The position numbers and the translations under genes were made by a program. Of a stretch of 64,000 bases of DNA, positions 1 through 64,000 are shown in pieces. The stretch spans positions 7,246,808 to 7,310,807 of the forward strand of contig JASKMD010000031.1 in assembly GCA_030144725.1 (NCBI GenBank), given 5' to 3'. Under the pieces are notes generated by a model. It made no database searches. It was not told where the DNA came from and saw nothing but the letters and a program-made list of their open reading frames with translations. The DNA is from Haematococcus lacustris (taxonomy: Eukaryota; Chlorophyta; Chlorophyceae; Chlamydomonadales; Haematococcaceae). Positions within the stretch are counted from its first letter, which is position 1; every line of letters starts with the position of its first letter.

Positions 1-59
1 ACGCGGGGGGAGTGGGGGTAGGGGGGATGCATCAGGGGCCATCCACCCTATCCAACATG

Positions 60-480
60 GAACAAGGCGATGTCTGTGGGTAATTTCACTTACCTACGAT
101 ACAACTGACGCACACCCTTGATGACCGCAAACCCCACACCGGTGTCACATTACCTCCAATGACCATTGGGCACCCCATCAGAACATTTAGAATCAGAACC
201 AGCAATGGTAAAGCCCCAGCCACTGCCTATCAGCATACCTTTTACAGGCCCCTCGTCCCTCATTAGAGCCTCCATTTGAGTTGAATCACTAGAGACAACA
301 CAGGATGGTGTTAAGGTGCTGTGTGGAGTTGTGTTCCCATGCACATGGCATGTGCGCTTACCACCTACACCATTGCCTGACCCCTGTGACAGGGGCTAGA
401 CTATACAACGTAGCCCAGCTTAGGGTACTTCTTGCCCTTGGCTGGCAAGCCTGGCCACAGCTCCAGCAGCCTGCGGGCTT
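60..480 (-). repeat. Fanzor-family 3' tail remnant
   Basis: The stretch matches, in order, pieces of the 3' flanks of the Fanzor-like copies near 35820-35900, 40760-40880 and 47140-47380. Shared pieces are a GTGGGTAAT-CTCAC block, a CACCCTTGATGA block, the TACCACCT-GCATTGCCTGACC block and the segment around CTTGCCCTTGGCTGGC. No RuvC motif remains. It is a decayed, non-coding remnant of that element family on the minus strand. From about 490 to 726 I see no gene or recognisable repeat. Confidence 0.5.
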
Positions 481-1095
481 GTGAATAGGGTCCCGCAGCA
501 ATTGCACTGTCTCAACGGCCCAGATGACAGCAGCGTTTTGTAACGGAGCTGAGACCAGGGAGCCTGTGAGGGCGGGAGAACGTGACAGGACCCGGGGTCA
601 GATAGAGTTCTGAGCCAAGGTACCTGTCTCTGCCCTCACAGAGCCTTAAGTACTCAAAACCATTCACATTCTTAGTCATCCACGTGTAAAGTGAAAAGGT
701 GTACGTAAACTGTGAACTTCTGTGCTCGGTAGTAGTAGTTGTTACACTAAGGAGGTAGGGCTCGGGTGAATACAAGCCAACCTCCAAAGGTAAAAGACTT
801 AGGAGAGAACAGAGAAAAAGGGAAAGAGAAGGGTAACTACCTAGGAGAGAAAGAACTCAGAGAAGGAAGGGGAAGGGAGCTAAGAGTGCGGGTGAGAGAC
901 CTCGAGAAGCGGAGAAGTAAGAGAAGCGGAGGAGCAAGGGGCGCAAAAGGTTGGAGGGCTAGTAAGGACGCAAAAGCTAGGAGGGCTAGGAAGGAGAGGG
1001 GAGTGAAACACGTTAAGAGTCAGAGGGACTAGGAGGAGTAACCGGGAAAGTGACACTAAGGGATCCGTCTTGAGTAGAGATGAAGGGATGGGGAT

Positions 1096-3083
1096 CAGGG
1101 CTGTGAAGACGACAAGACGAAAAGACGAGACCGTAGACGAACAGACGAAAGACGGATGTCTTTTCGTCTGCAGACGACAACCGAACCGTCTGCTCCTTTT
1201 TCGAATGCATGCGACCAACATTTGTCACGTGCTAAGCTTCTATTCTTTCTATTTATATCTTTGTACACTTGCAGCTGCTTTCACGATGCTACGAAAGCTA
1301 TCCTCCACTTCTCATCTGATGCATGAGGTCAGATCTGGCCTAATATTGACAAGCCAGAGCTCGAGCAAATCTTGCAGCCCTCGAGCTCCATGGCGGTCCT
1401 TAAACAATAGCACGTGTCCGGTACCGTCTCCACCTAAGATTGGTGACAACAACAATTCATGGTCATGTGTGTAAGTATCCATGCAGAGCTGCCATTAACG
1501 ACAAGACGAGAAGACGAGAAGACAAGACGACAAGAAGAGAAGACAAGACGAGAAGACGAGAAGACGAGAAGACGAGAAGACGAAAAGACACATGCAGCTC
1601 AACAGCAAGCTTGACCGCTTGTCGTTGCGCCGCTGCCTGCAGTACACCAGCTGCACTGCTGCCTGCAGTAGGGGGGCAAAGCCCCCCCTCTCAGCCCACC
1701 ATTTGAAGGGGTGGGCGGTGAGGTGTGCAGAAAATGTGTGGGCGGTGAGGTGTGCAGAGCGAAATGGACAGGCAACAGCTGCGTGCGGGAAAGCAGCTAT
1801 GACGGGGGTGCACCCCAGCCTCGCTGCAGCTGCTCCAACGCCATAGCCACTGGCTGATCTGCTTGGCTGCCATCAACAGTGACCAGCCGGGACAGGACCT
1901 GCTCTGCTTGACTGAACTGGGCAGGGCTGAACTGGAAGTGAACATCTTGTAGAGTAGGTCCAAGATGGCTGCCAAGTACAGCACCTGGCTGTCACCATAC
2001 CGCCAACGCGCTTTGAAAAGAGGGATAGCTTCTGCTAGCAGCTCCCTGCTGCCAGCCAGCCAAGCTTGGCAGTGTTTCTCCTACTGCAGCTCTTGCTGCC
2101 GCTTCAGGCAAAACAGGGCAATTGCCACTGGGGTGCCTGCGAGGTGGGGCTGCACGGAGAAGAGGGCGGGGTCTACAAACTGGGAGGGGGTGGTTGGCTG
2201 CTTGGCAGCCACCGAACACGCGTGCAGTGAAGGTAACTGCCCATGAGCCACCATTGCAGCCGGGTCTTGACTGCTCACTGCGGCCCCCCCAGCTTGCTGT
2301 TCGTAGTGCATTTCAACAGCCATCGCGCCGAAGAACACATCTGCCATGTTTGCTGTGTCATACTGAAGGCTGACAGCTGCGTACTCTTCTAATAGCATGT
2401 GGCCGCTCATCTGCAGCATCATCAGGTCAAAAATGTAGTGTAAGCAGGCCAGCAAGACGAGCACAACCAAAATGCAACAAACAAGAAGACAAAGCCATCA
2501 AGTGGACACAACACAAGTATTAGTGCACAAGAAGACAACACCCACCGGTTAGCGAGATGGCAGCACGAACGATGGGTTCAAGGCCGCCACGAAGGCTTGG
2601 AACGCTGGCGACTCCACCACGCTAAAGGGGATGGCTCCTTGCACAACCCAGTTGAACAAAGCTGGCGTCGGGAGCTTTTGGGTCGAGCTTGCTGGCAGCT
2701 TGCTGGCCACGCAGCTCTCAGTCTATGCTATTTCCACTGCAGCAGTACTCAGTCGCCGTTAACTAAGCCGGGCACTGTCGTCGATGATGGGGCCGAAGTG
2801 ACTGTGAAGAACCCGAACTTTGTTGCACTTGTGCAGCAGTGGGCATCGAAGGCTGCTGCATCGTCGACTGCATCCGCCTACGCGCATTTGATGAGCCTGG
2901 CGGATCCATTGCTTGCACAACGCTCAGAGCCACGGGCCGCAAGCGGTCACAGGGGCGGACGGACGACAGACGGACAGACGAAAGACAGATTGACAGACGA
3001 AAGACGGGTGGTTGAGACGAAAAGACGACGTAGACGATAGACGTCGTCTTTTCGTCTGCAGACGACGTCTTGTCACAGCCCTG
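1096..3083. mobile_element. non-autonomous hAT-type DNA transposon
   Basis: The element starts CAGGGCTGTGA and ends with its inverse TCACAGCCCTG. It is flanked by a perfect 8-bp direct repeat ATGGGGAT (1088-1095 and 3084-3091). The uninterrupted copy of the host repeat at about 38300 has this 8-mer once, which confirms a target-site duplication. An 8-bp duplication and CAGGG-type ends are standard for hAT elements. Subterminal regions (about 1105-1180 and 2950-3072) are packed with AGACGA/TCGTCT motifs forming local palindromes. No transposase frame is evident in the 1988 bp, so it should depend on an autonomous relative. Confidence 0.85.
1498..1592. repeat. AGACGAGA-type minisatellite inside the hAT element
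   Basis: About 95 bp consist of degenerate repeats of GACGAGAA and GACAAGAC. The same AGACGA motif fills both ends of the enclosing hAT element, so this is probably an internal expansion of its subterminal repeats. Confidence 0.75.
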
Positions 3084-3239
3084 ATGGGGATGGGGGAGGT
3101 TCCAGCCAGGAGGGTTGGGATGGGCTAAGGTGAAGTCTTGTAGGTGAAGCCAAAAGGTAGAGATAGCAAGCTGGCTGGCTGCAGAAATGGGGGAAAGGGT
3201 GGTAGGAGCGGTCGCTTGAGTGGTGGGGTGATGGCACAC

Positions 3240-3813
3240 ACGCAAATTAGTGCACAACTATCGATTTTGAGGGGGTGTTGTTTGTACACGGTTCGCCTCG
3301 GAATGAGACTATTGGCCCATGCCCACCAACATCGTGAAAAATTTCGTAGTAATCAGCGAAATTTGTGAATTATATAATATATATTTAGTTAACCTCTTTT
3401 AAAGCTACTCCTTATCGTGCAGTACTGCACCATACCTAATGACGCAACAATGCACCAAACCTCATCGTGAAAAACTGCACCATATACAGTCTAGTAGTTT
3501 TGTGATGTAATAAAGTAGTTATGTTGATAATTTATTGGTATTTTACTGGTTTAGAGATGGTTGTTCTTATAATTCACATTGGTTCTCATGGTGTAGTACT
3601 GCACCTGTCCCCAGTGCACTACTACAATGCACCCAATGGTGCTACACTGCACCACACCGAGTGGTACAACACATCACCTTAGCGATATCTCACCAATCAT
3701 GCATATTTATGAATTTTCGTTCAAACCCCAATCTTACAACCACGTCATATGGCTACGTGCAAAATCTCAAGCCCCGGTTCTGAAAAATGCTGTTACTAAT
3801 TTGCCTGAGTGGG
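3240..3813. mobile_element. ~575-bp AT-rich insert with short inverted ends
   Basis: The insert interrupts repeat X (continuous at 38045-38676). Near its ends it carries GCAAATTAGT (about 3243) and the inverse ACTAATTTGC (about 3794). It is much more AT-rich than its surroundings and contains repeated CTGCACCA/GCACCA motifs at 3420-3660. No coding sequence is convincing. The target duplication is not clear, so the class is open; a MITE is the simplest reading. Confidence 0.55.
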
Positions 3814-4181
3814 GTGAGAGCCCAGAGACGGCGACGGCCAAAGTCCATCGCATCAAGGGCAGCCATGCAAACCAGGCTCCAGAGGGAAGGAGGGAAGGTA
3901 GGGGTGGGGGGGATGAGGCACCAAAGGGAGGATTGGTGAACTTGGGTGCCGAGGCTGAGGGAGAGCTGTTGTCTAATGGTAACGGCGATGGGGCAACTCC
4001 AGAAGCTGTGTTGGCGGCTGTGACGGGGAGCACCTTGCACAGAGAACAACAGAAGCATCCATTGCAAGAAAAGAACAAATACTCAGTTCGCTAAAGATCA
4101 GACATGCAAGTCAGTTTAAAAGATGCAAGCCGTCCATGCTGCGCATGTCCACTACATTCACCCCCCCTGGAAAAAAGATGT

Positions 4182-4402
4182 TTAGCCTCTAAACCTGCGC
4201 TTCTTAGGCGCCTTAGCTTGCTTGCACTGATGACAGAGCCAGGCACCACGAGGCACAGAACGAAGTGGGGGTGACAGGCACGTGATGTGGAAGCCCTTGT
4301 CGCATTGATCACAAAGCAACATCGGAGGCCGCGGTGAACGGCTGGCGCAGACTTGGCAGGCAGGGTCGTCGTCAACCGGGGCATGATGGCGGGCGCCGGA
4401 TT
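4182..4402 (-). CDS. PHD finger at the 3' end of the gypsy pol region
   Basis: A short frame 3' of the chromodomain encodes a complete C4HC3 PHD finger. It has Cys-x2-Cys, then MLLCDQCDKGFH (Cys-x2-Cys-x4-His), then Cys, then a Trp-x-Cys-x2-Cys end, followed by a basic KKRR tail and a stop at 4182. PHD fingers typically read histone H3 tails, so a role in choosing chromatin targets is plausible (inference). The frame is offset by one base from the chromodomain frame, which stops at 4372. Either one base was lost or gained near 4390-4402, or this part is expressed separately. Confidence 0.75.
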
Positions 4403-5135
4403 AAGGCGGCGACCGCGTCCTGCTGCGCGAGTGCTGGGCCCCACTCCCAGGAGTTGAAGGAGTCGTCGTAGCCAGCCCACTTGATGAGGTACTGAAAGGC
4501 GTGCTGCGCGTCGTTCCAGCGACGACCCAGGATGGCTTCCACCGTGAAGTACGCCTCGCCATCGATGATCACGGGCGAAGGCTGAAGCTCCACGGTGCGC
4601 TCAAGGAAAGAGGAGGAGGAAAGGTAGGGCCGTAGGCGGCTGATGTGGAAGGTGGGGAGGATACGCATGGAGGAAGGGAGGTCGAGCTTGTAGGAGACCG
4701 GGGAGTGCTTGGCCAGGACCTTGAAGGGCCCCACAAAGCGAGGCTGGAGCTTGGCGCTGTTGACAGCAGTCTGCAGGTTCAGGTTGGCACAGCTGAGCAG
4801 CACCAGATCACCGACCTCAAACTCCTCGTGCCGGCGGTGTTGGTAAGCATGCAGCTTCTGGGTGTCAATGGAGCGCTGCAAGGCTGAGCGGGCGGCGGTA
4901 AGGTTGTTGCGCATGGAGGTGACGAAGTCCTCAGCTGCCTGGCTGGGCACAAGGGTGGAAGGGGGGAGCATAAGAGCAGAGGGTGTGGTGGGGTGTTGGC
5001 CGTAGTTGAGGTAGAAGGGGGTGAAGCCGGTGCCAGCGTGCTCAGAGCTGTTGTAGGCAAACTCCACGGCTGCAAGGTGCTGGTCCCAATCAGACTTGTG
5101 GTCGTTGACGTAGGGCCGCAGCATGTCCTCCACGG
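4372..5135 (-). CDS. integrase C-terminus with chromodomain (gypsy)
   Basis: This frame carries the end of the integrase core (region after the catalytic Glu), the GPF-type C-terminal segment (FVGPFKVL) and a chromodomain with the aromatic cage pattern YLIKWAGY...SWEW. It stops at 4372. Chromodomains in this position direct chromovirus integration to marked chromatin (family knowledge). It is out of frame with the upstream integrase by one base near 5135-5140. No stops occur inside, which suggests a young element or isolated sequence indels. Confidence 0.88.
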
Positions 5136-5139
5136 TGCG

Positions 5140-6225
5140 GTGGCTCGTTCTGTCTGGCCGTCGGTCTGGGGGTGGTAGGCTGAGGAGAGGAGGAGCCGGG
5201 TGCCGGTGAGGTGGAAGAGGGAGGTCCAGAAGTCAGATGTGAACCTGGGGTCACGGTCAGAGATGATGGCCTCCGGTAGGCCGTGGTGCTTGAAGATGTG
5301 GTCAAAGAAGAGGCGGGCGGTGTCGTGAGCGGTGGCGGTGGTGGTGGTGGGGATGAGGTGGATCATTTTGCTGAGCTTGTCGACGACGGTGAAGATCATG
5401 GTGTGGCCGCGGGGAGTGGCTGGAAGGGGCCCAATGAAGTCCATGCTGACCTGCTGCCAATTGCGGGAGGGGATGGGGAGGGGCTGTAGCAGGCCAGGGG
5501 GCAGCTGGTTGGTGGCCTTGTTGCGCTGGCACTTGTCGCATGTGCGCACGTACTCCTGGACTGTCTTGTGCATCTGCGGCCAATAGAAGTGACGTTGCAG
5601 CCGCTCTAGAGTCTTGGCACGCCCTAGGTGGGCAGCGGTGTGGGCGTCATGAGCTTCATGCAACAGCTGGGCGCGGAGAGGGGAGGAGGGGATGTAGAGG
5701 CGGGGAGGGGTGGAGGTGGTGTAGAGGCAGCCTTCAATGACCTGCAGGTGGGTAGGGCTGGAGGGTGAAGGAGGGGAGAGGGCCTGGGACAGGGCTGCTT
5801 GGTAGACCGGGTCGTCGGGCGCATGGCGGTCAAAGGTGGAGAAGAAGGAGGGGTCAGGGTCAACGATGGAGAGGGCGGTGAGTTGGTGGTCAGGGCGACG
5901 GGAGAGGGCGTCCGGCACGGTGTGGTGCTTGCCAGCCTTGTGCACAAAGGTGATGTCAAACTCCGCAAGGCGCTGGGTCCACCGCATCTGGCGCCCGGTG
6001 AGGTTGGACTGGGTGAGCACATGGGTGGTGGCGCTGTTGTCAGTCTCCACAATGAAGGGACGACCCAGTAGGTAGTGGCGCCAGGTGGTGAGGGCATGGA
6101 GCACAGCCAGGAGCTCACGCTCATGGGCTGGGTAGTTGACCTGAGCCGGGTTGAGCTTGCGGCTCTCGTAGGCCACCACGTACTCGGCGCCGGAGGAGTT
6201 CTGTTGGGTAAGCACGGCACCAATG
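5140..6225 (-). CDS. RNase H and integrase (gypsy)
   Basis: The frame starts in the RNase H domain (YESRKLN...[18 protein letters not shown]) and runs into integrase. The zinc-binding H2C2 region ends CDKCQRNK. The DDE core shows Asp in MDFIGPL, Asp in ISDRDPRF and Glu in DGQTER. RNase H removes the RNA template and integrase joins the cDNA to the genome. It is offset from the RT frame near 6226-6235 and from the downstream chromodomain frame near 5140. Confidence 0.9.
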
Positions 6226-7178
6226 GCATTAGGGAGGCATCAGTCTTGACAGTGAAGGGGAGGGAGAAGTCAGGGGGACGCACGACGGGGGAGCTGGCCA
6301 TGGCTGCCTTGATGTCGGCAAAGGCACGCTGCTCAGCCTCGCCCCAACGCCATGGCTGCTCATCACGCAGCAGGTCGGTGAGAGGGAGAACACGGTGGGC
6401 ATGGTGGTGAAGGAGACGCCGGTAGTAGTCGGCGGTGCCGAGGAACGACCGTAGCTGGTGCTTGTCCTGTGGGGCAGGCCAGTCCAGCACAGCCTTGACC
6501 TTGGTGGGGTCTGGCTTGATGCCGGCGGCGGAGACGACGTGGCCCAGGAAGTCCACGGTGTCCAGCCAGAATGTGCACTTGGCCAGGTTAGCACACAGTT
6601 GGTGTTGCCGCAAGAGGGAGAGGGTAAGGTGGAGGTGGCGCTCGTGGTCAGCAGCTGACTTGGAGAAGACAAGGATGTCATCTAGGTAGACAAGCACGAA
6701 GTCATCTAGGTGGGGCTTGAAGACATCGGTCATGAGCTGCTGGAAGGTGGCTGGGGCATTGCAGAGGCCAAAGGGGAGGACAGTGAACTCAAAGTGCCCG
6801 TACCGGGTGCGGAAGGCGGTCTTGGGGATGTCGTCCTCAACCACCCTGATCTGGTGGTACCCAGACCGGAGGTCGATCTTGGAAAAGACCTGGGCACCTG
6901 ACAGCTGGTCCAGCAGATCATCGATGCGGGGGAGGGGGTAACGGTTCTTGAGGGTCTGCTGGTTGAGGGCACGGAAGTCCACACAGAGGCGCAGGCTGCC
7001 GTCCTTCTTGCGCACAAACAACACAGGGGCAGCAAAGGGGGAGGTGGATGGCCGGATGAAACCCTTGGCCAGGAGGTCGTCCAACTGCTTTTTCAGCTGG
7101 TCCAGCTCTGGCTGCGACATGCGGTAGATGGGCCGGGGGGAGGGGGCAGGGCCGGTGAGATGGATCCACGGAGTCCAC
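6226..7178 (-). CDS. reverse transcriptase (gypsy)
   Basis: Canonical Ty3/gypsy RT blocks are present in order: [61 protein letters not shown], the catalytic YLDDILVFS and FLGH. The element copies its RNA into cDNA with this enzyme. The frame is open through the RNase H start, then shifts near 6230. Upstream it shifts against the protease frame near 7175, where a 9-bp sequence ACTCCGTGG is repeated back to back, a likely slippage site. Confidence 0.93.
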
Positions 7179-7179
7179 G

Positions 7180-8510
7180 GAGCGGCGGGGCATGTCCTGG
7201 ATTGCAGGCAGCTCCTTGGGAAAGACAGAGGGGTACTGCTGCACCAGTGCTGCCGCCTTGGGGTGGAGAGGGGGTGGATCAGGGGAAGGGGCGGAGGAAG
7301 AGGGTGAGGTAGAGGGGTTGGGCTGCTGGGTGAGGAGGGCCATGAAGACCTCATCATGCCGCGCTGCCCGGCGGAAGCGTGGCGCCGACAGCAGGTTCAG
7401 CTGATCCGCTTGGAGTGGGGTGGGTGGGGGTGGGGTGAGGGTGTGGGTGGAGCCGGCGTGGTCCAAGCGTACGACGTTGTTGATCCAGTCCACACACGGG
7501 TTCTTGGCTACCAGCCACGGCTTGCCGAGGACGATGTCAAAGGAAGGGTTGGGGATGTTGGCCATGGAGAGCTGCAAGCGATCGCGGTAGGTACCCATGC
7601 GGATGGAGCACGGTGGGAGGGTGTAGGTGGGTAGGGTAGTGCTTTTGGGGCCTGGGAGGAGGAGGCGACGGGGGGAGAGGGTGGTTGCCAAGTGCAGCCC
7701 ATTGCGCATGAGGTACTGCTGGCTGACGATGTTGCCGGTGGCGCCGCTGTCCACCATGAACCTGGCTGGGTGACCAGCAAAGGTGCCATGGAGGATGATC
7801 AGCTCAGAAGAGGGGCTGCTGCCACTGGCAGACAGGGCAGTGAGCACGATGGGGGAGGGCGCAGCAGCGAGGGAAGGGGTGGGGGTGGGAGTGGGAGTGG
7901 GCAGGGAGGTGTGGGAAGGACAAGGAGCAGGAGGGGGACACGGAGGGGCAGGGGGAGGAGGTAACGACCGGGGAGCGAGAGAATCGGCCGGCGGCTGGTC
8001 CTGAACAGCCAGCACGGCAAAGGAGTTGACATGGAGGAAGGCAGGTGCATCAGCATTGGCACGCTGCAACACAGCTGGGCGGGCTGTCCGGCCAGGCTGG
8101 GGAGGGCGAGGAGGGCTGCCACCTAGAGCTGCAGGTAGGGGCAGGGAGAACCGCACGACCTTACGAGGTCGTCCCGGTGGCGTGGAGCCAGCCACAGAAG
8201 GCTGCTTCAAAATGCTGCCAGCAGGTCTAACATGCTGCAGGGGTAAGGGCATGAGTCTGCCAACCTGCAGGGAGGGCCGGCCAGCAGTGTCCACCTTACC
8301 AGTGTACGGCTGGCAGGTGGAATGAAGACCAGGGTAGGAGGGTGCAGGGGCAGGGAGGAGGAAGGAAGGCGCGCGGTGGGGACGAGCGCACCGGGGAGGA
8401 CAAGGAGAGGAGGTGGAAAAGCAGAGAGGTTGGGAGGGGGTGGTGGGGGGGGTGGGAGTGGGGGGAGGGGGTGGTGGGAGGGGGTGGTGGGAGGGTCCGG
8501 AAGGCAACGT
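7180..8510 (-). CDS. linker and aspartic protease (gypsy pol N-part)
   Basis: A Pro-rich linker leads to a retropepsin-type protease with the active-site motif MVDSGATGN and a downstream ILGKPW-like block (VLGKPWL). It would process Gag and Pol. This frame is the same frame as Gag and is separated from it by a single TAG codon (complement of 8511-8513), so Gag-Pol expression could rely on stop-codon readthrough. Confidence 0.85.
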
Positions 8511-9430
8511 CTAGCGGCGGTCCCCCTTCCGTGGGCCGCTGCTGACGTTTGGGCGGGGAGGGCGGATGGGGCAGTCCTTCATGGTGTGCCCCGCCTTGCG
8601 GCAGTAGAAGCACGCCTTGCTGTCCCGCAAAGCCGCACGCTGAGCATCGGAGAGACGAGTGCCCCGGCTGCGGCTTGGGCTGGTGTGGAGCATGGCGTCC
8701 AGCTCCATGGGCACCGCGGCAGTCTCAGGGCGGGGAGGGCGGGGAGCGGAGGGAGGGCGATAGGAGGAGCGGGAGGTTGAGGTGGAATAGGAGATGGCGT
8801 CCACCCGATCCGCGATGGTGGAGGCTTCGGAGAAGGAGGTTGGCTCGCGCAGCTCCAGCTCACGCCGCACTGAGGGCTTGAGGCCCCGGATGAACCGGTC
8901 GAGCTGTTCGGCGGGCGAGAGGTCCGTGACCTCCAGGCAGAGCGCTGTGAACTCGCCAAGGTACCGCCGCACGGAGCTCGTTTGGGTGAGAGCTGCCAAG
9001 CGGTCCCTTGCATGGCGCAGCCGGTTGACAGGCGCGAACTGCCGCTCGAGCGCAGCGACAAGCACGTCCAGGAGGTGAAAGAGCTGACGCTGCTGCGGTA
9101 CCACAGGAGAGCATGGCCGGAGAGGAGGGTGGCGACGTAGACGATCCGTTGGGCGTCCGTCAGCTCGGAGATTGTGAAAAAGAGATCCACTGCGAATAGC
9201 CAAGCCGCCACGTCCGTGGTACGTGGTACAGAGAAAGTGGCGGGTGGGTTGGCACGGGGCATACGCTGCTGAGGGGCAGGAGCGGGAGTAGGAGCAAGAG
9301 CCGGAGCCGGAGTCGGCGCCGCCGCAGGGGGTTGCAGGGAGAGTTGCGCGAGTTGCTGTTCCAGCCGCTGAATGGTGGCTTGCTGCTCCAAAAAGACTTG
9401 CTGCATATTAGCGATATCTTCTGCGTTCAT
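8511..9430 (-). CDS. Gag with CCHC zinc knuckle (gypsy)
   Basis: The protein begins at the ATG complementary to 9428-9430 with a coiled-coil-like Gln-rich stretch and a Pro-Ala linker. The capsid-like region includes DVAAWLFAVDLFF, LLWYR and YLGEFTALCLEV. It ends with one zinc knuckle, CFYCRKAGHTMKDC (C-x2-C-x4-H-x4-C), which binds the element RNA. A one-base frame break lies near 9070-9085: the N-terminal frame reads to LLWYR and the other frame carries the rest. It ends at a TAG in frame with the protease region. Confidence 0.88.
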
Positions 9431-9502
9431 GGCGGCGCGGGTTCAGCGGTGAGAATACGGAGTGGGAGAGAGGAGCGGTGGATACGAGGGAAGAGCACTG
9501 CG

Positions 9503-9526
9503 GTTCCCGAGAGAGTAAGCACCAAT
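9503..9526 (-). promoter_or_regulatory. candidate primer-binding site of the gypsy element
   Basis: Directly inside the 5' LTR the minus strand reads TTGGTGCTTACTCTCTCGG. A TGG just after the LTR end is what a primer tRNA with 3' CCA would pair with. The tRNA cannot be named from this sequence. Confidence 0.55.
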
Positions 9527-9683
9527 TGTAGGGACTCGGAGGTGCATTGGTTCTTACATTCTTGATATCTGCTGGTTCACTACTCGAGTCCCCAGAAAAG
9601 CCCAGAATGCAGCCTAAGTAGCTGACTAAACCTTATCCTCACTCTTATTCAAACAGGGAGATCAGCCCTACTGATCCCCTACA
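9527..9683 (-). repeat. LTR 1 (shared between gypsy and tandem array)
   Basis: 157 bp, starting TGTAGGG and ending CCCTACA (inverse of each other). On the minus strand it acts as 5' LTR of the gypsy element. It is also preceded by a purine tract (complement of TTCTCCCCCACT at 9684-9695), as the 3' LTR of the next unit should be. It differs from LTRs 2-4 by lacking two bases after TGTA. Confidence 0.85.
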
Positions 9684-9942
9684 TTCTCCCCCACTACAGG
9701 AATGTCTGGCCCCCAGACATTGCCTACCCACAACTCAACCATGCAAACTGAAAGCAAAGGTTGGGGTGTGGTGTGAACACAAACTATAAGACAGGGCTGT
9801 CACCTTCAACCATGAGGTTGGGACCTACATGTAGCCAACACGGGAGAGTACTGATGCATGGCACACGGCACACGCATGGGAGTGACAAGGAATGCACATA
9901 GGCAGTGTGGGTTGTACAAGGAAATCAGCCATGAGGTAGGCC

Positions 9943-10912
9943 CGATTCGCGACTTTTTTGGTATTCTCTTTTTCTCTGATTCTCTGCGGTTGGGGCGGTT
10001 GGGGGCAACCACCCGTGGCCTGCTGTGCCTGCGACTGCGACTGCGACTGCGACTGCGGCTGCGGCTGGTCTTGAAACTCTAGGACCGATGGGAGGCTCGC
10101 GGAGCGAGCTTGGCGGGTTGAAACTTGAATGTACTTGCGGCTCGATAACAGGCACTATAACTAGAACTCAGCACTAGAACAATCGATAGTGAGCAACTGA
10201 GGTGTGTCCGCGATCGCTCTCCCCGGGATGGTCTCACGCGCAAGAGTTAACGCGCCGCTTGCCAATAGACGCATTTTACTTTGCAGCTGCCGTTGTGATG
10301 AACGCTAGCGAAAACAGTTCACTTTGTAGAGAGTACTTGCGTTGAGATAACCAACCCCATGTTTCAGACATCCGCCATGCCATGCCATGCAGCCATGCCT
10401 ACAGACGCGAACGCCCGTGCAGCCAGACCGTACCTCATGGCACACCGTAGTTGAGCACACCGATCATGGCACACCGTAGTTTAGCACGCCGTAGTTTAGC
10501 ACACCGCAGTTTAGCTTTGTAGTTTAGCAAACGCGCACACTCCTTTATTTTGGTTCCCATGGAACGCTGCTGATGCTGCTGTGCCGCCGGATCAATGCCT
10601 ACATATGCGAACCCTCGTGCAGCCAGCTCGGTGAGGTGGGACATCGAGAGTATCTCAACGACCCAACCCCCGAGCAAGTTCAAGTTTACTCGGGTCGTTT
10701 TCTAGGGGCCTGAGAAAAATTTGAACTTCCTCCGCGGTTGGGCGGTTGACGGCGCGAGTGACGGCTTCTAAGAGCGTGTATTTGCAACGCTGAGACACAG
10801 GAGAATCTTGCATGGTTAACACTCGCATCGGTGCAGCCAGTCGGCGGGGCGGCCAAAAAGTGCAGCGGTTGGGGAGAAAACAGAAAATAGAATACCAAAA
10901 AAATCGCGAATC
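9943..10912. repeat. inverted repeat pair inside unit 1
   Basis: ATTCGCGAC followed by a T-run and GGTATTCTC at 9943-10000 is mirrored by GAATACC-A-run-TCGCGAAT at 10862-10912, about 50 bp per arm and imperfect. It may be the ends of an old foldback or MITE-like insertion. The same pair recurs at +3541 and +7082. Confidence 0.65.
10443..10530. repeat. CACCGTAGTTTAGCA short tandem repeats
   Basis: Five to six imperfect 15-16-bp repeats, also present at 13984-14071 and 17525-17612. Unit 1 differs from units 2 and 3 by two bases here (TTTG versus TCCG). Confidence 0.8.
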
Positions 10913-11030
10913 CCCCCGTAAGCACCTACATGCAGCTGGAAACGGATCACAAGGAGATGAGGGGATGGCTAGGTCGGTGGCTAGAAGACACGTGACAGCC
11001 ATGTAAACACCTACATGCAGCTGGCACAAG

Positions 11031-12507
11031 AGGGCGCTCCCAACATACAAAAAATGACAGGAAACTGACCCTTGGCAGTCGGACGGCTGTAACTCTGCAC
11101 TCACTGCGCCAAATGTTATGCTAGATGATTCACAATGTAGCCAACCCGGCCAGCTACCTTCCACCCATCCAGAATAATTTTACACTCAGTACGTCGTGCA
11201 CAGCAAAGCATCAAAGTTGGTGATTCAAATTTGAGCCGTTGCGGAGCATGCAGTCATCGCTACGACCGCCCGCGTCGCTTAGGCTGCTCTACGCAAGCAT
11301 GCGCGTCGACAGCAGCAGTCGGATCGGAGAGCGGTTGCGGCAATGTGGCACTGAGCCCACCTCCTCCCCACACCTGGAGGGCAATGCCACCGCTCGACCA
11401 TTTTGACTTACAGCATGCTACTTACTAGGCTAAGCTCCTCTATGACATTGTTACAAACACTCATACTTAGATAAGCCAAAAGCTCACTGTTGTCTGTGAC
11501 CCCCAACTCCCTTAGCCGATCTCATGACCAGGGCCATGCAGTCAGTCACACAACTCCACACCATGACCGAATTTGGACTCTGCTCCTCTGAGAGTTACAC
11601 TCCCCTACATCCCATCCACCTGCGTGCAAAGTTTCATAGCTCAACTGCCACCCCACAGCCCCGTGGCCCTGATTCCGCTTGGAACATGATGTCACTTTGA
11701 AGATGTCAAACTGATAGAGGCTTGGGCTGTTTAACGTGCGGGTTGTTTCAACAAATGCGCCAAGGGGTCAAGAACAAATAAAATATCGCCATTTTCTTGT
11801 GGGTGCAGCGGGTGCAACACAGTCGAGGAGGGGGGGTGAAACCCGGTGATACCTCAGTGTGCGCCGATCCAATTGGTGTATTCGGCGGAAGTGAGCACAT
11901 CTATTATGTTTCAATCACCCCGTCTAGGCGCCCTGCACGCCCGGCAGACATCGCGTTGGGTGTTGGCCGGACATTCCATTTGTGCACAACCAGCTCACTA
12001 CGCTAGGTAGATGGGGTCACAGCGATGTGGCTTACCGTGCCAAGGAGACCCTTCTCGCCGCTGTGATTTGTTCGCGGGCACATGTGGCAGTACGCGAGCA
12101 AAGACTCCAATGGCTTGCGCTGATGGTCAGATGACGCGCATTGATTTGCAGCTACCAATGTGCCAAACGCTATCGAAAACGATGCAATATTTAGAGAGTA
12201 CTTGCATGCATATTACCGACTGCTTCTGCCGATGCGCATGCTCGTGTAGAGCAACCTAAGCGGCGCGGGCGGTCGCAGCGATGACTGCATGCCCCGAACC
12301 GGCTCAAATTCAAATTTCTAACTTTGATGCTTTGCACTGCACGGCCTACTAACTGGATAATTATTCTGGATGGGTGAAAGGTAGCTGACTGGGTTGGCTA
12401 CATTCTGAGCCAGCTAGCATACACTTTGGCGCAGCGAGTGTTGAGTTACAGCCGTCCTACTACCAGGGGTCGGTTTACTGCCATTTTTTGAATGTTGGGA
12501 GCGCTTG
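11031..12507. mobile_element. nested element with ~290-bp terminal inverted repeats (unit 1)
   Basis: Arms 11031-11325 and 12216-12506 are inverse copies at roughly 80-85 percent identity by eye, starting GCGCTCCCAACAT. Long terminal inverted repeats are typical of Mutator-like or foldback elements. No transposase is seen in the 0.9-kb centre. The target duplication is unclear. The same structure is at 14572-16048 and 18113-19589. Confidence 0.65.
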
Positions 12508-13065
12508 ATATAGGCCCATGTTCCACATGTATGGAAACATAGCAAGGCATGGCAGGGAAGCTGCACAGAAGAAACATGTGCACAACGAACTAATCAGCCA
12601 TGAGGGCAACACCTACATGCAGCTGATGCTGAGCTGTTGCAAAGTAGAAGGAAGAGCCAGGAAAATGACTAAGGCTTGCCAGAGCACTGAGCACTGTGCA
12701 AGCTGTACTTGGGAAGTCTTCAAAGGCTCTTGAGCTTGGAACGACATGGGGCGAGCGGTCAAGAGCGAGGAAGAGGAAATCCAGCTCCGGAGGCAGTGAA
12801 ATGCGAAGACTTGCGGCAGAATGGAGGGGTTGCGGCGTAGGCTGGCTCCAGCTGGCTACTTGCTGAGACGGACGCCGCGGAAGGCAGAGGAGATGTGCAA
12901 GTCGACGAGCTTGCAGTACAAAAAGGTCTCGACGACGAGTAGTTAACTGCAGGCGTGTTGAGCAACACGACTACGTTGGGTAGCGTGTCAAGAAGCACGC
13001 TGGTTCTAGCTGGTTCTGGCGGAGGCGGCCGACATGCGGCTGCCTCCCGATTGAGCAGGCATCAT

Positions 13066-13224
13066 TGTAACGGGACTCGGAGGTGCATTGGTTCTTACAT
13101 TCTTGATATCTGCTGGTTCACTACTCGAGTCCCCAGAAAAGCCCAGAATGCAGCCTAAGTAGCTGACTAAACCTTATCCTCACTCTTATTCAAACAGGGA
13201 GATCAGCCCTACTGATCCCCTACA
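13066..13224 (-). repeat. LTR 2 of the tandem array
   Basis: 159 bp from TGTAACGGGACTCGG to CCCCTACA, exactly one 3541-bp period after LTR 1. It serves as 3' LTR of unit 2 and 5' LTR of unit 1 on the minus strand. Confidence 0.88.
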
Positions 13225-16200
13225 TTCTCCCCCACTACAGGAATGTCTGGCCCCCAGACATTGCCTACCCACAACTCAACCATGCAAACTGAAAGCAAAG
13301 GTTGGGGTGTGGTGTGAACACAAACTATAAGACAGGGCTGTCACCTTCAACCATGAGGTTGGGACCTACATGTAGCCAACACGGGAGAGTACTGATGCAT
13401 GGCACACGGCACACGCATGGGAGTGACAAGGAATGCACATAGGCAGTGTGGGTTGTACAAGGAAATCAGCCATGAGGTAGGCCCGATTCGCGACTTTTTT
13501 GGTATTCTCTTTTTCTCTGATTCTCTGCGGTTGGGGCGGTTGGGGGCAACCACCCGTGGCCTGCTGTGCCTGCGACTGCGACTGCGACTGCGACTGCGGC
13601 TGCGGCTGGTCTTGAAACTCTAGGACCGATGGGAGGCTCGCGGAGCGAGCTTGGCGGGTTGAAACTTGAATGTACTTGCGGCTCGATAACAGGCACTATA
13701 ACTAGAACTCAGCACTAGAACAATCGATAGTGAGCAACTGAGGTGTGTCCGCGATCGCTCTCCCCGGGATGGTCTCACGCGCAAGAGTTAACGCGCCGCT
13801 TGCCAATAGACGCATTTTACTTTGCAGCTGCCGTTGTGATGAACGCTAGCGAAAACAGTTCACTTTGTAGAGAGTACTTGCGTTGAGATAACCAACCCCA
13901 TGTTTCAGACATCCGCCATGCCATGCCATGCAGCCATGCCTACAGACGCGAACGCCCGTGCAGCCAGACCGTACCTCATGGCACACCGTAGTTGAGCACA
14001 CCGATCATGGCACACCGTAGTTTAGCACGCCGTAGTTTAGCACACCGCAGTTTAGCTCCGTAGTTTAGCAAACGCGCACACTCCTTTATTTTGGTTCCCA
14101 TGGAACGCTGCTGATGCTGCTGTGCCGCCGGATCAATGCCTACAGATGCGAACCCTCGTGCAGCCAGCTCGGTGAGGTGGGACATCGAGAGTATCTCAAC
14201 GACCCAACCCCCGAGCAAGTTCAAGTTTACTCGGGTCGTTTTCTAGGGGCCTGAGAAAAATTTGAACTTCCTCCGCGGTTGGGCGGTTGACGGCGCGAGT
14301 GACGGCTTCTAAGAGCGTGTATTTGCAACGCTGAGACACAGGAGAATCTTGCATGGTTAACACTCGCATCGGTGCAGCCAGTCGGCGGGGCGGCCAAAAA
14401 GTGCAGCGGTTGGGGAGAAAACAGAAAATAGAATACCAAAAAAATCGCGAATCCCCCCGTAAGCACCTACATGCAGCTGGAAACGGATCACAAGGAGATG
14501 AGGGGATGGCTAGGTCGGTGGCTAGAAGACACGTGACAGCCATGTAAACACCTACATGCAGCTGGCACAAGAGGGCGCTCCCAACATACAAAAAATGACA
14601 GGAAACTGACCCTTGGCAGTCGGACGGCTGTAACTCTGCACTCACTGCGCCAAATGTTATGCTAGATGATTCACAATGTAGCCAACCCGGCCAGCTACCT
14701 TCCACCCATCCAGAATAATTTTACACTCAGTACGTCGTGCACAGCAAAGCATCAAAGTTGGTGATTCAAATTTGAGCCGTTGCGGAGCATGCAGTCATCG
14801 CTACGACCGCCCGCGTCGCTTAGGCTGCTCTACGCAAGCATGCGCGTCGACAGCAGCAGTCGGATCGGAGAGCGGTTGCGGCAATGTGGCACTGAGCCCA
14901 CCTCCTCCCCACACCTGGAGGGCAATGCCACCGCTCGACCATTTTGACTTACAGCATGCTACTTACTAGGCTAAGCTCCTCTATGACATTGTTACAAACA
15001 CTCATACTTAGATAAGCCAAAAGCTCACTGTTGTCTGTGACCCCCAACTCCCTTAGCCGATCTCATGACCAGGGCCATGCAGTCAGTCACACAACTCCAC
15101 ACCATGACCGAATTTGGACTCTGCTCCTCTGAGAGTTACACTCCCCTACATCCCATCCACCTGCGTGCAAAGTTTCATAGCTCAACTGCCACCCCACAGC
15201 CCCGTGGCCCTGATTCCGCTTGGAACATGATGTCACTTTGAAGATGTCAAACTGATAGAGGCTTGGGCTGTTTAACGTGCGGGTTGTTTCAACAAATGCG
15301 CCAAGGGGTCAAGAACAAATAAAATATCGCCATTTTCTTGTGGGTGCAGCGGGTGCAACACAGTCGAGGAGGGGGGGTGAAACCCGGTGATACCTCAGTG
15401 TGCGCCGATCCAATTGGTGTATTCGGCGGAAGTGAGCACATCTATTATGTTTCAATCACCCCGTCTAGGCGCCCTGCACGCCCGGCAGACATCGCGTTGG
15501 GTGTTGGCCGGACATTCCATTTGTGCACAACCAGCTCACTACGCTAGGTAGATGGGGTCACAGCGATGTGGCTTACCGTGCCAAGGAGACCCTTCTCGCC
15601 GCTGTGATTTGTTCGCGGGCACATGTGGCAGTACGCGAGCAAAGACTCCAATGGCTTGCGCTGATGGTCAGATGACGCGCATTGATTTGCAGCTACCAAT
15701 GTGCCAAACGCTATCGAAAACGATGCAATATTTAGAGAGTACTTGCATGCATATTACCGACTGCTTCTGCCGATGCGCATGCTCGTGTAGAGCAACCTAA
15801 GCGGCGCGGGCGGTCGCAGCGATGACTGCATGCCCCGAACCGGCTCAAATTCAAATTTCTAACTTTGATGCTTTGCACTGCACGGCCTACTAACTGGATA
15901 ATTATTCTGGATGGGTGAAAGGTAGCTGACTGGGTTGGCTACATTCTGAGCCAGCTAGCATACACTTTGGCGCAGCGAGTGTTGAGTTACAGCCGTCCTA
16001 CTACCAGGGGTCGGTTTACTGCCATTTTTTGAATGTTGGGAGCGCTTGATATAGGCCCATGTTCCACATGTATGGAAACATAGCAAGGCATGGCAGGGAA
16101 GCTGCACAGAAGAAACATGTGCACAACGAACTAATCAGCCATGAGGGCAACACCTACATGCAGCTGATGCTGAGCTGTTGCAAAGTAGAAGGAAGAGCCA

Positions 16201-16606
16201 GGAAAATGACTAAGGCTTGCCAGAGCACTGAGCACTGTGCAAGCTGTACTTGGGAAGTCTTCAAAGGCTCTTGAGCTTGGAACGACATGGGGCGAGCGGT
16301 CAAGAGCGAGGAAGAGGAAATCCAGCTCCGGAGGCAGTGAAATGCGAAGACTTGCGGCAGAATGGAGGGGTTGCGGCGTAGGCTGGCTCCAGCTGGCTAC
16401 TTGCTGAGACGGACGCCGCGGAAGGCAGAGGAGATGTGCAAGTCGACGAGCTTGCAGTACAAAAAGGTCTCGACGACGAGTAGTTAACTGCAGGCGTGTT
16501 GAGCAACACGACTACGTTGGGTAGCGTGTCAAGAAGCACGCTGGTTCTAGCTGGTTCTGGCGGAGGCGGCCGACATGCGGCTGCCTCCCGATTGAGCAGG
16601 CATCAT
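13225..16606 (-). mobile_element. non-coding LTR-element internal region, unit 2
   Basis: This is a near-perfect copy of unit 1 at +3541. The substitutions found by eye lie near 14058 and 14144. It includes the nested inverted-repeat elements at 13484-14453 and 14572-16048. It has no protein-coding capacity of note. Confidence 0.85.
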
Positions 16607-16765
16607 TGTAACGGGACTCGGAGGTGCATTGGTTCTTACATTCTTGATATCTGCTGGTTCACTACTCGAGTCCCCAGAAAAGCCCAGAATGCAGCCTAAG
16701 TAGCTGACTAAACCTTATCCTCACTCTTATTCAAACAGGGAGATCAGCCCTACTGATCCCCTACA
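16607..16765 (-). repeat. LTR 3 of the tandem array
   Basis: 159 bp, same sequence as LTR 2, another 3541 bp further on. Confidence 0.88.
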
Positions 16766-19700
16766 TTCTCCCCCACTACAGGAATGTCTGGCCCCCAGAC
16801 ATTGCCTACCCACAACTCAACCATGCAAACTGAAAGCAAAGGTTGGGGTGTGGTGTGAACACAAACTATAAGACAGGGCTGTCACCTTCAACCATGAGGT
16901 TGGGACCTACATGTAGCCAACACGGGAGAGTACTGATGCATGGCACACGGCACACGCATGGGAGTGACAAGGAATGCACATAGGCAGTGTGGGTTGTACA
17001 AGGAAATCAGCCATGAGGTAGGCCCGATTCGCGACTTTTTTGGTATTCTCTTTTTCTCTGATTCTCTGCGGTTGGGGCGGTTGGGGGCAACCACCCGTGG
17101 CCTGCTGTGCCTGCGACTGCGACTGCGACTGCGACTGCGGCTGCGGCTGGTCTTGAAACTCTAGGACCGATGGGAGGCTCGCGGAGCGAGCTTGGCGGGT
17201 TGAAACTTGAATGTACTTGCGGCTCGATAACAGGCACTATAACTAGAACTCAGCACTAGAACAATCGATAGTGAGCAACTGAGGTGTGTCCGCGATCGCT
17301 CTCCCCGGGATGGTCTCACGCGCAAGAGTTAACGCGCCGCTTGCCAATAGACGCATTTTACTTTGCAGCTGCCGTTGTGATGAACGCTAGCGAAAACAGT
17401 TCACTTTGTAGAGAGTACTTGCGTTGAGATAACCAACCCCATGTTTCAGACATCCGCCATGCCATGCCATGCAGCCATGCCTACAGACGCGAACGCCCGT
17501 GCAGCCAGACCGTACCTCATGGCACACCGTAGTTGAGCACACCGATCATGGCACACCGTAGTTTAGCACGCCGTAGTTTAGCACACCGCAGTTTAGCTCC
17601 GTAGTTTAGCAAACGCGCACACTCCTTTATTTTGGTTCCCATGGAACGCTGCTGATGCTGCTGTGCCGCCGGATCAATGCCTACAGATGCGAACCCTCGT
17701 GCAGCCAGCTCGGTGAGGTGGGACATCGAGAGTATCTCAACGACCCAACCCCCGAGCAAGTTCAAGTTTACTCGGGTCGTTTTCTAGGGGCCTGAGAAAA
17801 ATTTGAACTTCCTCCGCGGTTGGGCGGTTGACGGCGCGAGTGACGGCTTCTAAGAGCGTGTATTTGCAACGCTGAGACACAGGAGAATCTTGCATGGTTA
17901 ACACTCGCATCGGTGCAGCCAGTCGGCGGGGCGGCCAAAAAGTGCAGCGGTTGGGGAGAAAACAGAAAATAGAATACCAAAAAAATCGCGAATCCCCCCG
18001 TAAGCACCTACATGCAGCTGGAAACGGATCACAAGGAGATGAGGGGATGGCTAGGTCGGTGGCTAGAAGACACGTGACAGCCATGTAAACACCTACATGC
18101 AGCTGGCACAAGAGGGCGCTCCCAACATACAAAAAATGACAGGAAACTGACCCTTGGCAGTCGGACGGCTGTAACTCTGCACTCACTGCGCCAAATGTTA
18201 TGCTAGATGATTCACAATGTAGCCAACCCGGCCAGCTACCTTCCACCCATCCAGAATAATTTTACACTCAGTACGTCGTGCACAGCAAAGCATCAAAGTT
18301 GGTGATTCAAATTTGAGCCGTTGCGGAGCATGCAGTCATCGCTACGACCGCCCGCGTCGCTTAGGCTGCTCTACGCAAGCATGCGCGTCGACAGCAGCAG
18401 TCGGATCGGAGAGCGGTTGCGGCAATGTGGCACTGAGCCCACCTCCTCCCCACACCTGGAGGGCAATGCCACCGCTCGACCATTTTGACTTACAGCATGC
18501 TACTTACTAGGCTAAGCTCCTCTATGACATTGTTACAAACACTCATACTTAGATAAGCCAAAAGCTCACTGTTGTCTGTGACCCCCAACTCCCTTAGCCG
18601 ATCTCATGACCAGGGCCATGCAGTCAGTCACACAACTCCACACCATGACCGAATTTGGACTCTGCTCCTCTGAGAGTTACACTCCCCTACATCCCATCCA
18701 CCTGCGTGCAAAGTTTCATAGCTCAACTGCCACCCCACAGCCCCGTGGCCCTGATTCCGCTTGGAACATGATGTCACTTTGAAGATGTCAAACTGATAGA
18801 GGCTTGGGCTGTTTAACGTGCGGGTTGTTTCAACAAATGCGCCAAGGGGTCAAGAACAAATAAAATATCGCCATTTTCTTGTGGGTGCAGCGGGTGCAAC
18901 ACAGTCGAGGAGGGGGGGTGAAACCCGGTGATACCTCAGTGTGCGCCGATCCAATTGGTGTATTCGGCGGAAGTGAGCACATCTATTATGTTTCAATCAC
19001 CCCGTCTAGGCGCCCTGCACGCCCGGCAGACATCGCGTTGGGTGTTGGCCGGACATTCCATTTGTGCACAACCAGCTCACTACGCTAGGTAGATGGGGTC
19101 ACAGCGATGTGGCTTACCGTGCCAAGGAGACCCTTCTCGCCGCTGTGATTTGTTCGCGGGCACATGTGGCAGTACGCGAGCAAAGACTCCAATGGCTTGC
19201 GCTGATGGTCAGATGACGCGCATTGATTTGCAGCTACCAATGTGCCAAACGCTATCGAAAACGATGCAATATTTAGAGAGTACTTGCATGCATATTACCG
19301 ACTGCTTCTGCCGATGCGCATGCTCGTGTAGAGCAACCTAAGCGGCGCGGGCGGTCGCAGCGATGACTGCATGCCCCGAACCGGCTCAAATTCAAATTTC
19401 TAACTTTGATGCTTTGCACTGCACGGCCTACTAACTGGATAATTATTCTGGATGGGTGAAAGGTAGCTGACTGGGTTGGCTACATTCTGAGCCAGCTAGC
19501 ATACACTTTGGCGCAGCGAGTGTTGAGTTACAGCCGTCCTACTACCAGGGGTCGGTTTACTGCCATTTTTTGAATGTTGGGAGCGCTTGATATAGGCCCA
19601 TGTTCCACATGTATGGAAACATAGCAAGGCATGGCAGGGAAGCTGCACAGAAGAAACATGTGCACAACGAACTAATCAGCCATGAGGGCAACACCTACAT

Positions 19701-20147
19701 GCAGCTGATGCTGAGCTGTTGCGAAGCAGAAGGAAGAGCCAGGAAAATGACTAAGGCTTGCCAGAGCACTGAGCACTGTGCAAGCTGTACTTGGGAAGTC
19801 TTCAAAGGCTCTTGAGCTTGGAACGACATGGGGCGAGCGGTCAAGAGCGAGGAAGAGGAAATCCAGCTCCGGAGGCAGTGAAATGCGAAGACTTGCGGCA
19901 GAATGGAGGGGTTGCGGCGTAGGCTGGCTCCAGCTGGCTACTTGCTGAGACGGACGCCGCGGAAGGCAGAGGAGATGTGCAAGTCGACGAGCTTGCAGTA
20001 CAAAAAGGTCTCGACGACGAGTAGTTAACTGCAGGCGTGTTGAGCAACACGACTACGTTGGGTAGCGTGTCAAGAAGCACGCTGGTTCTAGCTGGTTCTG
20101 GCGCAGGCGGCCGACATGCGGCTGCCTCCCGATTGAGCAGGCATCAT
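16766..20147 (-). mobile_element. non-coding LTR-element internal region, unit 3
   Basis: Third copy of the internal region, with a few private substitutions (near 19722-19727 and 20104). It contains the nested elements at 17025-17994 and 18113-19589. Private substitutions show that the copies were sequenced as distinct, not just repeated by software. Confidence 0.85.
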
Positions 20148-20306
20148 TGTAACGGGACTCGGAGGTGCATTGGTTCTTACATTCTTGATAGCTGCTGGTT
20201 CACTACTCGAGTCCCCAGAAAAGCCCAGAATGCAGCCTAAGTAGCTGACTAAACCTTATCCTCACTCTTATTCAAACAGGGGGATCAGCCCTACTGATCC
20301 CCTACA
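20148..20306 (-). repeat. LTR 4, right end of the array
   Basis: 159 bp ending CCCCTACA. To its right the sequence changes to single-copy DNA that is the 3' flank of the SpoVS-like gene. It has two private substitutions (GATAGCTG for GATATCTG, and GGGGGATC for GGGAGATC). Confidence 0.88.
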
Positions 20307-20455
20307 CGTTTGGACTAGGTAAGGGAAGATGTTTGTTAGTTGGGGCCACCCCAACAGCACTGTGTGTGCAGCAGCAGTAACAGTGATAGGACTGCTACAC
20401 AACAGCACACAAACAGCACTGCTTGCTGCCCATATCCACAAGCGCACGGTTTTTA

Positions 20456-20460
20456 TTACA
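20456..20460 (-). terminator. candidate UGUAA polyadenylation signal of the SpoVS-like gene
   Basis: TTACA on the plus strand is TGTAA on the minus strand, about 310 bp past the stop codon. UGUAA is the usual poly(A) signal of chlorophyte nuclear genes. A five-base match is weak alone; position and strand support it. Confidence 0.4.
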
Positions 20461-20767
20461 ATTGCCATAAGGGGCATCACATCAGGGTCAGAGTGAGTCA
20501 AGGTTAGGACTGCCCTTCGCTGAGCCTTATCAAACCCCATAGGCCTCATCAGTTGCACAGCCATGACAGTTATCACCAGAAAAACAATCTAACATAGCGT
20601 ATTAGTCCATGCGATGCATGGCTGTTAAGAATGTCGGCATGCCATTCGCTGAAATTCAGTTGCCTGGTGCTTGGACTGCTCGTCCTTCAATTGCTAGTAG
20701 TCCTGCTGCTGCAACACCTCCGAAACCAGTAGTGCAGCAACACACAGCTGAGCCAGCTGCCACATCT

Positions 20768-22095
20768 TTAAATGGTCTCACTTTTGATAATGAAACGAAC
20801 CTGCAATGCAAGTAGAAGTCAGCGCTCATCAAACCAGCTTCCAAGACACGATCTCCTGGCATGACTACTTGTGTGGAAAACCCTGCTCATACCGCGTTCA
20901 ATGCGCGCTCCTCCTTTTGGACTGTGATGAATTCTGGTGCAGCGCGAATGTCCTGGAAGACAACAGTCGTAATGTGCTTACGTTAGGTTACAGCAACAAT
21001 GTGAGCATAACAGCTTAGTTATGGCCGCATATGAATGTGCACAGCCAGCAACTTACCAGGTTGTTCTGCTCCAGGTAGAGCCTGGTGTTCCCAATCGTCA
21101 AGACGGCATTGGACACTGCGTCGACCCCGATTGCCACCAGTGATACATTTGCTCCTTCACGGACGCGTGCAGCAAGCGCCCCTGCATCAGTCACCAGCAT
21201 CTCAGACATTCATCACATTCCAGACTGTGACCAGAGGTTGCTCAAGTGTCTTACCTGCCACTTGAACAGGTCGGCTGCGCGATGACACCTGCAAGTCTAC
21301 TACCTCCCCTTCTGGGAGGAGAGGGGCTCGTGGGCCTGCAGACTTTGCTATGTACAGAGCTACATTTGCTCGGCGTTCCTTGCCACGGAATGCAGGCTGC
21401 ATGTATTCTAAGGGAGCATTGTTAGTGTTTGCATGCAGGCACCACTGTTGAGTGCAACATGCAACATGAGTTGCAACCTGTACCTGAAAAGACAGGTCCA
21501 GATCATCGGACTTCAAGTACTGGCGTGCGATGCATATGGCCTTTACTGCCTGGAACAGAAAATAAACAGGTGCATGCCAGTAATGGCATGTCCATTAGGA
21601 AATAACTGGGGCCAACTGTCCCATCATCACCATACACACCTGGTTAATTGAGGTTGCTCCAATGCAGAGTGTTGCTGGTGGCTCTGACTCCCGAGCACTG
21701 TGCGAGATTTTGCCAGCCACAGACTGCGCAGATATACAAGTGCAATGGCTCTCAAGCAATAATGGCAGGCTTGCAGGCAGTGTACAACAGTGCGCTCGGG
21801 TGGTGCCACCACATGTGCAGTGACGGACAGCTCTTGGTTGTACTGCAGACAATTGTAACTCAGATCCGCCAGCATACCTTGACGTTGCTGCCAGCGCCAA
21901 CCTAGACGCGGCATAAACATTAACGCGGGGGTGGGTCAGTAAGTACTGGCAAGGCTGCTAATCATGTTCGAGGAAGTGACAGCTGACCTTGATAAACTTG
22001 CCGCTGGCCAAGCCTTCCACCTCTTCGGGCGTAGCTGCAGTGCCGCTGTCTTTCGGCGGCACGATCTCAACAACTTCTGGACCTCTGCTCTCCAT
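20768..22095 (-). CDS. tandem SpoVS-like (Alba superfamily) protein
   Basis: Eight exons join with consistent phases: 22095-21988, 21901-21878, 21723-21640, 21549-21484, 21396-21255, 21181-21057, 20952-20893 and 20800-20768. They give 213 residues with ATG and TAA. Domain 1 (about 33-114) has SVAGKISHSARE, IGATSINQAVKAICIAR and PAFRGKERRANVALYI. Domain 2 (about 129-213) has DLQVSSRSRPVQVAGALAAR, AIGVDAVSNAV, PEFITVQKEER and VRFIIKSE. These match the SpoVS pattern (SVAGALA, IGAGALNQAVKA, PAF-EERTAIK). SpoVS is a small Alba-like fold studied in sporulating and other bacteria and thought to bind nucleic acid; its role in an alga is unknown. Exon 2 is only 24 bp. All introns are GT-AG. The gene faces NRDE2 head to head. 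Confidence 0.85.
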
Positions 22096-22886
22096 CCCTC
22101 ACAAAGTCTATTTGTTGGTGTTGGCAAGACTTTGTAAAGGACGACTTTGACCTTGAGACCGGCAGGTGGCTGCCGGAGGTGTAGGTAGAAGGTGCGAGGT
22201 GCTGCGGAGGCTACGGTAACAGCCTGCGAGGTTATAAGTGCGGCGGCATGCAATGTGTGATGTATACTTGCTCGAGACGAGCAGCTCCCACAAAGGATAG
22301 CGTCATCTGAGAAGCCATATTTGATTGTATGACAGCCCCGCTTACCAGTTACTGGCAGGGACTAAGCCAGCAACCTACCTGGCACTCCTAGTCAAGTGAC
22401 CTGGCTTCAAAACGTGCGCATGGCTCACATCGAGGGGGACAGCCCAGGGTTGGGGCCCGTTATGTTTCCTCCAATGTGCCGCGCGGCAGGTGTCAGTTGT
22501 GGAGGTTAGATGCACGATGACGACCGCTTTGTGAACACGGAGAGACAAGAGACCACAGCGTTAAGGCGAGAAACAACATTCGCGCCTGGGCCAGCCTCCC
22601 TCTCTTCTGCGGACACCTTTCACCAGCACCCGCATCCCCTGGCATACGCGTATGAGCCCATGGGGCCTGCTTCATTCATTCATTCCATCAATTACAAGTG
22701 GTGTGATAGCCTGGTTGGGGTAAGGGAGGTGGTGCTCCTGAACTCGCTCATTGCATCCATCCACATCGCCCGTACCCCACACACTCGCACACGTCCGCTG
22801 GGGAGAGGAGCCAGTCACTCCTGACGTGCAGTTCCTAGCCCCTGTGCACTCGCTGACATCCAGCCAGTTAACAAGGCGTGCCCCTC
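22096..22886. promoter_or_regulatory. divergent intergenic region SpoVS-like / NRDE2
   Basis: 791 bp separate the two start codons and must hold both 5' UTRs and promoters. No TATA box or named element can be assigned. A conserved-looking frame at about 22100-22250 (minus) has no recognised homology and is taken as UTR. Confidence 0.5.
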
Positions 22887-23882
22887 ATGGCGTCTCCGCC
22901 CCAGCCCAGCCCCAGCCTGGCTACTGCCCCCCTTGCCACCTCAGGCTTCTCCTCCTTTAGCGCCGCTGCTTTCCAGCAGTCAGTGCACTTTCAGCGTCTG
23001 CAGAGCACGCAAGCTCAGGCCCAGGCCCAGCTGGCCGGCATCACACAGCTTGCCCAGCACTACCTGCAGTCCTCTTCAGACTCAGAACCAGGTGGCTCTA
23101 AGCACGACCTCTTGGACCCTCCCTCCCCTCCCTCTTCACCACCCTCCCCAGCTCACCTTACCCAGCCACCCCTCAAGCGCAGCAGCAAGCACAAAGACAA
23201 GAAAGGCGGCAAGCAAAAGCGCGCTCGCACCAGCACCTCCGCCTCTGAAAGACATCAACAGCGGCAGGAGGTGTTGCGGGCAGAGCAGCGCCTCGCAGCC
23301 GCAACCGCCGCGGCGAGGGGGGTGGGCAAGGCAGCGGGCGCAGGAGTGACTGGCCTCGGAGCTGGCTTCCCTTGGTCGTCCGCAGCCCCTTCCATCGTGC
23401 CTATCGGTCCGCCGGCCCTGTACTTTGACACTCGTGGTGACTTTCAGAACCTGGTGTACCGCGGACTGTACGCCACGAACATCGCGGCTTTTGCGCGACG
23501 CGACCCGCTTGGCCTAACTCCGGCGGCTGCGGCCCGGCGGGCGAGGCGTGCCGCCAACTGGCTGGACGTGGAGCAAGGCGGGGGCCGCTATTGGCACGCG
23601 GCCCAGGTGGGTACCAGCCGCCCATACCCGACCCTCAACAAAACTGTCACTGGGCCACTGACGTTGGTTCCCTGTCACAGTCACACGTTGGCCCAGGCAA
23701 TACTGTCAAGGCCAGCTTCCGAAGCAGTGTCCTCAGAGCTAGCGGCGTGTCAGAGGCCTCCCTATGCCGCTGCTGCGCATGCTGCAGCCCCTTGACCTCA
23801 CTAGGGCCTACATTGGAGTGGACCACCGGAGACCACTACAAAACGGCGTTGTCTGTGTGGGATTGTTTTGCCATGCACGGGG

Positions 23883-23976
<94 letters not shown>

Positions 23977-25725
23977 TATATATACATATACATGTATACT
24001 TGTATGCCTACCACCTACACTATTGCCTGACCTCTGTGACAGGGTCTACGATCTAGAGTTGGCATGACCTGCATGCACTAATGTGAGCTGATGACAGCGC
24101 GAATTGGGGGGGGGCACACACTACTGTGCATCAACAACATGCTGCTGCTGCTGCTGCTGGGCCTTGGGTGGCCAGTCTTGCAGCCGCTTGTAACCCAGCT
24201 TGATACTTTGTACTGTGCCTCAGCAGGCTGCCCTTGGCTGGCATAGCTGCCTGGTCTGGCCACCAGCATAGCTCCAGTGGGCGCCACATGCTCTCCCCAA
24301 CGCGCTGCATGTTCAGCGCTGCATTGCAGTCCCTGTCCAGCCACCTGCCTGGCTGTGGGGCTGGCTTTGCCCTTGCAGCCTCGCCCTTGGCCCTGCGTTT
24401 ACGCTCACTGGATCTCTGCCACTTGCTGCAGCAGTGCTCCCACCTTGCATGTCTGTGCCCTGCCTCACACGCCCCACCTCCTCCTGCACCTGGACCCTCA
24501 GAGCAGCAGCCAGCAAGCCCAACAAGCTGCAGAGCAAGCTTATCATCAGTCGCACTCCCCTTGCCTCCCCCTGCCTCCCCTTGCCCCTGCCCTTCAACCT
24601 CCCCCTGCCTCCCCTGCCTCCCCTGCCTCCCCTGCCTCCCCCTGCCTTTCAACCTCTTTGCCCAACCCCTGCCCCCTGCCCTACTGCCTCACAGGTGCTG
24701 GCCCAAAGGGACCGTGGGCTGCGGCGCCTACACCTGGCCACCCCAGCCCCCTCCCCGTCCAGCAGCAGCAGCAGCACCATCGCCCCACTGGGAGGTTACA
24801 CAGCGCTTGGGAGCAGCCACCGCCGCCTGAGCCGCGCCCTGCCCCTGCCCACCTACATCCCGCTGCACGCCCCTGCCACTGGTGCCAGGCCCGGCAGCGC
24901 CATCCCCACCGCCTTTGGCCACCAGCAGGGCGGTGCTGGGCGGATGGAGGGGCTGGCAGGGGGCCCAGGGGGAGGGGAGGAGGAGGGGGAGACACTGGAC
25001 CAGTGGGTGCTGCGGCGGACCCAGGAATTCAGTGTCGCCACACGCGCCCAGCCTCATCGCTGCCAGCTGTGGCTGGACTATGCGGCATGGCAGGACCAGG
25101 CAGCCAGGCTGGTGGGCCGCAGGTGGGTGTGGAGGGCAGCTGGCTGCTGCGACGGCTGGCTGGAGAAGGGTGGAGGAACAAGGACAGAGAACCCCACCCC
25201 ACCCCACCCCACCCCACCCCACCCCACCCCACCCCACCCCACCCCACCCCACCCCACCCCACCCCACCCCACCCCACCCCACCCCACCCCACCCCACCCC
25301 ACCCCACCCCACCCCACCCCACCCCACCCCACCCCACCCCACCCCGTTCTCGTTCTGCAGGCCTGCCCGCCAGGGTGGTGGAGCTGGTTTGGACGCGGCT
25401 GCCGTGGCTGAGAAGAAGGTGGCAATTCTGGAGCATGGCCTGCAGCTAAACCCAGGTGGGGTAGGTCCTCAGCACACCAACCTTGCCCACCCACTACCGC
25501 CCACTTGCTTGCCCGCCCGCCCGCCCGCCCTCCGCCACTAGCCTGCCCCACCTGATCACGGCCCAGCTGCAGGCCCCTGGTGAGCCCCGGTGCTTCCCAC
25601 TGCCGCCTGTCTTCAGGGGAGGTGCGGCTGCTGACGGCACTGCTGGAGGCGGCAGGGGCGGGTGGCCTGCTGGAAGGACCTGCCCTGGCCAGCCGCTGGG
25701 AGGCCGCCATTCGCCGCTGGCAAGC

Positions 25726-25759
<34 letters not shown>

Positions 25760-28306
25760 GGGCCAGAGGGTCTGGGTCTGCAGCTGGGTACAGCCTGCCT
25801 GTGGCGCACGTACCTGCAGCTGCGTCAGGCGACCTTCTCCGTCTACTCCTTTCAGGCGCTGCAGGTGAGGGTGTGGGTGGGCAGGGCAGGCAGGGCACCT
25901 GGGATGCTCACAATAGGAAGGGGGGAGGAGGGGGAGGAGGGGTAGGGGGAGGTGGAGGTGGGAGGGGGTGCAGGAGGCGGGTCAGTCTGCCTTACAGCTG
26001 GCACCCCAGCCTGCTGCTCAGCTGCCGCACCAGCCTGCCCCAGCCTGCCCCGCCGTGGCCGCTGCTGCTGTTGTGTTCCCCAGGGGCTGTTCACTGAGGC
26101 CTTGGGGGACATGAGCCGGGGCGTGGTGCAGGCAGCCAGGGCCCCTCCCGCCCCCCTGGCCCTGCGCTCACAGCTGCAGCAGGCCGCCCTGGGCTTTGCC
26201 CTGGACTTCATCTACTCAGCACTGCAGGTTAGCCTCTAGGCCGGCTGCCTGCCCTGCCTGCCCTGCCTGCCCGCCCTGCCCGCCCTGCCCGCCCTGCCTT
26301 GACCATGCTCCCCCCCCCCCCCACCCGCACCCCCTCCTCCCTCACTGCTCCCCCTGCCCCCCCCTTGCTCCCTTCATCCCTGCAGTGCGCCCCCCCTCCC
26401 CCCCTCCCTTGCCTCCTGCAGGCAGGGCACCAGGAGCTGNNNNNNNNNNNNNNNNNNNNNNNNNNNNNNNNNNNNNNNNNNNNNNNNNNNNNNNNNNNNN
26501 NNNNNNNNNNNNNNNNNNNNNNNNNNNNNNNNNNNNNNNNNNNNNNNNNNNNNNNNNNNNNNNNNNNNNNNNNNNNNNNNNNNNNNNNNNNNNNNNNNNN
26601 NNNNNNNNNNNNNNNNNNNNNNNNNNNNNNNNNNNNNNNNNNNNNNNNNNNNNNNNNNNNNNNNNNNNNNNNNNNNNNNNNNNNNNNNNNNNNNNNNNNN
26701 NNNNNNNNNNNNNNNNNNNNNNNNNNNNNNNNNNNNNNNNNNNNNNNNNNNNNNNNNNNNNNNNNNNNNNNNNNNNNNNNNNNNNNNNNNNNNNNNNNNN
26801 NNNNNNNNNNNNNNNNNNNNNNNNNNNNNNNNNNNNNNNNNNNNNNNNNNNNNNNNNNNNNNNNNNNNNNNNNNNNNNNNNNNNNNNNNNNNNNNNNNNN
26901 NNNNNNNNNNNNNNNNNNNNNNNNNNNNNNNNNNNNNNNGGAAGTGGACGAGCAAAAGCTGCTCACCGAGCTTGGGTTGCGGCTTGAGCAGGTGAGGGGC
27001 GCACAGGGAGGGATGCGCACCCACTGCCTGGGCAGCCATTGCGCTGGCTCCAGCTGCTCCCGGCTCATGCCTACTGGTTGCGGTGCGCCATGCCAGCTCT
27101 GCTGATGGTGCTGGTGAGCAGTGTGACGCTTAGATGAGTGACACTTGGCCTTGTTCTGCCAGACTGACCTTGCTGGCACAGCTTCTCGTACAGCCATAGC
27201 CAGTCAAGCTACGGGCTATGATGTATAATACTCTTTGTATATTTATATCTACCGTACTCTCTCTTTCGATTCGCGTCCGCGAATTGTTTTTTTAGCCTCG
27301 CGAAGTCGCGAACGCGTAAACAATGTGAATTTTCACAAAATCGCGAAGTGATCAAACAATTATTTGACCTGCGTAAATGATGCTGCGATGGACCGCTTCG
27401 TGGTCCGTGGCATCAGTGCCGATGGCGCAGCCGAGAATTTGCTACGCCAGGTTGACCAACATGATGAAATGCTCCATCGAAGGGCTCTCGATCTTAGCAT
27501 TGGGCTCGGGCTAGCCCGCGACCCAGCCGCGTCAAGAACAAGCCTGAGCCAGCCCCAACAGGACAAGCCACGCCCACTCCCACACACAAGCAGGCACGGT
27601 TGGTGTACAACACCAGCAACAGCGCCAACAGCAGCAGCGCTAACACAAGCAGCGCCGGCAACAGCAGCGGCGACGACGGCAGCAACGATGATGAAGTGCC
27701 AGCAGCGAGGGGTGGGTAGGTAGCAAGTTAGCAGCCGGGGTGGCTGGCTGCAAGAAGTCAGCTGTTGGGGTGGTTGGCAAGGCCAGGGCAGCAGCGGGGT
27801 GGCTGGCCGCACCAGGTCAGCATCTGGGGTGGCTGGCCAAACCGGGGCAGCAGCTCGGGTGGCTGGCCGCACCAAGTCAGCTACTGGGGTATTTGCCTTG
27901 GCCAAAGCTGCAGCATGGGTGACTGCAAGGGAGACCATGACTTCATTGGGGAGGTTCAGTGCCCTATCTAGTGCACAGTCAAGACTTGGTAACTTGGTGC
28001 ACGGTGACACTACCCTTGCATAATGGCTTTAACTTGGTGACCGGGAAGCTTGACATGGTGACCTGTGCAAGAAGTGTTAAAAACCATGGCGGATTGACAT
28101 GTTATGCAAGGGATGGTTGTCTAGAATATTTATAAGCACATCCACATCCTCAAAACTGTGTTTTGCTGCTAACTTTGCATCGGGAAAAAGTAAACAATGT
28201 TTTTTTTGGGTCGGGAAAGAGTATTTAATTTTAGTTTTCGGGGCCTCGCGAATCGAAATAGATAGTACGGTATTACTTATTCAATTCCTCAGTTCTATAT
28301 ATATAT

Positions 28307-28345
<39 letters not shown>

Positions 28346-31300
28346 TTTATATACATATACATGTACATATATGTATATGTATATGCATGCATTTCAGTTT
28401 GTCTGTGGGCCTGCCACGGTCTGATGCGGCCTAGTCCGGCTGGGCCTAGCCAGGCGGGGTTTCCACACAGCCCAGGCCTCCCTTGCTGGGTTAGGATTAG
28501 GGTATAGAGCAGGGGTTACCTAACCCTAATCTCTGCCCCGGCGCCCTGCAGGAGCTGGAGGGTGTGAAGCAGCGGGGGGTGGGGCCTGACCTGCTCAGCC
28601 GCTGGGTCGCTGTGGAGCAGCAGCGCAGCCAGGCAGCAGGTGCAGCCCCCTTCACCTTAACCCAGGCGGCCACCAGGGGGGCAGCCCCTGGGATGGGGGA
28701 GGAGGGGGAGGATGGGGAGGGGGGTGAGGTCCTCAAGGTGACGTTTGATGATGTGCGGCCCCTCCTTTTCCCCGTGGAGGTCAGTGGGCGCTGGGGGCAG
28801 GGGGTGGGAAGGAGGGCAAGGGCAGGGCAGCGGTTGTGGGCCAGGGAGAAAGGGCAGCGGTAAGGGAAAGGGTGGGGAAAGGGGGCCAGGGGTTGAGGGG
28901 CAGGGGTAGGGTGCAGGGGGGGGGAGCATTGGAAGTCTGGGGTGGTAGTGGGGCCAGGTGGGTCCGCGACCTTTACCCTGACCCTGAATCAAGCTCAAGA
29001 CACCACCCCCTCCCCTGCTCCTAACCCCCCCTCCCCCTCTGACCCCACCATCGCCCTTATCCACACACCCGACCCTACCCCCCTTCCCCCAGCCGTCAAC
29101 CCAACACCAGTGCCTGCCCTGCCCACCTCCCCTCGCTGCGAATGCCTCAGCTGCTGCTCATGCCAGCGCCTGCTCACCACCATTAGCTCATACCAGAGCC
29201 GCCTGCTGCTCACGCCTACACCCCCCTGCTGCCCTGCACACCTGTCCATCCCATCCCAGGCCCTGCCACCCCCCACAGCCCCCTCCCTGCTGCCCACACA
29301 CAGCACCCAACCACCTCCCCACACCACCACCGCCCCTGGCAGGCCCCCAGCCGCCCTGCTGCTGCCCATGTCAACGCCGCCCTGACTCACCACCAGTGGC
29401 TCATGCAAGCACTGCCTGCTGCTCATGCCAGCGCCTCTTGCATGACTCTTGCAGACACCTGCCCAGCGGTACCAGCTGGCCCTGGCTGCCCTAGCCCTGC
29501 TGGGCGTGCCGCTGGGCGGCGGCTGGCTGAGCACCAACCTCCCCCTGCTGCTGCTGCCCGAGGTGGGGGGGCAGCCCCCCCTTGACCCCCTGACCCAAGC
29601 TCAGCTGAGAGGCCGCTACCTGGACCTGGCCACAGCAGCAGCCATCACCCAAGCCATAGCCAGCAGCTCAGGGACACCCCCCTCCCACGGGGCAGCAGCA
29701 GCAGCAGGGGGTGGGTGGCAGCGGGGGGCGACTCAGGCCCCCCTCTGGCCCTCCCCAGCCGCTTTCATGCTGACAGCTGCCACGGGCAGGGGAGGGGGGG
29801 GCAGGGGGGGAGGGGCCGAGGGGGAGGGGCTGGTTGGGCAGGGCCAGGATGTGCAGCCGAAGGGGGCCCCAGCAGGCCCCTCTCTGGCAGCCAGCATGAC
29901 AGCCGTGCTCGCCCCATGCACCCAGCACTGCCCCTGGTATGCTGAGGGGGAGGGGCGGAGGGCAGGGGTGGCTACCCTGCTGCGCCAGCTGCTGCAGCCC
30001 GGGCAAGCGCTGGAAGGTCACGGGGGGGTGGCCCTGGCGTACCTGCTGGTGGAAGCCAGCCAGGCCAGTGGGGGGAGGCAGCGGGGGGTGCTATTGGCGG
30101 GCACACTCGCACACAGACCAGCTGGGGCAGGGGCAGATGGGCCAGCGGGGCAGGTAAGGGGCGGGGGGGTGGGGTTGGCTTGCATGGATCGAGCACGTGC
30201 TGCTGCCAAGCAGCTGCTGGGGGGGCAGAGGTGCAGCCTGGCGCTCTGGGGCGCACTGGCAGCGCTGGAGGGGCTGGCAGGCAATCACAAGGTGAGGGTC
30301 AGGGCGGCAGGGCGGCAGGGATGGCGGCGAAAGGGGTTCAGCTGAGCAGGGGCAGGCTGGGCTGAGCACTATTGGGCTGAGCCCTCCTGGTGTCCCTGCG
30401 CCCCCACCCCTGCCCCTGCCCCTGCCCCAGCCCCCGCCCACCCTGTCCTGTCCTGCTGCTGCTGCCCCTGACCCGGCAGATGTGCAGCCGGGTGTACTCC
30501 AGCAGCCTGGCCGCCGCCCCCAGCCTGCCCCTCAGACAGCGCCTAGAGCAGCTGCCCCCCCTGGTGCTCCAGGCAGCTCAGCAGGAGCTGTGCAGTGGGC
30601 AACAAGGGCTGGCGGCTGCCCTGGGGCTACAGGGGCGGGGGGGTTGGGGGGGGAAGCTGGAGGGGCGGCCGGGAGGCCCGACAGGGGGGGAGCCAGGTCA
30701 GGCGTACACAGCAGCGGTGGCGGCGGTGGCGAGGGCGGGTCACCTGCTGGTGTGGCTGCTGGCTGGTGAGTGGGGCGGGGAGGTGACTGGAGATGAGGGC
30801 AGGGGAGGGGGTACTGAAAGGGTAAGAGTGGAGGTGAAGGGCAGGTCCCAATGGTTGTCAGCTGTGCCCTGACGCAATTACGTGCCCACCCCACCCCACC
30901 CCACCCCACCCCACCCCACCCCACCCCACCCCACCCCACCCCACCCCACCCCACCCCACCCCACCCCACCCCACCCCACCCCACCCCACCCCACCCCACC
31001 CCACCCCACCCCACCCCACCCCACCCCACCCCACCCCACCCCTGTGCCCCGCAGCTGGTTGTGACCCCAGCTGCCCCGGCCCTTGCAACGCATACAGCCC
31101 CAGCAACCAGCCCCCCACAGCCACACAGCTGACTGCAGCCAGGCTGGGGTTCAGCCGTCTGGCCCCCCTGATCACCCAAGCTGCCTACCACTCAGAGGGT
31201 GCGGCTCCCCAACCCACGCAACCTGCTGGCTCCGCCTGCCCAGCAGCAGCTGGGGCGTGGCAGCACCCGGGCACCCACATGGGCTGGGCAGCATTGGTCG

Positions 31301-33202
31301 CTGCGGCGGGATTGCTGGAGGTGGTGGTGGGCAGGCTGGCGGTGTGGGGGGGGCAGGGGGCAGGGGCAGGGGCAGCAGCGCAGCGGCATGAGGAAGGAGG
31401 GGTGGGGTCAGCGCTGGTGGTGTTGAAGAACACAGTGGCGGGCGCTCCACTAGAAGTGCGGCGGATCAGCCCTGCACACGAATGGCTGCAGGTGGGGGCA
31501 GGAGGGCAGGAGGACAGGAGGGCGGGAGGGCGGGAGGGCGGGAGGGCAGGAGGGTGGGAGGACCTGGTGTGGGGCAGCTTTGGACTCAATGGTTGGTTGA
31601 GGTAGGGGTGACAAAGGGCATAACCCTGCTATCAGTGCAGTGCAGGGGTCTAGGAATGGGAGCTGCCACCTCTCTGGCTCCCCCTTGTCCTGCCCCCCTC
31701 AACGTTACCTGTCTAAACCTTGGCTCCCGCCCACGTCCCCTCTCACCCCTGCCCTCACGCCTGGGCTGCCTGCCCCTCCCCTCCCCTCCCCTGCCCGCTG
31801 CCCCTGCCCCACTCTTGTGCTGCCCGCAGGTGTTCTTCTGTGAGGTGCTGGTGTCAGAGGCCTGCAGCGGCAGCACCCAGCTGAGCCCCGCTCGCATTCG
31901 CGCCCACCTAGCTGAGGTGTGCTGGGTCACACCACAGGAGTGACCTCGAGGCACTCACAAGGGGGAGCCACTGCGGGCGCCACAGGGGAGAGCCACAGGC
32001 CGTGGAGGAGGCAGAGGGGAGGATGTCAAGGTCAAACTCATGTATATGCGGGCACCACCCACAGCCTGGCAGATCTGATATCTGGGGAGGGCTGTGTGGA
32101 GGGCACAGCAGGGGGAGCAGCAACCATATCAGGAGGGACCATCAGGCTTGAGCACGCATTGTGGCTAGCAATACATGGCAGCGACAGTTGTGGACTGAAA
32201 GGGTCCGCTGGCTCACCCCTTCGCAGGCGCTGGTGCTTTACCCACACAATCCGTCACTGCTGCAGCTGCTGGTGGTGACAGAGCAGCGCGCGCACGCGCA
32301 CGTGCGCCTGCGCCATTACCTTCATACCGCATGCGCCGCGGGACCTACTCCGCAGCTTCTCGCCACCTGCCTCGCGTGCGAGGCGTCGAGTGGCATACCG
32401 GACGGACGGCCGCTTTCCGCGCAACCGGCTTTGCGCAGCCGGCTGCATGCAATTTTTGAGCGTAGTGCTGCGGACAAGCGGCTGGCCGTCTGCCCGCAGT
32501 TGTGGCTAATGTACCTGAGGTGAGTTTCGGAGCCTGATGTTAGTCAGGCGAGCAGGCCAGTGGAGGGGGGTAAAGAATGGACAAGAAGGGAGAGCATGCT
32601 AGCCAAGGGAGATTGTTGTGTTTGAGAATGTAGCACTCACAATCTTCTTGCGCTGCTTTGCTGCCTGCTTGCTTACCTGTTGGCTAGTCTCGCTCGTGGC
32701 ACAATGCCCGCCTGCCTGCCCACCCACCCGCCCGCCTGCTTACGCATGCCACGCAGTTCGCATTGACGGCCCGTATTGCTGTAGAGTAGTATCCATGTGT
32801 GTTTCTAAATGGTATGAGATACTGCGGTACGTATAACCTCACCTGTGATGGGTCGCTGTAGCTATGAGTGCATGGCCCGTGCTTTGCCTTCGCAGCTATG
32901 AGGCTGAATGCAGCAATGCGGAGGCAGTGCGCCGTGTGTTCCTGCGCGCCGTACGCGCCTGCCCTGGATGCAAGGACGTATGGATGGCAGGCTTTGCCGC
33001 AAGTGCTGGCATGGCGGCGAACGAGGTGCAGCAGGCAAGCTTGGCGGCGGGCGGCCGAACACTGGCGCCGGGTGATGCACCTGCCGGGGCAGCACTCTCA
33101 GCTCGGGAGGCAGCCGAGTTACTGGAAGTCATGGCAGCCAAAGGCCTACACGTGTACACTGATGTGGCAGAAGTGGTGATGATGGCTCTCGAGGACGAGT
33201 GA
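22887..33202 (+). CDS. NRDE2: NRDE2 family nuclear RNA-surveillance factor
   Basis: Exons with matching phases: 22887-23606, 24695-25122, 25361-25455, 25617-25864, 26084-26227, 26422-26439 into the gap, gap to 26991, 28552-28779, 29455-30291, 30480-30765, 31055-31491, 31830-31916, 32227-32519 and 32896-33202 (TGA). About 1390 residues are visible. The N-terminus has a basic [12 protein letters not shown] stretch and the family landmark [20 protein letters not shown]-like helical repeats follow, for example [40 protein letters not shown]...LWLMYL and a C-terminal [21 protein letters not shown]2 proteins act in the nucleus with the MTR4/exosome system in animals and in nuclear RNAi in nematodes. 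Start: first in-frame ATG (a GTG lies 9 bp upstream). Large introns hold transposons and satellites. Confidence 0.9.
23884..23995. repeat. (TA)n microsatellite in NRDE2 intron 1
   Basis: About 110 bp of nearly pure TA. Frames reading Tyr-Ile through it are artefacts. Confidence 0.95.
24000..24400 (-). pseudogene. Fanzor-like C-terminal fragment in NRDE2 intron 1
   Basis: The minus strand encodes [20 protein letters not shown] followed by [15 protein letters not shown], the RuvC-III region (Asp in DRDxN) of the Fanzor-like family found at 36 and 47 kb. The tail sequence to its left (TACCACCT...GCCTGACC, AGAGTTGGCATGAC) also matches the 47-kb copy. RuvC-I and II are absent. It is a 5'-truncated remnant inside an intron, with no sign of expression. 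Confidence 0.75.
25191..25345. repeat. (ACCCC)31 pentanucleotide satellite, NRDE2 intron 2
   Basis: Exactly 155 bp of perfect ACCCC repeats occupy most of the 238-bp intron. The minus strand (GGGGT)n could form G-quadruplexes. Pro-His-Thr frames through it are not genes. Confidence 0.97.
26440..26939. other. assembly gap (500 N)
   Basis: Exactly 500 N, the look of a placeholder of unknown true length. It removes part of NRDE2 between the exon starting 26422 and the exon ending 26991. Confidence 0.99.
27250..28272. mobile_element. 1-kb TIR element 'P' in NRDE2 intron
   Basis: Ends are near-perfect inverse copies over about 26 bp: TACCGTACTCTCTCTTTCG on the left and the inverse of CGAAATAGATAGTACGGTA on the right. 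A TA duplication would fit (TA at both outer ends). Its right-hand part is homologous to 43290-43719. The middle has GC-rich repeats reading GGCTGGCCGCACCA-like motifs. No transposase is visible, so it is non-autonomous. It sits in the 1.56-kb intron between the exons ending 26991 and starting 28552. Confidence 0.7.
28298..28390. repeat. (TA)n/(ATAC)n microsatellite
   Basis: About 90 bp of TATA/TACATA repeats directly right of element P, still within the NRDE2 intron. Confidence 0.9.
30888..31042. repeat. (ACCCC)31 pentanucleotide satellite, second NRDE2 intron
   Basis: Again exactly 155 bp, 31 units, between the exon ending 30765 and the exon starting 31055. Same repeat, same strand and same length as the one at 25191. 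Confidence 0.97.
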
Positions 33203-34064
33203 TGTGTTGAGGCTGCTATCTAGTTGCTGGTGCACAAACATCATGGGTAGGGGTGTTTGGAGTGGTGTGGGGGGGATGTCAGCGGTTTGGTGAACAAGGG
33301 ATGGATGAGGCGCAATGGAGGCAAGGGCAACGAAGCAGTGCATGGTTACATCGTGTTTACTTATCTATGTGCATGATATTATGAGTCGCAAGTAGGTTGG
33401 GACAGCCCAATCACCCAAAGGCGAGGCCTTGCAGCCATGCCAGATTAATGGCCATCACCCATGTGAAGACATGCAAGGGTAGGAAACATGTTTTGCATGT
33501 CTAACGGCATATGCAGCCCATGTGAAGCCTGGTGAAAACCATCCATGCAGCCCCAACACATGATCCAGCAGCTCCTTTTCATCGAAGTCAAGGACCGTGG
33601 GGTTGTGCACACCCTGGCTGACCCCAGCTGGTGCGTAACCCAGCCACTAGCACCACTATCAAGCCCCTGTCTTGCACAACAGCGGGACATCAGGGTGCCA
33701 AGCCGACTGAAAAGGTTGCAGCAGCGGGCTACTGTGCACGCAGTGCGCCCTGCACCTGGTCCACTGTGCCACCGCGTGCACAACAGGTGACAGATAGAAC
33801 TAAATCTAGGTCCAGCCCATGTGAGGTGTGCCAGGGCTGCATGCCATGATGCAGTGGTCTTAGATGCATCCTACCCACACATTGTGCTCGACACGATACA
33901 TAATGATGGCACACAGGATTGGCTATGAGCAAACCCCCTGCTGTGGTGGTATCCATCCCCAGAGGTGTATATAAAGTGTGTCTGCAGTGTGCCTGCCTGC
34001 CTGCCTGTGCGCCCCTCCAGCCACCTTGGCTGCCACCTAATGATCTTGCCACACTGGAGCGCCC
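33203..34064. other. intergenic region, no gene recognised
   Basis: Convergent space between NRDE2 and the SLX9-like gene. It holds no frame with recognisable homology. CCTG repeats lie at about 33990-34010. Confidence 0.5.
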
Positions 34065-34372
34065 TCTGGCACTGGGGCGCCCTCTGTCCCCAGCCCCTGC
34101 CCTGCCCACCCAAAGACCGCACCACGGCCCCCCCTGGCTGCCAGCCCGCTGGGTCTGCCTCCCTCCCACCCCACACCCACCAAGCAGCTGCCAGGCAACA
34201 GCTTGATCCGGCTGTCCCCTAGGACGGGTGTTGGGATGTTGCAGCCAGCCCAGGGACCTGGGGCAGCGCCTGCAGCCCTGGCGGCTGGAGCCCCCGTGTC
34301 TGGCCCTGACCGCACCCAGCAGGTGGGGCAACCGGTGCAGACAGTCACTGGCTTCTTCCCAGCTCTGTCCCG
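34065..34372 (+). pseudogene. displaced fragment of the retinoblastoma-related gene exon 12
   Basis: About 308 bp match 50582-50882, part of the penultimate coding exon of the retinoblastoma-related gene 16 kb away, on the same strand. There are a handful of substitutions and one 3-bp insertion (GATGTTGCAGCC versus GATGCAGCC). The match stops abruptly at CTCTGTCC on the right. It lacks neighbouring exons and cannot make a functional protein. Confidence 0.85.
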
Positions 34373-34602
34373 GGTGAAACATGGCTGCTCCCCAACAGCA
34401 GCAACAGGCCTACCAGAGCCCTTGTATGCCAGGCAGCTGTACAGGAAGGGCAGGGCAAGGGCCAGGACTTTACTATGACGCACACCGCGCCCTGCAGCGC
34501 CTCTCCTTCTCCATCAAGGGACTGCAGCATAGCTGTCTGCGCCACTGATGAATGGATACTTGCATTCTTGGTGATCTATGTTGGTAATCTATGTTGGGAT
34601 AC

Positions 34603-35582
34603 TCAACTCCGCCTGGCAGGGGTAAGCTTGCCCTTGGACTGCTGTTTGCCAGCTTTGGCTTTGGGTATGGGAGGGGCTGACACAGGCGGCAGTGTGGTCT
34701 GCAGGTGCCGGGAGATGGCAGTGAAGGGGTTGCCTGCAAACACAGGGTGGCTGAGCACGGCCTGCATGCGCTGTGTTTCGCTGGCGGCCAGGCTGAGGCG
34801 CGTCTTGCTGCTCTTCACGCCCTGACCAAATGGCCGCCGGGACACCTCTGCATGCAGTCAGCCACACCCACACAACCCTCCATGAGCGCATGGGACATTG
34901 GAATGCAACCATGGCCCTGCTCACCAGCCTGACAAAGCACTACGGTGCCACGGTGTACCGGCCTCTGCTTATGGCAGATGATGGTGGGTTCACATCGGTA
35001 CAACTGTCAACCTGGTATTGCTGCATGGCATGACTGAGCAGACAGTGTGGTGTGGCTGCTGGGCATACCATGCACAAATGATTGCCTTAAGCTGTACAGC
35101 TCACACATACAGGATGTGGCTGCACAGCTGAACAGAGGGCTGTCATGGATGCCATGTGCCATGTGCTATGACAAGCGTCATCATCTACTCACGTTGCGGG
35201 GCTGCTTGCGTTGCTTCCAAAGCTGTGGACAGGGAGCTCAAGCTGTCCAGCGCCTTGCTGCTGCTCTGCACCTTCTTTCGCCGCTTCTGCACCCCAGCCT
35301 TCTGGAGCTTGGGAGCATGTGCGACGACTCGCTCCAGAAAGGATACCTGTGTGCGTGTCGAAGGGGGTGGCAGCAGGTACTGGAAGACTGTACAACCCCC
35401 TTCCATTTTTTCATTAGGGCGATGGTGCATGAACCTACTTTCTGGGCTATCTTGCGTTGCAAGTGCTTAGGTGGCGCTGGGCCGGCGCTGGGTGCGGAGG
35501 GCTTAGAGGCTGACACATCCTTGTCGGCCCGGAGCGCCGCCTTGAGGTACCGTTGCTTGCCTCCAACCTTGGCTTTCGCCAT
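34603..35582 (-). CDS. SLX9: SLX9-like ribosome biogenesis protein
   Basis: Three exons, 35582-35439, 35346-35193 and 34847-34603, join in phase to 180 residues. The N-terminus is basic (MAKAKVGGKQRYLKAALRAD). The middle has a helix VSFLERVVAHAPKLQKAG followed by KRRKKVQ and LDSLSSLSTALEA. The C-terminal part reads TQRMQAVLSHPVFAGNP and FTAISRHLQTTLPP. This follows the SLX9 pattern: a basic linker, a [SD]LSSL block, then an E/T-x-vL-x-xP-x-F-x-x-(N/S)P-x-x-x-I-x-x-HL end. SLX9 proteins act in pre-40S maturation and export. The assignment rests on pattern memory. The exon 3 acceptor (ATGCAG before 34847) was chosen because it keeps phase. Confidence 0.68.
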
Positions 35583-35956
35583 ATTGAGTAAATCCGCAAC
35601 CTTATAAAGTAGAAAACAGCAGCTTGAAGTAAGTATACTCTCTCTGCCTTCAGGTGGCGCTGTGCCACTCCGTTATGTTTGCACCGTTAAAGTTGTCAGT
35701 CACAAAATACAATGCAACCATGACAATGTCCCTGCCTGCCTGGCATGACTCACATGCACGAAGTAAGTAGGGTTTTTATTTTGATGATAATGCTTTGATC
35801 AGAACCAACAAAACTCATTCAACAAGGAACAACATGTCGGCCTGTGGGTAATCTCACTCAGCTACTACAAACACGGGACAGACCACTGGGCTCCTCAGCA
35901 AAACTAACAGCATTATGCTTTGTAAGGCTGACAGCCTGTGTGAAACTACTAGGGCC
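35583..35956. repeat. SLX9-like 5' flank grading into Fanzor-family 3' tail
   Basis: 35583-35800 is the upstream flank of the SLX9-like gene with no recognisable motif. From 35805 the sequence matches 40740-40960 (AACAAGGAACAACATGTCGG, GACAGACCACTGGGCTCCTC) with an internal deletion of about 65 bp. It is the 3' tail of Fanzor copy A. Confidence 0.6.
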
Positions 35957-36892
35957 TTATGCATTGTTGCGGGCCCGACCATCAATGCCCCGCCGGTACT
36001 CAGCAGCCCGGTGCAACCACTGCCTGCCTTTGGGCAGCCGGTCATTGACCCGCTTATAGCGCTGCTGGTACTCCTTGCCGATGGGGGGCAAAGCCTCAAG
36101 GTCATCCCACCGGCACAGCTCTATGGGGCGCTGCCTGCTCTCCCCGATGCGCTGCAAGTTCAGGCACCCGTTGGTGTCCCGGTCCAGCCACCTGCCCCCT
36201 GGGGGGGCCCGGGGTGGTGGGGCTGGGCCAGGTGCTGCAGGGAGGGGCTGGGCCTGGGCTGGGGGAGCGGGTGGTGGGGCCTGGGCGGGGGGGGCCTGGG
36301 CTGGTGGAGGGGGAGGTGGGGCCTGGGCTGGGGCAGGGGCAGGGGGGTCCTGGGCTGGGGCTGGGGGGGGGGCCTGGACAGGGGCAGGGGGAGGTGGAGC
36401 CTGGGCAGGGGGAGGGGGGGGGGGGCTGGGCAGGCGGAGGGGGTCCCTGGGCAGGGGCAGGGGGGCCCTGGGCTGGGGCAGGGGGCGGAGGGTTGGGCGG
36501 CACCTGATGGCACCACGACAGGCCCCGCACATACTTCGCATGCCGCAGGCTCCAGGCTGGGCGCACCAGCCGCGGGTTGACCTGGCCTGCTGGGGGTACC
36601 CAGTCTGCTGGCCTGGGCTGGTTAGGTGGCAGGTGCAGCTCACAAGGCTGGCGGGCATGCACTGAGGAGCTGACACGGCTGGTGCGGAACTCATCCACGA
36701 TCACCAGCCTGTCAGGCCTGGGATCTGTGCTGGGCCTGCTGGGCTGCTCCACCACCTTGCGAAACCCCGCCCGCACCGCCCCCGCCTTCCACCCACCCTG
36801 GCTGAAGTTGCCTGCTCCCAAGAACACAGCCACTCCCCTATCCTGGTGGTAGTGGTGGCGTGACACCCACTTCATCCCATTCACCACCTGCA

Positions 36893-37160
36893 GGTCAGGG
36901 TCAGGGTCAGGGTCAGGGTCAGGGTCAGGGTCAGGGTCAGGGTCAGGGTCAGGGTCAGGGTCAGGGTCAGGGTCAGGGTCAGGGTCAGGGTCAGGGTCAG
37001 GGTCAGGGTCAGGGTCAGGGTCAGGGTCAGGTCAGGTCAGGTCAGGTCAGGTCAGGTCAGGTCAGGTCAGGTCAGGTCAGGTCAGGTCAGGTCAGGTCAG
37101 GTCAGGTCAGGTCAGGTCAGGTCAGGTCAGGTCAGGTCAGGTCAGGTCAGGTCAGGTCAG
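36893..37160. repeat. (TCAGGG)n and (TCAGG)n minisatellite in Fanzor intron
   Basis: About 135 bp of the 6-mer TCAGGG followed by about 130 bp of the 5-mer GTCAG fill the intron 36888-37214. The 6-mer resembles but is not a telomere repeat. Splice sites flank it (GTATGA and CTGCAG on the minus strand). Confidence 0.93.
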
Positions 37161-38044
37161 GGTCAGGGTCAAGGTCAGGTCAGATCAGGGTCAGGGTCAA
37201 GGTCAGGGTCATACCTTCTTGCAGAACGCCTCAATAACACGCTCCTGGGCATGGTGCAGCGCCAACCGCTGCCTGCGCCAGCGTGGCTTGAGGTACTCCT
37301 CCCATAGCGCGTCCCAGGTGGCCTTGAGGGCCAGGACGTGGGCATGGAGGCCGCCCAGGGTGGTGCCAGCTGGGGTGGCAGCTGCCAGCTGCAGCAGCTG
37401 TGGCTGAATGGCAGCTGACCAACGGGTTGTGTTCTGCTTGGCTTTTGTAAGCCCGCTGTCATGCTTGAGCTGCCCCTTGCTCAGCTCCCACTCCCACTGC
37501 CTTAGCACCCGACCTGTGACTTGGTCCCGCTGTGCATGCCCGGCCTTGATGGCCTGGGTGACACCTGGGTCCACCCCAACAGCAATGTGGGTGGTGGGGT
37601 CGTAGTCGCTGGTGGCTGTGAGCTTACGCCCTATGAAGGGCAGCTCCACGGGCTCGGTGACTGCCTGGCTGCGGACAAAGTGAACTGAGATGCTGACCCC
37701 GTCTGTCTCTACCCTGCGCGCAAACTCCCAACCGCTGTTTTGTAGCTGACTGTACTGGATAAACTTTTGCCAATGGGGCAGGCTGTCTGCCTCAAGCTGG
37801 GACCTTGTGAGGGTGGTGATGCCCAGGTCAGTCAACACCCCATGCAGCACCCTGTCATCAATGACGAAGTGGCGAGCCCGCACCCCCACCATGGGGAGCA
37901 TGGTGAAGGGGCGTGGGCAGGTGTCATGGGCTGCCTGCCAGCCCTCTAGGCTGCGGTTGACGAACAGGGCATAGCGCACCAGTCTAGGCGCCCTAGCACT
38001 AGCTGGGGGAACTGCTTCTTCATGGTCCTACTGAACCCCTCCTC

Positions 38045-38676
38045 CACTACCCCTCATCCCCTCATCCCCCCCACCCCTACCTTCCCTCCTTCCCTCTGGA
38101 GCCTGGTTTGCATGGCTGCCCTTGATGCGATGGACTTTGGCCGTCGCCGTCTTTGGGCTCTCACCCATCACCCCACCACTCAAGCGACCGCTCCTACCAC
38201 CCTTTCCCCCATTTCTGCAGCCAGCCAGCTTGCTATCTCTACCTTTTGGCTTCACCTACAAGACTTCACCCTAGCCCATCCCAACCCTCCTGGCTGGAAC
38301 CTCCCCCATCCCCATCCCTTCATCTCTACTCAAGACGGATCCCTTAGTGTCACTTTCCCGGTTACTCCTCCTACTCCCTCTGACCCTTAACGTGTTTCAC
38401 TCCCCTCTCCTTCCTAGCCCTCCTAGCTTTTGCGTCCTTACCAGCCCTCCAACCTTTTGCGCCCCTTGCTCCTCCGCTTCTCTGACTTCTCCGCTTCTCG
38501 AGGTCTCTCACACGCTCCCTTTAGCTCCCTTCCCCTTCCTTCTCTGAGTTCTTTCTCTCCTAGGTAGTTCCCCTTCTTTTTCCCTTTCTCTCTGTTCTCT
38601 CCTAAGTCTTTTACCTTTGGAGGTTGGCTTGTATCCACCCGAGCCCTACCTCCTTAGTGTAACAACTACTACTACC
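38045..38676 (+). repeat. dispersed repeat 'X', copy 2, inside Fanzor copy A
   Basis: An uninterrupted version of the element split at 727-3945. An open frame of about 115 codons (to 38390) includes WALTHHPTTQATAPTT and ISTFWLHLQDF but no known domain. The right end, at CTACTACTACC, abuts Fanzor coding sequence. Comparison with copy 1 proves the hAT insertion site. Confidence 0.75.
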
Positions 38677-38803
38677 CCAACCGCCTTGCACCACCAACGG
38701 ATGAACCGCCCTGGGTGCCTGTAGAACTCTTGGATGCTGGTGATGATGGTGGTGGCGTTGGCATTGAGGGAGTTGCCGTCCCCTGTCAGATGCTCCTCGT
38801 CCA

Positions 38804-39042
38804 CACTCCTACAAATTAATCCCTGCGTTCTTCCCTGCGCTTTTGACCAACCTTGTCCGATCGGACTGAAAATTTGATAGATGGTGTTTTGCAAAAAATA
38901 AAACATATTATTGTTTGAAAATATTTCTCAAAAAACATTATGTTTTATTTTCTGCAAAACACCATCTATCAAATTTTCAGTCCGATCGGACAAGGTTGGT
39001 CAAAAGCGCAGGGAAGAACGCAGGGATTAATTTGTAGGAGTG
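38804..39042. mobile_element. 239-bp foldback MITE in a Fanzor exon
   Basis: Two arms of about 104 bp are almost perfect inverse copies (CACTCCTACAAATTAATCCC on the left, its inverse on the right), with a loop of about 30 bp. It splits the Fanzor exon between residues QQLHS and VDEEHLT. RNA from it would form a long hairpin and might feed small-RNA pathways (inference). Confidence 0.88.
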
Positions 39043-39839
39043 CAGCTGCTGGAGCATGGCCACCGGCCAGGCAGTGCTGGGCTGCTCAAAGGCAGCCACC
39101 TCACCGGGCAGCAGCCTGATGCCGTGGTGGTGGGGGCCACGCATGAGGTGCTCAATCACGCTGGCTCTAGTGAGCAGCTCCATGGCGTCCCTGATCTGTG
39201 CCAGCAGCTGTGGGTCCCAGATACCCAGCTGCACTGGGGGAGGCAGCTGGGCTGGGGCGGCTGCTGTGCGGGGGGAGCTGCGAGTGGGAATGCGGGGGTG
39301 GGCATAGGGAGGGTGGGCTGGGTCAGGTGGGGGAGGGGGACCTGGGGCTGGACCTGCTGCTGCTGGGAACCCTGGAGTGGGCTGACCTAGGAAGGACTGG
39401 AGCAACACTGTCAGGCTCATGACTGCTGCCAGGACACACTGCTTGCTGCCCATGGTCATACGCTTGTTGACCTCTGCCACAACTGCGTCTACCTCAGCTG
39501 GGCTGAGGTCAGGCTGGGCTGCCTCCACAAGACAACGCAGAGCTGCCTTGATGACCTGGCGCCTCTCTGCAATTACTACCTTGACAGCCTGCCCCTGCCC
39601 CTGGACTTGTTGCCCACTGCCACTGGCACCTGCAGACACGGGAAAGCACAGCACACGCACGGCAGGATTTGATGCACGGAGTCGCAATGTCGCGTGGCAC
39701 ACACTGCGTCGCGTCGTCAGTTAGCTTCGGGGGAGTCTAGCCTGTCGTTGAGCATCTCGGCTTACCGGCTGCACTCCGCGTGGGAGAGACGGGGCGCTTG
39801 CGTTTCGCCCTCGGGGGCATCTCAGGGATTTAGTTACAT

Positions 39840-40600
39840 TATCCAAGCGGAGTGGCTGTGTTGGGGTGTGCATCAGGTTGGCATCTAACCGGAGCGCCGG
39901 CAACCGGAGTGGGGCGGAAGTGAGGTCCATTACATATCAATTAATCAATAGCTATTTGTCTCTGTAGGTCTCAGACTACAGATAATGCAGCTCCTACCCA
40001 TAACGCTCTGATCAGGCGCGAATCAGAGGTCCGGAACTTTCCGACGAGGTCAGGGTAATCCATGCCCCTAGCATGCCCCTAGCTTCCAAAGGGCACTTCC
40101 AACGACCGTCACCAAATTATATAAGATGTGTGCTAGGGGAGGGGTGGCTGCTGCTGCTGCCCTGGGCTGGTGAGCAGGGCAGAGGGACAAGGCAGGGTGC
40201 TGCTGCTGCTGCTGCAGCCTTAGGCTGATGAGCAGGGCAGAGGACAAGGCTGGGGGCTGCTGCTGTCTCTGTCTTTGTGTGATGATGAATGTGAGTGGTG
40301 AAGGGAGTATCAAGGGGGAGGTGCTCATGCTGCAGTTCTAGGCTAGTGGGCGAGTCTGGGAGGGGGTGGAGTCCTGGCTGCTGCATTGCCACCCTCTTTT
40401 GCCGCTTCTTTTCTGCACTCTTTCCAGGCCTTTCTGGGCAGTTGGCCTGCAGGGAAGAACATGTTGTCATGATGATGCGCTAGGATGGGGCTGCTACACC
40501 AAGCCCACCTTCTTCTTTGGCCGTAACAGGAGTGATTCCAGCCCTCGGGCTCCTCACTACTAAGCTGTGTCAACATGAACATGGCCGCGAGCAACTCCTA
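39840..40600. repeat. repeat-rich spacer, no gene recognised
   Basis: The spacer includes the upstream flank of Fanzor copy A (CATTACATATCAATTAAT, shared with 51965 and 56991). It also has a block TTTGTCTC...AGATAATGCAGCTCC shared with 42505-42560, and CTGCTGCTG-rich repeats at 40148-40265. No supported gene. Confidence 0.5.
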
Positions 40601-40738
40601 TTCTTGGCTGCGGAATCAGGACACCAGCACAGCTCCAGTGGGCGCCACTCGGCCTCCCCAACGTGTTGCATGTTCAGTTGCTGCGTTGCGATGGCTGTCT
40701 ACCCACCTGCCTGGCTGTGGTGCTGCGTTGGCCTTTCA
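40600..40738 (-). pseudogene. Fanzor-like RuvC-III fragment
   Basis: The minus strand reads PQPGRWVDSHRNAAT, a decayed version of the DRDxNAA motif (both Asp/Arg positions altered). It is followed by the conserved CGGGTGGCGCCCACTGGAGC-type segment. About 140 bp, abutting the tail of copy C. Confidence 0.6.
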
Positions 40739-40739
40739 G

Positions 40740-41745
40740 AACCAACAAAACTCATTCAACAAGGAACAACATGTCGGCCTGTGGGTAATCTCACTCAGCT
40801 ACTACAAACATGTTGTAGCATCCTCGGTCGCACCCTTGATGACTGCAAACCCCACTCTGGTGGCACTTTCCCGGGACAGACCACTGGGCTCCTCATCAAA
40901 ACTCAAAACAGCATTATGCTTTGTAAGGCTGACAGCCTGTGTGAAAGTACTAGGGCCTTATGCATTGTTGCGGGCCCGACCATCAATGCCCCGCCGGTAC
41001 TCAGCAGCCCGGCGCAACCACTGCCTGCCTTTGGGCAGCCGGTCATTGACCCGCTTATAGCGCTGCTGGTACTCCTTGCCAATGGGGGGCAAAGCCTCAA
41101 GGTCATCCCACCGGCACAGCTCTATGGGGCGCTGCCTGCTCTCCCCGATGCGCTGCAAGTTCAGGCACCCGTTGGTGTCCCGGTCCAGCCACCTGCCCCC
41201 TGGGGGGGCCCGGGGTGGTGGGGTTGGGCCAGGTGCTGCAGGGAGGGGCTGGGCCTGGGCTGGGGGAGCGGGTGGTGGGGCCTGGGCGGGGGGGGCCTGG
41301 GCTGGTGGAGGGGGAGGTGGGGCCTGGGCTGGGGCAGGGGCAGGGGGGTCCTGGGCTGGGGCTGGGGGGGGGGCCTGGGCAGGGGCAGGGGGAGGTGGAG
41401 CCTGGGCAGGGGGAGGGGGGGGGGGGCTGGGCAGGCGGAGGGGGTCCCTGGGCAGGGGCAGGGGGGCCCTGGGCTGGGGCAGGGGGCGGAGGGTTGGGCG
41501 GCACCTGATGGCACCACGACAGGCCCCGCACATACTTCGCATGCCGCAGGCTCCAGGCTGGGCGCACCAGCCGCGGGTTGACCTGGCCTGCTGGGGGTAC
41601 CCAGTCTGCTGGCCTGGGCTGGTTAGGTGGCAGGTGCAGCTCACAAGGCTGGCGGGCATGCACTGAGGAGCTCACAAGGCTGGCGGGCATGCACTGAGGA
41701 CACCAGGCCCTCAACCTTGAGCCTTCATTGCAGTCGAACACACTA
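40740..41745 (-). pseudogene. Fanzor-like copy C (C-terminal third only)
   Basis: 40874-41661 duplicates 35877-36660 almost perfectly (constant offset 5001 over most of the length). It includes RuvC-III DRDTNGCLNL, the Pro-rich region and the same frame break, and WCHQV. It ends at the HARQPCELHLPP segment, so RuvC-I and II are absent. A 31-bp segment with GGCTGGCGGGCATGCACTGA is doubled at 41637-41698. The shared frame break shows that the parent was already broken when it was copied. Confidence 0.8.
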
Positions 41746-41935
41746 ATTGTGGACCACTACAAAACAGTGTTTTTCTGTGTGGTGTTCCCATCGCATGGCA
41801 TGCTCGTGGCCTATACATGGCATACACATGGTCATGGTCGCCTACCACCTGCAGCATTGCCTGACCCAGAGGGCTACACCGTAGAGTTGGCATGACAAAA
41901 CATGCACTAATGACATGGCATGACAAAACATGCAC
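41737..41935 (-). repeat. Fanzor-family 3' tail, copy at 41.7 kb
   Basis: Matches 47030-47215: GAACACACTAATTGTGGA, ACAGTGTTT, CCTATACATGGCATACACAT, CACCGTAGAGTTGGCATGAC. The repetition of this tail at several places suggests a defined element end. Confidence 0.7.
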
Positions 41936-41939
41936 TAAC

Positions 41940-42118
41940 GACCGTCACCAAATTATGTATACTCTTGCACTTCCAAAGGGCACTTCTAGGGGGCACTTCC
42001 AAAGGGCACTTCCAACGACCGTCACCAAATTATGTATACTCTTGCACTTCCAAAGGGCACTTCTAAAGGGCACTTCCAAAGGGCACTTCCAACGACCGTC
42101 ACCAAATTATGTAAGAAG
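41940..42118. repeat. GGGCACTTCCAA 12-mer repeats in ~87-bp blocks
   Basis: Repeats of CACTTCCAAAGGG and of AACGACCGTCACCAAATTATG alternate. Related copies occur at 40085-40125 and 48372-48425. Function unknown. Confidence 0.85.
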
Positions 42119-42119
42119 C

Positions 42120-42247
42120 TCTGGTCAGGACACCAGCACAGCTCCAGTGGGCGTCACTTGGCCTCCCCAACGCGTTGCATGTCCAGTTGCTGCGTTACGA
42201 TCCCTGTCTAGCCACCTGCCTGGCTGCGGTGCTGCTTTGGCCTTTTT
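42120..42247 (-). pseudogene. Fanzor-like RuvC-III fragment
   Basis: The minus strand encodes [15 protein letters not shown], keeping the catalytic DRDxNAA pattern, then degenerates. About 130 bp between simple repeats and an opposite-strand fragment. Confidence 0.7.
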
Positions 42248-42296
42248 AGACGGACAAGACGAAGGACCGGACACCAGACCTGACCTGTGTATCATT

Positions 42297-43010
42297 TGAA
42301 GGTGGTGAATGGAATGAAGTGGTGTCAAGGCAACACAAAAAGTCCGGGTGAGGGGGGTGGAGGTGTTTCTGCTTCAGCCGGGGTGGGTGGGGGGCCAAGG
42401 CGGTGCAGAAGGTGGGTCGCAAGGTGGTGGAGCAGCCTAGCAGGCCCAGCACAGATCCCAGGCCTGACAGGCTGGTGATTGTGGATGAGTTCCACACCAC
42501 CAATGTCAGCTATTTGTCTCAGACACACAGTTCGGACTCCAGATAATGCAGCTCCTACCTATTAGCAGGGGACCTATGTGCTGTGCATGCACCCCCTTTA
42601 TTTTTGGTAAGCTGCACCTGCCCAAGGACCGGCCTAGGCCCTGGAGCTGGAACACACGGTCGCTGCGCCAGCCTGGAGCCAGTGGCATGTTGTGTCCGTG
42701 CGTGGCCTGATGTGGTGCAATGAGGTGCTGCCCGACCCCCCTACCCCTGCCCAAGAGCCCCCTCTCCCTACCCAGGTTCCCCTCCCCCTGCCCAGCCCAC
42801 ACCTGCCGCACCTGGCTCAATGCGCCCACCCCAAGCCCCCCCATGAGGCTGGTGGCTGGACAGGGACATCAACTTCAGCGCATCGAGGAGAGTGCGCAGC
42901 ATCACCTGGAGCTGTTCAGCTGGTAGGGCCTAAAGGCTCTGTCTCCTGCTGGTGAGGAGTACCAGCAAGGCTACGAGCTGGTCAATGACCGGCTGCCCAG
43001 GGGTCAAGTC
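42297..43010 (+). pseudogene. Fanzor-like copy E, decayed, plus strand
   Basis: It starts with VVNGMKW as in copy A exon 36887. After frame breaks it reads VVEQPSRPSTDP and LVIVDEFHTTNVS (RuvC-II). An insert at about 42505-42640 follows. The rest reads SVRGLMWCNEVLPDP and a damaged WLDRDIN...RIEESAQHHLELFSW (RuvC-III). Several indels make it non-functional. The WCxxV pattern matches the other copies. Confidence 0.75.
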
Positions 43011-43059
43011 ATCAAGGGTGAGACCGACGAGGCTACAGTTGCGAACTACTTTATACCCG

Positions 43060-43225
43060 TTACCTAGGGCACAGGGGCTAGGGCTACAGCCCAGCCTGAC
43101 CCGCTAGGGCTAGGGTGTGGGGCTATAGCCCAGCCTGTTGCATGCTGACCCACTAGGGCTAGGGTGTGGGGCTACTGCCCAGCCTGTTGCATGCTGACCC
43201 ACTAGGGCTGGGGTGTGGGGCTATG
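43060..43225. repeat. ~57-bp tandem repeat
   Basis: Three imperfect units, each with CACTAGGGCTAGGGTGTGGG and CCCAGCCTGTTGCATGCTGA. Confidence 0.88.
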
Positions 43226-43289
43226 TTGGATATTTAGCAACCAGGCTGGCAACCATGTAGCAACCAGGCTGGCAACCATGTCAGAGGGG

Positions 43290-43719
43290 AGGCGGCTGGT
43301 CATACACGGGCAGCCGGCCAAGGCGGGGTGCTTGCTTTGGCCAAGGCAGCAGAATGGGTGGCTGCAGGCTGCAGCAGAATGGGTGGACGCAAGTCTGAAT
43401 GCTCCAAGGCAGATGATGATATATGCCGCGACTGCCAGCAGCGGCAGGAGGACCACGACTGTATGAGCGAGATTCGGTGCCCCATGTGACGTGGTCAGGT
43501 GATAAGGCCACGACAATTGACAATGTCAATTATATTATTTTGATGCGAGATTAATGGGGAGGGAGGCTTGATTATTTCTATGCACGAAGACGTTCTCAAA
43601 ACTAACTTTCGACGTACTTTGGCCACCGGGGAAGTTGAAACAATAAAAAATATGGCTCGGGAATAATATTTCAATTATAGTTTTCGAGGCCTCGGGAATC
43701 AAAAGGGAGAGTACGGTAT
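43290..43719. mobile_element. TIR element 'P', 5'-truncated copy
   Basis: The right end (GGGAGAGTACGGTA) and the adjacent AATTATAGTTTTCGAGGCCTCGGGAATC segment match the right end of 27250-28272. The left TIR is missing. It lies upstream of the retinoblastoma-related gene. Confidence 0.6.
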
Positions 43720-44081
43720 ACTAAAAGTAATAAAAAATTCCTGTTTGGATGTCTTTTATTACTCTGAGTAATACGTCTTTGGCGAACCGCCCAGCACTGG
43801 TTGCAATGTAGCTGAGTGAGACTACCCGCAGGCAACACCTTGTTCCATGTCGGACAAGTTGATGTTGAGCTGTATAAGGCAGTGCTCACGGCGTTTTTGT
43901 AAGCTATATGTGTGGAGCAATTGCTACAGGGAGGTGCTCGTTGATCAGTGGGAGCGCCATACAAGAAGTTTGAGAATGGCATGCGGCGCGCCATGTGTGA
44001 CAATTGGCGTTTGACTCGCATTGTTTGACCTCCACGCGCTGATCGCACACGGACGTCCTCCCGTCCTAGCTTATTCCAACC
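43720..44081 (+). promoter_or_regulatory. upstream region of the retinoblastoma-related gene
   Basis: 362 bp between element P and the ATG, presumed to hold the promoter and 5' UTR. Part (43795-43860) is an inverted piece of the GTGGGTAAT/CTCACTCAGC tail repeat. No promoter motif is assigned. Confidence 0.4.
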
Positions 44082-47000
44082 ATGCACGACAGCGAGAATA
44101 TACTTGAAAGTGTCTTGCGGCAGAGTTTAAATATCCTGTGTCCAGGCGTCCATTCAGACCGGGTGCACACAGTATATCGAGACCTTTGCCGTGCGGTCGA
44201 GCAGCATGACAATCAAGCAACGACAGCCGAGGCTGTCTCACTTGTAAGTTGCTACCTTCATTGCTTATCATTCCAGCCATACGCATGTCTATGTAGCTGC
44301 TGTACTTGCAGCAAGATGACGGGGCGGCCGTCCAAGCAGCCCTGCTTTTCGTGACTCGTTGTACCACTCAGCTCCAGAGCGATGTCACTCCAAACAACCA
44401 TGGGCTGCCGATATCGAGAATTGTGGCCATGGCAGGCACCAAGTATGTTGCCCGGATATTGGTTCCATCGTTTTTAAGAGTTCCACAGCAAGTGTGTGCT
44501 GCGACTGCAGTCTCTTTGACTTCTTTCGCGAGCTTCCAGTGGTGTATGGCAAGCTTGCACAATACATTGAGACTAACCAGCTCAGCGTGCAGCAGCTTGA
44601 GGAAGTCAGCAGCGTCAAGGAATGGCAAAAGATGCTGGTCACCCTATCTTTGCTAGCAAAGAAGTACAAGGTGAGGTTGTTGGCTGGCAGGTATCAGGTG
44701 TGTTGAACAATGATGTTATTGTGGCAGCTAGCCTCATGCATGCTTCGTTGCACTGTTCCTCCGTAGGACTTGTTCAGCAGGTATTTATGTCACCTAAAGT
44801 ACAGTAAGGCTACCGCACAGAGGTTTGGCTGGATGCTTTACCTGGTGCTGAAGTCCAAACTGCTACCACGCTTCCCGGACCTCGTCAGGTGAGCATCGAT
44901 GAGTGTATGTACAGCTCTTGCACACTCAGTTGCGAAATTACCTGTTCAAGTATGGTCACCTGAAATATGTGTGCAGTTGCATGGAACTGCTGGTGTGTGT
45001 GATCAACCTGATGGTTGCACACTCGAACAAGCTCCCCCATGGGATGCCTCTAGCTGCAGACAACGTGCTGGACACTCTGACTGTCATCTCAGGTAAGGTA
45101 CTGTGTACTCCTAATCAGCCATCATGCAGTACAGCCTGCATCACCACAGTGAGGTGCTCATTGACTATTGATTGCTGTCCTGCAGATGGCCTGAAAACAA
45201 ACACGGACCAGGTGTTCAGGTTGCAAATGTCAGTCAACACGATAGTGAGCCAGCTGTTATCAGACTGCTTGAAGGGTAGTTCGCAGGAGAATGTGGATCT
45301 GCCAACAGTGAGTGGTCAGTAGATGCTGACCAGGATAGTGCAGCAACATGACCTAGCCAGCTTTGCACAGCTTATCTTTGTCCCAGCCACAACCAAGTGA
45401 TGTGCTATGCAGGGGTTACGTACTCACTGCGTGCAGCTGCCCGGCCTATTGTCTGACCATAAAGCTACCTCCAGCGTTATGAGCTTGCTTGAGAGGGAGT
45501 ATGATGCTGTGTACAGTCACCAAGGCGAGCTCGATGAGCGGGACTTTCTAGCCACAGACATGGCCCGCTTTGCTAGCCCCCGCATGTCCCCAGCTACAGC
45601 CTATAACTCCTCGACTCCTCTCCATCGTGGCGGGCGCAGCAGCATTCCCTCCTTGCAGCAGCTTGCCCCAAGTGAAATGCTGCGTAACTGCTCAGAACCT
45701 GCCTTGCAGCGCTGGCCTCTGAGTGCCTGGCCTTGCTCTCAATCTACATCTTCAGCAGCTGGGACGCTGCCCTGTGGCACTGTTAGCCCTGCTGCAGTCC
45801 CTGCAGTGCCGGGGTTGACTGCCTGGGCAGCATCTGCAAGACGGCTGCCAGCACCAGCCAGTGAAGCCAGTCCAGTGCTGCAGCCTGTGGGTCATAGTGC
45901 ACCCTGGACCCAACCCTTGCAGGCATCTGTTGGTGGGTGTGACACACCACCGACTGGGGCAGCATTATGCAGCCCTGCGCCATGCCACACTGGCAGCACT
46001 CGGTGGCAGTTAAATACCCAAAACCTCACTGGGCTTGCTTTCCAGACAAATAGGCTGGGTCCTGGCACCTTCAGCACTGTGCCTTCCCCAACCCCTTCAC
46101 CAGGTGGTCCTGCTCAGCAGCTTTGCCTGCTCGCTACAGCAAAGCAGCCGCAGGCCGCACTTCTCCAAGTTCAGGCAGCATCGCCTACCCCCCAGGTTGC
46201 CTGTGCACCTGAACATGCCGTGCCCTGTCCTCCAACTCCAGGCAGACAGGCAGCAGGCCCAGCGTACTCTCCACTGCCTTCTATGCACCTGGGCAGCAGT
46301 CAGCCTTCCATTGTGACCCCTATCACAGAGACCATGGGTTCTGCCGCCTGGTTGCGAAGCCTAACGCAACCTTTACCCTCGGGACCCTCCGCCACCCTGA
46401 AGGGGCTTCTTGCAGCCTGCCAGCCAGACCCTAGCCCCGTGATCGCTGGGCGCATAGTGGAAATGGTTGGATTGGTGCTGCCAGACGAGCAGCCTGCTCA
46501 GCTTCTGGCATTCCCTGTCATCCATCAAACAGCTGCCCAGGAGCGACGTGCAGAAGTGAGTGCCATGAGAAAATATAAGCAGGCATGGCCATTGCTGTAT
46601 GGCCAGTTGGAGCAAGATATAACAATGCAGCCATTTAGTGTGAGGTTGTAGAACCGCTTCAGGATTTAAATTTGTAGAAGCGCTGTTCAGTGCCCTGGCC
46701 TTATGCTCTGCAGGCCACCAAGCTATACTACCTGGTGCTGGAGCGTGTGATTACTGAAGAATGTAAGAGGACTGGACACACCCAGCTAGCAAGACCATCT
46801 TCAGCTGTGGTGCCCCCGCAGTGCCAGGATGCGCCAACAGAGCTCAGCACTGAAGGCAATACTCAGTCAGACTTGACTGCAGCTGCCAGAGTTGCGTACT
46901 GTGCGCTGCTCAACTCCACCAACTTCCACAAGGGTCTTGTGGCGTGCTGCTTGGAAGTCGTCATTGCCTCCTACAGGTAGGGTGTGGCTCTGACAGCACC

Positions 47001-50000
47001 TTGGCCCTCAGCCTTGAGCCTTCATTGCAATCGAACACACTAATTGTGGATCACTACGAAACAGTGTTTATTTATGTGTGGTGTTCCCATCGCACTGCAT
47101 GCTCATGGCCTATACATGGCATACACATGGTCATGGTCGCCTACCACCTGCAGCATTGCCTGACCCAGAGGGCTACACCGTAGAGTTGGCATGACACAAC
47201 ATGCACTAATTGAAAGCTGAGGACAGCTCAAAGTAGGGGCACACACTACTGTGCCACAGCAGGCTGCTGCTGCTGCTGGGCCTTGGGTGGCTTGTCTCGC
47301 AGCCGCTTGTAGCCCAGGCCTGGGTACTCCTTGCCCTTGGCTGGCAGAGCTCCCTGCTCTGGCCACCAGCACAGCTCCAGTGGGCGCCACTTGCTCTCCC
47401 CAATGCGCTGCATGTTCAGCGCTGCATTGCAGTCCCTGTCCAGCCACCTGCCTGGCTGCGGTGCTGGCTTGGCTTTGGCTGCCTTGCCCTTGCCCTTTGT
47501 GGGCTCAGCTGCCGGCTCAGCCTTGGTGCGCTTGCTGCGCTTGGCTGGCATGGGAGTGCTGGGCCCAGGCTCTGAGGCTGCTGCCGGTGTGGCTGCCTGG
47601 CTGCTGCGTGGGGCCTGTGGGGGCTTGCGTGGGGCTACTACCGGGCACCACATCATGCCCCGCACTGGCTGGTCACGCTGATGGCTCCAGGCTGGGCGCA
47701 GCAGGCGCTGTTCCACCTGCTCTGCTGGGGGCTTCCAGCCTGCAGGCCTGGTAGCCCTGCGCTTGTTCAGCTGCCTCTCACAGGGCTGCTGGCCATTCAC
47801 TGTTGAGCTGACCCGGGTGGTGCGGTGCTCATCCACAAGCACCACCCTGCCCCGCCGCTGGTCTGTGCCCCTGGGCCAGCCCCTGGGCCCGCAGCTGGAA
47901 ATGTGCCTTCAGCTTGCGTCGGGTTTTCTTGCACCCGCAAAGCACGGCGCCATCCGGGACTTTGATGACCTGCGGCCAAGAAACATTGACAGGCAACATT
48001 GACAGGCCGGGAAACAATGCGGGGACACCAACAGTGCGGGGGCATACAAGGCGGTATGCGCCCCCGTGCGCACCTGTCGTCGCTGGGTTTTCCATTCAGT
48101 TCTTCGCTCCTCGCGTTGTTTGCCTGGAGGGGTGCGAGGGCCTGCGCTGGCATGAACAGTAGCGATGTGAGCAGCGCGGAGTTCACCGGACTGCACAGTT
48201 GCAGCGGACCACACCACGACTACGACGAACCTTGTTTTCGCGGGCTTTCAATTGGATGCGGCACTGGATCCGCGCTACTGGGCCGCTTCCTCGGAGGCAT
48301 TGCGCCTCTAAGCTCATATCAGCTCACACCTGCTAATACCTACTTATACCCAGGAGGCGATGTCACTCACTCTTGCACTTCCAAAGGGCACTTCTAAAGG
48401 GCACTTCCGAAGGGCACTTCCAAACTCCAAAAGACACCCAAGCATGTGCTCACCGTTGCTGGCTCTGATAGCACACACAGTACGTGGGTAACAGTGCATG
48501 AAGACACCACTCATCATGATTGAATCTGTACCTGGAACACTTGGCATCCAATGTGTACGCAGGATGGTGTCCGCTGCCTTCCCCAAGGTTCTAGATGCCC
48601 TTCAGCTGCAAGCTTTTGACCTTTCGAAGATTGTACAACCCTTCGTCAAGCACATGCCTGGCCTGCCGCTGTGAGTCACTCCCCTGCCTATTACTCATCT
48701 GCTCTGGTGTATACAGCCTGCTTTGTCCGCACAGCAGTTCTCTTCAGGCCCTTGCACCCAAGCCGCGAGCCAACCCTTCTTCATGTTGTGGCTGTGTTGC
48801 AGGGAACTGAAGCGACATTTGTTTTGGATTGAGGAGCGCATCATTGAGTCCCTGGCCTGGGAGCGAGGCTCACGGCTGTACGATGTCCTGGCAGCCACCC
48901 ATGTTAGCTCCAACTCAGCTGTCCTCCAACGCAACGCTGCATGCAAACCGAGCATGCCTCAGCTGTCTCAAGGCCATGCGGTTGCAGCTCAGGAGGCACC
49001 CACAGCACCAGCGCAGGGTGATTGTGAGGCTAAGGCCTCCCATGCCCTCTCAATGGGTCGAATGCAAATCTCCAGCCCGGACCATCAGGAGGCAAATGGT
49101 CAGACTACAATGCAGCCCCCTTCACAACAGGCAACAGTGGGCGGGCCGCCAGGGTCACTCACTCTGCAGCCCGAGTGCAGCAGCCTGGGCGGCACCCTGT
49201 TGGCAGGCGCGCCAGCCTCTCCAAAACGCACCCCAGACCTTGCATCCTTTGTTTCTCCAGCCAAGCGAGGTTGGTGACATGCCTGTTGCTTGGATCAACA
49301 GCCACCTGGCATACATCACAGCCACCACCACCTGCCAGTTCTATCTCCGTTTCGCCCCTGTTTGCTACATTGTCTTGCTTGCCTAGATTGCCCCCTAGAG
49401 ACCAAACAGCCCCCACTTCTCTCACTAGGGCCTCCACTTGAATTGGACCACTAGGGAGCACTAGTGGGACTACTCAAGATGGTGTTCAGGCCTGCCCGAG
49501 CCCTGGCCGAGTTCAAACCTTGTCTTGCTGTGCCGTCCTTCGGAGGCAGCCAGTCTTAAATGGCCAGGCATTTCGGGTGCCTACTGCCCTGCAGTCCGCT
49601 CACATGAAGGCACCGTATCCAATCTCGCAGCTCAAAGCAGCCAAGCCCAAGGCGGTGCAGTGTCAGCACCCTCAGACTCTGGAGCCCAGGGGCTGAGCCA
49701 TGCCACTTGCAGCCTCGGGCAGCGGAGTGCTGCAGCCTGTGACACTCTGCCACCACAGCCAGCAAAGGCTTCTGGCTGGCATGCCTCCCCTGACACACCT
49801 CCAACCTGCTGTGCACTGCAGCCGCTGCCAGCAGGCGTTGGTCAGCCCCTTACTGCAGCTGCTCTGGCAGCCATGCCCCCTAGCGCAGCGTCTGCTCTGA
49901 GCGTGACGCACGACTTCTTGCGCAAGGCCCTGAAGCTTGCCTGGTTCAGGCTGGGTTGGCTGTGCCAAGCATTGAGCGGCCTCCCCCTCAGCCCAGCTGA

Positions 50001-51207
50001 GCTGAGGCAACGGGTGTATGACACTGTGGAGCACGCTTTGTACCAGCACACATGCCTGCTGTACAACCGTCACCTGGACCAGATTGTGCTGTGCGCTCTC
50101 TATGGATACTGCAAGGTGGGGTGGGTGTGTGGGCTGATAAGAGCCAGCAGCCCTGGTACCTGCACACCGTCTTATAGTCTGATGGCGCTTGACATGTGTG
50201 TAAGCCAGTTTTCAATTTATGCAGAGCCATGTGCATCTTAACAGCTTACTACATGTTTTGTTTGGTGGTGGTGCAGGTTCACAAGATGGCCAACATCAGC
50301 TTTAAGGAAATCATAGTGCACTACCGCCGTCAACCCCAAGCCTCACAGACCGTTTTCCGATCAGTGGTTCTGAAGCAGAGCCTGCCTGAGTTGCAAGTCC
50401 TAGCCCGGGGTGACATCATTGCATTCTACAACCAGCTATTTGTGCCGCTCATGAAACAGTTCCTGCTGAGGGATGGTGGCACGGCACCCACAGGTCTGCC
50501 ACCCATTCCCCCCCCCTGCGCCGCCTTACCCAGCCAACAGATGTTGAGAGGCTCCCCTGCTCGACACCCTCCCCCCATGCCAGGCACTGGGGCGCCCTCT
50601 GTCCCCAGCCCCTGCCCTGCCCACCCAAAGACCGCACCACGGCCCCCCCTCGCTGCCAGCCCGCTGGGGCTGCCTCCCTCCCACCCCACACCCACCAAGC
50701 AGCTGCCAGGCAACAGCTTGATCCGGCTGTCCCCTAGGACGGGTGTTGGGATGCAGCCAGCCCAGGGACCTGGGGCAGCGCCTGCAGCCCTGGCGGCTGG
50801 GGCCCCCGTGTCTGGCCCTGACCGCACTCAGCAGGCGGGGCAGTTGGTGCAGACAGTCACTGGCTTCTTCCCAGCTCTGTCCAGTAAAGCCTGTCAGCCG
50901 GCCCCGCCCTCTCCCTCACCTGATGGCAAGCTGGCTGGGAGGAAGGCAGAGCCAGCTACAAAGGGCGCAGCAGCAGTCGAAGTGGTGGCCAGCTTGGAGA
51001 ATGCCCGCTCAGCACCCCTGACCTGTGGAAGGCTGCAGCCTACTGACTACGTCATACCGTGAGTGCCGCATGCATGGCTGCATGCTGTCGGGTCTTAATG
51101 CTCCCGTGACGCGCACGGAAAACAAGTGCCATGGGAGATAATGGTGTGTGTGCTTCTTTCCTGCATCCAGGCCAGGAAAGGGCTTCAGCTTTGCCATCAT
51201 CAACTGA
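44082..51207 (+). CDS. RBR (MAT3): retinoblastoma-related protein (MAT3/RBR type)
   Basis: Thirteen exons in consistent phase: 44082-44243, 44312-44442, 44511-44670, 44767-44888, 44977-45092, 45186-45307, 45413-46639, 46714-46976, 48563-48670, 48803-49269, 49595-50115, 50277-51058 and 51171-51207. They give 1405 residues and TGA. The N-region has LFDFFRELPVVYGKL and FGWMLYLVLKSKLLPRFPDL. The A pocket (from about 573) has TPITETMGSAAWLRSL and FHKGLVACCLEVVIASY, then AFDLSKIVQPFVKHMPGLP and RHLFWIEERIIESLAW. The B pocket (about 1066-1195) has FLRKALKLAWFRLGWLC, DQIVLCALYGYCK, ISFKEIIVHYRRQPQ and DIIAFYNQLFVP. It ends in a long Pro-rich tail. The protein restrains E2F-driven S-phase entry in the nucleus. 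Volvocine orthologues are named MAT3 for linkage to mating type. Intron 8 carries transposon debris. Confidence 0.93.
46990..47960 (-). pseudogene. Fanzor-like copy D in intron 8 of the retinoblastoma gene
   Basis: The minus strand encodes VLVDEHRTTRVSSTVNGQQP (RuvC-II, Glu kept), GMMWCPVV (ribbon position), [18 protein letters not shown] and [17 protein letters not shown] (RuvC-III), then a KGKEYPGLGYKRLRDKPP tail. It is one open frame from about 47845 to 47246, better preserved than the others, but RuvC-I and the N-terminus are absent. The 3' tail repeat is at 46990-47215. Confidence 0.8.
48340..48562. repeat. 12-mer repeat patch at the end of intron 8
   Basis: CACTTCCAAAGGGCACTTCTAAAGGG at 48376-48425 matches the 41940-42118 repeats. 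The remainder is intron sequence leading to the acceptor CGCAG at 48562. Confidence 0.6.
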
Positions 51208-51964
51208 ACCTGACTACCTGCCCGGCTGCAAGGCATGGCTGCGCTGTGATGTCAGAGGAAGCCCTGGCACCATGCCAGGTTGGTAGACAGCCCTCCATAC
51301 GTGGTGCTTCTCATGCATGGTGCCCTGCCAATTATTAAAGGTAACCTCAAGGGCAGGCACCCTAGCTTTGTTCAGATCCAGTTTGTTCCAGCACATGTAT
51401 TCCCTACAAGTCAGCCAGGACTGTGTTGTCAGATGCCTGACTGATTCCCGACCCCCATCCGGAGGTGGGGCGACTCTTCTTCGCCCGCACACTATGGCAG
51501 GTGTCTGACCCACAGGTCGTCACAGGGGCTCCCCCGGGCTGCCTGTGACACCCAGGCCTGTCCATCACTGCTGCATGACAGGCTGTCCATGCCCCAGATT
51601 TGTTCCCTTGGTCACGGACAGACCCTGAGGCACAGCTGCTGGTGTCAAGCAGCCAGCTGCCATGTCTAGCTCGTTCTGCCACAGGTGCCATGTCGATCTT
51701 GTCTAGCTAGTTCAGCCGCAGGTCTGCTTCTTGCGTGGGGTGCAGCTACCCGTTTTGTTTTTGCATCACCAGTGACAACCAGGGGCTGACGTTGTACATG
51801 GTGCACACGCAAGAATGAATGCTAGGCAGGATGCATGTGGAGCCCCTACATGTGCTACTCCTTGCATACATAATCACAGTCATCTCGTCTGTGTCTGTCT
51901 ATGGCCAACAAGTTGAAATGGCAGCTAAGGCCTGGCCTGGTTTTGTGTCCCGCTCCATGTAATT
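51208..51964. other. 3' flank of the retinoblastoma-related gene, no gene recognised
   Basis: Presumed 3' UTR and spacer. TGTAA occurs at 51958-51962 and 51969-51973 and could serve polyadenylation, but this is the edge of the Fanzor module, so the link is uncertain. Confidence 0.4.
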
Positions 51965-52850
51965 GATATGTAATGGACCTCACTTCCGCCCCACTCCGGT
52001 TGCCGGCGCTCCGGTTAGATGCCAACCTGATGCACACCCCAACACAGCCACTCCGCTTGGATAATGTAACTAAATCCCTGAGATGCCCCCGAGGGCGAAA
52101 CGCAAGCGCCCCGTCTCTCCCACTCGGAGTGCAGCCGGTAAGCCGAGATGCTCAACGACAGGCTAGACTCCCCCGAAGCTAACTGACGACGCGACGCAGT
52201 GTGCGCCACGCGACATTGCGACTCCGTGCATCAAATCCTGCCGTGCGTGTGCTGTGCTTTCCCGTGTCTGCAGCTGCCAGTGGCAGTGGGCAGCAAGTCC
52301 AGGGGCAGGGGCAGCCTGTCAAGGTAGTAATTGCAGAGAGGCGCCAGGTCATCAAGGCAGCTCTGCGTGGTCTTGTGGAGGCAGCCCAGCCTGACCTCAG
52401 CCCAGCTGAGGTAGACGCAGTTGTGGCAGAGGTCAACAAGCGTATGACCATGGGCAGCAAGCAGTGTGTCCTGGCAGCAGTCATGAGCCTGACAGTGTTG
52501 CTCCTGTCCTTCCTAGGTCAGCCCACTCCAGGGTTCCCAGCAGCAGCAGGTCCAGCCCCAGGTCCCCCTCCCCCACCTGACCCAGCCCACCCTCCCTATG
52601 CCCACCCCCGCATTCCCACACGCATCTCCCCCCGCACAGCAGCCGCCCCAGCCCAGCTGCCTCCCCCAGTGCAGCTGGGTATCTGGGATCCACAGCTGCT
52701 GGCACAGATCAGGGACGCCATGGAGCTGATTGCCAAGGCCAGCGTGATTGAGCACATGATGCGTGGCCCCCACCACCACGGCATCAGGCTGCTGCCCGGT
52801 GAGGTGGCTGCCTTTGAGCAGCCCAGCAGTGCCTGGCCGGTGGTTGGGAG
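51965..52850 (+). pseudogene. detached Fanzor N-terminal module, copy 1
   Basis: Same upstream flank (GATATGTAATGGACCTCACT) and exon 1 (MPPRAKRKRPVSPTRSAA, 52082-52136) as Fanzor copy A. A GT-AG intron follows, then exon 2 from 52272 with VIKAALRGLVEAAQPDLSP, the Pro-rich linker and LLPGEVAAFEQP. The homology stops at AWPV and a stop follows at 52873. No RuvC part follows, so it is a truncated element, or at most a short DNA-binding-like protein of about 215 residues. Confidence 0.72.
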
Positions 52851-53026
52851 TCGGACCGAGTCTGCTCCCAAATAGAAGGCAGGGCAGTGCCCGCAAAGAT
52901 GAGCTTTCTCGCATGCAGCATTGTATACGTGCACTACCAAAGCAAAGTCTCAATAATGCACGTAACGGCAGTGACTAGGCATCTCATGCTCTTTAACCCA
53001 CTGACATTGCATTGATGTCTTCCATC

Positions 53027-53439
53027 CAGTGATGGGTAATACGTGTATCGATACAGGAAATACAAGAAAATACAAGAAAAAACGTGTACTTTTTGTATCG
53101 ATACAATACAGCGATACAGAGGCAACATGTCACGCGTGAAAGGAGCAGCGCAGCCAGTCTGCAGCCTGTCCTTGATGTCTGGGCAGCACGGCGACGTCGG
53201 AAAGTCAGGGCCTCCCAACTCTGATGTTCTTGCATGTAAAACCGGCACATGCGACCGACTGCTCCGGGAGCAGGCCGATAGCTTTAGCCCCGCGCGGCAT
53301 GCCTTTAGCGCGGACTCTAGTATTGGAAGCAACCAGCAGCTGCATCGAAGGCATCCACGCAACTTGCCGGCCGGCACTTGTATTTTTTTAATACGATACG
53401 TGTATTTTTGTATTATACAAAAAATACGTATCGGTATCG
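53027..53439. mobile_element. hAT MITE, right end lost in the gap
   Basis: Starts CAGTGATGGGTAATACGTG after CTTCCATC, identical to the intact copy at 58053-58494, and runs into the N gap. Confidence 0.85.
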
Positions 53440-53939
53440 NNNNNNNNNNNNNNNNNNNNNNNNNNNNNNNNNNNNNNNNNNNNNNNNNNNNNNNNNNNNN
53501 NNNNNNNNNNNNNNNNNNNNNNNNNNNNNNNNNNNNNNNNNNNNNNNNNNNNNNNNNNNNNNNNNNNNNNNNNNNNNNNNNNNNNNNNNNNNNNNNNNNN
53601 NNNNNNNNNNNNNNNNNNNNNNNNNNNNNNNNNNNNNNNNNNNNNNNNNNNNNNNNNNNNNNNNNNNNNNNNNNNNNNNNNNNNNNNNNNNNNNNNNNNN
53701 NNNNNNNNNNNNNNNNNNNNNNNNNNNNNNNNNNNNNNNNNNNNNNNNNNNNNNNNNNNNNNNNNNNNNNNNNNNNNNNNNNNNNNNNNNNNNNNNNNNN
53801 NNNNNNNNNNNNNNNNNNNNNNNNNNNNNNNNNNNNNNNNNNNNNNNNNNNNNNNNNNNNNNNNNNNNNNNNNNNNNNNNNNNNNNNNNNNNNNNNNNNN
53901 NNNNNNNNNNNNNNNNNNNNNNNNNNNNNNNNNNNNNNN
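53440..53939. other. assembly gap (500 N)
   Basis: Exactly 500 N between the truncated MITE and a gag gene on the minus strand. The true distance is unknown. Confidence 0.99.
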
Positions 53940-55156
53940 CCTGCCTGCTTGGACTTCTGTCTGCCCACAGCAAACAGCATCAGGTCATTCAGGTCTGTCC
54001 ATGGCTGCCCGTTAGTCATGACAGCACATTCACGTCGCATGTCATGATTCAGCCCTTGCACATACAGTTCACATAAGGCCAGAGGAGGGAGTGATGGCAC
54101 TTTCTGCGCCAACAACCGGAATGCCACATTGTACTGTGCAACTGACTGCTCTCCCTGCACGCACTCTTTGTTGATGAGCCGCCGGGTTGCATCATGTGTG
54201 ACTTGCACTGTGTTAACACCCACCAGCTCCTCAAAGAGCGCTTGGGTCTCCGCATTTGGCATCTGGTCACTCTCCACTCCCACCTGCTCAAGCACGGCAT
54301 ACATAGCCTCTTTGATGGGTTCAGCCACGTGCATCAGCACAGCATCACACAGCGGCAAGTTGGCTGCCTTAGCCCAACGGTGCACTTCAAGCATGAACAG
54401 CTTTGCGTTACGTCCTTTCTCAGTATCATTCACACTCCACTCTTTAGGAGATGGCATCACAGCCCTAAAGCTGCTCACCTGTGGTTGAGCCCCGCGGGCA
54501 GCACCATCCACGCCGTTGCCACCCCCGGCTCCTCCATCCGGGCCGCCAGGGCCCCCAGGACCACCAGGACCGCCTGGCCCACCCGGCCCACCAGGACCTC
54601 CAGGACCTCCAGGACCTCCAGGACCGCTAGGACCACTAGGGCCACCAGGACCCCCAGGGCCTCCATGCCCGCCGAACCCGCTGGGGCCACTGCCCCCGGG
54701 ACCACTGCCCCCACTCGGGTCGCCCGACCCGACACGGTCACCACTGCCAAGGGAGCTGGCCACACCACTGCCGAGGGCTGAACCACTACCACCCGTGCCA
54801 CTAGGGCCACCGGCGTGCGTAGGGCCACCACTTTGCACAATGACAGCAGCGGCACTGACAGGCACAGCTGAGGCAGGGCTGACATGGGCTGATCCCTGCC
54901 GGCGCTGCAGCTCCTGCTGGAGCTCCTCGAGAGACAAACTCGTCAAAGTGCCTTCCGCACGATGACCGGCCCCGCTAGGAGACCTAGGCACCTCTGCAAA
55001 CGAGACACGTGCAGAGGGCACACCCAACATTGCAAGCACGTCTTTAGTAGAGACATTAGCCTGGTTCAAAGCATGCTGCAATTCAGCTCTCTTAGCTGCA
55101 GACATAACTGCAGGCAACAATGTCTTGGGCCTTTGCCCACTGGCTGCAGGCTGCAT
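53940..55156 (-). CDS. retrotransposon Gag with collagen-like Gly-Pro-Gly run (partial)
   Basis: Starts at the ATG complementary to 55154-55156 and is open for 405 codons into the gap. N-terminal: coiled-coil-like AELQHALNQANVSTKDVLAM and SLEELQQELQRRQ. Middle (54500-54750): a low-complexity Gly-Pro-Gly/Gly-Ser stretch. C-terminal: a Ty3-type capsid region with FMLEVHRWAKAANLP, RLINKECVQGEQSVAQY, LYVQGLNHDMRRE and LNDLMLFAVGRQ. The zinc knuckle and pol would lie in the gap or are missing. It is distinct in sequence from the 9-kb Gag. Confidence 0.8.
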
Positions 55157-55585
55157 GCTAACCACGACTAGACAGTGTAAAGTCTATTGAGAGGCGAACA
55201 CCTAGTGCGCTAAAGCTCTAGCAGGCCATACCCAAATCGAGGGCTGCCAGCTCGGCCTCCGCCATGGTGATTGCGTCCCCGTTCGACATGTAGTCCCTAC
55301 AGGTAGTGCTGATGTCGATGTCCTTCCAGAAATCGCGTAGCGGGGTTGGTCGGAAACCACCGCTGTTGCGGTGGCACTTCTCTATTCTCGCGGAGTGACT
55401 AGACCAATTCAACGGACGAGGGCAGAGATTCGTTAGAGCTGCGCGTGCTAGCACAGGACGTCCGCCTGGGAGTCGAACCCAGCGTTTGACACCGGTCATT
55501 GGTCGTCGTCTCACTCTTGGACCGATCGCGAGCGCAGGGTTACCATTACATGGCATGGGAAGCGTTCGTGCCTTGCACCGTAACA
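55157..55585 (-). other. gag leader / LTR-side flank
   Basis: About 430 bp upstream of the gag start, between it and the duplicated segment. It probably holds the leader or part of an LTR, but no paired LTR is visible. A tRNA-like B-box sequence occurs on the minus strand at 55466-55482 (GGTTCGACTCC). Confidence 0.4.
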
Positions 55586-56233
55586 CTCGACACCCTCCCC
55601 CCATGCCAGGCACTGGGGCGCCCTCTGTCCCCAGCCCCTGCCCTGCCCACCCAAAGACCGCACCACGGCCCCCCCTCGCTGCCAGCCCGCTGGGGCTGCC
55701 TCCCTCCCACCCCACACCCACCAAGCAGCTGCCAGGCAACAGCTTGATCCGGCTGTCCCCTAGGACGGGTGTTGGGATGCAGCCAGCCCAGGGACCTGGG
55801 GCAGCGCCTGCAGCCCTGGCGGCTGGGGCCCCCGTGTCTGGCCCTGACCGCACTCAGCAGGCGGGGCAGTTGGTGCAGACAGTCACTGGCTTCTTCCCAG
55901 CTCTGTCCAGTAAAGCCTGTCAGCCGGCCCCGCCCTCTCCCTCACCTGATGGCAAGCTGGCTGGGAGGAAGGCAGAGCCAGCTACAAAGGGCGCAGCAGC
56001 AGTCGAAGTGGTGGCCAGCTTGGAGAATGCCCGCTCAGCACCCCTGACCTGTGGAAGGCTGCAGCCTACTGACTACGTCATACCGTGAGTGCCGCATGCA
56101 TGGCTGCATGCTGTCGGGTCTTAATGCTCCCGTGACGCGCACGGAAAACAAGTGCCATGGGAGATAATGGTGTGTGTGCTTCTTTCCTGCATCCAGGCCA
56201 GGAAAGGGCTTCAGCTTTGCCATCATCAACTGA
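55586..56233 (+). pseudogene. duplicated 3' end of the retinoblastoma-related gene
   Basis: Contains the last part of exon 12 (from RHPPPMPGTG, about 165 codons), its GTGAGT donor, the intron and terminal exon 13. It lacks all pocket sequences and any promoter seen here, so it is a truncated duplicate. Confidence 0.88.
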
Positions 56234-56990
56234 ACCTGACTACCTGCCCGGCTGCAAGGCATGGCTGCGCTGTGATGTCAGAGGAAGCCCTGGCACCATG
56301 CCAGGTTGGTAGACAGCCCTCCATACGTGGTGCTTCTCATGCATGGTGCCCTGCCAATTATTAAAGGTAACCTCAAGGGCAGGCACCCTAGCTTTGTTCA
56401 GATCCAGTTTGTTCCAGCACATGTATTCCCTACAAGTCAGCCAGGACTGTGTTGTCAGATGCCTGACTGATTCCCGACCCCCATCCGGAGGTGGGGCGAC
56501 TCTTCTTCGCCCGCACACTATGGCAGGTGTCTGACCCACAGGTCGTCACAGGGGCTCCCCCGGGCTGCCTGTGACACCCAGGCCTGTCCATCACTGCTGC
56601 ATGACAGGCTGTCCATGCCCCAGATTTGTTCCCTTGGTCACGGACAGACCCTGAGGCACAGCTGCTGGTGTCAAGCAGCCAGCTGCCATGTCTAGCTCGT
56701 TCTGCCACAGGTGCCATGTCGATCTTGTCTAGCTTGTTCAGCCGCAGGTCTGCTTCTTGCGTGGGGTGCAGCTACCCGTTTTGTTTTTGCATCACCAGTG
56801 ACAACCAGGGGTTGACGTTGTACATGGTGCACACGCAAGAATGGATGCTAGGCAGGATGCATGTGGAGCCCCTACATGTGCTACTCCTTGCATACATAAT
56901 CACAGTCATCTCGTCTGTGTCTGTCTATGGCCAACAAGTTGAAATGGCAGCTAAGGCCTGGCCTGGTTTTGTGTCCCGCTCCATGTAATT

Positions 56991-57876
56991 GATATGTAAT
57001 GGACCTCACTTCCGCCCCACTCCGGTTGCCGGCGCTCCGGTTAGATGCCAACCTGATGCACACCCCAACACAGCCACTCCGCTTGGATAATGTAACTAAA
57101 TCCCTGAGATGCCCCCGAGGGCGAAACGCAAGCGCCCCGTCTCTCCCACTCGGAGTGCAGCCGGTAAGCCGAGATGCTCAACGACAGGCTAGACTCCCCC
57201 GAAGCTAACTGACGACGCGACGCAGTGTGCGCCACGCGACATTGCGACTCCGTGCATCAAATCCTGCCGTGCGTGTGCTGTGCTTTCCCGTGTCTGCAGC
57301 TGCCAGTGGCAGTGGGCAGCAAGTCCAGGGGCAGGGGCAGCCTGTCAAGGTAGTAATTGCAGAGAGGCGCCAGGTCATCAAGGCAGCTCTGCGTGGTCTT
57401 GTGGAGGCAGCCCAGCCTGACCTCAGCCCAGCTGAGGTAGACGCAGTTGTGGCAGAGGTCAACAAGCGTATGACCATGGGCAGCAAGCAGTGTGTCCTGG
57501 CAGCAGTCATGAGCCTGACAGTGTTGCTCCTGTCCTTCCTAGGTCAGCCCACTCCAGGGTTCCCAGCAGCAGCAGGTCCAGCCCCAGGTCCCCCTCCCCC
57601 ACCTGACCCAGCCCACCCTCCCTATGCCCACCCCCGCATTCCCACACGCATCTCCCCCCGCACAGCAGCCGCCCCAGCCCAGCTGCCTCCCCCAGTGCAG
57701 CTGGGTATCTGGGATCCACAGCTGCTGGCACAGATCAGGGACGCCATGGAGCTGATTGCCAAGGCCAGCGTGATTGAGCACATGATGCGTGGCCCCCACC
57801 ACCACGGCATCAGGCTGCTGCCCGGTGAGGTGGCTGCCTTTGAGCAGCCCAGCAGTGCCTGGCCGGTGGTTGGGAG
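56991..57876 (+). pseudogene. detached Fanzor N-terminal module, copy 2
   Basis: Identical in layout to 51965-52850 (offset 5026). Exon 1 is at 57108-57162 and exon 2 from 57298. It ends at the same AWPV break, so the truncation predates the duplication. Confidence 0.72.
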
Positions 57877-58052
57877 TCGGACCGAGTCTGCTCCCAAATA
57901 GAAGGCAGGGCAGTGCCCGCAAAGATGAGCTTTCTCGCATGCAGCATTGTATACGTGCACTACCAAAGCAAAGTCTCAATAATGCACGTAACGGCAGTGA
58001 CTAGGCATCTCATGCTCTTTAACCCACTGACATTGCATTGATGTCTTCCATC

Positions 58053-58494
58053 CAGTGATGGGTAATACGTGTATCGATACAGGAAATACAAGAAAATACA
58101 AGAAAAAACGTGTACTTTTTGTATCGATACAATACAGCGATACAGAGGCAACATGTCACGCGTGAAAGGAGCAGCGCAGCCAGTCTGCAGCCTGTCCTTG
58201 ATGTCTGGGCAGCACGGCGACGTCGGAAAGTCAGGGCCTCCCAACTCTGATGTTCTTGCATGTAAAACCGGCACATGCGACCGACTGCTCCGGGAGCAGG
58301 CCGATAGCTTTAGCCCCGCGCGGCATGCCTTTAGCGCGGACTCTAGTATTGGAAGCAACCAGCAGCTGCATCGAAGGCATCCACGCAACTTGCCGGCCGG
58401 CACTTGTATTTTTTTAATACGATACGTGTATTTTTGTATTATACAAAAAATACGTATCGGTATCGATACACGTATCTTGTATTACCCATCACTG
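58053..58494. mobile_element. intact 442-bp hAT MITE
   Basis: Terminal inverted repeats begin CAGTGATGGGTAATACGTG (left) and end with the near-inverse TACCCATCACTG. A perfect 8-bp target duplication CTTCCATC is at 58045-58052 and 58495-58502. The inner arms are rich in GTATCGATAC motifs. No coding capacity. Confidence 0.93.
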
Positions 58495-58502
58495 CTTCCA
58501 TC

Positions 58503-58692
58503 TGAAGGTGTTGTAATAGTCAATACTAAAAGGAGGAAAAAATGGGTTCATCAGGGAGACCTGAACAGCCCCCTTGTCTCTCACTAGGGCCTCCACTTCA
58601 GTCGGACCACTAGCAGGACTACTCGAGATGGTGTTTTGGAGCTGTGGAGTTATGTTCTCATGCACATGACACATGCGCATGGACGCCTACCA
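58503..58692. repeat. tail repeat of the Fanzor-associated family
   Basis: CTCTCACTAGGGCCTCCACTT, GGACCACTAGCAGGACTACT and CGCCTACCACCTG match blocks at 240-370, 49415-49480 and 23800-23890. It ends at the palindrome where integrase sequence begins. Confidence 0.6.
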
Positions 58693-58773
58693 CCTGTCGC
58701 GTTGTAAGCGTGCGATGTGACCTGTAACATGTACTCTGTTACAGGTCACATCGCACGCTTACAACGCGACAGG
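58693..58773. repeat. 36-bp perfect palindrome at repeat/integrase junction, copy 1
   Basis: Arms 58693-58728 and 58738-58773 are exact inverse copies (CCTGTCGCGTTGTAAGCGTG...), with a 9-bp loop. The right arm is the start of the integrase coding sequence; the left arm is its inverse. Confidence 0.97.
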
Positions 58774-59887
58774 GCCAAGGCTTACCGGTATGAGGCAGAC
58801 CAGCTGCTACGGGTCATGGCCAATGGCAGCGCCAAGGTTGTGCCAGCCCCAGCCACTCGTGATCAGCTTGTGCTCAACATGCATGGCAGCAATGGGCACT
58901 TTGGGGTGCGACGCACTACTGCCATGCTCTTGCACAACCATTGGTGGGCAGGTATCCATGCCGATGTAGCACGCATCCTCAAATCCTGCCATGTGTGTGA
59001 TAGGGCTAGGGCTAGCTTCAACCTTCGTGCTGCCCAGCTGTCACCCCTGCCAGTGCAAGGACTTTTCTATCGCTGGGGCGTGGACCTGGCTGGCCCGCTT
59101 CCCCGCACCCGTCACGGCAATGAGTACCTAATGGTGTGCATCGAGCACCTAACCAAGCATGTGGAGCTAGTGCCCATTCCTGACAAGCTGGCCACCACCA
59201 CAGCCTACCACTTTCATCACCAAGTGCTGGGCCGCTTTGGGGCTAGCGCCGAGGTCCTCACCGACGGGGGCCGTGAGTTCCAAGGGGAGTTTGCTGATCT
59301 CTTGCAGCGCCATTTGATTGACCACCGTGTCACCTCCCCTCACCACCCCCAGGCAGATGGGCTGGCCGAGCGGGCGGTGCAGACTTTCAAGGATGCCCTC
59401 CGCAAACACATTGCTGTCAGTGGTGACCCTGCTGCCTGGGACGAGGCCCTGCCCGCCATTGCCCTAGGTTACCGTGTCTCACCACAGGAAGCCACTAAGT
59501 GCAGTCCTTACTCTTTGCTGTATGGCCGCGCACCCGTGCTCCCCCCTGCAGTCGTCCAGCGCATGGCGCGCCCGGTCAACCTTGACGACCCAGTGGTGGC
59601 TGCCCACGACCTCCTGGAGCGCTCTGCCGTGTTGAGCCGGGAAACAGCTGCCGCCATGGGCAATATCCGCATCGCCCAACACCGTGACACCCTGCGTTAT
59701 GCCACCACCCACAGCGGCAGCTACAAGCCAGCTGCCCGTCAGCTGCACCCTGGCTCCTTTGTGTGGACACAACGCCCCCAGGCCAACACCTTGCAGCTCG
59801 GTGCCCGCCCAGAAATCTACAGGGTGGTGTCAGTGGGTGCTAATGGGGTAGCTCGTCTCATGGGCAAATGCGGAAGGGTTATGGCTG
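58741..59887 (+). pseudogene. retroelement integrase fragment, copy 1
   Basis: The open frame shows the H2C2 zinc-binding region (HGSNGHFG...KSCHVCDRAR) and a DDE core with Asp in WGVDLAGPLP, Asp in EVLTDGGREFQ and Glu in DGLAERAVQTF. A C-terminal region follows with LHPGSFVWTQRP. RT and RNase H are absent on the left. It is identical to 62417-63563 and breaks off at 59887, where unrelated sequence follows and the frame ends at 60279 without meaning. Confidence 0.85.
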
Positions 59888-60007
59888 GTCGAGGCTGGGT
59901 CGAAAGTTGCAGTAAACGTCGAGGCGTAGCCGAGACGTTTACGCAGCTTGAGACCTGGCCGAGACTGTTATTTGGACGTGAACAGCGCTGGCCGAGACAT
60001 TATGCGA
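59888..60007. other. 120-bp junction segment with short inverted repeats
   Basis: Contains AACGTCGAGGC and the near-inverse GCCGAGACGTT plus repeated CTGGCCGAGAC. Not recognised. Confidence 0.5.
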
Positions 60008-60330
60008 TATCCCTATACATTACGGGCACACGATTTGGAGCCTCGCTGCTATTGCGGCTGTGCTCCACGCGTCGTAGACGACAGCAGAACCAGTGCGCAT
60101 ACCACGCTCTTTCTTGGTGGTTGTGCACTTTTGCTGTAAATGTCTGCGCTTTCCCCGTAAATGTGTGCAAGTCGTGCACTTTTTCAGTAAATGTCTGCAC
60201 TTTTCCCGTAAATGTGTGCAAGTCGTGCACTTTTCCTGTAATTGTTTGCAAGTCACCCCCTCTTCACTCTTTACTCTAGGACAAACTTCCATCCGCAGCC
60301 TCACCCATACCAGCTTGCCCAACAGCTAAA

Positions 60331-61974
60331 ATGCCAGACAGCACCTACACCGTCAGCAGCGGCAGCATTGGCGACGAAGACGACCAGTGCGGCAGTGACA
60401 ACGACTTCGAGATACCAACATATAACCTTCTTCCTCCTCCGCTAGAGGTCGCAACAGCACGTTTGGCAGCTACGAGGCTCGACGGTGAGACGCGTTGACG
60501 GACCTTAGCGTTGACCCCTTTTGACTTCTTGCATCTTTTGACTACACCACGTCTGTTGCGCAACAGGGTCCCCGGAGTTTAAAGTGGCTGGGCAGCCCAA
60601 CACCGCCGTTGCAGCTGTCGCAGGAGCTCGCTTGGCTGAAGCAGATCGCGTGGCTGCGCCGCTTAAACCGGCCATTGCAGATGCGGCAACGGAGCCTCGG
60701 TCCAAGGTTGCCTTGCAACTATCTTATCGTCGTCCCTTGCAACTGTCTAATCGTGGACCGTAACCATTGTGTTGCACCGCCCCGCAGCGACTGCCGAGCA
60801 GCAAACGGCGCAAGTGGCAAACGAGGACACTGAGCAGGTCCTTGACAGGTTTCTAAAAGACACGGACATTGTGGACCTGACAATCCGCTGCAAGGCAGCG
60901 CCGGCAACCATGATCAAGAATAAGAGTCAGCTGAACACTAGCTACAGCATGTTGGAGTCTGTTCTAGACAGTGGTAAACTCCCCGACAAGCCCTCATGTT
61001 TTTCATTGGCATGCCTTGTCATGTCCTGGATTGCTATCCCGCCTTTGCCACCCTCATACTTAGGTGGTGAACAAGCATGCTGCTGCTGCTGCTGCTGCTG
61101 CTGCCTTGTTGTTGCTGTAGTTGCCCTCTTGCTACTGCTGCTGCCCTGCAGCTGCTGCTGCCCCGCTACTGCCGCTGCTGCTGCTGTTGTTGCCCCCCTG
61201 CTGCTGCTGCTGCTGCTGCTGCCCTGTTGTTGCTGCCCTGCTGCTGTTGTTGCTGCTGCCCTGCTGTTGCTGCTTCCGCCCTGCTCCTGTTGCTGCCCAA
61301 CTGTTGCTACCCTGTTGTTGCTGCCCGTCTGCTGCTGCTGCCCGGCTGCTGCTGCTGCTGCTGTTGTTGCCCTCCTGCTGCTGTTGCTGTCCCGCTGCTG
61401 CTGCTTCCCTGCTGCTGTTGCTGCTTCCCGGCTGCTGCTGCCCGGCTGCTGCTGCTGCCCTGCTGCTGCTGCTGCTGCCCGGCTGCTGCTGCTGCCGCCC
61501 TGCTGCTGCTGCCGCCCGGCTGCTGCTGCTGCCGCCCGGCTGCTGCTGCTGCCGCCCGGCCGCTGCTGCTGCCGTTATGCTGCTGCTGCTGCTGCTGCCA
61601 TGCTGCTGCCACTGCCCGGCTGCTGCTGCTGCTGCTACTACCGCTGTTGCTGGCCTGGCGGCGGTGTCCCTGGCAGTTGGACAGGCGTCGATGCCCTTGG
61701 CTGCTGGCATGCAAGCAGCCACCCTGCCCGGGGCTTGGCAGCCCGGGGCTGCTCAATTGGTCGGCAAGGCAAGCGGGCAGCATGTTGCTGCTCCTCCTGG
61801 CTACGGGAAATGGCGGCCTTGGAACCCTTATGCGACACCCAGCCGGCTCGTACCCTTGCCGCTCCCTGGCCGTGCATCCCCAATGCACCATGGATTGATC
61901 CGCAAGCACTTCCACGCCCACGAAGCAGCTGGCAAGGCTGTGAAGATGAAGCTTCTGGCAGCTGCCGCTATCTA
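60331..61974 (+). CDS. unrecognised spliced gene inside transposon K
   Basis: Exon 60331-60484 starts MPDSTYTVSSGSIGDEDD and ends at a GTGAGA donor. An exon from 60567 continues in phase (SPEFKVAGQPNTAVAAVAGA). A further exon from about 60789 reads TAEQQTAQVANEDTEQVLDR, then IVDLTIRCKAAPATMIKN, and ends at 60972 before GTAAAC. After the CTG tract a frame reads PPGYGKWRPWNPYATPS to a stop at 61974. An acidic N-terminus and Ala/Gln-rich sequence are all that can be said. No known domain. Exon joins beyond the first are tentative. Confidence 0.4.
61077..61645. repeat. CTG/CCG-rich trinucleotide tract
   Basis: About 570 bp of interrupted GCTGCTGCTGCCCGGCTG-type repeats. All three plus frames read poly-Cys, poly-Leu or poly-Ala, so coding is not supported here. 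Confidence 0.95.
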
Positions 61975-62142
61975 GGGTTACTATAATTACATGGTTCGGG
62001 CTGTAGAGCGCCGGCAACTACAACTTTTACCGGCGGACTTTTGCCGTGCTTGCTGTAATTGTCCGAGTCTGTTCAACATAACCGTATAAATCAACAATTA
62101 CGACAAAATAACAATAAATTATTCTCCCGTAATGTATAGGGA

Positions 62143-62368
62143 TACACGTATCTTGTATTACCCATCACTGCTTCCATCTGAAGGTGTTGTAATAGTCAAT
62201 ACTAAAAGGAGGAAAAAATGGGTTCATCAGGGAGACCTGAACAGCCCCCTTGTCTCTCACTAGGGCCTCCACTTCAGTCGGACCACTAGCAGGACTACTC
62301 GAGATGGTGTTTTGGAGCTGTGGAGTTATGTTCTCATGCACATGACACATGCGCATGGACGCCTACCA
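62143..62368. repeat. second copy of the MITE end and tail repeat
   Basis: 62141-63563 repeats 58465-59887 at offset 3676. The copy begins inside the right end of the hAT MITE, immediately at the TA following transposon K. Confidence 0.93.
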
Positions 62369-62449
62369 CCTGTCGCGTTGTAAGCGTGCGATGTGACCTG
62401 TAACATGTACTCTGTTACAGGTCACATCGCACGCTTACAACGCGACAGG
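62369..62449. repeat. 36-bp perfect palindrome, copy 2
   Basis: Exact copy of the palindrome at 58693-58773. Confidence 0.97.
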
Positions 62450-64000
62450 GCCAAGGCTTACCGGTATGAGGCAGACCAGCTGCTACGGGTCATGGCCAAT
62501 GGCAGCGCCAAGGTTGTGCCAGCCCCAGCCACTCGTGATCAGCTTGTGCTCAACATGCATGGCAGCAATGGGCACTTTGGGGTGCGACGCACTACTGCCA
62601 TGCTCTTGCACAACCATTGGTGGGCAGGTATCCATGCCGATGTAGCACGCATCCTCAAATCCTGCCATGTGTGTGATAGGGCTAGGGCTAGCTTCAACCT
62701 TCGTGCTGCCCAGCTGTCACCCCTGCCAGTGCAAGGACTTTTCTATCGCTGGGGCGTGGACCTGGCTGGCCCGCTTCCCCGCACCCGTCACGGCAATGAG
62801 TACCTAATGGTGTGCATCGAGCACCTAACCAAGCATGTGGAGCTAGTGCCCATTCCTGACAAGCTGGCCACCACCACAGCCTACCACTTTCATCACCAAG
62901 TGCTGGGCCGCTTTGGGGCTAGCGCCGAGGTCCTCACCGACGGGGGCCGTGAGTTCCAAGGGGAGTTTGCTGATCTCTTGCAGCGCCATTTGATTGACCA
63001 CCGTGTCACCTCCCCTCACCACCCCCAGGCAGATGGGCTGGCCGAGCGGGCGGTGCAGACTTTCAAGGATGCCCTCCGCAAACACATTGCTGTCAGTGGT
63101 GACCCTGCTGCCTGGGACGAGGCCCTGCCCGCCATTGCCCTAGGTTACCGTGTCTCACCACAGGAAGCCACTAAGTGCAGTCCTTACTCTTTGCTGTATG
63201 GCCGCGCACCCGTGCTCCCCCCTGCAGTCGTCCAGCGCATGGCGCGCCCGGTCAACCTTGACGACCCAGTGGTGGCTGCCCACGACCTCCTGGAGCGCTC
63301 TGCCGTGTTGAGCCGGGAAACAGCTGCCGCCATGGGCAATATCCGCATCGCCCAACACCGTGACACCCTGCGTTATGCCACCACCCACAGCGGCAGCTAC
63401 AAGCCAGCTGCCCGTCAGCTGCACCCTGGCTCCTTTGTGTGGACACAACGCCCCCAGGCCAACACCTTGCAGCTCGGTGCCCGCCCAGAAATCTACAGGG
63501 TGGTGTCAGTGGGTGCTAATGGGGTAGCTCGTCTCATGGGCAAATGCGGAAGGGTTATGGCTGAGAATGTTTGCAACCTCGCACCCTGCCACCTTCCCGA
63601 CATCGACCCAACTATCGACCACACTCTGGCACGCCCCACTGCTGATTTTCCCTGCTCCATCTGCAAATCCCCCACCGACGCTGACCGCATGCTGCTGTGT
63701 GATGGCTGTGGCTGTGGATATCACATGTTCTGCCTTACTCCCAAACTGACCTTTGTACCTGAGGGTATATGGCTGTGCGCAGACTGCACCAACCGTGGCA
63801 CCACCGCCCTCGAGGTGCAGCGCCGTACCCAGGCCGTGGCCACACAGCCTGCCGCAACTTCCCTTCATGAGGTCTTCACCACCAAGCCGGGGCGGGATCG
63901 AGCCGCTGCCGCACAACGGCTGCACGGGCGTGTGGTGCGCCACACTGGCACCGGGCTGTGGGGCGTGCTACGCTTCAAGGGGCAGCAATTCCACCCACGC
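62417..64000 (+). CDS. retroelement integrase with C-terminal PHD finger, copy 2 (runs off window)
   Basis: Same integrase as 58741-59887 (H2C2, DDE residues intact), but the frame continues past GKCGRVMA. It carries a PHD finger at 63653-63787 in the same frame: CSICKS, then MLLCDGCGCGYHMFC (Cys-x2-Cys-x4-His-x2-Cys), then IWLCADC. A basic region and a final GLWGVLRFKGQQFHPR follow to the window edge. PHD fingers bind histone tails, so targeting of integration is plausible. No LTR or RT is seen on the 5' side; the unit starts at the palindrome and is therefore 5' truncated. Confidence 0.88.

Follow-up and report, generated by a model that had tools for sequence, protein, structure and literature searches.

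The closest described systems to the gene family reported here are the Fanzor1 proteins SpuFz1 (Spizellomyces punctatus), PpFz1 (Parasitella parasitica) and GtFz1 (Guillardia theta), which it resembles in predicted RuvC fold and in the order of the RuvC blocks, and with which it has in common a DPG motif in RuvC-I, an alternative catalytic glutamate in a VDEFRTS-like block, and VHGL..C before RuvC-III. Bacterial TnpB (ISDra2) and Cas12f are similar in their RuvC core and in the TNB domain inserted before RuvC-III (PMC10097598, as far as the available text describes it). According to the accessible part of PMC10711439, TnpB typically has its glutamate about 50 residues upstream of the zinc finger, and the Fanzor fingerprint consists of DPG in RuvC-I and an alternative catalytic glutamate. 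The ribbon is where the algal family departs from all of these. Four ribbon cysteines, arranged as C-x2-C and C-x4-C, are present in SpuFz1, PpFz1 and GtFz1, a CCCC zinc finger is described for TnpB (ISDra2) and Cas12f in the same portion of PMC10097598, and the TnpB/Fanzor motif as published includes a four-cysteine ribbon (PMC3627910, available sections), whereas the algal proteins keep only the third of these cysteines, have gained two new ones, and lack the C4 zinc finger that this motif places between RuvC-II and RuvC-III. Because the text available from PMC10711439 states that many, rather than all, TnpBs and Fanzors have the finger, we class the family as a lineage derived from Fanzor1 that does not fit the 2013 motif; the search expressions given there require CxxC...CxxC, so such patterns would miss it.

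Among green algae, the Fanzor1s of Chlamydomonas reinhardtii and Volvox (CRe and VCa; PMC3627910) offer the nearest parallel, with many exons and abundant elements, and those of Chlamydomonas ride in Helitron2-like elements. We compared CRe and VCa by their description in the accessible sections, where the motif includes the C4 finger that the Haematococcus proteins lack. The available part of PMC12633428 mentions Fanzors in green algae but not this family, and that of the Haematococcus genome paper, which gives a transposable element content of 50.8%, does not mention Fanzor (PMC10400597). In the literature on Fanzor, including green algae, we found no title or abstract describing such a ribbon change (the 2023 Science Advances survey lay outside this scope), and the ribbon-altered Haematococcus family appears to be unreported. 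We consider it probable that this family, which a very abundant transposon carries, is a TnpB/Cas12-like RuvC nuclease gene derived from Fanzor1, and that the zinc site of its TNB domain has been lost and perhaps rewired.

The analysed window is a 64-kb stretch (contig positions 7246808-7310807) of the 308-Mb Haematococcus lacustris genome, and copy A of the gene lies on the minus strand at 35957-39820, within an element extending from about 39943 to 35805. Copy A is a defective copy of a transposon gene that is abundant in Haematococcus lacustris, and its pieces, all on the minus strand, match the 858-aa protein P0001 at 84-100%. Exon 1 (39764..39820), identical to P0001 1-19, carries the start codon and the basic, nuclear-signal-like N-terminus MPPRAKRKRPVSPTRSAAG that the preliminary description had reported; its putative splice site is the GT that follows. 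Exon 2 (39037..39636) covers the N-terminal region, matching P0001 from residue 17, and is interrupted by a 239-bp palindrome at 38804..39042, recognised as a pair of inverted arms (118 nt each, 96% complementary, 3 nt apart) and resembling a foldback MITE insertion. Protein matches then identify coding pieces for P0001 210-254 (38682..38816) and 259-280 (37979..38044), after which the equivalent of residues 281-339 is absent. The open frame of exon 4 (37215..38027; 97% to P0001 340-595) holds the end of a WED-like region and RuvC-I, with the GVDPG aspartate codon at 37571-37569. A spacer with putative GT...AG splice sites (36889..37214), consisting nearly entirely of TGACC/TGACCC repeats, separates it from exon 5 (36501..36887), another open frame matching P0001, which contains RuvC-II with the catalytic glutamate of VDEFRTS (codon 36692-36690) and the altered ribbon. 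Between the ribbon and RuvC-III lies a proline-rich repeat (36221..36493), delimited by reading frames and repeats, in which the frame shifts; exon 6 (35957..36202), again by match to P0001, encodes RuvC-III, RPIELC and the stop, with the second aspartate of LDRDTN at 36178-36176 and the new cysteine of RPIELC at 36115-36113. The three RuvC blocks are therefore read in order on this strand as GVDPG, VDEFRTS and LDRDTN, as originally proposed. The 3' noncoding end (35805..35956), defined by comparison of loci and ending in GTTTTGTTGG, is a candidate place for a guide RNA and is about 61 nt shorter than in most copies. Copy A is broken in four ways, by the palindrome, the gap at P0001 281-339, the frame change in the proline-rich repeat and the 3' deletion, and has intact relatives elsewhere in the genome.

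The window contains several other copies. Copy B (40961..41690, minus strand), a direct repeat of copy A 5001 bp apart, retains the ribbon tail and RuvC-III and reads VSSSV..WCHQV, with the glutamate block missing. Protein matches place the remaining copies: copy C (42298..43007, plus strand) is degenerate, reading VDEFHTTNVSY..WCNEV with stops inside, while copy D (47294..47875, minus strand), of subfamily II, runs in a single frame through VDEHRTTRVSSTVNGQQPCE..WCPVV..DRDCN, its ribbon reading TTRVSSTV..WCPVV. Two plus-strand copies consist of the N-terminal region only (52083..52842 and, 5026 bp from it, 57109..57868). A further subfamily II copy (24160..24400, minus strand) retains RuvC-III alone, which corrects the preliminary description. 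The claim that every copy keeping the region reads TSRVSS or TTRVSS followed by WCxxV holds for the loss of the ribbon, on which the window copies agree, but not for the exact wording, copy C having TTNVSY.

In copy A, the place of the first ribbon cysteine (C1) is taken by serine (36671-36669) and that of C2 by valine (36662-36660), C3 is retained (36512-36510) and C4 is missing. To see how far this pattern extends, we counted 216 RuvC-II sites in 195 of 228 algal proteins. The catalytic glutamate is retained in 213 of the 216, C1 (Glu+7) is serine in 207 and cysteine in one (P0151, where a deletion displaces the reading), and C2 (Glu+10) is valine, leucine or methionine in 205 and again cysteine in one. 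Downstream, C3 is cysteine at 191 of 202 sites and C4, sought at +3 from C3, at none of the 202. The preliminary description had taken the second pair to be CxxC in most Fanzors; the solved Fanzor1s instead have C-x4-C (CTNPNC in SpuFz1, similar in PpFz1 and GtFz1), and we therefore searched eight residues beyond C3, where no cysteine occurs in 190 of 191 sites. Read directly as DNA, all 28 genomic copies examined encode the glutamate, serine, valine, a cysteine at Glu+16, and C3. Within 120 relatives of a viral-contig Fanzor1, by comparison, 117 have the motif and all 117 keep C1, C2 and a cysteine pair in the second half; this set, 82-95% identical to its own query, is too narrow to represent Fanzor1 at large and serves as a methodological control. 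The alteration is real and family-wide, being common to three subfamilies that are about 40% identical to each other, and both the serine at C1 and the agreement of the 28 DNA copies exceed what chance would give.

No copy with all four cysteines, which would have spoken against a lineage-specific change, was found among the algal proteins or in the genome searches, although the latter could miss diverged or intron-split four-cysteine genes. The PF07282 profile gave five matches over the whole genome, none above the cut-off and none with a four-cysteine ribbon in the translations inspected; the same search was positive in 9 of 14 control genomes, with six above the cut-off.

Since copy A and several other window copies are broken, the family might consist of old relics of one defective master, its ribbon changes without function. 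This we regard as very improbable, given the open frames and the way the copies vary. A 129-aa stretch of copy A has 7829 first-look places in the genome and a 150-aa stretch of subfamily III has 14,104, both unverified; the best 150 scored in each case are 89-100% and 91-100% identical, and 147/150 and 142/150, respectively, are free of stops, a rate biased upward because only the best-scoring copies were scored. Substitution patterns are less subject to this bias, and three tests give pN/pS close to 0.3: 0.29 for exon 5 (28 copies), 0.32 in a set of 15 copies, 12 of them picked as more diverged, and 0.30 for exon 6 (26 of 27 matched copies, L025 being excluded for stops and a 28th, L034, having no match). 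A motif-filtered exon 6 subset (16 of the 27) gives 0.25. For the ribbon codons alone the value is 0.29, equal to that of the RuvC half, so the altered ribbon is maintained under purifying selection and is not decaying. With the change common to three subfamilies, most scored copies free of stops and pN/pS low in the ribbon codons, the earlier suggestion of a lineage-specific change, as opposed to the decay of one copy, is upheld.

Kinship to Fanzor1 was assessed by fold searches of two models, by the DPG and alternative-glutamate fingerprint, and by BLASTP against bona fide Fanzor1. SpuFz1 is the top PDB fold match for both models (E 1.2e-5 in one search), over the RuvC core only; the models are of low confidence overall (mean pLDDT 45.6 and 55.2) and leave the ribbon unresolved, TM-scores are low and rmsd high, a designed protein occupies ranks 2-4 in one search, and CasPhi scores nearly the same as SpuFz1 in VIA-align. 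The proline and glycine of DPG (P487 and G488, P0004 numbering) are invariant in an alignment of 23 sequences, as are all three DPG residues in one of 59. The alternative glutamate, six residues before the ribbon in the Fanzor fingerprint, stands at those same 213 of 216 sites and aligns with the glutamate of DEFRTS/DEYKTS in solved and viral Fanzor1s. By BLASTP, one algal member matches a true Fanzor1 at E 4e-7, and matches to Fanzor1 are colinear over ETDGVS, VGVDPG and VDEFRTS, in P0121 also over VxGLxxC and RDxN. Taken together, these three lines agree on a RuvC core that, by sequence and model, is Fanzor1-like; sequence profiles alone are weak. On the profile check proposed at the outset, four of seven chosen algal proteins, all four multi-copy, exceed the PF07282 cut-off, but none of the 16 other members shown does (six of them match with E no higher than 10, the lowest being 0.039), so the question is answered mainly by structure. 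Other Pfam matches, Bacillus_HBL and RecA_dep_nuc among them, all fell under their own cut-offs and were discounted.

These weak single-sequence matches, together with a profile search of PDB sequences that returned just two unrelated matches (E above 2) and an hhalign probability of 6.5%, would suit a different RuvC-fold nuclease family that had converged on the DPG...DEFRTS...RDxN order. The colinear Fanzor1 matches and the fold searches make such convergence very improbable, as does a viral Fanzor1 used as query against the whole genome, which gave four weak matches, three of them to the algal family and one unrecognised. Searches for relatives with the copy A protein returned only Haematococcus lacustris among the matches listed (best 120 of 231, E<=0.001), as did a second search (best 120 of 367), and no relative was confirmed in our searches of prokaryotic genomes and viral contigs.

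The loss of cysteines is accompanied by the gain of two new ones. In the 59-sequence alignment, numbered by P0001, residue 676 (in QPCE, 16 past the catalytic glutamate) is cysteine in 59/59 rows, residue 720 (the old C3) in 52/52 rows that have a residue at this column, and residue 807 (in RPxELC) in 98% of 57 rows. Cysteine follows RPxEL in 211 of 215 matches across 184 algal proteins, whereas the control Fanzor1s have RPxxLSR at this place (106 matches in 120 proteins, with a pattern that itself requires the serine), as do SpuFz1 (RPEVFSRS) and PpFz1 (RPPLFSRE) in equivalent form. A rebuilt TNB metal site, in which Cys 676 and Cys 807 took over from C1, C2 and C4 as partners of the old C3 (720) and so linked the ribbon with the part of the protein that follows RuvC-III, is a tentative reading that we think rather unlikely. 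The alignment of algal proteins contains no conserved histidine near these three cysteines, so a fourth metal ligand is not evident. With three conserved cysteines only and no such histidine, simple loss has about an even chance: TNB zinc would be dispensable, the new cysteines would bind no metal, and we would be dealing with a Fanzor whose TNB works free of zinc. This explanation fits what is described for Cas12 relatives, in which the TNB domains differ in structure and have little sequence in common (PMC10097598, available part), but chance retention alone is insufficient to account for cysteines 676 and 807, nearly fixed over subfamilies only about 40% identical.

The element itself behaves as a multi-copy mobile element, with abundant copies and common ends. 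All 16 subfamily I loci fetched have one 3' end, at or near GTTTTGTTGG, followed by 1-2 bases and CTG, a uniformity with a built-in 3' bias since the loci were picked by their 3' exon; eight of the 16 also begin at a common 5' position, to within some ten bases. Inspection by eye of the eight 5' and 16 3' ends revealed neither terminal inverted repeats nor target duplications. In this the element resembles the Chlamydomonas Helitron passengers (PMC3627910, as described in the sections available), which makes a Helitron a candidate vehicle. For an omega RNA, folding of the 3' end was not significant, either for single sequences (z -0.24 and 0.16) or for the alignment (z -0.84), whose last 130 columns show double changes in 2 of 34 pairs, and Rfam had no match in 35000-48500. 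Nor is the 3' end constrained overall (p 0.080 vs 0.075 at fourfold sites), although its divergence is uneven, from 0.00 to 0.13 in 25-nt blocks. The idea of a 3' guide RNA is weakened by this lack of folding or overall conservation signal. Together with the change in a defining structural element, the same results favour a protein that cuts no DNA, a RuvC-like DNA- or RNA-binding passenger with another role such as regulation of transposition. We find this improbable, because the catalytic glutamate is so rarely lost and the aspartates of DPG and DRD vary hardly or not at all.

In the mechanism that we favour for the Fanzor1-derived nuclease, cysteines 1, 2 and 4 of the TNB ribbon were lost, probably in the common ancestor of the three subfamilies, to serine, a hydrophobic residue and a non-cysteine, respectively, while residues 676 and 807 became nearly fixed cysteines and the old Cys 3 (720) was kept. 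The D-E-D RuvC site most likely still cuts DNA, guided by RNA from the 3' end of the element; we infer this RNA-guided cleavage by likeness to SpuFz1 (PMC10432273, available text). The role of TNB in DNA loading would be carried out either without zinc or with a rewired site of Cys 676, 720 and 807, any role of the new cysteines being putative.

Having lost three ribbon cysteines and gained two that are nearly fixed, the family may reveal how Fanzor-like enzymes work without the usual ribbon. Its abundance and divergence amount to a natural mutational series on TNB zinc function, and its members are natural candidates for nucleases that may be active although they lack the canonical zinc site. 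If the metal site has indeed been rebuilt, the family would be a natural example of an altered-ribbon eukaryotic RNA-guided nuclease, and among the most successful Fanzor lineages by copy number in one genome.

Copies A and B, the broken minus-strand gene copy (35957-39820) and its direct repeat carrying the ribbon tail and RuvC-III (40961-41690, minus strand), have an identical 75-nt 3' end, located at 35799-35873 for copy A and at 40736-40810 for copy B. Copy A lacks about 61 nt directly upstream of this 75-nt end, which other copies retain. Its coding region contains a 239-bp near-perfect palindrome (38804-39042) with 96% arm complementarity and the termini CACTCC...GGAGTG, and this looks like a foldback MITE. 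Ahead of the ribbon exon, the intron-like spacer of copy A (36889-37214) consists almost entirely of TGACC/TGACCC repeats, and we found comparable tracts immediately ahead of the ribbon exon in several further genomic copies. A proline-rich minisatellite, which varies in length, links the ribbon to RuvC-III (36221-36493 and 41222-41494); it is absent from subfamily III, where the spacing is fixed at 75 residues in most members.

Two copies of the gene comprising only the N-terminal part (52083-52842 and 57109-57868, both on the plus strand) match each other and lie 5026 bp apart, which suggests a recent segmental or tandem duplication. A subfamily II fragment is broken up by two 77-nt satellite-like units that are 97% alike (41937-42090), with a portion of this unit found again near 48345.

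Among the annotated H. lacustris proteins, P0120 of subfamily III reads VNDFRTS at RuvC-II, with Asp in place of the catalytic Glu, the sole case among the 216 RuvC-II sites read in algal relatives. Pieces of the family are joined to other Pfam domains in P0032, P0071, P0073, P0130, P0176 and other annotated Haematococcus proteins, either as artefacts of gene prediction (chimeras) or as genuine fusions.
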